Shown: positions 1 to 64,000, numbered from the stretch's first letter. The stretch: 64,000 nt of DNA from Gammaproteobacteria bacterium (GCA_006218035.1 VBWC01000004.1:159537-223536), one strand, 5' to 3'. Translations and numbers: made by a program. The notes: generated from the letters alone by a model not told the origin.

Positions 1-302
1 TGCGCGAATACCTGCATCGCCTCGTCGAGCCGGCCGAGGAAGCGCAGCGCGTTGCCGAGATTGGCACAGGCCTCGAAGTAATCGGGCCGTATCGCCAGCG
101 CCTGCTGCGAACATCGCGCGGATTCGTCAAACAGGCCGAGTATGCCGTTGACGACGCCTTGCATGAACCACGCCTCGGCATCGCGCGGATCGATCATGCA
201 GATATCGTTATAGAGCGCCTTGGCCTCAAGCAGGCGCTTCTTCTGCAACAGTTCGAGCGCCTGCCGCTTTTTCCCCTGGGTCTTGATGTTCTTGTGCTTC
301 AT
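1..302 (-). CDS. TPR-repeat protein, N-terminal part (runs off the window)
   Basis: The reading frame opens with an ATG at 302 and stays open to base 1, giving 100 codons. The product begins MKHKNIKTQGKKRQALELL and continues into tetratricopeptide helices (A-W-F-M-Q-G, then R-P-D-Y-F-E-A-C-A-N-L-G-N-A-L). The spacing of G, A and N residues matches TPR units like those in the next gene upstream. It follows the glycosyltransferase gene on the same strand after 177 bases, so the two are probably co-transcribed. The catalytic part, if any, lies outside the window; by analogy with its neighbour it could be a second OGT-like transferase, but that cannot be seen here. Confidence 0.8.
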   Translation of the reverse strand, partial: MKHKNIKTQGKKRQALELLQKKRLLEAKALYNDICMIDPRDAEAWFMQGVVNGILGLFDESARCSQQALAIRPDYFEACANLGNALRFLGRLDEAMQVFA

Positions 303-479
303 GGATCAGCAGTATCCCCGGCACTCGCCCGCGGTCTGTTTATTATCCAGGACCTGACGGCCTGCTCACCTGTCTTTTGCCTCACCGATCGCTGTCGAGG
401 GCAGGCACCCGCGTGAACCCGGAAATTGGCTCAGTCTGCCGGACGCCGACCCGTGGGCCTGCACGCCAGAATAACCGAT

Positions 480-2588
480 TCAATCGGATGCTTCTTGAGC
501 TTCACACCATCGTTGCCACATCTGCCGATAAGCGGCGTGCAGTTCCTGATGAAACCGCCGCGGATCGCACAGCGGTGATGCCTGCATCCGCTCGCGCAAC
601 TCGCTCCGCCACTTCGCCAACCGTGCTGTCTCGCCCGCCAGGCGCCGCACGACATCGCGATACGCCGTGGCGTCAGCGGCGATCAGTTCGGGCAGGCCGA
701 TCTGATTCAGGATACTGACGCCAACCCGGCCGGCATGCATCGTTCCGGCCAGCACCACCACCGGCACGCCCATCCATAACGCCTCGCAGGTTGTCGTCGT
801 GCCGTTGTAGGGAAACGTGTCGAGCGCGATATCAATGCGCCGATACAGCGCCAGATGATCGGCGCGGGCGGGCAAGCGACCCAGCAGTTCAACACGCGCC
901 GGTGCTATGCCGTAGTGCGCGAACCGTTCGTGACACAACGCGCGCGTGCCGGCATCGGCGAGCGAGTTGTTTTTAAGAACCAGGCGGGCATCGGGCAGTT
1001 CGGTCAGCAGCGTCGACCACAACGCAATGGCTGCCTCGGTGAGTTTTGCCTGGTTGTTGAACGAACCGAACGTTATGCATCCGTTGGCGTGATACGGCGA
1101 CGGCGCCGGTGGCGGCGCGTCTTCCGGCGGTGCGTAACACAGAAAACCGCCCGGCAGCCGCAGCAGCGATTCGGTATGGCATTCATCACTCGCTCCCGGC
1201 GGATCGGCCCAGCGATCGGTGATGCGGTAATCCATCGCCGCCAGCCCGGTGGTGTTGGGATAACCCAGATAGGACACCTGCACCGGCGCCAGCCGGCGCG
1301 CCAGCAGTGGCAACCGGTTATTCGCGGTATGCCCGGCCAGATCGACCAGAATATCGATCTCGTCCTGAGCCACCAGCGCGGCAAGCTGCTCGTCGCTGAT
1401 GCCGGCCACCATGCGCCAGTGATCCGCCAGGTGTTTGAGCTGCCCGGTGACGGCGTCCGCGGCGGCGACATCGGCGTAGCCGACGATCTCATCGGCCGAC
1501 CCGCCGTGGCGCGCAAACAATGCCTGCGCAAAACTCGCCACCGGATGATCGCGGAAATCGGGCGACAGGTAACCGATCTTCAGCCGGCGCTGCGTATCCT
1601 GCCGCCGGGCGCGACCTGTCGCGCGGCCTGCGGCGGGATATCGCCTGCCCCACGCGAGGTGCTGCGCGTAGATTTCGGCGGCGGTCACGGCCGGATCATA
1701 ATTCAGCGCCATCAGCAAACCGCTGTGCGCGGCCGGGAAGTCGGGATTACCGGCCAGCGCCTGTCGAAAACACTGCTGCGCCCCGGCGAGGTTGCCCTGA
1801 TATTGCAACGCACTGGCAAGATTGTTCCACGCGAGCGCGTAATCCGGCTGGTGTTTCAGCGCAACGCGGTAATGGTCGATGGCCTCGCCGAGCTGACCGT
1901 GCAGCTGCAATACATTGCCAAGATTATTATGTGCGCTCGCATAGTTCGGCCGCCGCCGGACGGCCTCTTGATAGGCGGCGATCGCCTCCGCACTCCGGCC
2001 GAGATGGTGACAGGCATTGCCGATATTGTTGAATATGACCACGTTGTCGGGCTGCGATCGCAGCGCCTGCCGGTAAAGCTCCAGCGCTTGCGCCGACTCG
2101 CCGGCCGCGTGCAATACATTACCCAGATTTACCAGCGCCTCGGGAAAGTCGGGCTGGATCCTGATGGCACGGCGATACGCGCCGGCGGCCTGCGTCGCCA
2201 GTCCGGCGGCGAACTGGCTGTTACCCAACCCCAGCCACGCGCCGGCATCGGCTGGCTGCAGCGTCAGCAATTCATCGAAGCAGGCGGTCGCGTCGGCGTA
2301 TTGCTGCTGGTTATGATGTTGCAGGCCCAGCATGCGCAACGCCTGAACGAGCCCCACCCGCGCCGGTTGATGCTGCGGATCGATGACCAGCGCCTGACGG
2401 AACGCGTCACGCGCCTCGTCAAGCAAACCGATCTGGCCGGACAGGCCACCGAGTACCGACCAGGCGTTGGCGTCATTGTCGGCATGCCGGCAGATTTCCC
2501 GATACAGCTGCTGCGCGGCGGGCAAGGACTGTTCCTTGATCAGCTGTTGCGCGCGGTCCTTCTTCGCCTGTAACGCGCGGCGATTCAT
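480..2588 (-). CDS. TPR-containing O-linked GlcNAc transferase (OGT/SPINDLY-like, GT41)
   Basis: This is a cytoplasmic glycosyltransferase expected to move a sugar, probably GlcNAc or a relative, from a nucleotide sugar to Ser/Thr of proteins. The first half (about residues 1-300) is a run of TPR units with repeated G-N-A and N-N-L-G-N motifs. The second half is the GT41 fold: L-K-I-G-Y-L-S-P-D-F-R-D-H, D-L-A-G-H-T-A-N-N-R-L, V-Q-V-S-Y-L-G-Y-P-N-T-T-G, T-F-G-S-F-N-N and D-T-F-P-Y-N-G-T-T-T-T-C-E-A-L-W-M-G-V-P are all recognisable. The ATG at 2588 (MNRR) is preferred to one nine codons earlier because it overlaps the TGA of the methyltransferase gene as TGATG, implying coupled translation. The sugar donor and protein targets cannot be read from the sequence. 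Confidence 0.9.
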   Translation of the reverse strand: MNRRALQAKKDRAQQLIKEQSLPAAQQLYREICRHADNDANAWSVLGGLSGQIGLLDEARDAFRQALVIDPQHQPARVGLVQALRMLGLQHHNQQQYADATACFDELLTLQPADAGAWLGLGNSQFAAGLATQAAGAYRRAIRIQPDFPEALVNLGNVLHAAGESAQALELYRQALRSQPDNVVIFNNIGNACHHLGRSAEAIAAYQEAVRRRPNYASAHNNLGNVLQLHGQLGEAIDHYRVALKHQPDYALAWNNLASALQYQGNLAGAQQCFRQALAGNPDFPAAHSGLLMALNYDPAVTAAEIYAQHLAWGRRYPAAGRATGRARRQDTQRRLKIGYLSPDFRDHPVASFAQALFARHGGSADEIVGYADVAAADAVTGQLKHLADHWRMVAGISDEQLAALVAQDEIDILVDLAGHTANNRLPLLARRLAPVQVSYLGYPNTTGLAAMDYRITDRWADPPGASDECHTESLLRLPGGFLCYAPPEDAPPPAPSPYHANGCITFGSFNNQAKLTEAAIALWSTLLTELPDARLVLKNNSLADAGTRALCHERFAHYGIAPARVELLGRLPARADHLALYRRIDIALDTFPYNGTTTTCEALWMGVPVVVLAGTMHAGRVGVSILNQIGLPELIAADATAYRDVVRRLAGETARLAKWRSELRERMQASPLCDPRRFHQELHAAYRQMWQRWCEAQEASD

Positions 2589-3811
2589 CAGAGCTTTTGC
2601 CGCAGATCGCGCCACTGAAAACCGGTCAGCGGCTCATGAATGCCTTTGGTCAGGGCGATGACCTTGAATACCTCGCCCATCTCGCCCGGCATCGTCAGGC
2701 GCTTGATCTGCTGCGCGGTTGCCAGCCGTTGCCGGTCGTTTTTCTCACCCTCCTGCGCGAACGCGGTGATGCCTGTCGCAAACAGAAAATAGGCCTGCGT
2801 CGTATAGCCTGCGACGCCCATGCCGGCGGCGACGGCAGTCTCGGCGACGGCGGTAAAATCGACATGGCTGGTGATGTCCTGCAGACCGACCAGCCGCAAC
2901 GGATCATCGTGGGCATGATGACGGTAATGACAGCGCAGCGTACCGCTGCTGCGCTCGGGATGATAATACTCACGGCGCGGATAGCCGTAATCGACGATCA
3001 GCACCATACCTGCTTCAAGGCTGTCCGCAACGCTGGCGATCCAGCCCTCGGCGGCCAGGTGAAGTTCCGATTCGTAGCCCTCCGGCAGGCGCGCTCCGAT
3101 GGCCTGCTCGATCCCGGCCACACGCTCGACCAGGCGCGGATTGTGCGCCGGCACTGCGTACCAGACCAGCCGGTCGTCGGCCACGGCGACCATGAGCTCG
3201 TCTACACCGGACGACGTGCGGCGGAAGCGCTGCACCGGCATCGCGTCGAGCACCTCGTTGGCCAGCACGACACCGCGAAATTGTCCGGGCGGCAAGCTAT
3301 CCAGCCATTGCACCCGCGCGGCGAGATCCGCCGGCAGTTCTTGCAGACAGCGGCGCTGGCGCTCGCGCAGATCGGCGCTGGTTTCGAGGATGAAATAGCG
3401 ATCGGGCAGGCAATCCAGCGCCTGCAACTGTTGCAGCACGCCGCTGGCCAGCAGGCCGGTACCGGCACCGGCCTCCAGCACGTCACCGCCGCCGAGCAGC
3501 GCAAGAACCTGCGCACACTGCCGCGCGACGCAGCGCGCGAACAACGGCGACAACTCCGGCGCCGTCACGAAGTCTCCGGCGGCGCCGAACTTGGGCAGAC
3601 CGGCGCTGTAGTAACCGAGCCCCGGCGCGTACAACGCCAGTTCCATAAATCGCGCGAAATCGATATATCCGCCCCGATCCTCGATCTCACGGCGAATGAC
3701 GGCCTCAAGCCGCCGGCTGTGCGCGAGTGCCTCGGCGTCCGGTTCCGGCAGGCCACGGGCACCGGGATTTTCTGTTGGACGCATCAGCGGTTTTTCGTGG
3801 CTTTTGGTCAT
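2588..3811 (-). CDS. MidA-family SAM-dependent methyltransferase (DUF185/NDUFAF7-like)
   Basis: The product resembles the MidA/NDUFAF7 family, whose mitochondrial member methylates an arginine of a complex I subunit; the bacterial substrate is generally unknown. Family signatures include G-G-Y-I-D-F-A-R-F-M-E-L-A-L-Y-A-P-G-L-G-Y-Y near the N-terminus, G-D-F-V-T-A-P-E-L-S-P-L-F and the SAM-binding L-E-A-G-A-G-T-G-L-L-A. Later motifs are A-N-E-V-L-D-A-M-P-V and V-D-Y-G-Y-P-R-R-E-Y-Y. The start is placed at 3811 (MTKSHEK) because the frame upstream runs into a palindromic intergenic repeat; 3784 (MRPTEN) is an alternative. No strong ribosome site is visible. Its stop overlaps the start of the glycosyltransferase gene. 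The gene is divergent from the pteridine reductase, a neighbour typical of gammaproteobacterial folate loci. Confidence 0.88.
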   Translation of the reverse strand: MTKSHEKPLMRPTENPGARGLPEPDAEALAHSRRLEAVIRREIEDRGGYIDFARFMELALYAPGLGYYSAGLPKFGAAGDFVTAPELSPLFARCVARQCAQVLALLGGGDVLEAGAGTGLLASGVLQQLQALDCLPDRYFILETSADLRERQRRCLQELPADLAARVQWLDSLPPGQFRGVVLANEVLDAMPVQRFRRTSSGVDELMVAVADDRLVWYAVPAHNPRLVERVAGIEQAIGARLPEGYESELHLAAEGWIASVADSLEAGMVLIVDYGYPRREYYHPERSSGTLRCHYRHHAHDDPLRLVGLQDITSHVDFTAVAETAVAAGMGVAGYTTQAYFLFATGITAFAQEGEKNDRQRLATAQQIKRLTMPGEMGEVFKVIALTKGIHEPLTGFQWRDLRQKL

Positions 3812-3877
3812 GGGTCTGGCCAATACTATAGCGCTACAATACGCGCAGAAACCGTGAAAGTATTTCCGGCTATTGCT

Positions 3878-3950
3878 CCCTCTCCCACAGGGAGAGGGCC
3901 GGGGTGAGGGGATCAATTAAACAGGCTTTTGTTTTTTATATCCCCTCACC
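3878..3950. repeat. Compound palindromic intergenic repeat
   Basis: A perfect 9-bp inverted repeat (CCCTCTCCC / GGGAGAGGG, 3878-3898, 3-nt loop) is followed by an 11-bp inverted pair (GGTGAGGGGAT at 3903-3913, ATCCCCTCACC at 3940-3950). This looks like the short CCCTCTCC-type palindromes scattered between genes in many proteobacteria. It lies between two divergent genes and contributes codons only to an implausibly early start of the methyltransferase frame. Confidence 0.7.
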
Positions 3951-4057
3951 CTGACCTTCTACCCTCCGGGCATAAATCCCTGAGGGAAACGGGACGCCGG
4001 GTTTCTTTCAAGTTTCAGTGACTACTTTCGTAGTCTCGCACATTACCGGAGCCTGCT

Positions 4058-4813
4058 GTGCAGAACAATGACAATAACCTAGCCGGCAAGGTCGTACTGA
4101 TTACCGGCGCGGCGCAGCGCATCGGCGCCGCAATCGCCCGCCACCTGCACGCCGGCGGCATGAACGTGGTGCTGCATTGCCGCACGTCACGCGCCGCCGC
4201 CGACGCGCTCGCGCGGGAACTTAACGCGCTGCGCGCGCAGTCCTGTGCCGTGGTCCAGGGCGACCTGCTCGACAGCCATGACCTTGTGCGCGTGCCGGCC
4301 GAGGCCGTCCAGGCGTGGGGCCGGCTGGATGTGCTGGTCAACAACGCGTCGACATTTCACGCAACGCCGGTGGGCACGGTAACGGATGGCCAGTGGGACG
4401 ACCTGCTCGGCACCAATCTGAAAGCACCTTTTTTTCTGGCGCAGGCGCTGGCCGGCGAGTTGCGAAAACGCCAGGGCTGCATCGTGAATATTGTCGATAT
4501 CCACGCCGAGCACCCGTTGAAATCCTATCCGGTCTACAGCATCGCGAAGGCCGGTCTGGCGATGATGACCAAATCGCTCGCCCGTGAGCTGGGCCCGGAG
4601 GTACGGGTCAACGGTGTTGCGCCCGGCGCGATACTCTGGCCAGAGCACGAGATGAGCGAGAAGGCCACGGCGCAGATCATCGCGCGCACCGCGCTGAAAC
4701 GCCAAGGCCACCCGGAAGACATCGCACGCGCCGTGCTGTTTCTGGTGCGCGATGCGGATTACATGACGGGCGAGATCATCACAATCGACGGCGGGCGGTC
4801 GTTGAGTATTTAA
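4058..4813 (+). CDS. Pteridine reductase-type short-chain dehydrogenase
   Basis: A 251-residue NAD(P)H-dependent SDR. The N-terminal cofactor motif is T-G-A-A-Q-R-I-G, with the arginine typical of pteridine reductases, followed by V-N-N-A-S (residues about 94-98). The active site reads Y-S-I-A-K (Tyr/Lys pair) and the nearby G-A-I-L-W-P-E loop is typical of the family. It probably reduces dihydropterins or dihydrofolate, supporting folate or pterin cofactor supply. It belongs with folK and folB, which lie on the other side of the 14.7-kb defence island. The coding sequence ends TTTAATAAAG, with a modest inverted repeat just downstream. Confidence 0.88.
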   Translation: MQNNDNNLAGKVVLITGAAQRIGAAIARHLHAGGMNVVLHCRTSRAAADALARELNALRAQSCAVVQGDLLDSHDLVRVPAEAVQAWGRLDVLVNNASTFHATPVGTVTDGQWDDLLGTNLKAPFFLAQALAGELRKRQGCIVNIVDIHAEHPLKSYPVYSIAKAGLAMMTKSLARELGPEVRVNGVAPGAILWPEHEMSEKATAQIIARTALKRQGHPEDIARAVLFLVRDADYMTGEIITIDGGRSLSI

Positions 4814-4828
4814 TAAAGAACCGGGGTA

Positions 4829-4851
4829 CGTCGCCACTGATTCCGGCGACG
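4829..4851. repeat. Small inverted repeat after the pteridine reductase gene
   Basis: CGTCGCC (4829-4835) and GGCGACG (4845-4851) can pair around a 9-nt loop. No T-run follows, so it is at best a weak terminator. The bases just before it (GGGGTACGTC) resemble the hairpin at 6634-6654, so both may be remnants of the same dispersed element at the left end of the island. Confidence 0.4.
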
Positions 4852-4852
4852 A

Positions 4853-5731
4853 TTAAGCGGGGCCACCGCCCAGCAGGCCTGGATGCTTGTTCTGGCGAAG
4901 CTGTTCGACAACCTTGTCCGTAAGCTTCCATGGATCGCCTTTAATCCATGCGACCAGCTCCACCCATATCTTGCCGAAAGCCTGGATGGCGTCGTCTTCG
5001 GTAAACGTGATGCCGACCGGCAACAACGGCGCAATATCCTCAGTCAGGCTCCGCGTGACCTTCTCCAGCATCCGCTGTTCGGCGACGGCGCGAGTGATTG
5101 GATTTCCTTCAAGGGCGAGGTAGTGCTCGAAGCAGGCGATGAGCTTGTCGGTGTCCATCGAAAGCTGCTTGAGCCCCTCATTCAAATCGAACAGATCGCG
5201 GTTTTTGCGCCGCTGCAGCAACGCACGAAGTTTTGTCCCGAAAATTTCCTCCGGCTCGAAGGATGCGATCTCGGTTTTCGCCCGATACCAGCGACTGTCA
5301 ACCTCGAAGGGATACTTCCTGATGCCGTAGAGACTTTCGTGCTCGCGGGTATTGATCTCGATCTTAAGTTTGAGAGTAGTTTCCATATCCGCTTCTGGCG
5401 CAAACCTGAACACCAGGTGTATCGAGTGCCCGGCCTGAGTCCGATTGAACTTGCCCAACCATGAAAGCGCGTCGCGAATAGCATCGATCGTGGGGCCGAT
5501 GGCCCCCGATTGCGTTTGAACCAGGTCGATGTCTTCCGAATAGCGCAGGGGCTGCCGAAAAAGCAGCTTGTGAATCGCCGTGCCGCCCCGAAAGGCGATC
5601 TTTCCCGCGAGCGCGGGTGAGTTGAATAGATCGCACAACGCGCGGCAGATGACGAGATCCTGTTCGACCTGCCTCGAATCCGGCCATGGCGCCCTGGCGC
5701 TCCACTCTTGAATATAGGAGGCGGGGATCAA
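4853..5731 (-). CDS. abiEii: AbiEii/AbiGii-family nucleotidyltransferase toxin
   Basis: A 292-residue protein of the AbiEii (DUF1814) nucleotidyltransferase-like toxin family, the toxic half of a type IV toxin-antitoxin or abortive-infection pair. Members inhibit growth, in characterised cases by modifying tRNA 3' ends. The fold's fingerprint is visible: F-R-G-G-T-A-I-H-K-L, then R-Y-S-E-D-I-D-L with the acidic metal ligands, and later E-E-I-F-G-T-K-L-R-A-L-L-Q-R-R-K-N-R-D-L-F-D-L. The frame starts with TTG at 5731, overlapping the antitoxin stop by four bases (TTGA), so toxin translation is probably coupled to that of the antitoxin. It is the left-most gene of the defence island. Confidence 0.87.
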   Translation of the reverse strand: MIPASYIQEWSARAPWPDSRQVEQDLVICRALCDLFNSPALAGKIAFRGGTAIHKLLFRQPLRYSEDIDLVQTQSGAIGPTIDAIRDALSWLGKFNRTQAGHSIHLVFRFAPEADMETTLKLKIEINTREHESLYGIRKYPFEVDSRWYRAKTEIASFEPEEIFGTKLRALLQRRKNRDLFDLNEGLKQLSMDTDKLIACFEHYLALEGNPITRAVAEQRMLEKVTRSLTEDIAPLLPVGITFTEDDAIQAFGKIWVELVAWIKGDPWKLTDKVVEQLRQNKHPGLLGGGPA

Positions 5732-6546
5732 TAATCAATCTCCACGGGTTCGTTGATCACCAGCATCCACTTGGAATCTTTCTCGTGCAGATCGGCCAGA
5801 GATTCGCTGAGTGGCTTGACGGAGGGGTCCAGAGGCTTCATCGATTTGGCCTTCCTGGCGAACGGCTCCAGCGCCTTGGCCTGGCGCGCGTGACCGGCAC
5901 GGTCCAGCAGATACCCGAGCCGGCGAACGGCAGAATTTTCGTAGACCGCTGCGGCTTGCGCCAGCTTGCGCGGATCGGCACGCGCGCCAAGGTCCTTGGC
6001 AATCTGCGCCACGCCACTGATGCCGGCAGCCTTGTGGAAATAGCGGGCGGAATCCAGCAGCGTCAGTTCTACACCGGCCGCCTTGGCGAAGCCCGCCTCG
6101 CTTTTCATGGGTGAAAGCCAACCGGACAAGTTGGTTTTGGCGAAGGGCACAGGGGCCTGATAGACGAACTGAAGACGATGACGACCGATTTCGAATGCCC
6201 GAAGTTGTTTCGGAACGATCACCTGAAAAACCATCGCCGCCTGATGCGACGAGCCATGAAAAGCGGCCGCCCGCAACAGAGAGATTCGATAGTCGATACC
6301 GAGGTAATTCATCAAAGGATCAATCCAGCGCACCGGATCGGGCGCCCCGGCCACACGATCCTCCGGTCGCAGAATCAGATAGAAGCCGCGGCGAGGGGTC
6401 GCCAGCCGATGTTTCCTGGCCAATCTGGCCGCAGCGGCAATGAAAGCTTCCGAACTCAGGCCAAGCGCCGCCAGCGCTTCCTCCCGAGAAAAACAGGCGC
6501 GGCCGCGAGAGAGCTGTTCGTCCAGGTACTTGTCAAGAGAAACCAT
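5728..6546 (-). CDS. abiEi: AbiEi-family antitoxin with N-terminal winged helix
   Basis: The upstream partner of the AbiEii toxin. The start is placed at the ATG at 6546 (MVSLDKYLDEQL), since the frame upstream codes for nothing family-like. The N-terminal stretch (about residues 1-60) has the winged-helix look of AbiEi antitoxins, including A-T-P-R-R-G-F-Y-L-I-L-R-P-E. The long C-terminal domain follows and ends M-L-V-I-N-E-P-V-E-I-D-Y. AbiEi proteins typically repress their own operon. Candidate operator sequences lie among the inverted repeats at 6634-6742. Its stop overlaps the toxin start. Confidence 0.85.
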   Translation of the reverse strand: MVSLDKYLDEQLSRGRACFSREEALAALGLSSEAFIAAAARLARKHRLATPRRGFYLILRPEDRVAGAPDPVRWIDPLMNYLGIDYRISLLRAAAFHGSSHQAAMVFQVIVPKQLRAFEIGRHRLQFVYQAPVPFAKTNLSGWLSPMKSEAGFAKAAGVELTLLDSARYFHKAAGISGVAQIAKDLGARADPRKLAQAAAVYENSAVRRLGYLLDRAGHARQAKALEPFARKAKSMKPLDPSVKPLSESLADLHEKDSKWMLVINEPVEIDY

Positions 6547-6633
6547 TCCCCGGTTATATGCGGGAATCGACAGAAAGACAACGTTTCTGCATATGACCGG
6601 GGCCGACCGGACTCTGAAACGGGTATTCGAAGA

Positions 6634-6654
6634 AACTGGGGTACGTCCCCAGTT
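6634..6654. repeat. Perfect hairpin upstream of the abiE operon
   Basis: AACTGGGG (6634-6641) and CCCCAGTT (6647-6654) form a perfect 8-bp stem around TACGT. It resembles REP-type palindromes (CTGGGGTACGTCCCCAG). It lies about 90 bases upstream of abiEi and could be a dispersed repeat or an operator. Confidence 0.55.
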
Positions 6655-6717
6655 ATTTCGATCCCGCACGCACCGCGTTCGTATTCGGCCCGGCAATTCC
6701 AACCGGCGGATTGGCTG

Positions 6718-6742
6718 AAATCGAACGCAGTGCGTTCGATTT
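6718..6742. repeat. Perfect 12-bp inverted repeat
   Basis: AAATCGAACGCA (6718-6729) is repeated inverted as TGCGTTCGATTT (6731-6742) with one base between. The 6547-6856 interval has no convincing gene and otherwise holds only this palindrome and the 6634 hairpin. Confidence 0.6.
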
Positions 6743-6856
6743 CTCCAGGCCAATGAGCAGCGGATAGGAAAGATAGAAGCGGCAGCAATATTCCAACTGG
6801 CGCACTGACCAGCCTTTCCCGAACTCTAGCGATAACCGCGCGGCAAGATCAATCAA

Positions 6857-6916
6857 CATCGTGGACAACGAATTTACTTTGAAACGTTTAGGCCGCGAGC
6901 GAGGCCGGGTCGTGTA
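6857..6916 (+). repeat. 60-bp direct repeat, left copy: orphan 3' end of the LexA-like gene
   Basis: Bases 6857-6916 are identical to 8513-8572, the last codons of the LexA/UmuD-like gene, including the catalytic-lysine region. Sequence identity stops abruptly on both sides. The left copy ends in GTG TAA and the right in GTG TAG, so both terminate at the same codon. The pattern suggests an attachment-site-like duplication or a recombination remnant around the Bro-N gene. Confidence 0.8.
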
Positions 6917-6966
6917 ACAACTTGGTCGCCGTCACTCTGCAAATACGATGGTAGACCCTGCGGGCC

Positions 6967-6984
6967 TACTGCCAAATATGGCAT
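6967..6984. promoter_or_regulatory. Palindrome TGCCA-N4-TGGCA, copy 1
   Basis: TACTGCCAAATATGGCAT occurs here and identically at 7939-7956, on either side of the Bro-N gene. The core TGCCA AATA TGGCA is a perfect dyad, as expected for a dimeric repressor site. This copy lies just past the 3' end of the Bro-N gene. Confidence 0.45.
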
Positions 6985-7010
6985 TGCAGTATCTGCCCCT
7001 GCTATTTCTC

Positions 7011-7885
7011 TTACGCTTTCTTCGGACGAGTGACAGCCTTGCGTTTAGCGGGCGGCGCCAGATAATTCTTTTTACTCACTACCGGCTTGCCGCTCTTGGC
7101 TTCCAACTCCTTACGGGCATTGCCCGCAACCGCCCCGCCTTCTTTCGCGGCCTTGCGATTATCGACAAAGCCTTGGGCATCTTTGCGTCGAGCAATTTCC
7201 GTAGTGCCCGCCTCGCCCAGCATGGTGAAGATCAGTTCCAGGTCGGTCATGTGGTCGCGCAGCTTGTTGCCGGTCTTGACCTTGTGCAGACCCTTGAGGC
7301 GGCTGTGCGCACCGGGCGTTACGCCGAAGGTGGCGCGGGCGATTTCGGCGGTGAGAATGGCGTATTCCTTGCCTTCCTGCACTCCGCGCGCCTTCCACTC
7401 GTCGGTCAACTCGCCACGCACGGAATAGAACGTAGCCGTTTTTCGATCCACGCCTGCGGATAGCCTTTGGCCTGGTACAGCTCGCGGGCACGGGCACTGG
7501 CCAATTCCGGGTTTTCGATTTCCTTCACCCGCTCGTAGCCCACCTGTGCCAGCCAGCGCTTGAAGGGTTCCGCGCGGGGCGAAGAGATGGACTGGATAAT
7601 GCGGAACAGCCCCTCGGTGTTGGCACAGTTGACCCGCTGGATACCGCCCTCCGTCTCTATGCGAAGGGGGGTGACAATTTGTCCCCACCCTTGAGATAAC
7701 TCATTATCCCTCAGGCGCATTTTTTTAATGTAGTCGCCCGGGTTAACACTGTCGGTGAGAACGGAGACTACATCCACAACAGCAAACCACCATTCCTCGT
7801 TATGCCATGTGCGGCGTATAGCCTTTTCCTGAAAGACAACAAGGTGGCTTTCTGATTTGCCGGGTATCGCGGTCTTTCTGCTCAT
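7011..7885 (-). pseudogene. Bro-N/antirepressor-family gene with a frameshift
   Basis: Two overlapping frames together encode one Bro-N-family protein (prophage antirepressor-like, DNA-binding). The N-terminal frame gives W-W-F-A-V-V-D-V-V-S-V-L-T-D-S, A-N-T-E-G-L-F-R-I-I-Q-S-I and A-E-P-F-K-R-W-L-A-Q-V-G-Y-E-R-V. It ends near 7406 after W-I-E-K-R-L-R-S-I. The second frame resumes V-R-G-E-L-T-D-E-W-K-A-R-G-V and continues to a lysine-rich end. A single missing base near 7425-7435 explains the break. The start at 7885 (MSRKTA) has an AGGGAGA ribosome site about eight bases upstream, better than the ATG at 7906. Such proteins are common in prophage and defence islands. The break could be real or a sequencing error. 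Confidence 0.8.
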
Positions 7886-7938
7886 GGTGCTTTTCTCCCT
7901 GCTCACTTTCGCTGTCTAGATGGCGGACGGTATACCGG

Positions 7939-7956
7939 TACTGCCAAATATGGCAT
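7939..7956. promoter_or_regulatory. Palindrome TGCCA-N4-TGGCA, copy 2: candidate operator
   Basis: An identical 18-bp copy of 6967-6984. It lies between the divergently transcribed Bro-N and LexA-like genes, about 55 bases upstream of the Bro-N start, where an operator would be expected. It does not match the classical CTG-N10-CAG LexA box, so which protein binds is unknown. Confidence 0.5.
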
Positions 7957-8090
7957 GGCAAGACCCGACCCCGTTGCCCCCGCGTAGCGTGTTCGCATCG
8001 CTGATACGTTTCGGGAACAGTCGTGTTGTTCTTTGTACCCGGCATCCCGTCTCCCTTGACCGGCGAACGATCGTTCGGTAGCGTATCCCC

Positions 8091-8573
8091 ATGTCCAATG
8101 ACGGTCAATACCTCGCCAAGCTCCAGGACTACTACGCCCGCCACCGGGTACTGCCGTCCTATTCCGCCATTGGCAAGCTTATTGGACTGGCCTCGAAGGC
8201 CTCAGTAGCGGACATGGTCTTGCGACTGAAGGCCGAAGAATTCCTGGAAAGCGCACCGGGCAAGCGACTCAAACCCGGACGGCGGTTTTTCGAGCGGCCA
8301 TTCACCGAGAGTGTCCGCGCGGGCATGCCCAGCCCGGCGGCGGACCTGGTGCCGGACATCGTGACGATTGACGAATATCTCGTAGCGCGCCCGTCAAAGA
8401 CGGTTCTGATCCGCGTGAAGGGAGATTCAATGATCGACGCCGGCATTCACCCGGACGATATCGTCGTTGTGGAAAAACGTACTTCCGCGAACGTCGGCGA
8501 CATTGTCGTCGCCATCGTGGACAACGAATTTACTTTGAAACGTTTAGGCCGCGAGCGAGGCCGGGTCGTGTAG
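8091..8573 (+). CDS. LexA/UmuD-like S24 peptidase-repressor, C-terminally truncated
   Basis: A 160-residue protein with a LexA-like N-terminal helix-turn-helix (V-L-P-S-Y-S-A-I-G-K-L-I-G-L-A-S-K-A-S-V) and the S24 self-cleavage domain. The nucleophile is in K-G-D-S-M-I-D-A-G-I (Ser near residue 113) and the general-base lysine in D-N-E-F-T-L-K-R-L-G (Lys near 150). Relatives continue for about 40 residues with a final beta-strand region (P-E-N-P-A-Y type) that is missing here. The break falls exactly at the end of the 60-bp duplication also found at 6857-6916. The dyad is intact, but the fold may not be stable. It might regulate the divergent Bro-N gene through the palindrome between them. 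No clear ribosome site precedes the ATG. Confidence 0.75.
   Translation: MSNDGQYLAKLQDYYARHRVLPSYSAIGKLIGLASKASVADMVLRLKAEEFLESAPGKRLKPGRRFFERPFTESVRAGMPSPAADLVPDIVTIDEYLVARPSKTVLIRVKGDSMIDAGIHPDDIVVVEKRTSANVGDIVVAIVDNEFTLKRLGRERGRVV
8513..8572 (+). repeat. 60-bp direct repeat, right copy
   Basis: Identical to 6857-6916; forms the 3' end of the LexA-like gene. See the left copy for interpretation. Confidence 0.8.
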
Positions 8574-8638
8574 TACTGACAAGCCGAGACGCAATGAACC
8601 AATGACAGTTCGATTATCTTTCCTTCCCAAACACCTAC

Positions 8639-8968
8639 CTAACCCGGGCGGACCGCGTTTGCCGATGCGCGCTTTAACTTTCGCTCAAGCTCGCTGTAGT
8701 CGCCCAGATGAACCGTCATCAAACTCTTCCAGAGCTTTCCGTGATTCGGAACATTAAAGTGCAGCAGCTCGTGAACTATCACGTAATCGCCTATCTTCTT
8801 GTCCATCGCCAGCAAGTCGGAATTGAAATTGAGATAGCCATTGGTCGAATACGAGGCCCATTTGTTCCGCATCGTTCGCAGTGACAGAGTGCGCACAGGC
8901 ACATTGAGCTTGTCGGCCCACTCCAGCACACGGGCTTTGAACTCTTGTTTGTCGCGCCAAATTCTCAT
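8639..8968 (-). CDS. YgjP-like metallopeptidase (M48-like, DUF45), short form
   Basis: The 109-residue product contains the zinc-peptidase signature H-E-L-L-H-F (HExxH) followed by N-H-G-K-L-W-K, where the downstream His is the usual third ligand. N-K-W-A-S-Y-S and G-Y-L-N-F-N-S before it are typical of YgjP/DUF45 proteins. Full-length family members are about twice as long, so this is the catalytic half only. The ATG overlaps the hsdR stop by four bases (ATGA), making it the last gene of the restriction-Thoeris operon. YgjP-like genes are recurrent companions of type I restriction loci. The substrate is unknown. Confidence 0.82.
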   Translation of the reverse strand: MRIWRDKQEFKARVLEWADKLNVPVRTLSLRTMRNKWASYSTNGYLNFNSDLLAMDKKIGDYVIVHELLHFNVPNHGKLWKSLMTVHLGDYSELERKLKRASANAVRPG

Positions 8969-11919
8969 GATCGAAAACTCTTCTGAAGCAGAATGAAAAG
9001 CGCGTCAACTGTGGTGGTTACCTTCTCGATATCATCTTCTTCAGCAAAAAGGATAAATGTCACCTGCTTTCTAACCTCACGCAGTTCGGCCTCGCTACGC
9101 CGCCAGTCAGGGTGCGCGGCGAATGCCGCCGCCACCTTGCAGCTGGCGGTCTCAGGGTTCGGAATGCCGTCGTCGGTGAGCTTGCAGAGCACGAAGTAGG
9201 TCAGCCCATCCAGCCCCTTCGCGGCTTGCTCCTTCTTGCGTTGCTCATTCTTCTCAAGCTCCTTGAGCAGTCCGGTCAACGCCTCGGCTGTGGTCGTTTG
9301 CCGATCCTCGAAACTTTCCTGTATGGCCTTGGCCCGCTCAGTTAGCGCGACAAGGAAGGGGTCATCGCTGCTTTCCTCGGCCGTCTTCTCGACGGATTTT
9401 ACTAGGTTGATGACCTTCGTGGCCTTCCCATCGCCTCGGGCCTTGATCGTCGCGATCGTGTCCTTATCGATCGCGACATACTCCCCCGGCGCTTCCTTTA
9501 CCATCAGCGCCCCGACATAGTGCTGCACCAGCTCGTTGGTCTTCTTCTGGAAGGCCCGGTCTACATAGACCTTCTTGGTGTAGGCATTGCGCACCACGGC
9601 ATAGATAGCTGAGAGTGTCGTGTAGTCGTCGATAAACGGCCGCAGGAACGCATCGGGCGAGATGATCTCGTAGAGCATCTCGATTTCCTTATATTCCTTG
9701 AAGAACTCCTTGCGCCGCTCTTTATCGCGGAAGTGCTCGATCAGATTGTCCACGTCCTTGTCGTTGAACTTCTGTGTCACCAGCGCCAGATAGGCCGGGG
9801 CCTTGGTCTCCATCTTGGCCTTGAACAACTGCTTGAGCAGACCAAGGTCCTTGACGATGGCGTTGATTTCGTCACTATCGAAAGCCAGCGCCTTCTCCAG
9901 CTTGTCGAAAATACCCACGAAGTCGAGCACGAAACCGTGCGGCTTCACCATCTCGGCCGCCTCGTTCTCGTAGGGCCGGTTCACCCGCGCGATGGCCTGG
10001 AGCAGGGTGTGGTCGCGCATCGGCTTGTCGAGGTACATCGCGTAGAGAATCGGCGCGTCGAAGCCGGTAAGCAGCTTCTCGGTGACGATCAGAATCTTCG
10101 GCTTTTCCCCGACCTTGATGAAGTTTTTGCGGATCTGCTTTTCTTTCTTGTCGTCGAGGTGCCACTTCTTCAGGTGCTTGGGGTCGTTGTTGTTGCCGGT
10201 AAACACGATCTCGGAATACTCCGGCGGCAGAATTTTATCGAGCGCCTCCTTATAGAAGGCGCAGGCCTCGCGGTCCACGGCCACGAGAAAGGCCTTGTAG
10301 CCGAGCGGTTCAACATTCTGGCGGAAATGATCGGCAACGAACTGCGCCACCTTCGGCACCCGGTCCTTGCCCTTGAGGAAGTTCTTCAGATTCACCGCCC
10401 GTTCGAGGATCCGGTTCAGCTCCTCGATGTCGGCGATGCCCTCGGCTTCGGCCAGTGCCAGGAACTCCTTTTCCAGGATCTCGTGCGGCACCAGCATCTC
10501 GTTCGGCGCGAGGTTGTAGTAGAGCGGCAGTGTGGTGCCGTCCTCGATGCTCTCGCTGATGGAATACTTGTGCAGGTAGCCCTGGTCGTCCTCGCAACCG
10601 AAGGTCTTGAACGTCCCCTTGCCGTAGGCCGTCTTGTCCACCGGCGTGCCGGTAAAGCCGATGTAGCTCGCATTCGGCAGACCGGCCATCAGGTAGTTGC
10701 CGAGATCACCGCCGGTGGTGCGGTGCGCCTCGTCGATCAGCACAAAGATATTCTTGCGCGTATTGAGATTCGCCGGCATGTCGCGGAACTTGTGGATCAT
10801 GGTCACCACGATGCCGCGATAGTCCTGCCCCTTCTCGTCGAGCAGCCTGTTGAGCGTGGCGATGCGGTCGGCGTGCGCGACGTTGGTGAGCCCGACCGCC
10901 GTCAGGTTCTTGAGCATCTGATCTTCCAGCTCGTTGCGGTCGATCATCAGCAGGATGGTCGGCTTCTGCGCCTCGTTGGCCCTGAACAGCAGCTCGGCGG
11001 CCTTGATCATGGTGTAGGTCTTGCCGCTGCCCTGCGTGTGCCAGACGAGGCCGCGCGAGCGCTTCGGATCGAGGGCGCGCGCAACCACCTTGTCCACCGC
11101 CGTGGTCTGATGCTGGCGCAGGATGATCTTCTGGAGTTCCTCCTCCTTCTCGGCGAACAGGATGTAGTCTTTCAGCACACGCAGCAGGCGCGGCACGGCG
11201 CAGAAGCTCTTTACTTTGGCTTCCAGATTGCCGACTTCTTCGTGTTTCCAGTTGAAGAGGTTCCGGCGTACCGTGTTCCACGTCACCCCATAGGCGAAGC
11301 CGATGGCCTCGGTGGCGGTGAAAAGCATCTCCGGCACCATCACCTCCGGCGTCTCGGCGTGATAGCGGCGAATCTGGTCCACCCCGAGCGCGATTGCCTC
11401 GTCCTTGGTGGCGTTCTTGCACTCGATCACCAGCACCGGAATGCCGTTGATGAGGAACACCACGTCCTCGCGCGTGCCGTGGCGGCCGTTGTGGACGGTG
11501 AATTCCTCGGTTACTTCATGCACGTTGTGCCATTGCTCGCGCGGGCGCGCGAGATCGCCGTAATCGATCAGCGTCAGATTCAGCTCGCGGTTTTCTTCGG
11601 CGCAGAAGAACTTGCCCTGGTTACGCAGGTAGGCGAGAAACTCACGGTTGCCGGTGATGTCCGCGTTCAGCCTCCGAAACTCGCCCACCAGCGCGCCCTC
11701 AGCCTCTTTGTATTTAGGATTGAAGGCGCGCACCTGCGCGTGTAACAGATCTCCGAAGTAAAGCGACGCCGGACGGACGCGGTCCTCGGGCGTCGCGCCG
11801 TCGAGGTCAAAGCCCCGTCGCCTCTCCGCCTCGGCGCGCGACACATAGCACCAGCCGATCTCCTGCGCATAGGCAAGGATGCGGGCCTGGACTGTTTTGT
11901 GTTCGCCTGGAGTGGGCAT
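8965..11919 (-). CDS. hsdR: Type I restriction enzyme, R subunit (ATP-dependent translocase and nuclease)
   Basis: This 984-residue motor/nuclease subunit cleaves DNA lacking the methylation specified by the S subunit. The N-terminal nuclease has D152 and E166-C-K168 (V-L-V-I-E-C-K), a PD-ExK site. Superfamily 2 helicase motifs follow: H-T-Q-G-S-G-K-T (Walker A, about 294-301), L-I-D-E-A-H-R (about 394-400), G-F-T-G-T-P (about 421-426) and, further on, A-I-A-R-V-N-R-P. The C-terminal part is the helical region that binds the methylase core. Length is normal for the family. It starts three bases after the TIR gene in the same operon and is followed by the YgjP-like gene with an ATGA overlap. 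No frameshift is visible, so the enzyme is probably functional. Confidence 0.96.
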   Translation of the reverse strand: MPTPGEHKTVQARILAYAQEIGWCYVSRAEAERRRGFDLDGATPEDRVRPASLYFGDLLHAQVRAFNPKYKEAEGALVGEFRRLNADITGNREFLAYLRNQGKFFCAEENRELNLTLIDYGDLARPREQWHNVHEVTEEFTVHNGRHGTREDVVFLINGIPVLVIECKNATKDEAIALGVDQIRRYHAETPEVMVPEMLFTATEAIGFAYGVTWNTVRRNLFNWKHEEVGNLEAKVKSFCAVPRLLRVLKDYILFAEKEEELQKIILRQHQTTAVDKVVARALDPKRSRGLVWHTQGSGKTYTMIKAAELLFRANEAQKPTILLMIDRNELEDQMLKNLTAVGLTNVAHADRIATLNRLLDEKGQDYRGIVVTMIHKFRDMPANLNTRKNIFVLIDEAHRTTGGDLGNYLMAGLPNASYIGFTGTPVDKTAYGKGTFKTFGCEDDQGYLHKYSISESIEDGTTLPLYYNLAPNEMLVPHEILEKEFLALAEAEGIADIEELNRILERAVNLKNFLKGKDRVPKVAQFVADHFRQNVEPLGYKAFLVAVDREACAFYKEALDKILPPEYSEIVFTGNNNDPKHLKKWHLDDKKEKQIRKNFIKVGEKPKILIVTEKLLTGFDAPILYAMYLDKPMRDHTLLQAIARVNRPYENEAAEMVKPHGFVLDFVGIFDKLEKALAFDSDEINAIVKDLGLLKQLFKAKMETKAPAYLALVTQKFNDKDVDNLIEHFRDKERRKEFFKEYKEIEMLYEIISPDAFLRPFIDDYTTLSAIYAVVRNAYTKKVYVDRAFQKKTNELVQHYVGALMVKEAPGEYVAIDKDTIATIKARGDGKATKVINLVKSVEKTAEESSDDPFLVALTERAKAIQESFEDRQTTTAEALTGLLKELEKNEQRKKEQAAKGLDGLTYFVLCKLTDDGIPNPETASCKVAAAFAAHPDWRRSEAELREVRKQVTFILFAEEDDIEKVTTTVDALFILLQKSFRS

Positions 11920-11922
11920 GCG

Positions 11923-12498
11923 TCATTTCCGTTCTGCGGGTTCGTGCCCTTCGAGCCAGGAGTCGAAGCTCACGTAGCAGGTCAAGCTTCGGCGAATCCA
12001 AAGACGGCGCTTCCCTTCCGTGTCGTTTTGGTCGGAGACATAGGGGTAAATTCCAAGATACTCCTGCCCCTGATAAGAACTCGTCACGACCCGAGAGACC
12101 GGAAGAATCGCCACGCGAGTGTTGTTGCCGTCCTTGTAACCAAGCTCCCACGGCATCCACTTCGAATTGCTGGCGTTCTCGGTTGTCGAATAGAATAGGC
12201 ACCGACTGGTCTTCATTCTGGCACGGAGTTTTCCTGCTGTTTGCTCAGTGATATTCTTCCGATCGAGAGACGGATCGTCACGCCAGTCGAGATACACCGA
12301 ATACCCCAAGTCCTCGATGGTCAACGCCACACCGAGCACTAACTCCCTGTCATCGAAGGAGTGAGAGAGAAAAATGTCGTGTCGAGCGGCGGCAGCCTGC
12401 TTCTGAATACGCTCCGTCAGGACGGTGGAAAGATTTCGATGAACCCCAGCAGCTCTCTGAGCACGAGCACGAACGATAGATTCGGTGAGCAGCGACAT
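11923..12498 (-). CDS. TIR-domain protein (second Thoeris-type TIR)
   Basis: A 191-residue protein with a TIR fold: H-D-I-F-L-S-H-S-F-D-D (beta-A), an I-E-D-L-G-Y-S-V-Y-L-D-W strand, and S-K-W-M-P-W-E-L-G-Y, whose Glu118 is the likely NADase catalytic glutamate. The first 38 residues are a helical lead. Bacterial TIR proteins beside ThsA make cyclic ADP-ribose-type signals after sensing phage. It differs in sequence from the adjacent ThsB-like protein, so it may sense a different trigger. Its start overlaps the thsB stop and hsdR follows at once. It could instead be an independent TIR effector. Confidence 0.82.
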   Translation of the reverse strand: MSLLTESIVRARAQRAAGVHRNLSTVLTERIQKQAAAARHDIFLSHSFDDRELVLGVALTIEDLGYSVYLDWRDDPSLDRKNITEQTAGKLRARMKTSRCLFYSTTENASNSKWMPWELGYKDGNNTRVAILPVSRVVTSSYQGQEYLGIYPYVSDQNDTEGKRRLWIRRSLTCYVSFDSWLEGHEPAERK

Positions 12499-13070
12499 TA
12501 CGCGATCCAGGAGCTGAAGTTGTTGAAGCCGTTCCCACCTACCCAGTCATAAACAGGTAGCCAATGCGATAGCTGGAATTGCTTTCCGCGCTTCTCATAT
12601 GGCTGCTCGCCGATTGTGAAGCCATCGAGGTCTGTGTAATAGATCCATTTACCGCCATCCCACACAATCGGCGTTCCCTTTTTTCCATCGTTGCTGATCA
12701 GCAGTCCCAAATGGTCTAAGGGATTTGGCCCGAGCGGTTTGGTTATTTGGTCACGTCCTTTGATGCTGTTGATGTGAACTCCAATTACGCGGTTGCCTCG
12801 CTCGATGCTCTTCATGATTTCATAACGCACCCAGCGGCGCGCGAAAGTCTGCGAGCCAATCAGAATCGCCGTCACGGATGTGCCCTCTAGTTCGCCATTG
12901 ATCATTCGCTTAAGGGCGACATCCCCATTTTTCTTCGACTCCTCCCAAATAGAATGGTCGTAGTAACCGGCCGTCTCGACACCACCAGTGAAATTGTGCT
13001 TTCGCACCACATTGGCCCGGAAGTCGACTACATCTTGGTAGTGAAATGCGAAATAGACTCGTTTGGCCAT
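12498..13070 (-). CDS. thsB: ThsB-like TIR sensor (DUF1863/MTH538 type)
   Basis: A 190-residue protein closely resembling Thoeris ThsB: K-R-V-Y-F-A-F-H-Y-Q-D-V at the N-terminus, A-L-K-R-M-I-N-G-E, I-L-I-G-S-Q-T-F-A-R-R-W-V-R-Y-E-I-M-K-S-I and G-P-N-P-L-D-H-L-G. Glu84 in R-Y-E-I is the probable catalytic residue. By family knowledge ThsB detects infection and converts NAD+ into a cyclic ADP-ribose signal that activates ThsA. The gene lies two bases after thsA and overlaps the next TIR gene by one base, so the three are co-translated parts of one system. Confidence 0.93.
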   Translation of the reverse strand: MAKRVYFAFHYQDVVDFRANVVRKHNFTGGVETAGYYDHSIWEESKKNGDVALKRMINGELEGTSVTAILIGSQTFARRWVRYEIMKSIERGNRVIGVHINSIKGRDQITKPLGPNPLDHLGLLISNDGKKGTPIVWDGGKWIYYTDLDGFTIGEQPYEKRGKQFQLSHWLPVYDWVGGNGFNNFSSWIA

Positions 13071-13072
13071 AA

Positions 13073-14521
13073 TCAGTTCTTCTGTAGATGATGGATGAGT
13101 TTGAGAAGTGTCGAGATCAGTCCCGCTGGTCCCGTGGAGGCGTTGCCTAATTTCTCAAACTCAGCACGGAAAGTGGTGTCGGCATCAGGATAAAACTTGG
13201 CAAAGTCAGCCCACACTTCCTTCCAAAGCGTCTCAGCCATGTAGCCTGTCGCTCCGACGGGAAGGGGACGAACTCCCGCTTGGAGGCACAAATCAAATTC
13301 CTCCCGCATGCCGTTTGAGGAAATAACCTTTCTTGCCGCATCGAGCTTGTTTCCGTAAACGAAGATGGCAATTCCTGCATGTTCGACCATCGCTTTGCGA
13401 TAAGAAGTCCACTGATTGGGGAGACTTGCTCCGCCAGTTGCCATCTGAGGAAATGGGCGCATGACGATATCTTCATCAGAAATCGTCTTCCCAATGTCAT
13501 TCAGGTGGGCAAGCGCACCATTGATGACCGCACCGCCAACTCCAAGTCCAAAGCCAGTTATGATCCTGTTCTTTTTCGCGGCGATTTGCTTGCTGAGATC
13601 ATGAAGGAATGCCTGCGCGTCCGTGGCCGATAAAGCACCATATTCCTCCGCCGCGCCCGAGATGAAGATCGACGAGCGCTTGTAACTGGCTGCGATCTTC
13701 TCGAGCAATGTAGTGATGTCCTTGAATTCGGCGACGAGGACCGTCTGTATTCCGAAGCGTTTAAGGTCGGTAATGAAGTAGTCTTGCTTCAGCTCTTTGC
13801 GCTTAAAGTCTTCATCCGAGTCCGTTGCTAACTTCTCCACCTTCCGCTGGATACAGTAGTGGTGACGTTGGTCTTGGCCATACTGAACCCGCACGCGGCT
13901 GAGAATGAAATCTATATTGGGATCGGTAAAACTGAAGCCCAGAAACAAGAATGTCTTTTCAATGAGATCGCCGCGGAGAGCCGATACGAATGGCGCCATT
14001 TTGGTGTAGTAAATTTCATAGTCGTCTTTGGTAATCACCGCATCGCCTGGGTGCTCAATGTCACCATGCATTTTGTAGACGGCCACGTCGCGGTCGAGCC
14101 GAGTGACGGCGAGTTGCTTGAGGGTATATTTCACATCCGGGACCTTCTTCGCATCCACCAAGGCCGTTTCTAGGAGTCGATCGTAGTTTGTCGTCCAGTA
14201 TGTCTGAATCGGAAGGCGGGCCAGAATCTCATGATTTCTCATGGGGGCTCGCGCTTCGCGAAACTTGTCGAATATGGTCTGGGTGAGACGCCCCTTTCCG
14301 CGAGCTTGATTGCAGTGATACTGTGCCAATGTGACCAAATCATTCTCCTGATCAGGGTCCAACTGGAGGTCGACAATGATGTCCCTGAGTAGACCTTTCC
14401 AATCCACATAGCCAGATGCCATTGAAAGCCCCGCACCGGCGAAGACTGCCGCGTTCTTGTTGTGCAGCTCGCGTGTAAATTCACGCAGCAGGATAGATTC
14501 GGAGATGGCTTCGGTGGTCAT
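13073..14521 (-). CDS. thsA: ThsA-like SIR2-SLOG NADase effector of Thoeris
   Basis: A 482-residue two-domain effector. The N-terminal SIR2 domain has F-A-G-A-G-L-S-M-A-S-G, T-T-N-Y-D-R-L-L-E (Asn112) and Y-K-M-H-G-D-I-E-H-P (His152), the residues needed for NAD+ hydrolysis in this family. G-F-S-F-T-D-P-N-I-D follows. From about residue 285 a SLOG domain (S-I-F-I-S-G-A-A-E-E-Y-G, I-I-T-G-F-G-L-G-V-G-G-A-V) should bind the cyclic nucleotide made by ThsB-type proteins. Activation depletes NAD+ and stops growth of the infected cell. The ATG overlaps the hsdS stop by four bases, so Thoeris is translated as part of the restriction operon. All expected catalytic residues are present. Confidence 0.94.
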   Translation of the reverse strand: MTTEAISESILLREFTRELHNKNAAVFAGAGLSMASGYVDWKGLLRDIIVDLQLDPDQENDLVTLAQYHCNQARGKGRLTQTIFDKFREARAPMRNHEILARLPIQTYWTTNYDRLLETALVDAKKVPDVKYTLKQLAVTRLDRDVAVYKMHGDIEHPGDAVITKDDYEIYYTKMAPFVSALRGDLIEKTFLFLGFSFTDPNIDFILSRVRVQYGQDQRHHYCIQRKVEKLATDSDEDFKRKELKQDYFITDLKRFGIQTVLVAEFKDITTLLEKIAASYKRSSIFISGAAEEYGALSATDAQAFLHDLSKQIAAKKNRIITGFGLGVGGAVINGALAHLNDIGKTISDEDIVMRPFPQMATGGASLPNQWTSYRKAMVEHAGIAIFVYGNKLDAARKVISSNGMREEFDLCLQAGVRPLPVGATGYMAETLWKEVWADFAKFYPDADTTFRAEFEKLGNASTGPAGLISTLLKLIHHLQKN

Positions 14522-15891
14522 GAGGAGGGTTCCAGATTTGGCAGTTCGAGGTCATACACCCGGAGCTGCGCCGTCATCAACTTGTGCAGCAGGGTGCGAA
14601 AAAGATCTTGAAGCCGTAACTTGCGCGACTGAGTCATCATGGCTTTCTTATCAATCGTCACCAGAATTCTTGCAATCTCACCCTGAACCAATAGTGGCGG
14701 CTTTACTATTGGGAAATCTCGCAAGTAGCCCAAGTTAAGATGAGATATGTGGCCAAGCGCTCCCGCGCTTCTTAAATGCTCGTAGCGACTCATAAAGTAT
14801 TGCCACAAGAACCCAGGGTCAATTTCTGAAGACGGTTGAATCGCTGCGGCGTTCTGTGTTGTAGTGGCGGAGATTTCCAGAAGGGCAACCTGTCCTCGCG
14901 TCTTACCTTGGCCATACATTGCCATGAGTACAGTTCCTGGTGGATACAATTTCAGACGGTAATCGATCACAGCCTGGTCGGAAATGTAAGTCTGTGCTTT
15001 CGTGATGCGGTTATTCACGATATCTGTTGTTTTCACGAACGGCACATCGCCGCTGTAGTAATCAGCACGTGCTGTCGCTGGTGTTGTGCCTGTACTTAAG
15101 GCGCACACCTCACCAAGTCGCACCACCTCCCAACTCTCCGGCACTGGGCCGATTTCGGTTTGTTTTTGGGGTTCGCCGCGCAGGCCTTGGGTGAAGAGCT
15201 GGTGGAGGAGCGTCATTTTCAGTTCAGCGGTAAGCTGAAGCAGCCGCTCCTGCTGCTCGATCGCCCGCTGCACCACTTCCAATACCCCCGCAATCTTCCG
15301 CTGCTCGGGGAGGGGTGGGATTGCCAGAGGCAACTCGCGTAGCTTCGACTGGGAAAGGTTGGGAATGGTGGTCACGTTTCCGCGTCCAAAGTAAAGGCGG
15401 CCGAACTCAAACGCATACCAAAGCCAGAAAAGAACGAACTGCGCATCCGCAGTCTTCGGATCACGAATCCGCGCCCGGTGAAGATGATTTTGATAGTAGC
15501 AACGCGAATTTGCACCGTGCCAAATTGCCGTTCGCCCAATGTCACCACCTTCGCAGATGAGCAAATCGTCAGGCTTCAGGGCGAGACGTGATTCATCCGC
15601 TTCGCTGAAGTGCATTTCGTCGAGGTCGGCCAATTCCAAGCGATTCCAGAAAACATTCTTGGTGCGCAGAAATGGCCGCTGATTGTCTCCGACGCGATTC
15701 CCTTTTGAAACCTGTCTTCCTTGTTGGACATCGAACACGGAGTCGAACCGATCCACCCGCCAGTCCGCAGGCAAACAGCCCAACTCGGTTTGTACGCCAT
15801 CCCCAATGGCGGCCGGCTTTTTCAATCTGCTTTTGGGCGGACCGGAATGTCCGCGCTCCGGTGTTTTGGTCTGTGTCATGGATGTGCTCAT
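14518..15891 (-). CDS. hsdS: Type I restriction-modification specificity subunit
   Basis: The S subunit sets the DNA target of both methylation and cleavage. Two target-recognition domains are visible: one from about residue 35 (L-P-A-D-W-R-V-D-R-F) to the conserved helix P-P-L-P-E-Q-R-K-I-A-G-V-L, the second from P-E-S-W-E-V-V-R-L-G-E-V to the P-P-L-L-V-Q-G-E-I-A-R-I helix. The central spacer helix includes L-L-H-Q-L-F-T-Q-G-L-R-G. The start is set at 15891 (MSTSMTQ) because it makes an ATGA overlap with the upstream zinc-ribbon gene; an earlier ATG at 15972 is less likely. Its stop overlaps thsA. The two domains differ from each other, so a bipartite asymmetric target is expected; the site cannot be predicted. 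Confidence 0.94.
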   Translation of the reverse strand: MSTSMTQTKTPERGHSGPPKSRLKKPAAIGDGVQTELGCLPADWRVDRFDSVFDVQQGRQVSKGNRVGDNQRPFLRTKNVFWNRLELADLDEMHFSEADESRLALKPDDLLICEGGDIGRTAIWHGANSRCYYQNHLHRARIRDPKTADAQFVLFWLWYAFEFGRLYFGRGNVTTIPNLSQSKLRELPLAIPPLPEQRKIAGVLEVVQRAIEQQERLLQLTAELKMTLLHQLFTQGLRGEPQKQTEIGPVPESWEVVRLGEVCALSTGTTPATARADYYSGDVPFVKTTDIVNNRITKAQTYISDQAVIDYRLKLYPPGTVLMAMYGQGKTRGQVALLEISATTTQNAAAIQPSSEIDPGFLWQYFMSRYEHLRSAGALGHISHLNLGYLRDFPIVKPPLLVQGEIARILVTIDKKAMMTQSRKLRLQDLFRTLLHKLMTAQLRVYDLELPNLEPSS

Positions 15892-16223
15892 AAGATCATT
15901 GCCTTGATCCTGGTCCCGCACTTCGGACATGCAAAATGGATTTCGTCCACCGGACAGAAGCGCAGGCCGCAATCCTTCAGATCGGCGCTATCTTTCGGAT
16001 AGGTCACCAGCAGTCCCCTGGCCGTTACATCCTCCAGCAATCCACAGTTGGGGCATCCCAGCAATTCGCGGTCGTTGGTGAAGATTCCAAGCACCCGGGC
16101 CTGCGCTTTGACCTTCGCCAGTTTCCGGGAGAGTTCGACTAATTCCCGGGGAACGGATCCTGGCTGGTGCCGGCCGGATATGCCTCGATTCTTCGCCTGC
16201 CGACATGGTCCGCGGCGGGTCAT
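15888..16223 (-). CDS. Small zinc-ribbon protein of unknown function
   Basis: A 111-residue basic protein. Two CxxC pairs, G-C-P-N-C-G (about residues 57-60) and A-C-P-K-C-G (about 99-102), form a probable zinc ribbon. The N-terminal half is rich in Arg/Lys (S-R-K-L-A-K-V-K-A-Q-A-R), compatible with nucleic-acid binding. It overlaps its upstream neighbour and hsdS by four bases on each side, so it is produced with the restriction system. I do not recognise a characterised family. It may be an accessory or regulator of the modification enzyme, which is inference from position only. Confidence 0.72.
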   Translation of the reverse strand: MTRRGPCRQAKNRGISGRHQPGSVPRELVELSRKLAKVKAQARVLGIFTNDRELLGCPNCGLLEDVTARGLLVTYPKDSADLKDCGLRFCPVDEIHFACPKCGTRIKAMIL

Positions 16224-17737
16224 GCCTGGCCTCCGTTCTGTGCGATCGTGGCGAGCAAGACCTTGCCCTTGGCCGTCAGGCGGTATTTCTGAAGGCGGCT
16301 ATTGGGCTTGTCGGGGAGAGTGTATTCGATGGTCTGATCACCCAAGAGGACGCGAATCACCTTGTTCAACTGGCCTGAGATTTCCTTTTGGCCCAGGCGC
16401 GCCGACAACTCGGCTTTACTCAAGGGAGATGCCGTGAGGTAGCGCAGAACCCGAATCTCCAAGGACTCTGGCTGTGACTCTGGCTGTGACTCTGGCTGCG
16501 CTTTCCCGCCAACCACCTCAAACGCCCGGCCCGGCTTGCGTCGGATGGTGGTGACAAAGCCGTCGGTCAGGCTGAACTCCGGCTCGGCAAGCCCCGCATT
16601 TTTGCAGCGTTCAATCATGTCGCCCGTGCCGGTACCCATGCGTTCGATATATTTGGTGAGGTAAAGGGGTTCGGCGAGCAGCGGGTTGCCGGGGACGGAG
16701 CCGTGGGGATGGCGGAGTTTCTCCAGCGTGAGCGAGGGCGGAAGGGTGCCGGGGTTCCAGATTTCCAGCCGGTCAGAGAAAAGCATGACCTGGACGCTGC
16801 CGTTGCTGGTGTAGTCACGATGAGCCACGGCGTTGACGATGGCTTCCCTGACAACTTCCGGTGGCATTTCGTATTCCACCGGCGCCTGCGTTCCGTGTTC
16901 ACGCGTGCCGACTGCGAGGCTGATCTTTGATAAAACGAAATCGACCGCCTGATCCACCAGATCGAAGGCCGTTCCTTTGTAAACCTGATAGGACGGAATC
17001 GGTTTGCGGACTTCGGTGCCGTGGAAATGGGCGCACTTAATTTCAGATGAAATCAGGAAACGCTGGGGCGTGTACCCGAAGAGGAGAATGGCGGCGTGGG
17101 TGGGCCGGCCTTTGTTCAGCAGGTTCAAATGCTGGAGCACGTGCTCGGGGGCTGTGTCCTCCGCCAGGGGGAATCCACGGGCACGTCGCGCAACTCCCAC
17201 GAAGCGCCGGATCCTGTCGGCAGAGAGATCGTCCATGTCGGCATCCGGGCAGACGGCGGCGTCGAAGGGACCGACGCGGAGCAGTTCCTTCACGGCCAGG
17301 TAGTCCACCAGGCTCGCGTACACGGAAGGGATCAGCTCGGCCACAGTGGTAAACCGGCGGCGAATCAACTGCGCGCCCACTGCCGCCATCAGCGCCCGCA
17401 TCTTCGGGTGCTTATCCTCATCGTTGGCGCCTTTGACGAAGACAAGGCGGTGTTTACCCAGCCGGGTCGCTTCGTCGAATTCGCGTTGCGTCGGGGATAG
17501 GCCATCGGCGTCTTGCGCGCCGTATTCGTTGCCCAGTAAAGCCAAATAGACGTCGCAGCGGCGGACTTCCTCCAGATAGACGGCATCGGCACGACGGTCG
17601 CTCGCGGGGATGTCCTCAAACAGAAACACATCAAAGAAACGGCTCAGCAGGGCATCGCCAAGAATGTAGGCCTTGAGCGCCTGGCGCTCTTCGGCGAATT
17701 CCTTTTGTACACCGCTGATGAATATCCGCTGCTTCAT
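16220..17737 (-). CDS. DUF4062 - RecG-like ATP-binding - winged-helix protein
   Basis: A 505-residue composite protein. Residues 1-110 match DUF4062 (I-F-I-S-G-V-Q-K-E-F-A-E-E-R, D-V-Y-L-A-L-L-G-N-E-Y-G), a Rossmann/TIR-like module common in signalling and defence proteins. The middle resembles the ATP-binding domain of RecG-like regulators (R-E-A-I-V-N-A-V-A-H-R-D-Y, then E-I-W-N-P-G-T-L-P and G-T-G-T-G-D-M-I). A short S-Q-P-E repeat precedes a C-terminal winged helix. Such proteins often lie in restriction loci with unknown roles. Both ends overlap neighbours by four bases (hsdM upstream, the zinc-ribbon gene downstream). The S-Q-P-E region is encoded by a 12-bp tandem repeat at 16464-16499. 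Confidence 0.82.
   Translation of the reverse strand: MKQRIFISGVQKEFAEERQALKAYILGDALLSRFFDVFLFEDIPASDRRADAVYLEEVRRCDVYLALLGNEYGAQDADGLSPTQREFDEATRLGKHRLVFVKGANDEDKHPKMRALMAAVGAQLIRRRFTTVAELIPSVYASLVDYLAVKELLRVGPFDAAVCPDADMDDLSADRIRRFVGVARRARGFPLAEDTAPEHVLQHLNLLNKGRPTHAAILLFGYTPQRFLISSEIKCAHFHGTEVRKPIPSYQVYKGTAFDLVDQAVDFVLSKISLAVGTREHGTQAPVEYEMPPEVVREAIVNAVAHRDYTSNGSVQVMLFSDRLEIWNPGTLPPSLTLEKLRHPHGSVPGNPLLAEPLYLTKYIERMGTGTGDMIERCKNAGLAEPEFSLTDGFVTTIRRKPGRAFEVVGGKAQPESQPESQPESLEIRVLRYLTASPLSKAELSARLGQKEISGQLNKVIRVLLGDQTIEYTLPDKPNSRLQKYRLTAKGKVLLATIAQNGGQA
16464..16499 (-). repeat. Three tandem 12-bp units inside the DUF4062 gene
   Basis: GACTCTGGCTGT is repeated three times in a row (last unit ends in C), coding for S-Q-P-E repeats between the ATP-binding and winged-helix parts. 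The unit is a multiple of three, so copy-number change alters linker length and not frame. Confidence 0.75.
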
Positions 17738-19305
17738 GGCGATGATGCACCGATTTTGGCCAGAACGGCCCTTAGCGCCTTATCCGTCGCCCGCGCTTCG
17801 TCCTCCAACACCTCCAACTCCTCCACAATTTCCGCAATCGGCCGGTATTCCTCGCCCTCGCCCGTGTGGATGTAACGACTGGGCGAGATGTTGAAGTCGT
17901 TCTTGGCGACCTCCTCGCGGGTGACAATGCGCGAATACTTATCCACTTCCTTCCACGCGGTGAAAGCGTCAGCGATGCGAATGATGGCGTCTTCGGGGAT
18001 GTAGTTCTTGGGGTCGCCCTTTACGAACTCGCGGCTGGCGTTGAGCAGGAACAGCTTGCCCTGGTGCTCTTTGGGCTTCGATTTGTGCAGCACGATGACG
18101 ATGCCCGGCGCGGTGGTGTTGTAGAACAGGTTCTCCGGCAGGTAGAGCACGCCCTCGATGAGGTCCTGCTCCACGAACCAGCGGCGCACTTCTTTTTCCT
18201 TGTTGGTGTTGGCGTTGCCGCTGCCGCGCGAGGCGGCACCGGTGTCGAGCACCACGGCGGCGCGGCCCTTGCCGTTGAGGCTCGCGAGGATGTGCTGCAT
18301 CCAGCCCCAGTCAGCCTTGCCGCCGGGGTAGCCGGCACCTTTGGGGAAACGGTCGAGTTCGTCGGCGTCGTAGTCCTTTTCCTTGAACTCGGTCTGGTTC
18401 CACATGGGGTTGGCCACGACGCGGTCGAAGGTCTGGAGGCGGTTGCGCCCGTTTTTACTTTGGCGGAATTTTGGCTTACGGAAGGTGTCGCCGATCTGAA
18501 TCTCGCCTTCCATGTCGTGGATGATCATGTTCATGTTGGCCATGGCCCAGGTGCCGGGCTCGTTTTCCTGGCCGTAGAGCTTGGCGGGCGCAAATTTCTT
18601 CTTCGAGCGCAGGTTCATCTTTTCCTGCAACACCAGCTCGCACTTGATGAGCAGGCCGGCAGAGCCGCAGCAGGGGTCGTACACGTCCATGCCCGGCTCG
18701 ATGTCCATGATGTGAGCCATGACGAGGCCGACCTCGGCGGGGGTGTAGAACTCGCCCGCGCTCTGGCCCGAGCCTTCCGCGAACTTGCGAATGAGGTATT
18801 CGTAGCTGCGGCCGATGATGTCAGGCTCCACGTCTTTGAGGCCAAGACGCTTGGCGCTGATGGCCTCGATGAGGTTGGAAAGGCGATCGTCGTCGAGGTC
18901 ACGCTGACCGTGGGTGGTGGCGTTGAAGTCCACGCGGTCGATGATGCCCTTGAGCAGCGGGTTGGCGTCGGCAATGGCGCGCAGGTCGGTGGTGAGGGTC
19001 TCGCCGATTTTGTCCGAGAGCGTGCGGATGACCGACCACACTGCATCATCCGTGTTCTTTGGCTCCAACGGTAGATAAAAGCGCACGAGCTTCTTGTCGC
19101 GCTTGACCAGTTTGAAGGCCTTGGCGCGCGAACCGACTTCCTGGGCAATGCGGTTCAGCTCGTCATCGAAGACATCGCAAAGACGTTTGGTGAAAATCAG
19201 CGGGAGGATGAACTCCTTGTATTTCGCGGCGTCCTTCGCGCCGCGGATGGAGCAGGCGGCAGCCCAAATCCAGGACTCAAGGGATCTGTCTTTTTCAGGC
19301 AACAT
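17734..19305 (-). CDS. hsdM: Type I restriction-modification methyltransferase (N6-adenine)
   Basis: A 523-residue N6-adenine methyltransferase that, with HsdS, protects host DNA. The N-terminal helical domain (HsdM_N) is followed by Q-S-A-G-E-F-Y-T-P-A-E-V, the SAM-binding motif Y-D-P-C-C-G-S-A-G (about 209-217) and the catalytic motif A-N-P-M-W (about 298-302), a variant of the usual N-P-P-F/Y. It opens the nine-gene operon. The 200 bases upstream (19306-19506) to folK must hold its promoter, but no clear consensus boxes are visible. The stop overlaps the start of the DUF4062 gene by four bases. Confidence 0.95.
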   Translation of the reverse strand: MLPEKDRSLESWIWAAACSIRGAKDAAKYKEFILPLIFTKRLCDVFDDELNRIAQEVGSRAKAFKLVKRDKKLVRFYLPLEPKNTDDAVWSVIRTLSDKIGETLTTDLRAIADANPLLKGIIDRVDFNATTHGQRDLDDDRLSNLIEAISAKRLGLKDVEPDIIGRSYEYLIRKFAEGSGQSAGEFYTPAEVGLVMAHIMDIEPGMDVYDPCCGSAGLLIKCELVLQEKMNLRSKKKFAPAKLYGQENEPGTWAMANMNMIIHDMEGEIQIGDTFRKPKFRQSKNGRNRLQTFDRVVANPMWNQTEFKEKDYDADELDRFPKGAGYPGGKADWGWMQHILASLNGKGRAAVVLDTGAASRGSGNANTNKEKEVRRWFVEQDLIEGVLYLPENLFYNTTAPGIVIVLHKSKPKEHQGKLFLLNASREFVKGDPKNYIPEDAIIRIADAFTAWKEVDKYSRIVTREEVAKNDFNISPSRYIHTGEGEEYRPIAEIVEELEVLEDEARATDKALRAVLAKIGASSP

Positions 19306-19506
19306 ATTTGCTGCTCGCTCTATTTTTTGACGCCATCGATAAGTGTTCCTGCCAGACCCAGAGGTTGCCTGATTACTTGTCTTTTTCTTTCAGGCCATGC
19401 GAACCCGTTTTCGCTTTTCACACTATCGCGCGCAAGACCGGGAGACCTGACCTGAAGCCTCCGGAAGCAAAGGCATCCGTGAAAAGTTGCCAGTGCTCAT
19501 TTATAC

Positions 19507-19998
19507 CTACGACAACGGGACGTCGACCGCCCACAGCGGCTGCTTCGCCTTGTTGAACTCGTGCCAGAGCTCGGCGAAACGCCGGCCGGTCACCGGGTGC
19601 CGCTCGTTTGCGGCGATTTCGGTCAGCGGGGCCAGCACGAAGGCGTAGTCGGTGATGTCGTCGCGCGGCACCTGCACCGTGTCGGATGCCAGGACGAGAT
19701 CGCCGAACAATAGCAGGTCCAGGTCGATGGTCCGCGCACTGAAGCGCGGCGCCGCCCGGTCGCGCCGTTGCCGGTTTTCAACGTTGTGCAGGAATGCGGC
19801 GACGCTGTCGACAGTGTCCTCTGTGTCGAAACCGACGACGAGGTTATAAAAATTCTCGCCGGTAAAACCGACCGGCGCGCTTTCGTAGACCGACGAAACC
19901 GTCAGCTCGCCGTAGTGCTGCCGTAACGCGTCGACCGCGGTCCGTATATTGGCCACCCGATCGATGTTGCTGCCGATACTGACGTAGACCAGGGTCAT
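19507..19998 (-). CDS. folK: 2-amino-4-hydroxy-6-hydroxymethyldihydropteridine pyrophosphokinase
   Basis: HPPK transfers pyrophosphate from ATP to 6-hydroxymethyl-dihydropterin in folate synthesis. The 163-residue product shows V-Y-V-S-I-G-S-N-I, S-S-V-Y-E-S-A-P-V-G, and the metal/ATP-binding segment F-S-A-R-T-I-D-L-D-L-L-L-F-G. V-P-R-D-D-I-T-D-Y-A-F-V-L-A-P-L-T-E-I-A matches the family end. It follows folB with a one-base gap, so the two steps are expressed together. The operon runs toward the defence island. The pteridine reductase that would normally be its neighbour is beyond that island. Confidence 0.95.
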   Translation of the reverse strand: MTLVYVSIGSNIDRVANIRTAVDALRQHYGELTVSSVYESAPVGFTGENFYNLVVGFDTEDTVDSVAAFLHNVENRQRRDRAAPRFSARTIDLDLLLFGDLVLASDTVQVPRDDITDYAFVLAPLTEIAANERHPVTGRRFAELWHEFNKAKQPLWAVDVPLS

Positions 19999-19999
19999 G

Positions 20000-20356
20000 T
20001 CAGGGTCGCGTGCCGCGCTCTATAATCACACCGACATCCCGCGCACCGCGCACCGCGCCCTGCTTGTTGACGCACAGGCGCAACCACGGCACCTGGAATT
20101 CCTCAAGGACTATCCCGGCACAACGTTCCGCCAGCGTCTCCACCAGCTGAAATTCGCTGTGGCCGACAAAGTCGATCAACCGTTTCGCCACAGCCTTGTA
20201 ATCCAGCGTATCGTGGATGTCGTCGCTGGCGGCCGCCTTGCGGATGTCGGCTGACATCTCGATATCGAACACGATGGTCTGCCGGATGCGGCGCTCCCAG
20301 TCGAACACGCCGATGATGGTCTCGATTCTTAGATCCCGGAGATAGATAATATCCAT
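20000..20356 (-). CDS. folB: Dihydroneopterin aldolase
   Basis: A 118-residue enzyme that cleaves dihydroneopterin to hydroxymethyl-dihydropterin and glycolaldehyde. Typical segments are D-I-I-Y-L-R-D-L-R-I-E-T-I-I-G-V-F-D-W-E-R, D-T-L-D-Y-K-A-V-A-K-R and V-E-T-L-A-E-R-C-A. It precedes folK in an operon, and the promoter must lie in the 269-base gap shared with divergent plsY. Confidence 0.95.
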   Translation of the reverse strand: MDIIYLRDLRIETIIGVFDWERRIRQTIVFDIEMSADIRKAAASDDIHDTLDYKAVAKRLIDFVGHSEFQLVETLAERCAGIVLEEFQVPWLRLCVNKQGAVRGARDVGVIIERGTRP

Positions 20357-20429
20357 AGCTGCTTTTTAGTGGGCGAAAATCAAGGAGCCATATTATGATG
20401 ATCGAGCATTACCTGCACGCCTGAATACT

Positions 20430-20558
20430 GTCATTCCCGCGAAAGCGCGACTGCATGGATGCAGGAGGTAGAGCGGCGTCTGGAACAGCCGCCGAGGAAT
20501 CCAGTCGCACTAACGACCACTGGATTCCGGGGCTCCGCTGCGCTCCGCCCGGAATGAC
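20430..20558. repeat. Interspersed palindromic repeat between folB and plsY
   Basis: The element begins GTCATTCCCG (20430) and ends CGGAATGAC (20558), a near-perfect terminal inverted repeat. Inside is a perfect 10-bp stem, GGAATCCAGT (20496-20505) with ACTGGATTCC (20519-20528). The GTCATTCCCGCG...GGATTCC...GGAATGAC pattern is a widespread MITE-like intergenic repeat of proteobacteria. No coding sequence is present. Confidence 0.75.
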
Positions 20559-20625
20559 GAATAATTCGGGATTTCCCGAGAAAATGCACTATAGATGTTA
20601 ACAACAAGAAGAATCAAATAGGACC

Positions 20626-21219
20626 ATGGATCTCGCCACTGCCGTCATACTGATCGTCATCGCCTATCTGCTGGGTTCGTTGTCCAGCGCGATTATCGTT
20701 TGCCGGATCCTGGGCTTTCCTGACCCGCGCACGCAGGGCTCGGGCAATCCCGGCGCGACGAATGTACTGCGCTACGGTGGCAAGAAGGCGGCGATCATCG
20801 TGCTGCTCGGCGATATGCTGAAAGGTCTGTTGCCGGTGGCCGCGGCGCAGTGGCTGGGCCTGGCCGATGGCTGGCTCGCACTGGTCGCGTTCGCCGCGTT
20901 TCTCGGCCATTTATATCCGGTGTTCTTTGGCTTCGAGGGGGGCAAAGGCGTCGCCACTGCGCTGGGCGTCATGCTTGGCCTGTCATGGCCCGCCGGTCTG
21001 GCGGTACTGGGCACGTGGCTGGCGACGGCGTTTGTGTTCCGTTACTCATCGCTTGCGGCCTTGACCGCGACATTGCTTGCGCCGTTGTATGTGTGGCTGA
21101 TACTCGGCTCGGCGGAGATACTGGCGATGGTCGTCGTCATGGGCTGCCTGTTGATCTGGCGCCATCGTTCAAACATCCGCAAGCTGCTGGATGGCAGCGA
21201 GGGCAAGATCGGCCGGTAA
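20626..21219 (+). CDS. plsY: Acyl-phosphate:glycerol-3-phosphate acyltransferase
   Basis: An integral inner-membrane enzyme (197 residues) that makes lysophosphatidate from acyl-phosphate at the first step of phospholipid synthesis. The three family motifs are seen: Y-L-L-G-S-L-S-S-A near the start, G-S-G-N-P-G-A-T-N-V-L-R and G-F-E-G-G-K-G-V-A-T-A-L-G. Several hydrophobic helices surround them. The ATG at 20626 has AGGA just upstream. It converges with tsaD, with a 14-base gap, as in many gammaproteobacteria. Confidence 0.95.
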   Translation: MDLATAVILIVIAYLLGSLSSAIIVCRILGFPDPRTQGSGNPGATNVLRYGGKKAAIIVLLGDMLKGLLPVAAAQWLGLADGWLALVAFAAFLGHLYPVFFGFEGGKGVATALGVMLGLSWPAGLAVLGTWLATAFVFRYSSLAALTATLLAPLYVWLILGSAEILAMVVVMGCLLIWRHRSNIRKLLDGSEGKIGR

Positions 21220-21233
21220 CGCCGTCGGCGCCT

Positions 21234-22256
21234 TTAGGCCGCCGGCGGACGCAGCTGTTGCATATCCCAGCGGGCACGCACGACGATATCGCGTGTTGCC
21301 GGCGCCTCACCGGCGGCGAGGCGCCGGCAACCGGCGTAGGCGATCATCGCGCCATTGTCGGTACAGAATTCCAGCCGCGGATAATACAGTGCGACAGCTT
21401 CCCGCCCGGCAAGTGTTGCCAGCCGCTCGCGTAACAACGTGTTCGCGCTGACACCGCCGGCGACGACCAGCCGTTTCAGTCCGGTCTGCGCGATCGCGCG
21501 GCGGCACTTGATCACCAGCGTGTCGACCACCGCTTCCTGAAACGCGCAGGCGATATCGGCCCGCGCCTGCGCATCGTCGCCGTGCTGTTGTACGGTGTTC
21601 GCCGCAAATGTTTTCAGCCCGCTGAAACTGAAGTCCAGCCCCTGGCGATGGGTCATCGGCCGGGGAAAGACGAATCGGCCCGGCACGCCGTTGGCCGCCA
21701 GCCGCGCCAGCGCCGGACCGCCGGGATAGGCCAGCCCCAACAGCTTCGCTGTCTTGTCAAAGGCCTCGCCGGCGGCGTCGTCCAGCGATTCGCCGAGCAA
21801 GCGGTAGGCGCCAATACCTGCCACGCGCAGCAACTGGGTATGTCCGCCGGATACCAGCAGCGCGAGAAACGGAAACGCCGGGGCGTCGGCTTCCATCAGC
21901 GGCGCAAGCAGATGCCCTTCCATATGATGAATCGCCAGTGCCGGTACGCGCCAGGCGAACGCCATGCTCTGCGCAACGGACGCGCCGACCAGTAACGCGC
22001 CGACCAGGCCCGGCCCGGCGGTATAGGCAATACCGTCGATATCCTCCGGCACGCTGCGCGCCTGCTGCATGACGGCCGTAACCAGCGGCAGCAGCTTGCG
22101 CACATGATCGCGCGAGGCAAGTTCGGGAACGACCCCGCCATAATCACGATGCAGTTCAACCTGGCTATGGAGTGCATGCGCCAGCAGTCCTGCCGCCTCG
22201 TCGTAGACGGCGACGGCGGTTTCGTCACAGGACGTTTCTATACCCAGAACACGCAT
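21234..22256 (-). CDS. tsaD: tRNA threonylcarbamoyladenosine transferase subunit TsaD
   Basis: The 340-residue catalytic subunit of the t6A37 tRNA modification complex (with TsaB and TsaE). It starts [14 protein letters not shown], has the iron/zinc ligands in H-H-M-E-G-H, and the sugar-kinase-fold motifs V-S-G-G-H-T-Q-L-L and [22 protein letters not shown] near the C-terminus is diagnostic. In gammaproteobacteria it is normally divergent from rpsU; here rpsU is 22.8 kb away, beyond an insertion. Confidence 0.97.
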
Positions 22257-22443
22257 CGCAAGACCCTTCGGTTATCGCTGGAATCGGCCATGGTGCCGCC
22301 GATATCGTATATACTACGCGCCTCGCCGCCGGCCGGAGCACGCCCATAAACGCGCGCTGACAAGTAATGGCCTGTGTCAGATTAAACGCTTTAAAATAGC
22401 GCTGATGCGGCGCACGATCAAACTAAAAAACAGCCGACGTATT

Positions 22444-23700
<1,257 letters not shown>

Positions 23701-23707
23701 GTAACTC

Positions 23708-24469
23708 ATGTTGGCGGATACCTGGCATCTGTTTGGCAAGTACATGCGCATTACGCTGCGCATGCCGATGTGGACGTTTTTCACGCTGATCCAGCCATTG
23801 ATCTGGCTGGTGATCTTCGGCCAGTTATTCCGCAACATGTACCAGGCCTCGGTACCGGCCGGCGGGCACTACATGGATTTTCTGGTGCCGGGCATCGTGA
23901 TCATGACGGTACTGTTCGGTTCCGCGTGGTCGGGGGTCAGCCTGTTGCGGGACATCACCTCGGGCACCGTGGATCGGATGCTCGTATCACCGGTATCGCG
24001 CGTCGCCATTGTATTAAGCCGCGTACTGCACTCGGCGGCCCAGGTGGTGGTGCAGTCCGTCATCATTCTGCTGTTGGCCGTGCTGCTCGGCGCCAAGATC
24101 AGCCTGAATCCGCTGCATCTGGGCCTGATGCTGGTGATCGTGATGCTGCTCGGTATCGCGTTTGCGTCGGTGTCTAACGGTCTGGCCATCCTGTTGCAGA
24201 GAGAGGAACCGCTGGTCGCGATAGGCAACCTGATGACACTGCCGTTAATGCTGTTTTCTTCCGCGCTGATGCCGGTGGCGTTAATGCCGGAATGGATACG
24301 CACGGTCGCGCACTTCAATCCGATCGACCATGCCGTGGCGGCGGTACGATCCGTGCTGATCGCGCCGATGGATCCTGGCACCTACGGAATCGGTTTCGCC
24401 GTGGTCGCCGTGTTCGCGGCGGTCACCACGGGCTGGGCGATCAGCGCGTTCAATTCCTTGCGCGATTAG
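23708..24469 (+). CDS. ABC-2 type exporter permease
   Basis: The 253-residue membrane partner of the preceding ATPase. It has about six hydrophobic helices (for example W-T-F-F-T-L-I-Q-P-L-I-W-L-V-I-F-G) and the ABC-2 signature region S-A-L-M-P-V-A-L-M-P-E-W-I-R-T-V-A-H-F-N-P-I-D-H. These pairs move drugs, lipids or polysaccharide precursors from or across the inner membrane; the cargo cannot be told. It converges on the TPR-beta-barrel gene with about 114 bases between. Confidence 0.92.
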   Translation: MLADTWHLFGKYMRITLRMPMWTFFTLIQPLIWLVIFGQLFRNMYQASVPAGGHYMDFLVPGIVIMTVLFGSAWSGVSLLRDITSGTVDRMLVSPVSRVAIVLSRVLHSAAQVVVQSVIILLLAVLLGAKISLNPLHLGLMLVIVMLLGIAFASVSNGLAILLQREEPLVAIGNLMTLPLMLFSSALMPVALMPEWIRTVAHFNPIDHAVAAVRSVLIAPMDPGTYGIGFAVVAVFAAVTTGWAISAFNSLRD

Positions 24470-24583
24470 TGCAGCATTCGCCGCGCACTGCTTGCTTTGC
24501 TCGATGGTTCAAACAGTTTGCCAATTGCCGGAACAATGGTGGTGCGTCCATGCACCGCGCACAGGCTGTTTTTCCACCGCCTG

Positions 24584-27394
24584 CTAGAAGCGCAGCGACA
24601 TTCCGACACTGAAATAGCCCCGCGTGTAGTCCCCCAGCGATGAGCTTTGCGGCCCGATAACTTCCTGCAGATCCAGGCTGTTGAATATCAGGCCGACCGG
24701 AAGATTGGAGGTGTTGACGGTGTAGGTATAGTTGCCGAAGAAGGACATGTCGTTGGTGTACCGGTAATTGGTGTTGAACCGGATCGCGTGCGTGACATTC
24801 TTCCGTTTCGTCGTCAATTCCGAGAATGTATCCGCGTTTTTGAAGTTTCTCAGCGACAAGCTATACCGTACATCGCCTGACACACGGCCGCCAAAACGAT
24901 GTTCCAGGGTGACGGCGCCGGTGTGCTCGCGGTAGGCGTAATCCCTGCCGAGATCCAGCGAGTTCTGGTTATCGGTAAAATCGTAATCAAGCGTTAACGC
25001 GTTTTGATCCCAGATCAGCTGGTCCAGCGAGGCGCCGAGTGAAAAGGTCGTCGAATCAAATACCGACGGCGTGACAGGATTCTGTGTCGACAGCGAAGCG
25101 CGTGCACGTAACTCTCGCTTATTCAGACTCAAGCTGCCGGTCAGCGACAGATCGTCACTGGTACTGCCACGCTGCTGGGCAAGAAGATTGAGCCGCGTCT
25201 GGTGCGTATAACCGCCGCCCCAGCTATTGCCCTGACCCAGCACGGTGGCAAAACCGCTGTAACTCATCGTCAGGAAGTCAAAATGTCCGTCATGGAATTG
25301 CGCGTAGTTCGGCGAGACCGAAAAGCGGTAGCGAATGTTATCGCGCGTCTTGAAATGATAGGCAAAGTTAACGTTGAGATCGGTACGTAATTCCTGGGTG
25401 GGAACCGTGTCGCTTAGATTGCTGTTGCCGTCATACGCGATCGAATATCCCATCGAATACGTCGCGCCGCGCTGACGCTGCTCGACGCCTGTCAGCCGGT
25501 CCATGGCCTGGTCGATCATCGGCTGACCCTCGGCGCCGGATTGAATGATGGTGCGGTACTCGGCGATCGCCTCCTCGTCCCGGTTCTGACGCTCGAGCAG
25601 CAGCGCCAGATTCAGCCGGGCACGCAGATGATCCGGCTGGTGCTCCAGCAACGTTCGGTAGGTAGCCACCGCTCCGTCCGGTTCACCTTGCTGGCTCTGT
25701 ATCAACGCCAGAAAAAACAGCCCGGCGGAATTCTGCGGATCGTCCCCCAGCAAGCCCTCCACTTCGCGCCGGCCTTCGTCCATTTTATCTTTGGATAGCA
25801 GCTCGCGAGCGCGCGCTAATCGCAGTGTCGTCACGATCTCCTTGATGCGGGCCTCGTCCTGTGCGAGCGCGAGCGCCCGGGAATACTCCAGCTGAGCCTC
25901 GTCCAGCCTGTTCAACGCATCCAGCGTCTTTCCCAGCATAAAGTGCGGCTCAACCTCCAATGGCTGAATACGTGCCATTTCCTCGAACTGCTGGCGGGCG
26001 TCATCAAGCCGGAAGCGACTTTGCAGCAACAGTCCCAGCCGGCGGTGCCCCTCGGGGCTATCCGGGTCGTACTGAACGACCTTCTCGTACAACACGATGC
26101 CTTCGTCGATCTTGCCATCGGCGACGTAGCCGTTCGCGGTCGATACCAGCAGACCCACCAGTACCTCGTGTGCCTGTTGTACCTGCGGCTGGTCACCGCC
26201 GTGTTTCGCTATCGCTTCAAATTCGGCGATGGCCTTGTCGGGACGATTGGTCTCCGCGTAGAGGCGGCCCAGGCGCAAACGTGCGTCCAGTTGATCGGGC
26301 GAGGCATCGAGAATCTGGCGGTATAGTGCCTCCGCGTCCGCCGTGTTTCCGGACTGGTGGTGTATGGTCGCAATGCCGAGATACGCCAGAAGGTTGCCCG
26401 GGTCAATCGCAACCACGTCACGGAACTGCTTCAGCGCTTCTTCATAACCGCCACTATCCAGCGCCTGCTTTCCCCGATACATGCCGAGTCGCGCGGCCGC
26501 TTTGTCTGCCAAGCCGGTACCCGGGGCCAGCTCCATTACCCGGGTGAGATGAGGCACCGCACGTTCCATTTGATTCAGACTTCCATAAACCAGCGCGATG
26601 TTCAGATGTGCCGGGGCATCATTGGGCTGCAGCTCAAGCAGCGCCTCGAATACTTTTTCGGCCTCGTCGAGGCGGTTAGCAACCATCAGCGCGATACCGA
26701 AGTAATTCATCAAGCGTGGTTCAGCGGGGTAACGCTTGACCTGACCGGACAACATTTCCAGCGAGGTTTCCGGATGACCCTGACTGATCAACTGCTTGCT
26801 CGTCAGCAGCGTCAGACGTATTTCCGCCTCGCTGGCCGGCGGCGTGCCCGGTGCCGCGTCCAGGATGCTCTGCAACTCTTTGGCGGCTTTTTCCGTCAAT
26901 CCGCCCTTGTCATAGACATCGGCAAGTATCAGACGCAACGCCAGATTATTGGGCACCTGCTCGACGCTTTGCTCGATATAGCGCAGCCCTTCCGCGTAGT
27001 GATTACCGCTGATCAGCGCCACACCCATCTGGTAAAGTGCCTCGGGCGATTGAGGATGAATCGCCAGCGCGCCCTCGAAGCTCTTCCGGGCGGCCTCGAA
27101 ATTCTGCTGCTTAAGAAACTGCTTACCCTCGCCGATCAGGCGATCGAACGTGGGCACTGTCTCACCCGCCGATTCCTGCTGCACCACGTCGGTTTGTGCA
27201 TACGCCGCCGGGAGTCCCGCGCCAGCGAACAACACGAGCGGTACGACTGCCGCGCGTGAGACCCGCCATACATTTCGGCTCAACAGGCGTAATGACCGGA
27301 ATACCGGCACGGCCTGTTCGCCGTACGCAGACACGTTACGCACTCGCGCCGGTACCAGGCCGATACTCTGTGCAAAATACGATAAGGTCAACAT
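24584..27394 (-). CDS. TPR-rich outer-membrane beta-barrel protein
   Basis: A 936-residue exported protein. A hydrophobic signal segment (V-V-P-L-V-L-F-A-G-A-G-L-P-A-A-Y-A) precedes about 550 residues of TPR helices. The last 300 residues are alternating polar/aromatic strands (Y-S-M-G-Y-S-I-A-Y-D-G-N-S-N-L, F-G-N-Y-T-Y-T-V-N) ending in V-G-M-S-L-R-F, an outer-membrane barrel end with terminal Phe. The architecture recalls PgaA/BcsC/PelB-like or Slam-like outer-membrane exporters, with periplasmic TPRs capturing cargo. The annotated ATG leaves about 45 residues before the signal, so a later GTG start near 27304-27310 is possible. It is the last gene of the envelope operon, 14 bases after its neighbour. 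Confidence 0.82.
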   Translation of the reverse strand: MLTLSYFAQSIGLVPARVRNVSAYGEQAVPVFRSLRLLSRNVWRVSRAAVVPLVLFAGAGLPAAYAQTDVVQQESAGETVPTFDRLIGEGKQFLKQQNFEAARKSFEGALAIHPQSPEALYQMGVALISGNHYAEGLRYIEQSVEQVPNNLALRLILADVYDKGGLTEKAAKELQSILDAAPGTPPASEAEIRLTLLTSKQLISQGHPETSLEMLSGQVKRYPAEPRLMNYFGIALMVANRLDEAEKVFEALLELQPNDAPAHLNIALVYGSLNQMERAVPHLTRVMELAPGTGLADKAAARLGMYRGKQALDSGGYEEALKQFRDVVAIDPGNLLAYLGIATIHHQSGNTADAEALYRQILDASPDQLDARLRLGRLYAETNRPDKAIAEFEAIAKHGGDQPQVQQAHEVLVGLLVSTANGYVADGKIDEGIVLYEKVVQYDPDSPEGHRRLGLLLQSRFRLDDARQQFEEMARIQPLEVEPHFMLGKTLDALNRLDEAQLEYSRALALAQDEARIKEIVTTLRLARARELLSKDKMDEGRREVEGLLGDDPQNSAGLFFLALIQSQQGEPDGAVATYRTLLEHQPDHLRARLNLALLLERQNRDEEAIAEYRTIIQSGAEGQPMIDQAMDRLTGVEQRQRGATYSMGYSIAYDGNSNLSDTVPTQELRTDLNVNFAYHFKTRDNIRYRFSVSPNYAQFHDGHFDFLTMSYSGFATVLGQGNSWGGGYTHQTRLNLLAQQRGSTSDDLSLTGSLSLNKRELRARASLSTQNPVTPSVFDSTTFSLGASLDQLIWDQNALTLDYDFTDNQNSLDLGRDYAYREHTGAVTLEHRFGGRVSGDVRYSLSLRNFKNADTFSELTTKRKNVTHAIRFNTNYRYTNDMSFFGNYTYTVNTSNLPVGLIFNSLDLQEVIGPQSSSLGDYTRGYFSVGMSLRF

Positions 27395-27408
27395 GCCTTG
27401 ATATTCTG

Positions 27409-28350
27409 TTAATAGTAAATACTGACGCGAAACCCGGCCTTCCAGCCGTCCAGGTCGATCTCAAGGTGACGGTAACACGTAGCCTCCGTTGCCTGGGTGC
27501 ACAGGTTGCCGTCGCTTTTGTACTGCGCCAAGCCACCGATATTCCCCACCGGCGGATTGAACGAGGATATATTGACGGTTACGCCGTCAGTGCCTTCAAT
27601 GAAATCCGAATCGGTTGCATGCAACGTCGGAACAAATTTTTCGATGCCGAACTGATAGCCGATATCGAAGCCGACTGACCACCAGTCGCGCACAAAATAT
27701 TCGGCGCTAATCGCCGGCTGCAACATAAGCACACCCGTGGAGTGGGACTCGGTTCTGAAGATTCTCCTGAACCCCTGGGCAGTGCCCTCGGTGAAAAGCA
27801 GCACGTTCTCATCGCGATAATCAAAATCGAAGAGCTCATGCAACGAAAAGCGGGTGAACAACCGGACATTGCCGCGCTGATAGACGCGGTGCTTCCAGCC
27901 GAAGAAGAAGTCGGTATATGAAATATTGACCTTGCGATCGTAGATAACGTCGTTAACGGTGCCCTGTAACGGAAACTCTCCGACCGAGACTCCGGAGCTG
28001 CTGCCCTCCCACGAGCCCATGCCGAGGAACAACGCATGCTTGTCGTTCAGGTTCAGGTGAAATTCCAGCCCCGCATAGGCGCCGGAGTCTATCGTCGGCA
28101 GATCCGAATTCAACGTACGTACCGCGGTAACGGTTGAGTCGTCCGGCTGCAGGACGTCGCCGGCGACAACGAATGGGGCGTGCAGCGCCCCTTTATTCAG
28201 TACCCCGAGTTTAGGGCTGTGCACACCGAGGTACGGCGCCACGCCCCACTTCCGGCCGCTATCCGCCATGACCAGAGCGTTATGAAACAGCAGCAGCATC
28301 CCTGCTGCCAGAGTCAGCCATGAACCGGCCCACGTTGAATCAGGGCGCAC
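27409..28350 (-). CDS. Predicted outer-membrane beta-barrel protein, unknown function
   Basis: A 313-residue protein with a signal peptide (L-T-L-A-A-G-M-L-L-L-F-H-N-A-L-V-M-A) and then alternating strands such as A-G-L-E-F-H-L-N-L-N and W-W-S-V-G-F-D-I-G-Y-Q-F-G, ending V-S-I-Y-Y. Two Cys lie near the end (L-C-T-Q-A-T-E-A-T-C). The size suggests an 8-12-strand barrel. The gene overlaps the RND exporter gene by 11 bases and precedes the TPR-barrel gene, so it is probably part of the same envelope machine. I recognise no named family. Confidence 0.72.
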   Translation of the reverse strand: MRPDSTWAGSWLTLAAGMLLLFHNALVMADSGRKWGVAPYLGVHSPKLGVLNKGALHAPFVVAGDVLQPDDSTVTAVRTLNSDLPTIDSGAYAGLEFHLNLNDKHALFLGMGSWEGSSSGVSVGEFPLQGTVNDVIYDRKVNISYTDFFFGWKHRVYQRGNVRLFTRFSLHELFDFDYRDENVLLFTEGTAQGFRRIFRTESHSTGVLMLQPAISAEYFVRDWWSVGFDIGYQFGIEKFVPTLHATDSDFIEGTDGVTVNISSFNPPVGNIGGLAQYKSDGNLCTQATEATCYRHLEIDLDGWKAGFRVSIYY

Positions 28351-30871
28351 GGACCGCTGCCCTCCGGAAAAATTTGGGGCGGAAGATCGATATCAACAAC
28401 GGCAGAATCACTAACGTAGTCACGCAGCTGACGCCCATATACGCCGCGACAAACCCGCCCAGCTTCACGTGCGGCGGAAACCTGGAGGCGAGCAGCACCA
28501 GGAATCCCAATGTCACGACCGTCGCATTGAAAAATATCGTCCTGCCAACGCTGCGAGTGGTAGCGGCGATCGCCTCACGTTCGTCGGTCGATACTGCGAT
28601 TTCTCTGCGGTACCGATATATATAGTGCACCGCATAGTCGACGCCAACCCCGATAGCAACGCCTGCCGCAAGGGCGGTCGATACGTCGAGCGGAATAACC
28701 AGGAATCCGGCTGCTCCTGCCACCAGCAACGTGGCCACCGACACCGGAATAATGGTAAACAGGCCCGCCATGAAAGAGCGGAACAGAAACGCCGCCAGCA
28801 ACAGAATTCCCACCTTGGACAAGACGATTGCCGATGTCTGGCTATGGATCAGCAAATCCGCCCAGATATAGGAGTTGTTGGCAGAGCCCGCAAGGTTGAC
28901 CTTCACACCGAGATCTTTGAATTCTTCAGCAACAAACCTGTGCACGCCGTCGATAATGGTTTTTAAATCCCGGGTATGGTCGGTCTTGATCGAAAAGCTG
29001 ACATTGGTAATCCGGTAGTCATAGTCAATGATTTCATCCAGCTGCTCCGGCCGGCCTGACAACGACAACAGAAACAGCGATTCGCCTATCTCGGCCTGCG
29101 TCTCCGGCAAACGGTTGTAGTCCTCGTTTCCGGCATGCAGGTTCTTGTTAAGGCTTTTGAGATAATCGACTATGGACAACGAATCCCCGACGTAGGGCAA
29201 TGTTTCGATGCGGCTCTGTAACGCCTCGATCTTGCGTAATACCTCCGGCCGTTTCAGCGCATCCGGCTTGTCGCCCTCAACAACCACGTGAAGAAAGATG
29301 GTGCCGTCGAACTTCTCGTTCAGCAGCCGGGTGGACAATGCCACCTCGCTATCGTCCCGGAAATCGCTCATCCAGCTTGAATCGACGAAGAGAGACAGCG
29401 AACCCCAGGCTGAAACTCCCAACAACAGCAATACACCGATAGCAGCCGGGCGCGGACGCGCCCCTAGCGCGCCGCTGATATTCACCAAAACGCGAGTAAT
29501 CACGCTTTGTTCCGAATAGGCACGCATGGCGCGACGCTTGGCGAGGTAACTACCGACCTTCGGCTTCATGACCGTCAGCATCGCCGATATGAACATTACC
29601 GTAATCAGCCAGCATGACATAATGCCGATGACGGTAAACAGGCCGAAAATCCGGAACGGCGGCATCTCGGCGAATAGCAACGTCAGAAATCCTATCGCGG
29701 TAGTAACCGACGTAACCAACATCGGGGTACCGAGCTGGTCGGCCACCTCAAGAACAATCTCACCGCCCGGGCGATGCGGATCCTTGAGCACCGCATCGTA
29801 ATAGTGACTGAGAAAATGCACCGCATCACCGATGCCGACGGCGACCAGAATGACCGGCAACATCGTCGATATCGTGTAAAGCGGGACATCCAGCAACGCC
29901 ATCGCACCCATGGTCCAGATGATTCCGGCGGTCATCACAAACAGCGGCAACATTACTCCGCTCAGCGTCTTGAATATGACAAACAGCACCACGGACATCA
30001 CGAGCACCAATAGCGGCACCATGATCTTGATATCCTCCTGGGCATCCAGCCCGGTGGTCACCTCAATGACGGGCCGCCCCGCGATGTAGAACGCGTCCCC
30101 GTTCGCTTCGGCGGATATAAACGTCGGGTCGGACACCGCACCCGGTTGCGTAGCTGTCGATTCCTTTTCTGCCCGATTGCCCTGGTCGTTCCACCACTGG
30201 TTTTTCTTGTCACCCCAGTTGCCGCTCGCATTTCCGCTCCAGCTATTCGCACCTCCCCACGAGGCGCTCGGTTTTCCCTGCTCTGTGTCGAGAATGTGCT
30301 TGATCGCGAAATAGGTCTGCCACCGGTTTTTCGAGCCCTCCCTGAGTCTCGCCCGAATCATGGCCGCCGTGTAATCGGCCGAGATGACGTTGCCGACAAG
30401 CAGATCGCTGTTGGCAGCTACTTCACTGCGGAGCGCCTCGATCTGCTCATCGGTATCCGGCACCTGCGCCATTACCTTCTGTGCAGACAGCTCTGTTTCG
30501 GTTCCGACAAATACGGTTGCTGTCGAAAGCGATGCGACGTCGATCGAACGCGTCGCTATTACGCCAGGCAGCGCCGACACCTTTTCTGTAATCCGTTTGA
30601 TTCTCTGTAAGGTTTCTTTGTTAAAGACGCCATGCTTCTCATTGACGAGACCGATGATGACCGCATCCTTGACACCAAAAAGCTCATCAACCTGCTCATC
30701 AAAAATGATCGCACTGTGCCCTTTGGGAAGGTATACCCTGGCATCGGTCTCCCACTGCAACTTCGGAATCTGCAATGATAGAAAAATCGTTACCGCGACG
30801 ATCACTGCAATAACTGTCTTTGGATACCGCACAGAAATCGTGTATAGAGACCGGAACATTTTTCTAGTCAT
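28340..30871 (-). CDS. MMPL/RND-family exporter with Trp-rich periplasmic insert
   Basis: About 843 residues with the RND layout: one N-terminal helix, a periplasmic loop, five or more helices including G-I-G-D-A-V-H-F-L-S-H-Y, then a second half with G-V-G-V-D-Y-A-V-H-Y-I-Y-R-Y. These are hydrophobe/lipid exporters powered by the proton gradient. The first periplasmic loop carries an unusual insert (about residues 190-225 from this start): S-W-G-G-A-N-S-W-S-G-N-A-S-G-N-W, then N-Q-W-W-N-D-Q-G-N. It resembles the tail of the ABC ATPase at 22444. The start is ATG 30871 with GGGGAG directly in front; ATG 30859 has better spacing. Neighbours are DUF1302-like and LolA-like genes, the usual company of MMPL exporters. 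Confidence 0.9.
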   Translation of the reverse strand: MTRKMFRSLYTISVRYPKTVIAVIVAVTIFLSLQIPKLQWETDARVYLPKGHSAIIFDEQVDELFGVKDAVIIGLVNEKHGVFNKETLQRIKRITEKVSALPGVIATRSIDVASLSTATVFVGTETELSAQKVMAQVPDTDEQIEALRSEVAANSDLLVGNVISADYTAAMIRARLREGSKNRWQTYFAIKHILDTEQGKPSASWGGANSWSGNASGNWGDKKNQWWNDQGNRAEKESTATQPGAVSDPTFISAEANGDAFYIAGRPVIEVTTGLDAQEDIKIMVPLLVLVMSVVLFVIFKTLSGVMLPLFVMTAGIIWTMGAMALLDVPLYTISTMLPVILVAVGIGDAVHFLSHYYDAVLKDPHRPGGEIVLEVADQLGTPMLVTSVTTAIGFLTLLFAEMPPFRIFGLFTVIGIMSCWLITVMFISAMLTVMKPKVGSYLAKRRAMRAYSEQSVITRVLVNISGALGARPRPAAIGVLLLLGVSAWGSLSLFVDSSWMSDFRDDSEVALSTRLLNEKFDGTIFLHVVVEGDKPDALKRPEVLRKIEALQSRIETLPYVGDSLSIVDYLKSLNKNLHAGNEDYNRLPETQAEIGESLFLLSLSGRPEQLDEIIDYDYRITNVSFSIKTDHTRDLKTIIDGVHRFVAEEFKDLGVKVNLAGSANNSYIWADLLIHSQTSAIVLSKVGILLLAAFLFRSFMAGLFTIIPVSVATLLVAGAAGFLVIPLDVSTALAAGVAIGVGVDYAVHYIYRYRREIAVSTDEREAIAATTRSVGRTIFFNATVVTLGFLVLLASRFPPHVKLGGFVAAYMGVSCVTTLVILPLLISIFRPKFFRRAAVRAP

Positions 30872-30912
30872 CTCCCCATTGGACCAGCACCAGATGCCAG
30901 GACACCACAAGC

Positions 30913-32415
30913 CTAAAACCCGTACTTGAACTCAACAAACAGACGATCATTTGCGTCAAAATTGCCGAAGAACTGTGCGGATTCTTCGGTCACGTTTATG
31001 TTACTTACCGCGCTTGCCTGTGGCGCACCGAATTTCGACTTCTTGCCGGAGAAGAGATCCATGCCGGTGCTAATCTGGAACCGATCGGTCAGGTTAAACG
31101 TAACCTCCGGCCTGGTATAAAGTTCCGACAGATTCACCAGGTAGATCGCCAGCAATTGAAATACCGCCGATCGCTCCGGAAGCGGCTTGCGTACAAAGAG
31201 ACTGATCGATGTATCAAACTGACCCTGAATCATCGCTTTGTCATAGTCAGGAACGATCCATTGCACGATAGCCGGCGATATATCGGCGCCCCACCTGTTG
31301 AAATCCAAACCCAGCCCCCACCGAAGATGATTTTTCTGAACTTCGCCGTTGTTATCGAGAAATCCGTCGTTATCCCGGTCGGTCTTGCTAAGAATACCGA
31401 AATACTTATCCAGAACGTATGCGACTTCACCTTTTACTATATAGCCGCCCAACTGCTTCACGTACGTTCCACCGAACATGTGTATTCGCGTATACGTCGG
31501 GAAAAACACCGGCGTAGAGTTAGGGTCGCGAACCTCGATTGAACGAAAGATGACCGGAAAATCGTCCCATGTATAGAAGTAGCTGAACGATACCTCGGCG
31601 CCGCCCATCGGCGCAGAGTAGCGAACGCCGAACTCGGAGTTCTCAAATGTAAAGGATTCCGGAAATGAGGTATTGGGAACCTGCTGCAGCAGTTCCCACT
31701 CCGAACCTGGCGGCGCAGGTTTATGAAATTTTAACTCGGGAATCCAGAGGAACTGGTAAGCACCATCGTCTCGAAAATAATCTATCTTTAGTGTCCAAAG
31801 AGGGATTCGGTAATCAAGCAAATCCAGATTAATCAATTCCCGGAAGTCCATTGGATTGACTTCATCCACCACCCGATTTCCTTCAAGAACGCCCCACACA
31901 ACGAACTGTTTGCCAAATCGAACGTCGACCGTATCGAGAAAAATATCGGCGTATAACTCTCTTATCTCGGCAACTGGCGAGTCCTTCTCCTGGGGCAACT
32001 GCTCGACAAATACCAACGCCTCTTCAGACTGGCGAGTAGACCTGGCCGAGATGGTATCGTAGTCATAAAGATCGTAAACGAGATCGGAGTAATACCAGCC
32101 GGAGACTTGAACCTCTGCTCTGGTATTTATGGGATAACGCGCCTCAAGGTAGGCGGTATTCCTGATCTTGGTGAGCGACCTGGGTTCATGATAACGATAA
32201 GCGGTCTCGTTTTTCAGATATCCGCCAAGGTCGAGTGATGAGAAAAAGGCGGAAAGCGCGTGTTCAAATGGCCCCGAATAAATACTCTCAGGGTCGGGCA
32301 ACACTTCTGTATCAGCATCACCGTCTGCAGGCGCCGCCTGAGCTTCAATGCGGAAAATGCCCAGTGACGCCAAGACCAGAAAAATAAATATGACGTTTTT
32401 GAACTTACCTCTCAA
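30913..32415 (-). CDS. DUF1302-like outer-membrane protein
   Basis: An exported protein of about 500 residues. The start is TTG 32415 (L-R-G-K-F-K-N-V-I-F-I-F) with AAGGAAG upstream and a TTGA overlap with the preceding stop. A signal peptide is followed by barrel strands. A-D-I-F-L-D-T-V-D-V-R-F-G-K-Q-F-V-V-W-G and V-V-D-E-V-N-P-M-D-F-R-E-L match the DUF1302 hallmark, and the protein ends V-E-F-K-Y-G-F with C-terminal Phe. DUF1302 proteins co-occur with MMPL exporters and LolA-like carriers and are thought to form the outer-membrane part of lipid or hydrophobe traffic. The RND gene follows after about 41 bases. Confidence 0.83.
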   Translation of the reverse strand: MRGKFKNVIFIFLVLASLGIFRIEAQAAPADGDADTEVLPDPESIYSGPFEHALSAFFSSLDLGGYLKNETAYRYHEPRSLTKIRNTAYLEARYPINTRAEVQVSGWYYSDLVYDLYDYDTISARSTRQSEEALVFVEQLPQEKDSPVAEIRELYADIFLDTVDVRFGKQFVVWGVLEGNRVVDEVNPMDFRELINLDLLDYRIPLWTLKIDYFRDDGAYQFLWIPELKFHKPAPPGSEWELLQQVPNTSFPESFTFENSEFGVRYSAPMGGAEVSFSYFYTWDDFPVIFRSIEVRDPNSTPVFFPTYTRIHMFGGTYVKQLGGYIVKGEVAYVLDKYFGILSKTDRDNDGFLDNNGEVQKNHLRWGLGLDFNRWGADISPAIVQWIVPDYDKAMIQGQFDTSISLFVRKPLPERSAVFQLLAIYLVNLSELYTRPEVTFNLTDRFQISTGMDLFSGKKSKFGAPQASAVSNINVTEESAQFFGNFDANDRLFVEFKYGF

Positions 32416-32852
32416 ACAACTTCCTTGCAACTCTGACAGAGGACAACACGAGCGCCACCCGAATCATACACCCCGACGGTTACAGACGAGCCCGCTGACA
32501 AAGCAACGCTGCAGCGTGAACACTGAACAGGTCGGTTCAAACGCATCGCCTCCCAGCCCAATACGGATGCAAACTCCGGCGCAATCGCGTTCTCTACGTT
32601 AGAAGCGGTCTGTGGACCCGACGTCATGCCAGTGCGAGGTTCACCGAATGCTGCCATGAGAACATCGCGAATCAGTATAGAAACCGGCACGCCCAGTTCC
32701 TCGGCCCTTCCAACTACCCAGGTCCGCAACTCTTTCGGCACGCGCGCACCAAGATACTCTTCCTTGCGTTTCATCGCGACCGTTCGCGCCTTATTTCTGC
32801 CCGCAGCACGTTTTCTTGCGGCATCCCGCGCATGGCGCATTTCGTCTCGCAT
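32412..32852 (-). CDS. Ribbon-helix-helix-like protein with C-terminal zinc ribbon
   Basis: About 146 residues from the ATG at 32852 (MRDEMRH), preceded by AGGAGC; a longer TTG start at 32900 is weaker. The N-terminal third is strongly basic. The middle (Y-L-G-A-R-V-P-K-E-L-R-T-W-V, then V-P-V-S-I-L-I-R-D-V-L) resembles ribbon-helix-helix DNA-binding proteins. The C-terminus has C-S-R-C and C-Q-S-C, a zinc-ribbon pair. It is the first gene of the envelope operon, overlapping the next start, so it may be its transcriptional regulator. That role is inferred from position and fold only. Confidence 0.65.
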   Translation of the reverse strand: MRDEMRHARDAARKRAAGRNKARTVAMKRKEEYLGARVPKELRTWVVGRAEELGVPVSILIRDVLMAAFGEPRTGMTSGPQTASNVENAIAPEFASVLGWEAMRLNRPVQCSRCSVALSAGSSVTVGVYDSGGARVVLCQSCKEVV

Positions 32853-33097
32853 CGGTAACGCTCCTATTGTCGCATCGCAGTGATTGCACACGTAAAACAA
32901 TGGTTAAAAAAGTAACACAATGTTATACACTTTCACAGCATGCGACGGCGCATACCTGTAACCAAATGAATATCAAGTTAATATTTACGATTCAAACGAA
33001 GCGGGGCTAACGCAGCGGAAGAATCGGAGGGGATGATCGACCCTCCAACCCTAACGCGCGCGGCATTGCGCCTAGCGTCTGACGGCCGGGTTATAAA

Positions 33098-33928
33098 CTA
33101 CTGCGCACGCTTCCGCAGTAGATTACGTTCTGACAATAAAGTGTCGTCAAGCCCCGTATTAACTTTTACATCGGCGACCTCGAATATTGATCGATGGTCG
33201 TTTTGGACATTGTGTACCTCCACGCGATCCCACACCCATGCGCCATCGTGACGTTGCCACTTAAGCGTCTGGGTCTTCAATAGAGTATTATTTTTCTTGT
33301 CGAAATAATCGATCCTGACGTTTACGCAATCATCCGCACTGGCGGACTTGTTAAACCACAGAATACGGCGGCTATATAGTGAACTAGCTTCTTTTGGCGT
33401 ACTCTCTATGACGTAGTAGTCGCTACGGTTCGGATCATCTGTTTCGTAAAAGGCGTGATTGTCCTCCTCAACCGCGCGCATACCGATATCGGCGTATGTC
33501 AGATCTGATCCCAAAAAACTATCTCCCTCGTCTCGAACGGAAACACGGCGCACTTTCTTTAGTACTGGCAAATATATCCATTGGTCTGCGTTTTTTCGCG
33601 ATTCACGGGTATATGCCCATCGCAGAAATTTAGAGCCCTCTGCATCGGGAGGATATTCTGTAGTAAGCAACATTTTGTCAGCAATATCGTCCCTCCCCTT
33701 ATAATCCTTCCAATACCTGGCATACACGTTCTTCTTCTCACTACCACTTTTGTCCTTCAACGTGATGCTCAGTTTCGTTTGCTGGTCGTTACCTGCGTTT
33801 TTGTAATAGCAACGCTTTACGATATCTACTGCCGAGACTGCCTCTTCCGCCACTCCATACAAAGGTAAACTTACTGTCGTTAGTCCGACCAATAGAGTCA
33901 ATACCTGACGAGCTTTTACTTGAACCAT
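33098..33928 (-). CDS. LolA-like outer membrane lipoprotein-sorting family protein
   Basis: A 276-residue periplasmic protein: signal peptide (L-T-L-L-V-G-L-T-T-V-S-L-P-L-Y-G-V-A), then a LolA-like half-barrel. Typical segments are R-Y-W-K-D-Y-K-G-R-D-D, D-Q-W-I-Y-L-P-V-L-K-K-V-R-R-V and D-S-F-L-G-S-D-L-T-Y-A-D-I. This family accompanies MMPL exporters and probably carries a hydrophobic ligand across the periplasm. The ATG at 33928 has a strong AGGAGGT ribosome site. It is on the same strand as the RND operon, 245 bases upstream of it, so it may have its own promoter or share one. Confidence 0.88.
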   Translation of the reverse strand: MVQVKARQVLTLLVGLTTVSLPLYGVAEEAVSAVDIVKRCYYKNAGNDQQTKLSITLKDKSGSEKKNVYARYWKDYKGRDDIADKMLLTTEYPPDAEGSKFLRWAYTRESRKNADQWIYLPVLKKVRRVSVRDEGDSFLGSDLTYADIGMRAVEEDNHAFYETDDPNRSDYYVIESTPKEASSLYSRRILWFNKSASADDCVNVRIDYFDKKNNTLLKTQTLKWQRHDGAWVWDRVEVHNVQNDHRSIFEVADVKVNTGLDDTLLSERNLLRKRAQ

Positions 33929-34149
33929 TATTTTTACCTCCTGCTTGCCGCTTTGCCGTGATTATTTATAAACCTAAGACTCTGAAAATTATATAATCAC
34001 GTCCAGTTAAAAATCCCTCGTCCAATTAAACGATGGATGCGTCGCTCGGCGACTGGCGAATATCCGTTGATATTTTATTTACTCATCCCTGATTAATTAG
34101 ACCTGTCTGCATTGTGACTTTATGCAGCCAAGCGCACGTTCGTACTAGG

Positions 34150-34509
34150 CGTGAGGTCCTCCCAAATAAGAGGAGGCCCCGGTTGTTTGAACAGTCTAAC
34201 TCATGTCTATTGTGGAACTCTCGCATTGGTTAAGCCGCCTTGGGTAGGTGGCAGCGCGTTTAAAGTAAACCTGATACAGTGTCTGCCGGTCAAGCCGTGA
34301 ATGCGCTCGACTAGAGTTTTAGAAGCTGCGGTCATGCCCGATCGAACCCCGCGCCTGTGAGACCGACTCATAGGCCTTGAGGTTACCTCACCGTACTTGA
34401 CCGTTCGCCACAACCGCGCGACGAAGACATTGTCTCGCCAACAACCCTTACTATCCGTGCTGATGACCGGTCGTCCGTGCTGATGACCGGTCGGGGAGAT
34501 AGGTAACAA
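34150..34509 (-). pseudogene. Remnant of an IS3-family transposase (3' part)
   Basis: On the minus strand, G-C-W-R-D-N-V-F-V-A-R-L-W-R-T-V-K-Y-G-E-V matches the DDE integrase end of IS3-family OrfB. The following residues continue in another frame (H-S-S-L-D-R-Q-T-P-D-T-V-Y-F), so at least one frameshift is present. The upstream half is missing. The 33929-34149 stretch before it holds the promoter side of the LolA-like gene and no other gene. Confidence 0.7.
34454..34493. repeat. Two tandem copies of a 20-bp unit
   Basis: TCCGTGCTGATGACCGGTCG occurs twice in immediate tandem (34454-34473, 34474-34493). It lies inside the degenerate IS3 remnant, so it is most likely a slippage duplication. 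Confidence 0.8.
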
Positions 34510-34528
34510 AGAAGTCCGGAGACATGGG

Positions 34529-35165
34529 TTACCCCTTGTGGCGCTTTAATCTGCCATATTCGTCCTCGATCCGCATGTGTCGTTCGTGCCGCCTCCCCAG
34601 TTTGAGCGGTCCGAAGTAAACATTCCAGATCCCGTCATCGACCTTTTCCAGTCCCACGTATTCGCCGGCACAGGCAATCGAGACGTTCACCCAGTCGCTG
34701 TTCCAGCGTATCCCGCCATTGGCAGAAACGTAACGCATCTCGAAGCGATCCGGGTATTCAAGCGGCGGCAGTTTGTTGGGCATCTCACGGGGTGACGACT
34801 CATATACGGACGCCGGTGTCTGCTGATCGAGCGCTTCGTGGGGTCGTTCAGTATTGAACTCCTCCCGGAATCGGTTGAACTTGCGCTGTTGCGCTTGCAG
34901 GTTTCCGGCCGGTGGTTTCGTGGCCTCGGCCTTCAAGGTCTTGTGCATGCGTTCGTGCCGGCCATTCTGCTGCGGCTTACCGGGTTCGATCAGTTCGGCA
35001 GCACCCCGAGGCGCACCCACCAGGCCGAGAGACTGGAGAGTCGTGCGAGTGTGTTGGTCGCAAACGGCACGCCGTTGCCGGTGCGAATCCGGGTGGGCAA
35101 TCCGAACTCCCTGAACAGGCGCGTGAACACGGGTTTGGACCCTGAAGTCTCCCCACATCTTCCCT
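34529..35165 (-). pseudogene. IS481-family transposase remnant (C-terminal half, frameshifted)
   Basis: The reading P-T-R-I-R-T-G-N-G-V-P-F-A in one frame continues as E-L-I-E-P-G-K-P-Q-Q-N-G-R-H-E-R-M-H in another, then F-N-R-F-R-E-E-F-N-T-E-R-P-H-E-A-L and a beta-rich tail ending in R-L-K-R-H-K-G. This is the IS481-type DDE domain with its C-terminal extension. The N-terminal half and helix-turn-helix are absent, and the frameshift lies near 35030. It abuts the IS4-type fragment at about 35165. Confidence 0.82.
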
Positions 35166-35169
35166 TGCC

Positions 35170-35639
35170 TCACACTGCCTGCGCAAGCACATTGCGCAAC
35201 CGCGCACAGGCTTGCGCAGGCCATTCGGATAGTCGTGTGCCGTGGCGTCGCAAGGATTCCCACCCCAGCCACACCGCCGAGTGTCGAGCGCGTCGGGTGG
35301 CGAGTTCAGGATGTGCGATAAGCGACGCAGTGACGATCGCAAGTCCTTCGAGCCAGGCCGCAAGGGTAGCGAGCGCGTGGATCAGAAGCAGCATTTCAAG
35401 ACGCTTCGGGTCGCGCGTCAACGTGTCTTCAAAGGCGACGCCGTAACGATGAGACTTGAGGTCACGGAAGGACTGCTCGATCTGCCTACGTTTGGCGTAG
35501 AGCGCCACGATCCGGGCTGCCGAGAGGCCAGCGAGCGAAGCCGACGTGGCGAGCAACCAGGGTTCGCGCTCGCGTTGAGCGATCTTGCGCGAGTAAGCGC
35601 TGCGTGCGCGTTGGCCATAGTGTAGTGGCATAGTGAATA
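35170..35639 (-). pseudogene. IS4-family transposase fragment (C-terminal)
   Basis: E-P-W-L-L-A-T-S, then V-A-L-Y-A-K-R-R-Q-I-E-Q-S-F-R-D-L-K-S-H-R-Y-G is the C-terminal DDE region (Y-x2-R-x3-E-x6-K signature) of IS4-type transposases. The 5' part is missing: the frame runs into the left end of the intact-looking IS3-family element at 35640, which apparently inserted into or beside it. Confidence 0.8.
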
Positions 35640-35660
35640 TGGCCACCTGATTCTGGGTGA

Positions 35661-36868
<1,208 letters not shown>

Positions 36869-37051
36869 CCACTACAAATTCTGGATGGTCAGTTTTTCGG
36901 GAGAACCTCATGAACATGGCGCGTTGCACCACTAGCACGCTCGATATACGGGTGTTTATTCCTATCCAAAATATCGTATGCCTAGCGACAAACCAAGAGT
37001 GTTTGCAAAACTAACGGACGATGTCGCGAGAAACGAGCCTGTAAACAATTC

Positions 37052-38340
37052 TGTGTAACTGCCCAGCTATAGAGTCGCCGGCATCCGCTCGGGGAACTCG
37101 ATCATAAAACGATTCAGCGCACCGTTCCAATTACGGATTGGCATGGACCATTTTTTCGCTGCGGCTTCAACTGCCAAGTACACAACCTTCAAAGCGGCCT
37201 GGTCGTGCGGAAACACCTTGCGATTGTTCACAGCCTTGCGAATCACACTGTTTAAGGACTCGATGGCATTGGTGGTGTAAATCACCTTGCGGATATCATC
37301 GGGGTAGTCGAACAGCGTCATCAGGTTCGGCCAGTGGCGCCGCCAGCTCTGACTGATGGTGGGGTATTTCTCGTCCCAGGTGTCGGCAAAGACCGCCAGT
37401 TCCTGCTCAGCCTCATCTACGGACAATGACCGGTAAATCTTTTTCAGATCGGCCGCCACGACTTTGCGGTCCTTCCAGGACACAAACTTCAGTGAGTTGC
37501 GTACCATGTGGACAATGCAGAGCTGGATTTTGGTCTGCGGGTAAACGGTGTTGATCGCTTCCGGAAAGCCGCTTAGCCCATCCACGGGGGCGATAAAGAT
37601 GTCTCTGAGGCCTCGGTTCTGCAGTTCGGTCAGCACTGACAGCCAGAACTTGCGCCCTCGGTCTCGGCCAACCACAAGCCCAACAGCTCCTTGTGACCCT
37701 CCAGATTGATGCCCAGTGCCAGATAGATGGCCTTGTTGATCACCCGCTTGCCCTGGCGGATCTTGAGCACGATGCAGTCGAGGTAGACGATCGGATAAAT
37801 GTCATCGAGCGGGCGGGATTGCCATTCCAGTACCCTGTCCAGCGCCGCATCGGTAACCTTGGAAATCAGGGCCGGCGAAACGTCCGCGTCGTACATCTCC
37901 TTAAAGGTGGCGACGATATCCCGCGTGCTCATGCCCTTGGCATACAGGGCCAGGATCTGATCATCAAACTGGGTCAGGCGTGTCTGGCCCTTGCGGATCA
38001 ATTGGGGCTCGAAAGTGCCGTTGCGGTCGCGTGGCGTCTCAATCTCGACTTCGCCATGATCGCCCTTCAGGGTCTTTCTGCTATAGCCGTTACGACTGTT
38101 GCCGGTGCCGCGGCCTTTGGACTCATGCGTGGCGTAACCCAAGTAATCATCAACTTCGGCGCCCAGCGCCGCTTCGACCGCCAGCTTCTTCAGCAACCGG
38201 CTGAAATCCGCCAGATCCTACTCAGATTTGAACTGCTTGCCAACCTTGCGGCTAACGCCGCGATATCTTCTGGAATTTCTGTCTTGCTCATTTCCCTTCT
38301 CCTTTACTATAAAGAGTATTGGTCTATGAGCAGTTACACA
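37052..38340 (-). mobile_element. IS256-family insertion sequence, decayed
   Basis: Inverted ends TGTGTAACTGC are found at 37052 (plus strand) and at 38340 (minus strand), with about 1.29 kb between, the usual size. Everything inside reads as one IS256-type transposase with several lesions. No certain 8-9 bp target duplication was found next to the ends. Confidence 0.82.
37067..38291 (-). pseudogene. IS256-family (Mutator-like) transposase, multiply broken
   Basis: The ATG at 38291 has an AGGAG site and gives M-S-K-T-E-I-P-E-D-I-A-A-L, but the frame is lost near 38235. The next frame (K-Q-F-K-S-E) meets TAG at 38218-38220 before [11 protein letters not shown]. The main body ([15 protein letters not shown], then [11 protein letters not shown]) runs to about 37650. 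There another frameshift moves to [21 protein letters not shown] and T-T-N-A-I-E-S-L-N. At least two frameshifts and one stop make it inactive. Confidence 0.85.
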
Positions 38341-38388
38341 ATCTGATTTACAGTCTCCGAGAAACCTGTGAGCATGTACGCAAAAAAA

Positions 38389-38414
38389 AGAGAAGGGCGT
38401 TTCCACCCTTCTCT
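38389..38414. terminator. Bidirectional intrinsic terminator
   Basis: AGAGAAGGG (38389-38397) pairs perfectly with CCCTTCTCT (38406-38414). The stem is followed by a T-run on the plus strand and, on the minus strand, by eight Ts (the A-run at 38382-38389). It lies 3' of the exported-protein gene at 38451. Confidence 0.85.
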
Positions 38415-38419
38415 TTTTG

Positions 38420-38444
38420 ATCGGCTAGTGCAGCACTAGCCGAT
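38420..38444. terminator. Perfect palindromic hairpin, second part of a double terminator
   Basis: ATCGGCTAGTGC, one A, then GCACTAGCCGAT forms a perfect 12-bp stem just after the stop of the minus-strand gene. Read on that strand, it is followed by CAAAAAG and then the stronger terminator at 38389-38414. Confidence 0.65.
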
Positions 38445-38450
38445 ATTTTG

Positions 38451-39422
38451 CTACAAGCCCGGTGCCGAACCGAAAGAGTTCGTAAGGCCCGTACCAGCAC
38501 CCCAAGCCCATGGACCCGCTTCGGCCTGGCTTCCGCCAAAGTCGAAGGTATCCTTTCTCTGAGTACCAGCGCCGCCACCGAAAGCGGTGCTGAAGTTCTG
38601 AAGCGACTGGTAGCCGGCAAACTGCATACCAAGCGTGTCAAGGCTTATGCGCTGACCAATCCAAGTGACGACGATGTCTTCACCAGTTCTCCAGTCGACG
38701 GTTCCACCCAATGACGTCGTGGTGCCCTGACCTGTCGGAAGTACCGCCGTGCGAGTTCCGGCGAAGACATTCACATCTCCGGAAACACGACGCAGCGCAA
38801 ACGCAGTCTTGTCAAATGTCGCAGTTGATTGAAGGGTACTTAAATCCAGCCCGACATCTTGGCCCAACCGCAGATCTGTCCCGGTAACGGCACCGTTCGT
38901 GGCGAGATTGCGACGCAGAAACAACGTGCTCGAGAAATCGTCATTTGTTTTCGCGCCTGTGCCAGATGTACCGTTGTTGTCGGTAACCGCCTGGTTGATC
39001 AGGATACCTGCTCCGGAACCCGCGAAATTACCTGTCTGGAGCTCAGCACTTGATGTCATGCCGTTGCCCGCTGTCACGTCGTTAACGGTCAACTTGCTCA
39101 TAACCCCGTTACCCGAACCGCCAGCAGCTTGTTCAACGAAGGTTTCACCGCTGAACTGCAAACTTCCTGCAGTACCGGTTACTCCGCTGTCCGTAACGAC
39201 TGTCTGAAAAAATGTTTGCGAACCAATAGCAACCTGCTGCTGCAGGAACCCAGTCTCGCTGACCAACGTGGTACAGGTCCACCCCGCACCGCAACCGGTG
39301 ATTGTACCGCTAGATGCCGACCATGTACTGAAAGTCGGGGCAGCCATTACTGCACCGGGCACAAAAACCGCTGCAGCCGTGCCTGCGAGGGTTAGCGTTC
39401 TAATTACACTACGCAGTTTCAT
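38451..39422 (-). CDS. Exported Gly/Thr/Ser-rich protein of unknown function
   Basis: A 323-residue protein with a clear signal peptide (L-T-L-A-G-T-A-A-A-V-F-V-P-G-A-V-M-A-A). The mature part is rich in T, G, S and A, with one Cys pair near the start (G-C-G-A-G-W-T-C-T-T). There is no transmembrane anchor at the C-terminus, which ends N-S-F-G-S-A-P-G-L, and no PEP-CTERM or LPXTG signal. A GGGGGTAT ribosome site precedes the ATG and a double hairpin follows the stop, so it looks like a well-defined single-gene unit. I do not recognise the family; a secreted or surface protein is the only safe statement. Confidence 0.78.
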   Translation of the reverse strand: MKLRSVIRTLTLAGTAAAVFVPGAVMAAPTFSTWSASSGTITGCGAGWTCTTLVSETGFLQQQVAIGSQTFFQTVVTDSGVTGTAGSLQFSGETFVEQAAGGSGNGVMSKLTVNDVTAGNGMTSSAELQTGNFAGSGAGILINQAVTDNNGTSGTGAKTNDDFSSTLFLRRNLATNGAVTGTDLRLGQDVGLDLSTLQSTATFDKTAFALRRVSGDVNVFAGTRTAVLPTGQGTTTSLGGTVDWRTGEDIVVTWIGQRISLDTLGMQFAGYQSLQNFSTAFGGGAGTQRKDTFDFGGSQAEAGPWAWGAGTGLTNSFGSAPGL

Positions 39423-39913
39423 TCCAAATACCCCCTAAATTTCAATTAGTTACGCTACTAACCCTTCCATTGAGCAAGGCGTAGACCATTTTCCTCTCTG
39501 CTCAGCATCCCGTCGAGCAGCCAAAAATCGAACACTTATATGAGCGTTTATACCAAACTACAGTTGCTTGTGTCAAGCGGGAATGACCATTTCTTGACAT
39601 GCCCGCGGCCAAATTTCCTTCGCTCTAGATATAGTATCGGCAGATTTGTCTACAAATTGAGCACTATTCACTATGGTTCGCTCCTTAAACAAAACACCCA
39701 AGGATAAGGCTATAGGTAAAAAACAATATAGATCATTTACTTAACTTGGATTCTACTTGGGACTGCGCCAAAGGCAGCGCAGATCGATTCATGGCCACTT
39801 CAAACGCCGCCTTCCCTTACACACCTGTTAAAATTAAAATCGGTAATTTGCCGTTCGAAGGTGCACCCAACGTTGGGGCCGCATAAATTGTTCAAGAACT
39901 GAAAACAAATCTC
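39423..39913. other. 491-base AT-rich intergenic stretch
   Basis: No gene or RNA was recognised between the start of the exported-protein gene and the stop of the phosphatase gene. Base use is AT-richer than most of the window. The part near 39423 must contain the promoter of the exported-protein gene, but no convincing boxes stand out. Confidence 0.5.
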
Positions 39914-40555
39914 CTAACTCGTGCCGTGAGACAAGCTAAGATTGAGATAAACAAGATTATTCTGTTTCTTCCCATAATCGACGCGACTTACGGAACCGTA
40001 GTCAACTGACAATTGACGGTAACTTTCAATCGGCATCCCCAACGCCCTCGCAACACTAACCCGTATAGGGCCAACATGCGCCACCAGAACCACGATCTCA
40101 CCTGCATGCCGACCAAGCAGTATCGATAATTGCTGCCCGACTCGGGCCGATAAATCGTGTATCGATTCACCACCTTCCGGTAAAAAGCCAACCGGGTCCT
40201 CTTTCCAGGCCTGGTATTCTTCGGGAAACCGCTTCGCAATATCATCAAAATACAATCCGTCCCAAATACCAAACGGGCGTTCCTTCAGCGCTTCCGAGAA
40301 ATGTACCAACGCCCCTGTCGCGTCAGCAATCACCCGAGCAGTCATAGAGGTACGTGCCGAAGGACTGGCGTAAATCACACTCACACCCTTGCCTTGTAAA
40401 AAATTCGCGGCCGCAGCAGCATGGGTCATTCCTTCCGCATTTAGCTCTGGGTCTTCCTTGTCATCACAATAAACCCGATCCACGGGAAAGCTGGTTTTGC
40501 CATGCCTGACGAAAATTACTTGGGTTGTTTTTTCTTTCTCGCGCATATTTACCAA
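39914..40555 (-). CDS. Histidine phosphatase family protein (phosphoglycerate mutase-like)
   Basis: The 213-residue product has the R-H-G-K-T motif (phosphohistidine) near residue 17, then P-E-L-N-A-E-G, Y-A-S-P-S-A-R-T-S-M-T-A, and the second catalytic His in V-A-H-V-G-P-I-R. A CobC/GpmB-type phosphatase acting on a small phosphate ester is likely; the exact substrate is unknown. It lies 13 bases after nikR and at the end of the molybdopterin cluster. A start at 40546 (MREKEK) is also possible. Confidence 0.85.
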   Translation of the reverse strand: MVNMREKEKTTQVIFVRHGKTSFPVDRVYCDDKEDPELNAEGMTHAAAAANFLQGKGVSVIYASPSARTSMTARVIADATGALVHFSEALKERPFGIWDGLYFDDIAKRFPEEYQAWKEDPVGFLPEGGESIHDLSARVGQQLSILLGRHAGEIVVLVAHVGPIRVSVARALGMPIESYRQLSVDYGSVSRVDYGKKQNNLVYLNLSLSHGTS

Positions 40556-40568
40556 GAAGCTCTACCCG

Positions 40569-41030
40569 TCATGTTTTCGGATAACTATGCGCGTGCGGCT
40601 CCGCCGCGTGAGCGCCAACCTCCCAATTTATTTCCACCGGAATCATATTTAACCGGCCATGCCGCACACCGCGTGAGGCCATAACCGAATTGGCGAAATC
40701 ACGTACCGCGCTTACACCACCTCGCAACATGACCACTTCGAGACAATTATCATGATCAAGATGAATGTGCGTGCTGGACAACGTCATGTCGTGATGATCG
40801 TGGTGAGCCGACGTAATCCGCGCTGCCAACTCGAGTTCATGGTGATTATAAACGTAACTCAGTGTCGCCACGCAATAACCGTCTTCTGACGTCTGAAGAC
40901 GGTCCGAATCCAGCCGCTCACGAATCAAGTCCCGCAGGGCCTCGGATCGATTCGAATAACGATGATCCCTTATAAAACTATCAAATTGTTGCGCGAGCTC
41001 CGGCTCCAACGACATCGTTATACGTTCCAT
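40569..41030 (-). CDS. nikR: NikR-type nickel-responsive transcriptional regulator
   Basis: A 153-residue ribbon-helix-helix plus ACT-domain regulator. The N-terminus E-R-I-T-M-S-L-E-P-E-L and S-N-R-S-E-A-L-R-D-L-I-R is the DNA-binding fold. The ACT domain has the nickel ligands in register with E. coli NikR: H77, H88, H90 (T-H-I-H) and C96 (N-C-L-E-V). Residues 130-153 form a short His-containing tail. In characterised bacteria NikR represses nickel uptake. Here it lies among moa genes and no nickel transporter is in the window, so its targets may differ. It has a CAGGAGAAG ribosome site. Confidence 0.92.
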   Translation of the reverse strand: MERITMSLEPELAQQFDSFIRDHRYSNRSEALRDLIRERLDSDRLQTSEDGYCVATLSYVYNHHELELAARITSAHHDHHDMTLSSTHIHLDHDNCLEVVMLRGGVSAVRDFANSVMASRGVRHGRLNMIPVEINWEVGAHAAEPHAHSYPKT

Positions 41031-41195
41031 TTAAATCTTCTCCTGAAAAACACTCTTCAATTAAGCGGAGAAGCATAACGTTGCCGCGACGACCTTTCAA
41101 AAATTCCAACAAGGCGCGCCGTTTTATAAAACCCTACCACGATTCTACAAAGACTATCCGACAGCACAAAAAACCGAACCTTGAGCAGCAGCCTA

Positions 41196-41666
41196 CTACG
41201 CTGATCGCTTGGCTCTGCCTATTGCTGCGGCGGCCGGATCAGCAGTGTTGTGCTCGACCCAACGCTTACCTTGCGGAGTCGCTTCACGCTTCCAAAACGG
41301 GGCTCGTTCTTTCAAATAGTTAATAATGTATCGACAAGCATCGAACGCATCAGCGCGATGTGCCGCCCAAACTGCAACCAGCACAATCGGCTCGCTAGGT
41401 TTAATGTCGCCTACGCGATGCACCACATACGCATTCATGATGTTGGAAAGTCGCGCCGCCTCCTCCATTACGCCTAAGATGTGCGCCTCAGTCATCCCCG
41501 GATAGTGATCAAGAAACATCGACGATACGTCGTGACCGTCGTTGAAATCGCGCATCGTCCCAACAAATGTCACGACGCCACCATGTTTACCTTTTGGTAG
41601 CGTATTTTCGTAGTCTCTAGTCACCGCGTAGGGATCAAAAGGGATGCCATGGATCTCGACTTTCAC
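41196..41666 (-). CDS. moaE: Molybdopterin synthase catalytic subunit
   Basis: MoaE, with thiocarboxylated MoaD, inserts the dithiolene sulfurs into precursor Z (cPMP). The 156-residue protein shows V-T-F-V-G-T-M-R-D, L-D-H-Y-P-G-M-T-E, V-H-R-V-G-D-I-K-P-S-E-P-I-V-L-V-A and the catalytic-lysine region P-F-W-K-R-E. It follows moaD after three bases. Confidence 0.95.
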   Translation of the reverse strand: MKVEIHGIPFDPYAVTRDYENTLPKGKHGGVVTFVGTMRDFNDGHDVSSMFLDHYPGMTEAHILGVMEEAARLSNIMNAYVVHRVGDIKPSEPIVLVAVWAAHRADAFDACRYIINYLKERAPFWKREATPQGKRWVEHNTADPAAAAIGRAKRSA

Positions 41667-41669
41667 AAT

Positions 41670-41903
41670 TCAACCTCCGGTCACGGGCGGAAAAAACGCA
41701 ACCTCGTCGCCGTTCTTAACTTCCGCGTTACCGTCCTTATATTCCATATTGACAGCGATCAGGGTGTTCGATGGCAACGGCTGACCCGAAATTTTCTTCC
41801 ATAGATTCGCAACCGTCATCGCGCTACCTTCAAGCACAACTGTATCTTCTGCTTTGCCCATTCGGTCACGCATGCTGGCAAAATATCTGATTTTGACCGA
41901 CAT
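41670..41903 (-). CDS. moaD: Molybdopterin synthase sulfur carrier subunit
   Basis: A 77-residue ubiquitin-like sulfur carrier. It begins V-K-I-R-Y-F-A-S-M-R-D and ends F-F-P-P-V-T-G-G, the required di-glycine C-terminus that MoeB adenylates and that is then thiocarboxylated. It is the small subunit partner of MoaE encoded next. A MoeB-like gene lies at 63486. Confidence 0.95.
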   Translation of the reverse strand: MSVKIRYFASMRDRMGKAEDTVVLEGSAMTVANLWKKISGQPLPSNTLIAVNMEYKDGNAEVKNGDEVAFFPPVTGG

Positions 41904-41932
41904 TATATTTTCTCTGAGCTAATTCCTGCGAT

Positions 41933-42427
41933 TCAAGAACCTGTCCGACGCCATGTGCCCGATTTACCACCGGACTTCGCCAGTAAACCGATCCCGTCCA
42001 TCACCATGCCGCGATCAACCGCCTTACACATGTCGTAAATCGTCAGCAGTGCAACCTGAACGGCGGTGATAGCTTCCATTTCAACGCCAGTCTTGCCGTC
42101 ACAACGCACGCTAGCTCGACAATAAACGGAGTTACGTGCCGGCTCAGGCGTCAACTCAAGCTCGACGTTAGTAATTGATATGGGATGGCAGAGGGGAACG
42201 AGATCGGGGGTTTTCTTGGCACCCATGATCCCTGCCACTCTAGCGATACCAAGCACATCGCCTTTCTTGTGGCTGCCCTCCATAATTTTCTGCAGCGTCG
42301 TCGGATTCATCGTGATGCGTCCTTCAGCCACCGCTTCGCGAACCGTAACCGCCTTGTCGCCGACATCCACCATGTGTGCTTCGCCAGCAGTGTTAAAATG
42401 TGTCAGTGTATCTCCCATAACCAGCAT
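41933..42427 (-). CDS. moaC: Cyclic pyranopterin monophosphate synthase
   Basis: MoaC converts the 3',8-cyclo-GTP made by MoaA into cPMP. Typical motifs are [22 protein letters not shown] and [24 protein letters not shown]. Starts at 42427 (AGAGGA very close) or 42418 (MGDTLTHF) are both possible. It follows moaA by 27 bases. Confidence 0.96.
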
Positions 42428-42454
42428 CGTCCTCTAAAACCAATCACGAAAAGT

Positions 42455-43549
42455 CTACCCACCTATCTGGGTCATACTTGAACGGGTCCCCAAACCTGAG
42501 ATATCAATTTTTTGAACAGAACTCTTCTTCGCTTCCCACCCATCGACATGCTTATCGGAAAACGCCTTACGAAAGACCATCTCAACATCACGATCACTCC
42601 CACCACTGCGCATGAGATTGCGCACATCGTATTCATCGTCCGAGTAGAGGCAGTTACGTATAGAACCATCGGCGGTCAGTCGAATGCGCGTGCAATTCAC
42701 GCACAAGCTGCGTGTAAAGGCGGGGATTACAGCAATTTTTCCTGCGTAACCTGGCACTTTAAATATGTGGTGCTCGGTTTTAGTACCAGACACCACCTCA
42801 ACACCTGGATACAAATCATGTATCTGCCTAACCATCGTTTCTGCGCTTGTGAAATGCTCACCAGACTCCCAGATCTGTTGCGCATCGAACGGCATAAATT
42901 CAATGAAGCGCACGGTAACAGGCCAGTTTTTCGTCAATTCACAGAATGCCGGCAACTCGTCGTCGTTGAACCCTTTCATCAAAACATTATTTATCTTTAC
43001 CGAAGTCAATCCTGTATCTATGGCGAGCTGAATACTATCGATAGTTTTCTGCAACCCTTCACGTCGCGTAATACGGAGAAAGCGATCCTCTTGAAGCGTA
43101 TCCAAGCTGATATTTAGCCCTGTTAGCCCCGCTTTCTTGAAATCCGCCGCATAACGGTCAAGCAACAGACCATTAGTTGTCATATACACGGACTTAACAC
43201 CGGGCGTCGCTTTGGCACCCGCGACTAACTCTACTATATCTTTGCGAACCGTCGGCTCGCCACCGGTAAACCGCACCTTCCTTACACCCATGTTCGCTAA
43301 CACTTGGATAACACGCATAATTTCTTCAGCGCTAAGGATTTTGTCCTTATCCTTAAAGTCCACACCCTCCTCGGGCATACAATAGGTGCAGCGAAGATTG
43401 CATTTTTCGGTGACGGCGATACGCACATAATTAAATGTGCGACCAAACTTATCTTGGAGTGGCGGCAGCGGATGCTGGTACTCCGAAGCTACCGAGCTCT
43501 TAGTAGCCGACTGGTCGAGCTCATTACTAACTTGTTTATTTACTTGCAT
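42455..43549 (-). CDS. moaA: GTP 3',8-cyclase (radical SAM)
   Basis: The first enzyme of molybdenum-cofactor synthesis. The N-terminal radical-SAM cluster motif is C-N-L-R-C-T-Y-C, with V-R-F-T-G-G-E-P-T-V-R after it. The C-terminal second 4Fe-4S site uses C-V-N-C-T-R-I-R-L and a later N-C-L-Y-S. The protein ends T-Q-I-G-G, the conserved GG tail needed for catalysis. The 364 residues include about 30 extra at the N-terminus. It leads the moaA-C-D-E run. Confidence 0.97.
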   Translation of the reverse strand: MQVNKQVSNELDQSATKSSVASEYQHPLPPLQDKFGRTFNYVRIAVTEKCNLRCTYCMPEEGVDFKDKDKILSAEEIMRVIQVLANMGVRKVRFTGGEPTVRKDIVELVAGAKATPGVKSVYMTTNGLLLDRYAADFKKAGLTGLNISLDTLQEDRFLRITRREGLQKTIDSIQLAIDTGLTSVKINNVLMKGFNDDELPAFCELTKNWPVTVRFIEFMPFDAQQIWESGEHFTSAETMVRQIHDLYPGVEVVSGTKTEHHIFKVPGYAGKIAVIPAFTRSLCVNCTRIRLTADGSIRNCLYSDDEYDVRNLMRSGGSDRDVEMVFRKAFSDKHVDGWEAKKSSVQKIDISGLGTRSSMTQIGG

Positions 43550-43943
43550 TTTTTGTGTCCAAGGGGCTGCGGGCTTGCCGATTCAGACCTCACAACTATA
43601 TAACCAAGTAAAACTGTCAGAAATATACGCTAAACGCTCGTTAACCTCAAGCCCGCCAAGTACGAGGTGCCGGCTAGACTACAATTTCTAGACGACGCAT
43701 ATCCTATTGATTTTTAATACCTTTAACAACTCAGCAAATCCGTGGGCCGCGCGCGTGGACGCGCCTCGTCCATCCAAAGAGCGAAAGCCCATTATACTGA
43801 AATTAGCGCCAGAAAGGTGTATTTCTTTAGCGCACCACTCAGTGTTTTTGAACCCTCGACCCCACCACCTCCTTCAGTTTACAAGTTGACAGCAACCAAG
43901 CTACGCACATAGCTTAGACCTTTTTACCAAAGGCTCAGTTTCT
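43550..43943. other. Intergenic region between moaA and the Kelch gene
   Basis: About 390 bases between divergent genes. I looked for a molybdenum-cofactor riboswitch upstream of moaA and saw no convincing conserved core. A 60-codon frame at 43707-43889 has no ribosome site and no recognisable protein character. Confidence 0.5.
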
Positions 43944-44894
43944 ATGAAATTATCGACTAGGGCGAGCTCCGGTACGGGGAGCTGGATTCAACGTACGCCG
44001 TTGAGCGTGGCGCGCTCGCATTGCGCCGTCGCGGTCGTGCACAACAGGATTTACGTGCTTGGCGGCGGTGGCCCGAACTTCCAAAGCCTCGATTCGAGCG
44101 TCGTGTACGACCCAAAATTGGACAAATGGAGTGACATTTCGCCAATGCCGACGCGCCGATCCGGAACTGTAACGACCGTTTGGGGGGGGAAGATTTACGT
44201 TATGGCCGGCGGCTTTAAGCAGCCAGACGGTACATTTAGGTTTTTGAATAAAGTTGAAATTTACGATCCTGACCTGGATCAATGGCAAGACGGTCCCGCG
44301 CTGATCATGCCGCATGATTATCCGGCAGTTGCGGAACTTGATGGCAAGGTATTTGTGCTGGGAGGGCACCATCCTGAAGCCTACCTAGGCGGCCCAAAGA
44401 CAGACCCGGGTTTTGACTATTGCGAACGGTTTGATCCAGTAATGGGAACCTGGCACCCCATCGCACCCTTATCTCAACCCCGGTTTGCACTGGCCGCCGT
44501 AACCATGGGCAACCGGATACTGGCTATGGGCGGGGTCGCATTTACACCACAAGGTTTTAATAACTTCACATTGATTGAAGAATACGACGCGCACCATGAT
44601 CGCTGGACCACCAGCGACAATTTCGTCCTCCCATGGCCGGCCGCCGGCTTAAGCGCCGCTATCATTGGCGACAAATTCTGCGTTTTCGGGGGATATAGCG
44701 GCGACGGCATCCACAATCGGGCCGCTCGTTACGACGCCGCTAGCAGCCTATGGACCCTGCTGCCGCCGATGCCCGCACCCCGTGCGGCGACTGGAGTCGC
44801 GGTGATCGGGGAAACTGTTTACCTAATAGGCGGCTGGGCCGACGATGGCCGCACTCCACAATCCACCCTGTTCAGCTATGATTTTTCCACGTAA
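43944..44894 (+). CDS. Kelch-repeat beta-propeller protein
   Basis: The 316-residue product contains about six Kelch blades, each with the G-G / Y / W pattern (I-Y-V-L-G-G-G, I-Y-V-M-A-G-G, V-F-V-L-G-G-H, C-V-F-G-G-Y, V-Y-L-I-G-G-W and Y-D-P-x-L-D-x-W spacers). There is no signal peptide, so it is probably cytoplasmic. Function is unknown; such propellers bind proteins or sugars, and some are sialic-acid mutarotases, but no specific residue supports that here. It lies directly upstream of the rpsU promoter at the edge of the inserted segment. Confidence 0.85.
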   Translation: MKLSTRASSGTGSWIQRTPLSVARSHCAVAVVHNRIYVLGGGGPNFQSLDSSVVYDPKLDKWSDISPMPTRRSGTVTTVWGGKIYVMAGGFKQPDGTFRFLNKVEIYDPDLDQWQDGPALIMPHDYPAVAELDGKVFVLGGHHPEAYLGGPKTDPGFDYCERFDPVMGTWHPIAPLSQPRFALAAVTMGNRILAMGGVAFTPQGFNNFTLIEEYDAHHDRWTTSDNFVLPWPAAGLSAAIIGDKFCVFGGYSGDGIHNRAARYDAASSLWTLLPPMPAPRAATGVAVIGETVYLIGGWADDGRTPQSTLFSYDFST

Positions 44895-44918
44895 GGCGCA
44901 AACAAACTGGTCAGGGCA

Positions 44919-44946
44919 TTGAGATTTTGCTACAAAAAGTTATAAT
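44919..44946 (+). promoter_or_regulatory. Sigma-70 promoter of the rpsU operon
   Basis: TTGAGA (44919-44924), a 16-base spacer and a consensus TATAAT (44941-44946) lie 78 bases before the rpsU start codon. This is the best promoter match I saw in the window. Confidence 0.8.
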
Positions 44947-45024
44947 TTCCCGTTCTGTCCCAGACAGCGTAGTCGCTAGCCGATGCTGGCACGCAACAAT
45001 TTCAGTTTAGAGGTAGCTCAATTT

Positions 45025-45240
45025 ATGCCGTCAGTACGAGTAAGAGAACACGAGCCTTTTGAAGTAGCTTTACGTCGCTTTAAACGCACCTGTGAAAAGG
45101 CCGGTATCGTTTCCGAAGTGCGTCGCCGCGAGGCCTATGAGAAACCAACGTCGATTCGTAAGCGAAAAGCTGCAGCGGCGGTAAAGCGCCATCAGAAAAA
45201 GGTGCTGCGTGACGTTTCGAAGCGCGTAAGGTTGTATTAG
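45025..45240 (+). CDS. rpsU: Ribosomal protein bS21
   Basis: A 71-residue, strongly basic small-subunit protein beginning [20 protein letters not shown] and ending with a lysine/arginine-rich tail. The start at 45025 has GAGGTA upstream; an ATG at 44983 would add 14 odd residues. It is the first gene of the macromolecular-synthesis operon rpsU-yqeY-dnaG-rpoD. Confidence 0.97.
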
Positions 45241-45273
45241 CGTCAACATATTAGTTTCGTTCTGCCAAATTAC

Positions 45274-45735
45274 GTGTCCCCACAACAGCCCCTGAAACAA
45301 CGTATTGACGATGATGTCAAGGCCGCAATGCGGGCCAAAGACAAGGAGCGCCTGGGCGCACTCCGCCTTTGTATGGCCGCGATTAAGCAGCGTGAAGTTG
45401 ACGAACGTATCACGCTCGATGATACCCAGGTACTTGCGGTGCTGGACAAGATGATCAAGCAGCGACGCGACTCCATCGAGCAATACCGGGCGGCCGGGCG
45501 AGATGATCTCGCAGCCAAGGAATCCTTTGAAACCGCGGTACTTCAGGAATATCTACCTCCGGCGCTGACAGACACGGAACTTAGCGAATTGATCGCGCGC
45601 GCAATCTCCCAAGTGGGCGCCAGTTCGGCAAAAGACATGGGCAAGGTGATGGGCGCGCTGAAACCGCAAGTGCAGGGGCGCGCTGATATGAACGCCGTTG
45701 GCGCGAAGGTCAAGGAACGGCTCGCGTCACTTTAG
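45274..45735 (+). CDS. yqeY: GatB/YqeY domain protein
   Basis: A 153-residue helical protein related to the tail domain of the GatB amidotransferase subunit. It has M-R-A-K-D-K-E-R-L-G-A-L-R-L and ends M-N-A-V-G-A-K-V-K-E-R-L. The start codon is GTG. Its role is unclear in bacteria, perhaps tRNA-related. It is conserved between rpsU and dnaG in many proteobacteria. Confidence 0.93.
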   Translation: MSPQQPLKQRIDDDVKAAMRAKDKERLGALRLCMAAIKQREVDERITLDDTQVLAVLDKMIKQRRDSIEQYRAAGRDDLAAKESFETAVLQEYLPPALTDTELSELIARAISQVGASSAKDMGKVMGALKPQVQGRADMNAVGAKVKERLASL

Positions 45736-45771
45736 ACCCGACTTCGTCCTTCTTCGGCTGTTCTCGACCGG

Positions 45772-45799
45772 CCGACCACCCCTTCGTCGGAGCTTTTTT
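45772..45799 (+). terminator. Probable internal terminator before dnaG
   Basis: CCGAC (45772-45776) and GTCGG (45786-45790) form a short GC stem, followed by AGC and a run of six Ts. It occupies the same place as the known rpsU-dnaG terminator that lowers dnaG expression in E. coli, although the stem is short. Confidence 0.5.
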
Positions 45800-45889
45800 G
45801 CACGACGCATGACAGCGCCGTCAACCTGACGCGATAATGCCGCAACCGAACGGCGTTGCACACCGACAGGCCGGAGATGTCGATTCGTT

Positions 45890-47638
45890 ATGGCCGGCAG
45901 AATTCCGCAACAATTCATAGATGACCTGGTCTCAAGGATCGACGTCGTCGACTTGATTGACGGCTACGTACCGCTGCGCAAGGCGGGTCGCGACTACGCA
46001 GCGTGTTGTCCGTTTCACGAGGAGAAGACGCCGTCATTTACGGTAAGTCGCGACAAACAGTTCTACCACTGTTTCGGCTGTGGCGCCCACGGGACGGCCA
46101 TCGGGTTCTTAATGGCCTATGAACATCTCGAATTCATCGAGGCCATTAACGACCTGGCTAACCGACTCGGCCTGGAAGTTCCTCACGAGGCACGCCCGGA
46201 CGAAGCACCGCAGCATAAGCTGTATGATGTTCTGGACCGCGCGGCAGACTTTTTCAGACGTCAATTAAAAGACCACGGTCAGGCCAAGCGTGCGGTCGAT
46301 TATCTCAAGCGCCGCGGCCTGACCAGCGACATCGCTGCGCAGTTCGGCATAGGCTATGCTCCGCCCGGCTGGGATAACCTCATAAAGGAACTTGGCGCCC
46401 CCGGGATTCCGCGCGAAGAACTCGCTCTTGCTGGCCTGATAGTCGAACGTGAGGACGGCAAATACTACGATCGCTTTCGGGACCGCATCATGTTTCCGAT
46501 TCGCGATACACGCGGCAGGGTCATTGGTTTTGGTGGCCGCGTGCTGGGCGAAGACACGCCGAAGTACCTGAACTCTCCGGAAACACCGTTGTTCCATAAG
46601 GGGCGAGAACTTTACGGACTCTACGAGGCATGCCAGGCGACCCGCCGCCTCGATCAGTTAATCGTCGTCGAAGGTTACATGGACGTGGTAGCGCTGGCAC
46701 AGTTTGGCATTACCAACGCAGTAGCGACTCTCGGAACAGCAACGACCAAAGAGCATATCGAGCAACTGTTCCGCAAAACCGCAGAAATCGTGTTTTGCTT
46801 CGACGGTGACCGGGCGGGTCGCGAGGCGGCGTGGCGGGCGCTGGAAAATACGTTGCCGGCGGCCCGCGAAGGCCGCCAGACCCGCTTCATGTTTCTGCCC
46901 GACGGCGATGACCCGGACACACTGATACGCCGGGAGGGCAAGAAAAAGTTTGAACTCCGGTGCGCGGAATCAGTCTCACTTTCAGCTTTTTTCTATGAAT
47001 CGCTACGCCAGCAGGCCGATACAACCAGCATTGATGGCCGGGCACGGCTGGTGGAGCTCGCCAGGCCACTACTTAACAAAATCCCGAATGGTATTTTCCA
47101 GCACATGATGGTGGAGCAGCTCGCAGAACTCGCCCGTACTGACGCCGATACCGTTAAGCGGCTCGTGTTGGGAGGCGCAAAAGCCCACGCCCCGGCCGCC
47201 GCAGTGGCGATTCCTAGCGCCCGCGGCACCACGCGACCGTCACCCGTCAGGGCCGCGATCGCATGCCTACTCCATCAGCCCTCGCTGGCGCTTACGGTGG
47301 ATCATCCTGCGCGGCTGACCAACCTGGACTTGCCCGGAGTAAAACTTTTGGTGCAAATGATTGAACTGATTCAGGGGCAGCCGCATTTAAACAGTGCCGC
47401 GCTGCTCGAACACTGGCGCGACAGTGACGACGGACGCCAGCTGACGAAACTGGCCCGCGCGCCGAACCTCGTCCCGGAGACCGGCCTTTCCGCGGAATTC
47501 ACTGGCGCCATCGCGCGCCTGGACGACGCGCGAAAGCGGCAACGGTTCTCCGAATTAACCAGTAAGAGCTTACTGACATCCGAAGAGAAAATCGAAATTC
47601 GCCGGCTGCACACCGAAATCGGCAACCACCCCGGTTAG
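45890..47638 (+). CDS. dnaG: DNA primase
   Basis: The 582-residue enzyme synthesises RNA primers for replication. The N-terminal zinc ribbon has C40, H43, C61 and C64 (C-P-F-H and C-F-G-C-G). The catalytic TOPRIM core includes V-V-E-G-Y-M-D-V-V-A-L-A and F-D-G-D-R-A-G-R-E-A. The last 130 residues form the helicase-binding domain. It lies in its usual place before rpoD. Confidence 0.98.
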   Translation: MAGRIPQQFIDDLVSRIDVVDLIDGYVPLRKAGRDYAACCPFHEEKTPSFTVSRDKQFYHCFGCGAHGTAIGFLMAYEHLEFIEAINDLANRLGLEVPHEARPDEAPQHKLYDVLDRAADFFRRQLKDHGQAKRAVDYLKRRGLTSDIAAQFGIGYAPPGWDNLIKELGAPGIPREELALAGLIVEREDGKYYDRFRDRIMFPIRDTRGRVIGFGGRVLGEDTPKYLNSPETPLFHKGRELYGLYEACQATRRLDQLIVVEGYMDVVALAQFGITNAVATLGTATTKEHIEQLFRKTAEIVFCFDGDRAGREAAWRALENTLPAAREGRQTRFMFLPDGDDPDTLIRREGKKKFELRCAESVSLSAFFYESLRQQADTTSIDGRARLVELARPLLNKIPNGIFQHMMVEQLAELARTDADTVKRLVLGGAKAHAPAAAVAIPSARGTTRPSPVRAAIACLLHQPSLALTVDHPARLTNLDLPGVKLLVQMIELIQGQPHLNSAALLEHWRDSDDGRQLTKLARAPNLVPETGLSAEFTGAIARLDDARKRQRFSELTSKSLLTSEEKIEIRRLHTEIGNHPG

Positions 47639-47717
47639 GCAAAATATATTCGCAAGCGCCGGTGATTTTCGTTAATATGTGCGGTCTTTTTGTTTTGTGA
47701 CGGGTAGTGACAAACGC

Positions 47718-49577
47718 ATGAATCCAGAACAGCAGCAGTCTCAGCTCAAATTATTGATTGCCAAGGGTAAAGAGCAGGGTTATTTGACCTATCGCGAGGT
47801 CAATGACCATCTGCCGCCCGGCATCGTCGATTCGGACCAGATCGAAGACATTATCAATATGATTAACGACATGGGTATTACGGTGCACGAAACCGCGCCG
47901 GATACCGATGCGTTGATCATGGTCGACGCAACCGCTGACGACGACGTCGCCGAGGAAGAAGCGGCGGCGGCGCTTGCGACTGTCGAGACCGAGCTTGGAC
48001 GGACGACGGATCCGGTGCGCATGTACATGCGCGAAATGGGCACCGTTGAGCTGCTGACGCGTGAAGGCGAAATTGAAATCGCGATGCGCATCGAAGACGG
48101 CCTGGCACAAATGGCCACTGCGCTATCCACGTTTCCCGGCACGATAGAGCGATTACTTCAGGTCTATGACGAATCAACATCGGGAGACATGCGCCTCAAG
48201 GATGTCGTCACGGGATTCACGGATAGCGAGAGCCCGGGACAGCTTCCCGCCGAACTGATCAGTACCGACGCCACGGCAACGGCCGACGGTGATAGCGAAA
48301 GCAGTGACGACGACGCCGGCGACGACGACGTCAGCGCCGATGATAGCGACGCGGACACCGGCCCGGATCCGGAAGTTGTGCGCGAACGTTTCGATAAACT
48401 GCGGGGCGGCTTCAAGAAAGCCTCGGCGGCGCGCGCCAAACACGGCTTGCATCATGCCAAGTCGAGCAAACTGTGGAAGGAAGTCACAGATGTTTTCATG
48501 CAGTTCAAACTGGCGCCGAAACTGTCAGAACAGCTGATCCGCGATCTGCGCAGCGTTGTTGAGGAAATCCGTGGTTATGAGCGGGCCATCATGGATATCT
48601 GTGTCAAACAGGTACAGATGCCTCGCAAGGATTTCATTACGACCTTCCCCGATAACGAGACCAATCTTAAATGGTTGCAACAGCAGGTCGATGCGGGCCG
48701 GCCGTATTCGGCGGCGATCAAGGAACATGCCGACGATATTCTCCGCTTACAGAACAAACTCGTCGGAATTCAGGGCCAGCGCGGGCTCACGATTGCCGAA
48801 ATCAAGGATATCAACCGCAAGATGTCGATCGGCGAAGCGAAAGCGCGCCGCGCCAAGAAGGAAATGATCGAGGCAAACCTGCGCCTGGTGATCTCGATTG
48901 CCAAAAAGTACACCAACCGCGGATTGCAATTCCTCGACCTGATTCAGGAAGGCAACATCGGCCTGATGAAGGCAGTCGACAAATTTGAATATCGCCGGGG
49001 CTACAAGTTCTCCACGTACGCAACCTGGTGGATACGCCAGGCCATTACGCGTTCCATCGCCGATCAGGCGCGCACGATACGCATCCCCGTACACATGATT
49101 GAAACGATCAACAAGTTAAACCGCATCTCCCGCCAGATGCTGCAGGAGATGGGGCGTGAAGCGACACCGGAGGAACTTTCCGTACGGATGGAGATGCCGG
49201 AGGACAAGGTACGCAAGGTGCTGAAGATCGCCAAGGAACCGATCTCGATGGAAACACCGATCGGCGACGACGAGGATTCTCATCTCGGCGATTTTATCGA
49301 GGACTCCAACGTTCTTTCGCCACCGGACTCGGCGACCTTTGAAGGGTTGCGTGAGGCTACCCAGGAAGTGCTTGAAGGCCTGACGGCGCGTGAAGCAAAG
49401 GTTCTGCGTATGCGCTTCGGCATCGGCATGAACACCGACCATACGCTGGAAGAAGTCGGCAAACAGTTCGATGTCACGCGTGAACGCATCCGTCAGATCG
49501 AGGCGAAGGCGTTGCGCAAGCTGCGCCATCCGAGCCGCTCCGAACGGCTGCGCAGCTTTATCGATCTCGAAAGTTAA
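47718..49577 (+). CDS. rpoD: RNA polymerase primary sigma factor (sigma-70)
   Basis: The major sigma factor, about 619 residues from the ATG at 47718 (M-N-P-E-Q-Q-Q-S-Q). Region 1.1 is followed by [11 protein letters not shown] (1.2), an acidic non-conserved segment with many D and S (about residues 190-225), and regions 2-4: [33 protein letters not shown], and [17 protein letters not shown]. The position after dnaG confirms the assignment. Confidence 0.98.
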
Positions 49578-49793
49578 TCGCCGATCGAATACTTTTGTTA
49601 TTCGTTCCGCGGTAAACTTCCTGCCTCGACAGGTTTATCGCGGCGCCGCGCCAGCAACTCTGGTCGGGCGAGGACCGGTCAAGTGTCCTGCGGATATTCA
49701 TAACCTGAAGAGCGCCTGGCCCTCGAAGGTCGGGCCGGCGCAACCAATCAAGGTGGCAATTGCGCTTTGAGCAGCAAAGGCAGTATCCCCTCC

Positions 49794-49870
<77 letters not shown>

Positions 49871-50197
49871 ACATTTGAAGTCCCACCCAGCCACTCCCGG
49901 CGGGCATTCTTTCTTGCGTATTCTCGGAGCTCGTGCGGATCCGTGCGGATTGCGCCACCCGACTATCTGGCCCGCCCCCGGGCCATAAGTCCACTCTCGC
50001 CGCCCATTCGTCCTCCAACCTTGTTCCGGGCAACAAGGTTGGAGTCCACGCACGTCACCTTTTCGGACATTTTAATTGGTTACACGCTGCGGGCGGTTCG
50101 CTGAACCGATCAGGTTATGGAATTACTTACGCGCCCGAAACGATCCCCGTTTGGTGGCCAAGGAGTGTGCGTCCCGCAATACTAAAGATGCGTGGAC
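49871..50197. other. Gene-free stretch after the tRNA with a perfect hairpin
   Basis: No gene is supported here. A perfect 12-bp inverted repeat lies at 50014-50043 (TCCAACCTTGTT and AACAAGGTTGGA, 6-nt loop). No second copy of the tRNA 3' end and no integrase were seen, so the tRNA shows no evidence of use as an integration site. Confidence 0.55.
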
Positions 50198-50225
50198 AAA
50201 CACTCTAACGGTCGTTAGAGTGTTT
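50198..50225. promoter_or_regulatory. Perfect 28-bp palindrome, candidate ArsR-type operator
   Basis: AAACACTCTAACG, GT, CGTTAGAGTGTTT: 13-bp arms with two central bases, three bases before the GTG start of the ArsR-rhodanese gene. The length and symmetry suit a winged-helix dimer, so autoregulation of the sulfur operon is likely. Confidence 0.75.
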
Positions 50226-50228
50226 TCT

Positions 50229-50900
50229 GTGGACAAGCGCTTACTGAAGAATCTGCTGTACGAACAAGTCGCCCTCATCGGCAAGGCCGTATCGAGTCCG
50301 AAGCGGCTCGAACTGCTGGAACTGCTCGCACAAGGCGAGAAGTCGGTTGAAGTCCTGGCCGACGAACTGTCTGTGGACATGAAACTCGTCAGCGCCCACC
50401 TGAGAACGTTGAAGGAAGCACGTCTCGTCGAGTCCAGACGGACGGGTAAGTACGTGATGTATCGCCTGAGCGGATCCGACGTCGCGGCGTTGTGGGTGAC
50501 GTTGCGGCAGGTCGCCGAGGAGCATCTGGTGGAACTGCAACGGGCGCTCCAGCGCATCGCCTCCAACCCGACGACACTTGTGTCTCTGGATCGTCAAACC
50601 TTGCTTGATCAGGCGCGGCGCGGAGAGATCATTGTCATCGACGTGCGCCCCCCGGCGGAGTATCAGGCGGCCCATCTTCCGTTCGCCCGGTCGATGCCTT
50701 TGGCCGAGATCGAACAGCGACTCGCTGAACTGCCGGCGGATAAAGAGATCGTCGCCTATTGCCGCGGCCCGTTCTGCCTGATGTCCGATGAGGCCGTGAA
50801 ACTGCTCGCACAACGCGGTTTTCGCGCATGGAAAATCGCCGACGGGGTGGTCGAGTGGCAGGCGGCCGGTTTGCCGCTGGAAACCGGCTTCGCCGGCTAA
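50229..50900 (+). CDS. ArsR-family regulator fused to a rhodanese domain
   Basis: About 223 residues. An ArsR/SmtB winged helix comes first (K-A-V-S-S-P-K-R-L-E-L-L-E-L-L, L-S-V-D-M-K-L-V-S-A-H-L-R-T-L-K-E-A-R-L-V). A rhodanese domain follows, with I-V-I-D-V-R-P-P-A-E-Y and the active-site loop Y-C-R-G-P-F-C. The winged-helix part has no Cys, so sensing of persulfide or sulfide probably uses the rhodanese cysteines. The start is GTG at 50229 just after the palindrome (50220 is an alternative); no clear ribosome site is visible. It leads a three-gene operon with DsrE and SQR-like genes, which it probably controls. Confidence 0.87.
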   Translation: MDKRLLKNLLYEQVALIGKAVSSPKRLELLELLAQGEKSVEVLADELSVDMKLVSAHLRTLKEARLVESRRTGKYVMYRLSGSDVAALWVTLRQVAEEHLVELQRALQRIASNPTTLVSLDRQTLLDQARRGEIIVIDVRPPAEYQAAHLPFARSMPLAEIEQRLAELPADKEIVAYCRGPFCLMSDEAVKLLAQRGFRAWKIADGVVEWQAAGLPLETGFAG

Positions 50901-50949
50901 AGCACCGGATGAACTGGCACCCCATTCAGCATAAGAGAGATATCCAACC

Positions 50950-51300
50950 ATGAAAACCCTGTTTATCCTTAACGATCCGCCGTATGGCACGGAGCGCAGT
51001 TACAATGCGTTGCGGCTAGCCCGACAGTTACTCAAGGCTGGACATGAGGAGGTGAAACTCTTTCTCATCGGCGACGCGGTGGCCTGCGCCAAGGCCGGTC
51101 AGACGGTCCCTCAAGGCTATTACAACACCGGCGACATGCTCGGCATGATCGTCCGCGCCGGCGGCGAGATCGGTGTGTGCGGCACCTGTATCGATGCGCG
51201 CGGGATTGCGGCCGGGGAACTGATCGCAGGCGTGCCGCGCGGCAGCATGGACATGCTCACAAGCTGGACCCAGTGGGCCGACAAGGTCATCACGTTCTGA
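50950..51300 (+). CDS. DsrE-family sulfur-relay protein
   Basis: A 116-residue DsrE/DsrF-like fold: T-L-F-I-L-N-D-P-P-Y-G-T-E-R-S-Y-N-A-L-R-L-A, V-K-L-F-L-I-G-D-A-V and a G-V-C-G-T-C-I motif whose cysteines could carry persulfide sulfur. These proteins hand sulfur between oxidation enzymes and carriers. It lies between the regulator and the SQR-like flavoprotein. Confidence 0.9.
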   Translation: MKTLFILNDPPYGTERSYNALRLARQLLKAGHEEVKLFLIGDAVACAKAGQTVPQGYYNTGDMLGMIVRAGGEIGVCGTCIDARGIAAGELIAGVPRGSMDMLTSWTQWADKVITF

Positions 51301-51310
51301 GGAGGCTTCC

Positions 51311-52462
51311 ATGAACCGGACCGCGCTGATTCTGGGGGCGGGTCTCGGCGGCATCGTCGCCGCCAAGACGCTGCGAAAACTCCTGCCGACCTCCGACCGG
51401 GTGATTGCGGTCGATCGTGTCGAGCAGCATTTCTTTCCGCCCTCGCTGCTGTGGCTGATGGTGGGCCAACGCAAGCCGGCGGATTTCACGCGTCCCCTGA
51501 GCCGCTTGACTGATCACGGCGTGGAGTTGCACCGTGGCACTGTCACCCGGATCGATCCGCGGCGCCGTGAGGCCGACATCGACGGACAGACGATCACCGC
51601 CGATGCGCTGATCATCGCGCTCGGCGCCGACTACGCGCCGGAGGCGATTCCCGGGCTCGCGGATGCCGGGATGAATCTTTACACGATGGCGGGCGCGACC
51701 GCCATCCGCGACGCGCTCGCCCGCTTCAACGGCGGACGCATCGTCATCCTCACCGCAGCGCCGATGTACAAGTGCCCGGCGGCGCCCTACGAGGCGGCGA
51801 TGCTGGTGGATTCCCATCTGCGCAAGCGCGGATTGCGCGGCCAGGCGACCATCGAGTTTTTCGCGGCCGAGTCCCGGCCAATGTTCGTCGCCGGTCCGGA
51901 GATAGGCGCAGCGGTACGCAGCATGATCGAGACACGTGGCATCACCTATCGCCCGGAATACCAGGTCAAGGACATCGACCCGGCGGCGCGCCGGATCGCC
52001 TTCGTCAATGGCGCCACAGCGGAATTCGATCTGCTGATTTACGTCCCACCGCATCGCGCGCCGGCAGTGGTACGCGACGCGGGCCTCACCAACGAGAGTG
52101 GCTGGATCCCGGTGGACCGGCACACGTTGCAAACGCAATTCGATAATGTCTTCGCCATCGGCGACATCACGACCATTCCGCTGAAAATGGGCCGGCCGCT
52201 GCCGAAGGCCGGCGTGTTCGCCCACGACCAGGCCGATGTCGTCGCGCACAACATCGCCCATGCCTGGAACGGCAAGGGCGCGCCGCGCCAGTTTACCGGT
52301 CAAGGCATGTGCTTCATCGAGACCGGCAATGCCCGCGCCGGCATCGGCAAGGGCGACTTCTACGCCGAGCCGGCACCGCACATGGAGATGCGCGGCCCGA
52401 GCCTGCTCTGGCACGCCGGTAAAATTCTGTACGAGAAGTACTGGCTCTACCGGCAGTTCTGA
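51311..52462 (+). CDS. Sulfide:quinone oxidoreductase-like flavoprotein
   Basis: A 383-residue FAD-dependent oxidoreductase. The FAD-binding L-I-L-G-A-G-L-G-G-I-V-A-A near the N-terminus, a redox Cys in M-Y-K-C-P-A-A-P-Y-E-A, and the second FAD motif V-F-A-I-G-D-I-T place it in the SQR/FCSD family. K-A-G-V-F-A-H-D-Q-A and an amphipathic C-terminal helix are as in membrane-associated SQRs. The probable role is oxidation of sulfide or persulfide with electron transfer to quinone. The SQR subtype is uncertain. It has GAGGCTTCC upstream and follows dsrE by 10 bases. Confidence 0.86.
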   Translation: MNRTALILGAGLGGIVAAKTLRKLLPTSDRVIAVDRVEQHFFPPSLLWLMVGQRKPADFTRPLSRLTDHGVELHRGTVTRIDPRRREADIDGQTITADALIIALGADYAPEAIPGLADAGMNLYTMAGATAIRDALARFNGGRIVILTAAPMYKCPAAPYEAAMLVDSHLRKRGLRGQATIEFFAAESRPMFVAGPEIGAAVRSMIETRGITYRPEYQVKDIDPAARRIAFVNGATAEFDLLIYVPPHRAPAVVRDAGLTNESGWIPVDRHTLQTQFDNVFAIGDITTIPLKMGRPLPKAGVFAHDQADVVAHNIAHAWNGKGAPRQFTGQGMCFIETGNARAGIGKGDFYAEPAPHMEMRGPSLLWHAGKILYEKYWLYRQF

Positions 52463-52694
52463 TTTCAGGGTACGGACATCGGGAGATCACGCCCGATTTT
52501 TTGCTCACCAATTTCCCGATTCGACGACCGAAGTCGATCGTTTAGGCCATGGTTGCGCCAATGCTGCACGCCAGGCGTTCCGCCGCGACAACTGCTTGCT
52601 GCATTCTACCTATGTTAAAGCCAGGTTTACGTTGGCCGTTCATTCGCCGACACCGCGCGCTGCCCGGCGGTACACGTAGCGCGATTCGACCTAA

Positions 52695-55600
52695 TCAATT
52701 ACTGTGGCCGTGGCCGGCGCATTCAGGATGTGTTGCCGCGACGGAGCCAAACGCTTCGCAGCGAATAGTAACCGGCACTCCCTCCAGATCATCCACCAGC
52801 ATCGCTGCCTGCAACGGCGACCCCGACTCGTTCGGGGGGATACCGGCGATATAGCGCATGCCGGGCATTGCTGGCGGCGATAGCGCCACGGTCAAGAAGC
52901 CGTTTACAAAACTGAAGTCGTAGTTCCCGGAACTCAGCGTGCCCGGCGCTGCAACAATGTCGTAACTTCCCGGCACACTCGTTGAATCCGCCGTCGTCGT
53001 CAGTAGCGGGATGCCACCGACGTCTGAGGTTGCCAGCGTTTCGCCGGTCACCCATCCGGCGTACGTCGCGGTCAGCACGGGGTTCGTCTCGCCTTCCGTG
53101 CGCGACTTGTTGTCCGCCGTCACCGTCAGCGGCCGTTTGCTAATCGTCGCCGTCGTGGTCTGGTCGGCGATCGCATAGTTGCCGACATCGGTCCCGCTCA
53201 AACCGAGACCGCTGACGGTCACTGTCTTGCCGCTGCCGGCGTTCCTGGTATCGAAGCTCGCGCTCGCGCTACCGCTGTTGAGACCGACGGTGTCCGCACC
53301 GATCACGCCTGACAATGTCCCATAGCTCGTGACCGTCGCGTCCGTATTGCCGTCGTAGACCTTGTCGGCGGCCGTCAGACCCGTCAGCGTCAGGCTCTTC
53401 GCCGTGATATCGGCCGTCGTTACATGATTGGCGATGCTGTAGTTGCCGGCGTCTGTTCCGCTCAGGCCGAGGCCGCTGACGGTCACGGTCTTGCCGATGC
53501 CGACGTTGCGCGTATCGAAGCCCGCACTCGTACCACCGCTGTTCAGGCTGACGGCATCGGCACCAATCACGCCCGATAAAGTGCCGTAACCTGATACTGT
53601 CGCATTCGTATTACCGTCGTAGACCTTGTCGCTCGCTGCCAGACCCGATAGCGTCAGACTCTTCGCCGTGATATCCGCCGTGGTGGCGACACTGGCACTG
53701 GCAAGCTGATAGTTACCGGCCAGCCCGCCGTTGGTCCCGTCCACCGCGGTATAACCACTCGCCGTCACGGTCTTGCCGACGCCAACGTTCCTGGTGTCGA
53801 ACGTCACCGTCGTTGGCGCGCTCAGCAGCAGCGTCTCGCTGCCGATCAGACCGGACAGTGCGCCGATACTGCCGAGCGTCGCTGCTGTCGTTGCGTCATA
53901 AACCTTGTTCTGTGCGGCAAGCCCGCTGATCGTTACCGTCGCCTTGTTGATCGTGCCGCTGCCGCCGATACCGCTGCTCGCCAGCGATCCCAGGCTGTAG
54001 TTGGCCGCAGCGGCCCCGGACAGACTCAGCCCCGAAAGCGTATAGCCGGGGGCACCGGCGTTCTTGTTGTTGTATTGCCCGGCACCGACGACCGACACGT
54101 CATCGCCGCCCACCGTATTGGTGATCGTCGCCGTCGCACCGGTCAGCCCCACCCCGCCGTCATAGGTCTTGCTGACGGCGTTGGTCGACACCGTGACCGG
54201 GCGCGGCGTAACCACGAGATCGCCGTCCTGCACCGCGGTCAGATTGAAATTGTTGTTGCCGGTCCTGGTGACCACGGCGGTAATCGCGTAGGTACCCACC
54301 GGGGACGCCGCGGTGACCGGTGTACTGACGTCAACGCTGGCTGTGCCGCCCAGCCCGTCGTCAGCGGTCCAGTTGTCACCACCGTTGTTTGTCAACACCA
54401 GCGTCCGTATGCTCGTGGCGCTGGTACAGCTGCTGGCAGGACAGTACCGCGCACTGCCAACCACCAGCGGCGGCAGCGGATTACCGTAGACCTTCGCGGC
54501 GTCGCTCAATACCACCAGCAAGGTATCCGCCGGATAAATCGTAAACGTGCCAGCGGCCGGCGTGATGACGTAGTTCGCCGAGTTCGCTGAGGGCGTGATC
54601 GTGTACGTGCCGGAAGTCTCGCCCGCCGCACGCGTGATCGTTACATTCGACAGTACCGCCGCCGTCTCGCCGTTGACGAAGCCGCTGTAGCTCGCCGTGA
54701 GCGACGGATCACTGTCGAAGATGATTTTCGCCGCGTCGTTGGCAGTCATCGTCAACGGCGCCTGATTGATCGTGCCGCTGCCATCGACCCAGACCAGCGT
54801 GTAGTTGGCTGCATCCGCACCGGTCAGTGCGAGCGAACTGCGCAGTACCTGATGAGCGCCCGCGTTAACGCCGTCATACACGGCGGCACCCGCAATACTG
54901 GCGCTGTCACCGCCAACCAGCCCGGTACCGGCCCCGGCGCCGACGGTGTACCCCGGCTCGCCGGCTGGCATCGCCGACGTGCCGTTGTAGGTCCGGTCGA
55001 CTGCCGCCTTGCCGGTCAGGTTCACCGGGCGTGATGTGATGTTGGCCGTCACCGCCGCACTGGCGCTGGCGAGCTGATAGTTGCTGGCGAGCCCGCCGTT
55101 GGTTCCGTCGGCGAGGGTGTAGCCAGCGGCGGTCACGGTCTTGCCGGTGCCGACGTTCTTGCTGGAAAACGTCACCGTCGCCGGGGCATTGAGCACCAAT
55201 GTTTCACTGCCGACAAATCCACTCAGACTGCCACCGCTGCTCAACGTCGCCGCAGTATTGGCATCGTAAACCTTATTGTTCGCTGCGACACCACTGATCG
55301 TTACCGTCCTGGGTGTGATGTCGGCCGTGGTCACGTGATCGGCGATGCTGTAGTTGCCGGCACTGGCGCCGCTCAGACCGAGGCCGCTGACGGTAACCGT
55401 CTTGCCGATGCCGACGTTCTTGGTATCGAAGGTCGCGCTGACACCGCCGCTGTTGACACTCACGGCGTCCGCGCCGATCACGCCTGACAAAGCGCCATAG
55501 CTGGAGACCGTCGCGCCGGTGTTACCGTCATAGATCTTGTTGCTGGCCGTCAGGCTCGGCAACGTCAGTGCCTTCGGATCAACGGTCAGCGTGCCGTTGG

Positions 55601-58600
55601 CGTAGTTGGTCGCGTAACCATTACCCACCGCCAGCGTCCCGGCGGCGACGGTTAGCGCATAAGGCGAACCGGCCACCGCGGCACTGGCCGCCGCGCCGGC
55701 GGATGCCAGTGTCGGCGCACTGCTCAGTACGTTGCCGGCGGCATCCTGCGTAAACACATTGCCGTAGGTGGCGGCATTGACGAAGCCGGACACGCTGTAA
55801 TCGGTACTGAGTACCGGGCTGGCGAGGTTCACCGTGTCACCATAGGTCTTGGTCTTGTTGCTCGCAGTGATTGCCAGCGTCGGCTGCGTGCTGAATAGAT
55901 AGCGATTGCCGGTTTCGACCACGCTGCCCGGCGCGTAGCCGGCGTAGGTCCTGTTCCACAGCGCCTGATTCCCGCTCGCCAGACCGCCGAAGGTATTACT
56001 CGCCGGCGTCGCCGTGTAGACCAGCCAGCGGCTGCTGCCGTTCGGCGTCGTCAGCGCACCCGCGCCGATATTGTTGGTGAACTTGCCGGCGGCGATCACC
56101 AGCGCGGTGGCATCGTTGTTCGCGTTCGCCGTCAGCACGCCATTAAGCGTCACGCCATTGGTACCGCTATCGATAATCGCGATCGTATTCGCGGTCACCG
56201 CATTCAGTGCGGTGTCGGCGGCAGCGACGTTCACCGCGCCGATGTCGGTACCGACGGCGCCGAGCGTCGCGGTGCCGGCGGTATTCACAGTGAGAGTCGA
56301 ACTCGCGCCGCCGCCGACGCCGCTGATCGCGCCGGTCGTCAGGTTGAGCGCGCCACCCGTGCCCAGCGTCAACGTCTGGCCGTCGGCGATGGTGAGCGCA
56401 CCGAGCGTCAGGGCGCCGCTACCACCGACGGTCGCGCCGGTCGCCGCGGTCACCGTACCGGCCAGCGACGCCGTGCCGCTGCTCTGCAATGCGCCCAGCG
56501 CACCGACGCCGCTACCGTTGAGCGTCACCGCTTCGTTACCGATGGCGACGCCGTTGACAAGCAAGGTCGCACCGTCGGCCACCGTGGTACTGCCTGCGGT
56601 CGCACCCAACGCATTGGCATGCGCCGCGGTCAGTGTGCCCGCGCTCACCAGAGTCGCCCCGCTATAGCTGTTGTTGCCCGATAGCACTGCCGCGCCGGCG
56701 CCGGCCTTGTTCAATGCACTGGCGCCGCTGACGACGCCGGACAAGGTCAGCTGCGTGCCGGACACATTGACGATGCTGTCGGCACCCAGCGCGATCGCGC
56801 CGGACAGACTGCTGGTGCCGGTCGTTGCGGCCAGCGTGCCGCCGTTGAGTGTAACGGCTTCGGCACCGATGCCGATGTTTTGCAGATCCAGGGTCGCGCC
56901 GCTGGCGACCGTCGTGCCACCGGCGGTCGTACCCAGGGCATTCGCATGTGTCGCGGCCAGCGACCCGGTACTCACCAGGGTTGCGCCGCTGTAGGTATTG
57001 TTGCCTGACAACGTCAACGTGCCGCCGCCCTGCTTGATCAAACCGCCCGTACCGGAGGCGACACCGCTGAATGTCGTGCTGGCGTTACTACCGCCCGAGG
57101 TCAGCGTGCCGGCGCCCAGCGTGACGTTGCCACTGCCGGCGAGCGATGCGATGCTGTCATCGTTACCGTTCAGATCGTAGCTCGCACCACTTGCAGTCGT
57201 CACCGCCGTGCTATCGGACAGCACGTTCGCGGCACCGGCCTGCAAGGTGCCTGCGTTGACCGTCGTTGCGCCGCTGTAGGTATTGCTGCCGGACAGCGTG
57301 AACGTGCCGCTGCCCTGCTTGATCAGTCCGCCCGTACCGGAGGCGACACCGCTGAAGGTGGTGCTGCCGTTGTTAGCGCCGGTGGTTAACGTCGCCGAAC
57401 CCAGCGTGACGTTACCGGCGCCGGCAAGCGAACCGATCGTGTCGTCAAGACTGTTCAGATCATAGGTTGCACCACCGGCGACCGTCACCGCGGTACTGTC
57501 GGACAGCACGTTCGCCGCGCCGGCGCGCAGCATCCCGGCGCTGATCGTCGTCGCACCGGTATAGGTGTTGGCGCCGGACAAAACCGTGGTGCCGGCACCC
57601 TGCCTGGTCAGTCCACCGGCCCCCAGTGCGAGCACGCCGCTCAGCGTGCCGCTGCCGCTGGCGGTATTGATCAACAGGTTCTGGTCAGCGGTCGTGATAT
57701 TAACCGCGCCGGCGATCGCGCCGTTGGCGATCAGGCTGAGCGCGCCGGCACGGCTGGCGGCGCCGTCGGCGATCGCCCCGGTCAGCGCAATACTGCCGCC
57801 GGCACCGCCGGCCTGGAGCGTCAGCGGATCACTGTAATCGAGTCCATCAATCGTAATGACGCCGGTCTGACTGGCCGAACCGATGGTGATACCGCTGAAA
57901 CCGTTTTTGAAGATCCCGGCTGTGCCGTTCCAGAAATAACCCTGCGGCAGGCTCAACGTGCCGCCGCCCGCACCGACGCCTACGGTGGCGGACGCGGTGT
58001 TCGGCCTGACGGTCAGCGTGCCGCTACTCTCGACCTGCGTGGTCGTCGCGAGGCTGATGGAGTCACCGACCAGCGCGATGTTGCTGGACGATGCGCCGAG
58101 ATTGCCCTTTCCTATATAGCTGTTGCCGGTGAAGCGTATCGCGCTGGCATCACCGGAGACGCCAGTAATGGTGATAGCGCCGCTGCCGGATTGTATATAG
58201 CCGGTACCGGCGGCGGGCAAGTCGCTCTCGATCACGACACCGTGGTTACTGCCACCGGAGCCGCCGCTGCCGCCCTGGCCGATGAGCGAGATCGCGCCAC
58301 TGCCGGACTGCACCAGAGAATTCTGCCGCAGGTTAACACCATAACTCGATCCACCGGCACCGGAGTTGGTGCCGCCGACGCCGTTGAGTGTGATGGTACC
58401 CGTGCCGCTGGTGATGAGCTGACTGCCGGTGTCGAATTCAATACCCTTGTTGTCACCGGTGCTGGTGCCGCCCTTGCCGAACAGGCTGATATTGCCGCCG
58501 GCGGCGTTGAGCGTGACGTTCGAGTTAAAGCGGATGCCGTCCTCGTTCGGCGATACCGTTCTGCCAACGGCGTAGTCACTGGCCGGATTCGTGCCGCCGC

Positions 58601-61439
58601 CCAGCGTAATGTTGCCACCGTTGCTGGCGATGCCGACGGTTGAACCTAACTGGACGCGGCCCGACTCGTCGTTGTCCGAGTCCGACCACAGCGTAACGGC
58701 GAGCGCGCCGGTCGACGACGTAATGCCGCTGTTGTCGCCGAGCACGACATCGCGCGTCGTCTTGATCGTCAGCGCCGCATTGCCGCCGCTCGCGTTACTG
58801 ATTGTCCGGCTCGCCGGCAGAGTGAAATCGGTGCTGGCCGCGGTCTGGGTCAACGTGGTGGCGGCTGCGCCTAGCGTGAGATTGCCGTTATAGGTCTGCG
58901 TACCGGTCGTGGTGACGCCGCCGCCGTTGATCGCAACCGTGTTCGCGGTCACGCTGACGGCACCGAGCGCCTTGTTACTACCGACCAGATTCGTGAACGT
59001 CGTGGTCGCGGTGCCCGAGTTAACCGTCAGCGGCGACTGCGAGGCATTAGTCTCCCTGACATAGCCGAGTGGCGCCGTACTGGTCCTGGCGAGATCGTTC
59101 CAGCGACCGGCGGTGCCGGTAAATTGCAGCGTACTTTCGTATTCGGTCGTGAGCGGCTGGTTTGCTACACCACCCGACCAGTTGTTCGGCTCGCTGGCGC
59201 TCCAGTTGGTATAGGCGCCGTTGATCGCCGTGCCGCCGGAGCTGCCGCTGTTCTGCGTGAAGAACTGGCGGCCGTTGCCGCTGTCTTCCAGCCCTTCCGC
59301 TCCGGTCACCCAGCGCCAGTTGGCGTCGGTGCCGAGACCGACGACGCGGCGCGCGCCCAGCCACGACGCCACGTAACCGGCCGCGCTGCCGGCGATGCTG
59401 TTCTCCAGCTGACTGGTGATCGTCGCGAGATAGGTATCGCCGGTGGCGTCGCCGTTACCCGATTTGGCGTTGGCGACCGCCGTGTCCCAGTTCACCGCGC
59501 CGGCCACATAGGTATAGGTATTGCCGGAATCGACCTTGCCGTGGAAGGTCACGGCGCCGTCGGTACCGGCGTTGGTCGAGTTGATCGTCAGCCCGTTGGT
59601 GTTGCCGATCAGCAGGTCACCGCGAAAATCCACGGCGCCGCCGAGGGTCGTGAAGCTGCGTGCGCCGCTGCCGCCGACGTAGACGCCGTCCTTGAAATCC
59701 AGGCTGCCGCCGTTGGTGCTGATGTCCTGGTTCGCGACGATCGAGCCGGTCCCTGCCTCGAGCACAACATTCAGAATACCGTTACTGGCGCTGATGCCGG
59801 CATCCAGAATGATGTCCTGCGCAGCATTCAGTGTCAGTGTCGCGGTGTTGTTGCCGGTCTTGGCGATCGCCGAACTCAGGGTGATGCGGCCTTGCTGGGT
59901 GCCGGTGGCGCCGGTGGTAATCGTGACGCTGGTGCCACCGTTAAGGCTGGTATTGATCGTCGCGACATTGGCCGTGGCATTATCGGCGGTTGGCGTAAAG
60001 GTATTCGGTGAGCCGCTGTCGAAACTGCCGTTGGCGGTGCTGGAGGTAATCGTCACGTTGCGTGGATCGAGCAGCCATACGCCGGCGCGGCCGAACGCCG
60101 CGCTGGCGTCCACTGCACCCATGGCCTGCAGGTTGTCGTGACTGGAGGTTTCGACACTGCCGCCATCACCGCCAGCGCCACCGCCGCGCGCGAGGATCTG
60201 TCCGTAAAAGCCGGTGTAGCGCTCCGACCACAGCACCACGGTGCCGCCGTCGCCATGATCGATCGCATTTGCATCGATGCGCGCACCTGTCGACATAACC
60301 ACCGCATCGGCGTTGCGTATCGCGTGATCATTCCCGTGCCAGCCGCCACCGATGGTGACCTGTCCGCCGCCGGTTTGGCCATTGGCGGAAATCGCTGCGT
60401 TATCGAACAGTCCCACCTGCGCCGCGGTCACCGTCACCCGGCCACCTTGCGCACCATTGCCGTTGCCATCAGCCAACATAACGCCGGTCACAATCGCCGT
60501 GTCACCCGCCTGCACTTCGATGCGGCCGCCGTTACCGCTCGCATTACTGGCGTCCAGCGTTCCACTCGATTCGATGGCATTCGACGCGTCCAGAACGATG
60601 ACGCCGTCATGCACCGCAAGCCCGGTCGCCGCGATATGGCCGCTGTTGTTAACAATACCGCCCAGCAGGCTGTTAGCGGCGCGTGCCGCGAGTATGACCA
60701 TGCCGCCCGGCGTGACTATCGCGTGACGGTTCTCGACCAGCGCCTGCAGGCGCGACTCGTCGACGAGCACACTGCTCAGCAACCCATCGTCGAACTGCAG
60801 AGTGAACGCCTCACCCGCGGCAAGTGCGACGGTGCCGAGGCGCGCGGTCATCACACCGTCATTACGCACCTCGTCGGCGAGCAGTGCGAGATACCCCCGG
60901 TCGTGCGTATTGAGATCGGCCTCGTTGATAACGGCGCCGCCGGAACCGGCGCGCGTGAAACGCAGTATTCCGTTCAGAAAATTATCGTCGCTGATCTGAT
61001 GCGTGGTCGCGACCAGTGCGCCGACATCGACCTGCGCGCCCGGCGCGAAATACACGCCCTGCGGATTGGTGAGAAACACCTGGCCGTTGGCCGTCAACCG
61101 GCCGAATATCTGGCTCGCCTGCGTATCCAGCACCCGGTTGAGTGCCACGGACGATGACGACGGCTGATTGAAATTGACGTGCGCGTCGCGACCGACGTTA
61201 AATGTTTGCCAGTCGACAATCGCCTTGTCCGTTGTCTGGTCGATATCCAGTCTGGCGCCCGACTGACGTACTGTCGCAGTACCGGCGCTGACCCGATCCA
61301 GCGCCGGCAGCGTACTGGATTCCACGGCGGTCTGTGCTTGCGCGCCGCACATCGCGGAGAGACACAACACCGCAGCGGCCGACAGGAACAGCCGGCGGCA
61401 GCATGTGATTTCTTCGCTTTGGCGCGTCGCTGTGAGCAT
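52695..61439 (-). CDS. Two-partner secretion exoprotein (FHA/HMW-like adhesin) with C-type lectin domain
   Basis: A 2914-residue surface adhesin. Signal peptide (L-F-L-S-A-A-A-V-L-C-L), then a TPS domain (F-N-Q-P-S-S-S-S-V-A-L-N-R-V, V-F-L-T-N-P-Q-G-V) to about residue 290. A beta-helix follows, then a C-type-lectin-like domain (about 640-800) with E-P-N and W-N-D motifs and no cysteines. Next are autotransporter-type repeats (N-T-Y-S-G-A-T, A-A-N-V-L-S-D-S-T-A-V) and many YDG/MBG-type repeats (K-V-Y-D-G-N-T). The last residues carry two Cys 12 apart, as in HMW1-like anchored exoproteins. It starts one base after its transporter gene ends. Repeats are high-identity, so assembly should be checked. 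Confidence 0.93.
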   Translation of the reverse strand: MLTATRQSEEITCCRRLFLSAAAVLCLSAMCGAQAQTAVESSTLPALDRVSAGTATVRQSGARLDIDQTTDKAIVDWQTFNVGRDAHVNFNQPSSSSVALNRVLDTQASQIFGRLTANGQVFLTNPQGVYFAPGAQVDVGALVATTHQISDDNFLNGILRFTRAGSGGAVINEADLNTHDRGYLALLADEVRNDGVMTARLGTVALAAGEAFTLQFDDGLLSSVLVDESRLQALVENRHAIVTPGGMVILAARAANSLLGGIVNNSGHIAATGLAVHDGVIVLDASNAIESSGTLDASNASGNGGRIEVQAGDTAIVTGVMLADGNGNGAQGGRVTVTAAQVGLFDNAAISANGQTGGGQVTIGGGWHGNDHAIRNADAVVMSTGARIDANAIDHGDGGTVVLWSERYTGFYGQILARGGGAGGDGGSVETSSHDNLQAMGAVDASAAFGRAGVWLLDPRNVTITSSTANGSFDSGSPNTFTPTADNATANVATINTSLNGGTSVTITTGATGTQQGRITLSSAIAKTGNNTATLTLNAAQDIILDAGISASNGILNVVLEAGTGSIVANQDISTNGGSLDFKDGVYVGGSGARSFTTLGGAVDFRGDLLIGNTNGLTINSTNAGTDGAVTFHGKVDSGNTYTYVAGAVNWDTAVANAKSGNGDATGDTYLATITSQLENSIAGSAAGYVASWLGARRVVGLGTDANWRWVTGAEGLEDSGNGRQFFTQNSGSSGGTAINGAYTNWSASEPNNWSGGVANQPLTTEYESTLQFTGTAGRWNDLARTSTAPLGYVRETNASQSPLTVNSGTATTTFTNLVGSNKALGAVSVTANTVAINGGGVTTTGTQTYNGNLTLGAAATTLTQTAASTDFTLPASRTISNASGGNAALTIKTTRDVVLGDNSGITSSTGALAVTLWSDSDNDESGRVQLGSTVGIASNGGNITLGGGTNPASDYAVGRTVSPNEDGIRFNSNVTLNAAGGNISLFGKGGTSTGDNKGIEFDTGSQLITSGTGTITLNGVGGTNSGAGGSSYGVNLRQNSLVQSGSGAISLIGQGGSGGSGGSNHGVVIESDLPAAGTGYIQSGSGAITITGVSGDASAIRFTGNSYIGKGNLGASSSNIALVGDSISLATTTQVESSGTLTVRPNTASATVGVGAGGGTLSLPQGYFWNGTAGIFKNGFSGITIGSASQTGVITIDGLDYSDPLTLQAGGAGGSIALTGAIADGAASRAGALSLIANGAIAGAVNITTADQNLLINTASGSGTLSGVLALGAGGLTRQGAGTTVLSGANTYTGATTISAGMLRAGAANVLSDSTAVTVAGGATYDLNSLDDTIGSLAGAGNVTLGSATLTTGANNGSTTFSGVASGTGGLIKQGSGTFTLSGSNTYSGATTVNAGTLQAGAANVLSDSTAVTTASGASYDLNGNDDSIASLAGSGNVTLGAGTLTSGGSNASTTFSGVASGTGGLIKQGGGTLTLSGNNTYSGATLVSTGSLAATHANALGTTAGGTTVASGATLDLQNIGIGAEAVTLNGGTLAATTGTSSLSGAIALGADSIVNVSGTQLTLSGVVSGASALNKAGAGAAVLSGNNSYSGATLVSAGTLTAAHANALGATAGSTTVADGATLLVNGVAIGNEAVTLNGSGVGALGALQSSGTASLAGTVTAATGATVGGSGALTLGALTIADGQTLTLGTGGALNLTTGAISGVGGGASSTLTVNTAGTATLGAVGTDIGAVNVAAADTALNAVTANTIAIIDSGTNGVTLNGVLTANANNDATALVIAAGKFTNNIGAGALTTPNGSSRWLVYTATPASNTFGGLASGNQALWNRTYAGYAPGSVVETGNRYLFSTQPTLAITASNKTKTYGDTVNLASPVLSTDYSVSGFVNAATYGNVFTQDAAGNVLSSAPTLASAGAAASAAVAGSPYALTVAAGTLAVGNGYATNYANGTLTVDPKALTLPSLTASNKIYDGNTGATVSSYGALSGVIGADAVSVNSGGVSATFDTKNVGIGKTVTVSGLGLSGASAGNYSIADHVTTADITPRTVTISGVAANNKVYDANTAATLSSGGSLSGFVGSETLVLNAPATVTFSSKNVGTGKTVTAAGYTLADGTNGGLASNYQLASASAAVTANITSRPVNLTGKAAVDRTYNGTSAMPAGEPGYTVGAGAGTGLVGGDSASIAGAAVYDGVNAGAHQVLRSSLALTGADAANYTLVWVDGSGTINQAPLTMTANDAAKIIFDSDPSLTASYSGFVNGETAAVLSNVTITRAAGETSGTYTITPSANSANYVITPAAGTFTIYPADTLLVVLSDAAKVYGNPLPPLVVGSARYCPASSCTSATSIRTLVLTNNGGDNWTADDGLGGTASVDVSTPVTAASPVGTYAITAVVTRTGNNNFNLTAVQDGDLVVTPRPVTVSTNAVSKTYDGGVGLTGATATITNTVGGDDVSVVGAGQYNNKNAGAPGYTLSGLSLSGAAAANYSLGSLASSGIGGSGTINKATVTISGLAAQNKVYDATTAATLGSIGALSGLIGSETLLLSAPTTVTFDTRNVGVGKTVTASGYTAVDGTNGGLAGNYQLASASVATTADITAKSLTLSGLAASDKVYDGNTNATVSGYGTLSGVIGADAVSLNSGGTSAGFDTRNVGIGKTVTVSGLGLSGTDAGNYSIANHVTTADITAKSLTLTGLTAADKVYDGNTDATVTSYGTLSGVIGADTVGLNSGSASASFDTRNAGSGKTVTVSGLGLSGTDVGNYAIADQTTTATISKRPLTVTADNKSRTEGETNPVLTATYAGWVTGETLATSDVGGIPLLTTTADSTSVPGSYDIVAAPGTLSSGNYDFSFVNGFLTVALSPPAMPGMRYIAGIPPNESGSPLQAAMLVDDLEGVPVTIRCEAFGSVAATHPECAGHGHSN
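56640..57610 (-). repeat. Tandem passenger-type repeats in the adhesin gene
   Basis: Near-identical units encode T-L-S-G-x-N-T-Y-S-G-A-T, A-A-N-V-L-S-D-S-T-A-V and T-F-S-G-V-A-S-G-T-G-G. The DNA copies (for example around 57000-57080 and 57290-57370) are almost the same, so copy number may vary. Confidence 0.75.
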
Positions 61440-61440
61440 C

Positions 61441-63123
61441 TCAGAATGCGTACTGGAGGTTCAACCAGATACGGTCCCTGCGCAGGCTTCCGTCCCGGTC
61501 CGCGCCGCTCGACAAGCGGTTCGGGTTATCACCAAGCCGCTGCGCCCAGGTGAAATTGGCATTGATATTTGAGCGCGGCGACCAGAGCAGCGACAGGCCA
61601 ACGCCTTGCAGTGAATAACGGTTAAACCCGGGCGCACCCGGGAAATTGTTGTCGTCGTTCTGGCGGATGGAACCGTAGTCGTAGAACGTCGCCAGCGTCG
61701 CCGTGGCGCTGGCCCGGTGGCGCAACTCCAGCGACACCACGTAACCTTCATCGCCGCTGCCTTCGCTGACAGGATAGGCACGTACGCCGGTCGGCCCGCC
61801 CAGCGCGAAATGTTCGGAAGAATCGAGATTGGTACTGGCGAACTGTGCGACCGCACGCAGATAGATGGCGGCATTCGCCGACAGCCGCTGTAACCGGCTG
61901 GCATTCATCGCGACCAGCTGGTAATCGCCGTGCGTCGCTGCCGTCAGATCGTCAAGTGTCTTGCTTGGCGATCCGTCGAGATCGACCCGACCGGCGACCA
62001 GATCAACGTCCCACTCCGTTGACCCGCCCGGCCCAAAGCCGTCATCATGATTGCCCTGCACGCCGAGCGCGAGCCGGTTGACCCGGTAATCGCTATCGAC
62101 CGTTCCCAGGGAGCGGTTCTGATAATGGCGGCCTTCCGCGGTGGCGCTGACGAAAAGATTGCTATGGCGGCCGCGCAGCAACGCATAGGTGACGTCGGCG
62201 CCGGCCGTGTCGCCGTCGCCCTCGGCCGCGAGGCTGCTGAATTCCTCGCCAAGTTCATACGGCAAATTCGAGTAGTAGGCGCCGACGCGCCAGCCGTCAC
62301 TGCCGATCGGCATGCCGTAGTGCAGACGCCCGTAATGCGCGAGTTGACTGCCGAGCAAGGTCGCACTCAACACGTCGCCTCGGCCGGCCGGGCTGTTCCA
62401 GTGGAGCTGCCCGATCACACGTTCCTCGCCGGTAGCACGAGCACCGGCGTTATCAACCATGATATTTCCCGTGACCGGCGCCTCATCGACGATCATCACC
62501 TGCAGATCGGTCTTCCCTTCGGTATCGCCGGGCACCAGCGCCGCGGTGACACCGACGCCCGCCAGATCATTCGCCAGCAGTACACCGCGTTCCAGTTTGT
62601 CGAGTCGGACCGGCTGACCCGGCGCATGCGCGGTATCGACGATGCTTTCAACGAAGGCGTGCGACACACGCGCAATACCACCGGCCACACGAGCCCCGCC
62701 GAACACTGCCTCGATGACATGGATGGTGACAACACCTTCGACGATTTTCTGCGGCGGCAGGTACGCGAATGCGATGTATCCGGCGCGTTGATAACGCTGC
62801 GTCACACGACTCACGGCCTCCTGCAAATCGTCGAACGTCAGCGGCCGGTGCAGCATGTCTTCCAGCGCACCGGCAAGTTGCTCGCTGGACATGAGTTGAT
62901 TACCCTCGAACCTGAATACACTGGCCGTCACGGTCACCCCTGGCAGGTTGTGCGGCGGCCGGATGGCGGGTGTCTCGATAGGCGGGGCGGCATCGGGCGA
63001 CTTCTCGAACGTGGCGCGTTCCGCATCCCGCATCAGGTCCCCGGCGCCGGGTGCGGCCTGCGCAACCGCCGGCAACGCGAGCGTTAACCCGATCGCCATC
63101 CATTTCCGTATGGAATGTTGCAT
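61441..63123 (-). CDS. Two-partner secretion transporter (TpsB, ShlB/FhaC family)
   Basis: An outer-membrane transporter for the adjacent adhesin. The start is placed at 63123 (M-Q-H-S-I-R-K-W), giving a signal peptide L-T-L-A-L-P-A-V-A-Q-A. Two POTRA-like domains follow (V-F-R-F-E-G-N-Q-L-M, Y-Q-R-A-G-Y-I-A-F-A-Y-L-P-P-Q). The barrel includes the loop-6 motif G-V-R-A-Y-P (VRGY/F type) and the protein ends W-L-N-L-Q-Y-A-F with terminal Phe. An N-terminal 63147 start is less likely. Confidence 0.94.
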   Translation of the reverse strand: MQHSIRKWMAIGLTLALPAVAQAAPGAGDLMRDAERATFEKSPDAAPPIETPAIRPPHNLPGVTVTASVFRFEGNQLMSSEQLAGALEDMLHRPLTFDDLQEAVSRVTQRYQRAGYIAFAYLPPQKIVEGVVTIHVIEAVFGGARVAGGIARVSHAFVESIVDTAHAPGQPVRLDKLERGVLLANDLAGVGVTAALVPGDTEGKTDLQVMIVDEAPVTGNIMVDNAGARATGEERVIGQLHWNSPAGRGDVLSATLLGSQLAHYGRLHYGMPIGSDGWRVGAYYSNLPYELGEEFSSLAAEGDGDTAGADVTYALLRGRHSNLFVSATAEGRHYQNRSLGTVDSDYRVNRLALGVQGNHDDGFGPGGSTEWDVDLVAGRVDLDGSPSKTLDDLTAATHGDYQLVAMNASRLQRLSANAAIYLRAVAQFASTNLDSSEHFALGGPTGVRAYPVSEGSGDEGYVVSLELRHRASATATLATFYDYGSIRQNDDNNFPGAPGFNRYSLQGVGLSLLWSPRSNINANFTWAQRLGDNPNRLSSGADRDGSLRRDRIWLNLQYAF

Positions 63124-63485
63124 TGCAAACCGTTCCGGTACGCACACGTCCGTTGTATAAAAATTTCCGTTATCCCGCGCATCCCCTGGGCATACCGACA
63201 GACCTACCCGCGAGAACGGTCGAGGCCGTAGCGCTTTTATCGGCCGGGGCGCTGATTAATTAATTAGAATCTATAAGTTACCGGCCGACAGCGGGCGCAG
63301 GCCGGCGATGTTTTGCTATAATCGCGCGGCGCGGCGCGCCCGGCATCCGACACCGGGACAGCGTAGTCACTCGAACGGCGCCCGGCAGGCCGGGTACCGA
63401 TCCAGTTAACTCCCCGGGAAATAAAGATTTTCCGTGCCGGGCCGTTGCATATAGTCAGAACTGAATTTGATACGGGAGCGCGACG
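63124..63485. other. Divergent intergenic region between tpsB and moeB-like gene
   Basis: About 360 bases that must hold both promoters. I found no RNA gene or clear palindrome. The minus-strand frame at 63264-63914 is antisense to the MoeB-like gene and has no protein character. Confidence 0.5.
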
Positions 63486-64000
63486 ATGAAGGCCAAAGAT
63501 CAGCGCCTGAACGAACTCAAGGCGGAGATTGCCGAGGTGACGCCGAAAGAGGCGATCGCCCTGCAAAAGCAGGGTGCCGCGCTGATCGACGTCCGGGAAA
63601 CCGATGAAATCAAGCAGGGCAGTCCGGCCGGCGCCCACCGGCTCGGCCGCGGCTATCTGGAACTGCGTATCGAGGACGCGGTACCCGATACGAATTGCCC
63701 GCTGCTGGTCATGTGCGCCGGCGGCGTGCGCTCGCTGTTCGCCGCTGAAAATCTGAAGAAACTGGGTTACCGGAATGTACGCTCGGTCGCCGGCGGTTTC
63801 AACCGCTGGAAGAACGACGGCCTGCCGTTCGAGATTCCGCGCATGCTCGACGAGGACGCACGTGAACGCTATTCGCGCCACCTGTTGATGCCCGAGGTTG
63901 GCGAGAAAGGTCAACTCAAACTGATGGACGGCAAGGTGTTGCTGATCGGCGCCGGCGGCCTGGGCTCGCCCGCCGCCTATTACCTGGCGGCGGCCGGTGT
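63486..64000 (+). CDS. moeB: Rhodanese-MoeB/ThiF-family fusion, N-terminal part (runs off the window)
   Basis: The first 110 residues are a rhodanese domain (A-A-L-I-D-V-R-E-T-D-E-I, active-site loop M-C-A-G-G-V-R-S). Then a MoeB/ThiF adenylyltransferase begins: R-Y-S-R-H-L-L-M-P-E-V-G and the ATP-binding V-L-L-I-G-A-G-G-L-G-S-P-A. It would activate the MoaD C-terminus and possibly add sulfur in one polypeptide. The order is opposite to MoeZ, which has rhodanese last. Start ATG 63486 has GGGAG upstream. The end is outside the window. Confidence 0.9.
   Translation, partial: MKAKDQRLNELKAEIAEVTPKEAIALQKQGAALIDVRETDEIKQGSPAGAHRLGRGYLELRIEDAVPDTNCPLLVMCAGGVRSLFAAENLKKLGYRNVRSVAGGFNRWKNDGLPFEIPRMLDEDARERYSRHLLMPEVGEKGQLKLMDGKVLLIGAGGLGSPAAYYLAAAG

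Follow-up and report, generated by a model that had tools for sequence, protein, structure and literature searches.

Results

A two-partner secretion locus encodes an exoprotein with a lectin-like domain

The window, meaning the whole 64,000-nucleotide stretch of DNA from an environmental Gammaproteobacteria bacterium (GCA_006218035.1) that was analysed, contains a two-partner secretion (TPS) gene pair on its minus strand, in which tpsB lies directly upstream of tpsA (Table 1). The 2914-residue product of tpsA is a two-partner secretion TpsA protein with its cognate TpsB adjoining: it has an N-terminal TPS domain and a long beta-helix, and the neighbouring TpsB carries a POTRA domain and an FhaC-type barrel. 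Pfam places the YDG repeat (PF18657) in seven stretches of TpsA and the MBG_2 repeat (PF18676) in four. This TPS domain was the only one found in the source genome, which is 3.0 Mb in size and belongs to an order covered by just two of the genomes available. Housekeeping genes flank the locus, with dnaG, rpoD, tRNA-Met and a flavoprotein oxidoreductase on one side and a rhodanese/ThiF protein on the other, and its GC content (0.61-0.68) is somewhat higher than that on the dnaG/rpoD side.

Table 1. Features of the tps locus, with coordinates counted from the first nucleotide of the window.
Feature	Coordinates	Strand	Basis
tpsB, outer-membrane transporter	61441..63147	-	ShlB/FhaC barrel PF03865 6.7e-25; POTRA_2 PF08479 1.6e-14
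tpsA, 2914-residue exoprotein	52695..61439	-	TPS domain, PATR, YDG and MBG repeats, inserted CTLD
TPS secretion domain, TpsA residues 54-295	60555..61280	-	PF05860 E 1.7e-38
C-type-lectin-like domain (CTLD), residues 634-796	59052..59540	-	Profile against PDB, hhalign, Lectin_C in relatives, break in beta-helix
WRWVTG, residues 708-713	59301..59318	-	Motif reading
EPN, residues 750-752 (predicted Ca2+ site-2 ligands E750 and N752)	59184..59192	-	Alignment of 14 CTLDs
E768, third acidic Ca2+ site-2 ligand (predicted)	59136..59138	-	Present in 13 of 14 CTLDs
WND, residues 780-782 (predicted ligands N781 and D782)	59094..59102	-	Alignment
YDG/MBG repeat region, residues ~1800-2860	52860..56042	-	Borders approximate
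C-terminal cysteine pair C2894/C2907	52719..52760	-	Possible anchor loop, by analogy with HMW1/HxuA

A first-pass annotation of this DNA had proposed a C-type-lectin-like domain (CTLD) at 59050-59520 from the motifs W-x-W-V-T-G, EPN and WND. All three motifs are at that place, in frame on the minus strand, as is a WLG motif (residues 693-695); the proposed location was right, but the domain really runs from 59540 to 59052, about 20 bases longer. Each of the patterns W[IL]G, W.WV, EPN and WND has a single occurrence in TpsA, within the CTLD and in that order, and 7 of the 18 tryptophans of the protein fall within the domain. When the region was shuffled 20,000 times, the ordered set WLG-WxW-EPN-WND never arose (0/20000), and EPN-WND alone arose three times (3/20000).

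The cysteines of TpsA are at residues 13, 14, 26, 31, 2333, 2338, 2894 and 2907, so that, as the annotation had held, there are none among residues 634-796. Because it lacks cysteines, this predicted domain is classed as a subtype and kept apart from the canonical disulphide-bonded CTLDs. Cysteines are also missing from most of the bacterial CTLDs found here, for which reason the idea that their absence is a TpsA-specific trait was dropped. Among the relatives, the congener also has the C2894/C2907 pair and L006 has two cysteines close to its C-terminus; L004, L005 and L018 have none near theirs. Residues 2333-2338 form a lone C-x4-C pair, CPASSC (window 54426-54443, minus strand), within the YDG/MBG region, and the L005 frame has a similar C-x4-C at residues 904-909.

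The domain is homologous to C-type lectins

Neither the full-length window protein nor the domain cut out of it matched Pfam Lectin_C, NCBIfam found no CTLD in the window protein, and phmmer with the single domain sequence gave zero matches in the PDB. A search of the domain's own genome with PF00059 also gave no match, but control genomes were equally silent. The window sequence by itself has diverged too far for Pfam or phmmer to recognise, and the CTLD call rests on relatives. Two profiles were built, one from the seven TpsA-borne CTLD copies only (A5) and one that adds other bacterial CTLDs (A3). At E<=10, the PDB search with A5 returned 48 distinct sequences, all of them (48/48) C-type lectins or C-type-lectin-like proteins, the best match being CLEC4F (4e-4), followed by CD23 and mannose-binding protein C. 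With A3, E-values of about 1e-12 to 1e-17 were reached for CD23, langerin, SP-D and mannose-binding proteins; these matches are less independent because A3 itself includes clear CTLDs. When A5 was aligned with seven bacterial CTLDs using hhalign, the match spanned the whole domain (99.6%, E 1.6e-24). Additionally, Pfam detects Lectin_C at E<=1 in 10 of 14 relatives; in the long frame of the G053 protein this match is at the aligned place with an E of 8.8e-4, just below the curated cut-off.

The motifs might instead have arisen by chance or convergence in a low-complexity beta-helix with no CTLD present, a reading that draws on the failure of Pfam and phmmer with the window sequence and on the low confidence of the AlphaFold2 model presented below. 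The uniform identity of the PDB matches, the hhalign result, the shuffle counts and the Pfam matches at the same place in direct relatives all argue against it, and we strongly disfavour it, to the point of giving it almost no credence. CTLD homology, as first annotated, is borne out by the TpsA-only profile, hhalign and the Lectin_C matches of the relatives, and the predicted identity of the domain is well supported at that level.

The domain interrupts the TpsA beta-helix

As a structural check asked for beforehand, the excised CTLD was modelled with AlphaFold2 from a six-sequence alignment, yielding a pLDDT of 38. The order of elements in this low-confidence model is CTLD-like, and its nearest PDB folds are C-type lectins at non-significant Foldseek E-values of 0.2 or worse. 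As the isolated model is poor, the assignment of a CTLD fold rests on homology.

In an AlphaFold2 model of residues 450-960 (five sequences), the only stretch for which the beta-helix was read from its strand pattern, short repeated strands of fair to good confidence extend to about residue 634 and resume from about residue 800, and residues 638-789 form a low-confidence block between these flanks. Since beta-helix strands lie on both sides of the break, the CTLD is an insert in the beta-helix. Flanking sequences are common to the copies, with 'VTFxGxVDSGNxY' before the CTLD and 'YVxETNxAxSxLxxNAGxG' after it. A strict regular-expression search found no uninterrupted rungs of the same pattern; a looser rung pattern found one in the G708 protein, from residue 1186 (LTISAGTGNVSFGGSVGG), which resembles the rung after the insert. 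The TPS domain, the modelled flanking helix and the shared flank sequences therefore agree with the original placement of the domain inside a TpsA beta-helix.

The predicted Ca2+ site is complete and the adjacent loop is enlarged

The alignment places all five Ca2+ site-2 ligands in the window CTLD (E750, N752, E768, N781 and D782), and none of them varies among the seven TpsA copies. In a set of 14 CTLDs, the three EPN residues and the Asp of WND do not vary either, and L012 is the one sequence without the third Glu and the WND Asn. Because the Ca2+/sugar site is complete by sequence, this domain is probably the part of the protein that grips polysaccharides.

The spacing from N752 to E768 is 16 residues in the window vs 6 in the G053 copy (EPNNNGNNE), which gives the window CTLD a ten-residue insert after EPN, in the loop beside the predicted sugar site. 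This insert suggests that the sugar face is remodelled and that the choice of sugar is not readable from EPN, a motif that is no proof of sugar specificity in any case. The mannose/GlcNAc-type preference first proposed, with mannose as the default, would accordingly be a guess.

A CTLD whose motifs are intact may still have a protein or another kind of ligand, and members of the intimin/invasin family, which bind proteins, are adhesins with a CTLD in the passenger. The window domain could similarly have the fold and not bind sugar, serving as a Ca2+-stabilised or Ca2+-free module for a protein receptor or another adhesin, and the larger loop after EPN fits such a use. We judge this unlikely, as all five ligands, which protein binding would not need, have been kept in seven TpsA copies from three lineages. 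The presence of CTLDs in intimin/invasin adhesins is documented (PMC3008723).

The architecture is rare, scattered and constrained

A scan of ~85,000 species genomes yielded five loci, four of which encode TpsA proteins, and whole-genome searches added the TpsA copies G053 and G708. The TPS plus CTLD layout was thereby found in six further loci, each with a TPS domain. The near-identical copy is L003. The copies come from Gammaproteobacteria, Burkholderiales (L005, L006) and Alphaproteobacteria (L004), with G708 belonging to the same phylum as the window and to a different class. Just upstream in G001, L004, G053 and G708 there is a frame whose C-terminal end is TpsB-like, by sequence reading, the Pfam test having been applied to the window. 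The architecture is thus rare yet scattered widely over Proteobacteria. Plasmid records gave no match. The viral contigs yielded 29 pattern matches and no relative, and hence no sign of a phage link.

Between the window and its congener, the CTLD is 95% identical and has the lowest dN/dS of the segments tested (0.089, vs 0.226 for signal plus TPS domain, 0.164 for the following helix and 0.186 for the whole protein), an approximate figure, as it comes from one genome pair with 8 non-synonymous changes. Compared with the distant copies, identity is 39-54% for the CTLD, 40-48% for the TPS domain and 24-49% for the helix right after the CTLD.

These values bear on whether the CTLD, as a structural insert, might do no more than space or cap a beta-helix turn, with adhesion residing in the beta-helix or the repeats. 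There is precedent in EtpA of enterotoxigenic E. coli, a TpsA lectin for GalNAc/blood group A whose binding needs beta-helical repeat modules and which has no lectin domain, its sole inserts being extra-helical loops of the N-terminal domain (PMC11463764). Most TPS-bearing genomes, moreover, have no visible CTLD-bearing TpsA: in a class sample of 369 genomes, 122 have a TPS domain and 3 (the window, the congener and G053) have such a protein. The low dN/dS of the CTLD and the conservation of its ligand residues weigh against a purely structural role, which we hold to be very unlikely.

Several other proteins were observed during these searches. L020 (G239:C84) has a CTLD in a 14,112-residue open frame with many beta-helix-like repeats, on a contig listed without a TPS match. 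A TPS domain at G053:C1:290030-290788 lies in a 29,206-residue open frame; this closed genome of 1.9 Mb also encodes a CTLD-bearing TpsA. In genome G927, L034:1090-2085 (plus strand) encodes a 332-residue flagellin-like protein in which Flagellin_N (1.3e-8) is followed by Lectin_C (5.5e-8), possibly a flagellin whose variable middle is a CTLD. Genome G931 encodes two proteins of ~240 amino acids (L035 and L039) in which a hydrophobic stretch lies at the N-terminus and the CTLD-like region has neither EPN nor WND.

Discussion

The window CTLD shares profile homology and the Ca2+ site-2 ligands with the animal EPN C-type lectins (mannose-binding protein, langerin, CD23; PF00059), and both have WLG, WxW, EPN, the third Glu, WND and a closing YV-E. 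Unlike the animal proteins, it has no cysteines and hence none of their conserved disulphides, long inserts precede Y743 and follow EPN, and the domain sits within a secreted bacterial rod, under the Pfam cut-off. Other bacterial surface CTLDs (L007, L013, L016, L032 and L040) are the same domain by profile-profile comparison, keep EPN and WND and are mostly cysteine-free; these are carried on other scaffolds, whereas the window CTLD is an insert in a TPS beta-helix. The intimin/invasin adhesins, exported by type Ve secretion, differ from the window TpsA in export route, in their Ig-like stalk and in having protein receptors.

The closest functional parallel is offered by CdrA of Pseudomonas aeruginosa, which like the window protein belongs to a TpsA/TpsB pair and is a surface adhesin. 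Aggregation by CdrA is inhibited by mannose, and the protein binds the mannose-rich polysaccharide Psl (PMC2847200, PMC10903470); it has been described as a filament tipped by a sugar-binding region (PMC10903470). Sugar binding by CdrA was assigned by prediction to a glycine-rich PROSITE domain at residues 332-477, with no CTLD reported there (PMC2847200), and in this CdrA differs from the window protein. CTLDs in intimin/invasin, and TpsA lectin activity through other regions in EtpA and CdrA, are thus already known. In the open literature on two-partner secretion and filamentous haemagglutinin, so far as it was covered, no description of a CTLD within a TpsA was found, and domain databases may contain CTLD-bearing TpsAs that have gone unremarked.

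TpsB transporters export their TpsA partners as unfolded chains. The window TpsA would, after such export, fold outside the cell as a long beta-helix in which one inter-rung turn, by its position and homology, is extended by what is predicted to be an independently folding, cysteine-free CTLD. The five aligned ligands would hold one Ca2+, which, as in animal C-type lectins, may contact neighbouring sugar hydroxyls. The CTLD belongs to the N-terminal portion of the rod, with the YDG/MBG repeats and C-terminal cysteine pair at the opposite end, so the CTLD is probably toward the distal end. HMW1 and HxuA are TpsA proteins retained in TpsB by a disulphide loop at the C-terminus (PMC5422565); if C2894/C2907 act in the same way, the CTLD would face outward. 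A distal lectin could then attach the cell to glycans on other cells or to the exopolysaccharide in its own matrix, and the sugar-specific attachment suggested in the first-pass annotation is plausible.

With moderate confidence, we favour the interpretation that the tps pair is a secretion system whose exported rod bears a cysteine-free, Ca2+-dependent lectin module with a CdrA-like role. More tentatively, TpsAs with an in-rung CTLD might make up an undescribed adhesin subfamily, in which an animal-lectin-like, disulphide-free Ca2+ site in one conserved turn serves the rod as its polysaccharide-binding head and has been retained in Gammaproteobacteria, Alphaproteobacteria and Burkholderiales.

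Large TPS adhesins help biofilm cohesion, and the part that grips sugar is known for few of them. Standard annotation of TpsAs of this kind gives just 'filamentous haemagglutinin', and Pfam and NCBIfam miss the window CTLD. The domain is compact and its Ca2+/sugar site can be recognised, which gives TpsA proteins a binding part that is directly testable, and its position indicates that secretion by a route for unfolded protein leaves room for a CTLD within a beta-helix.
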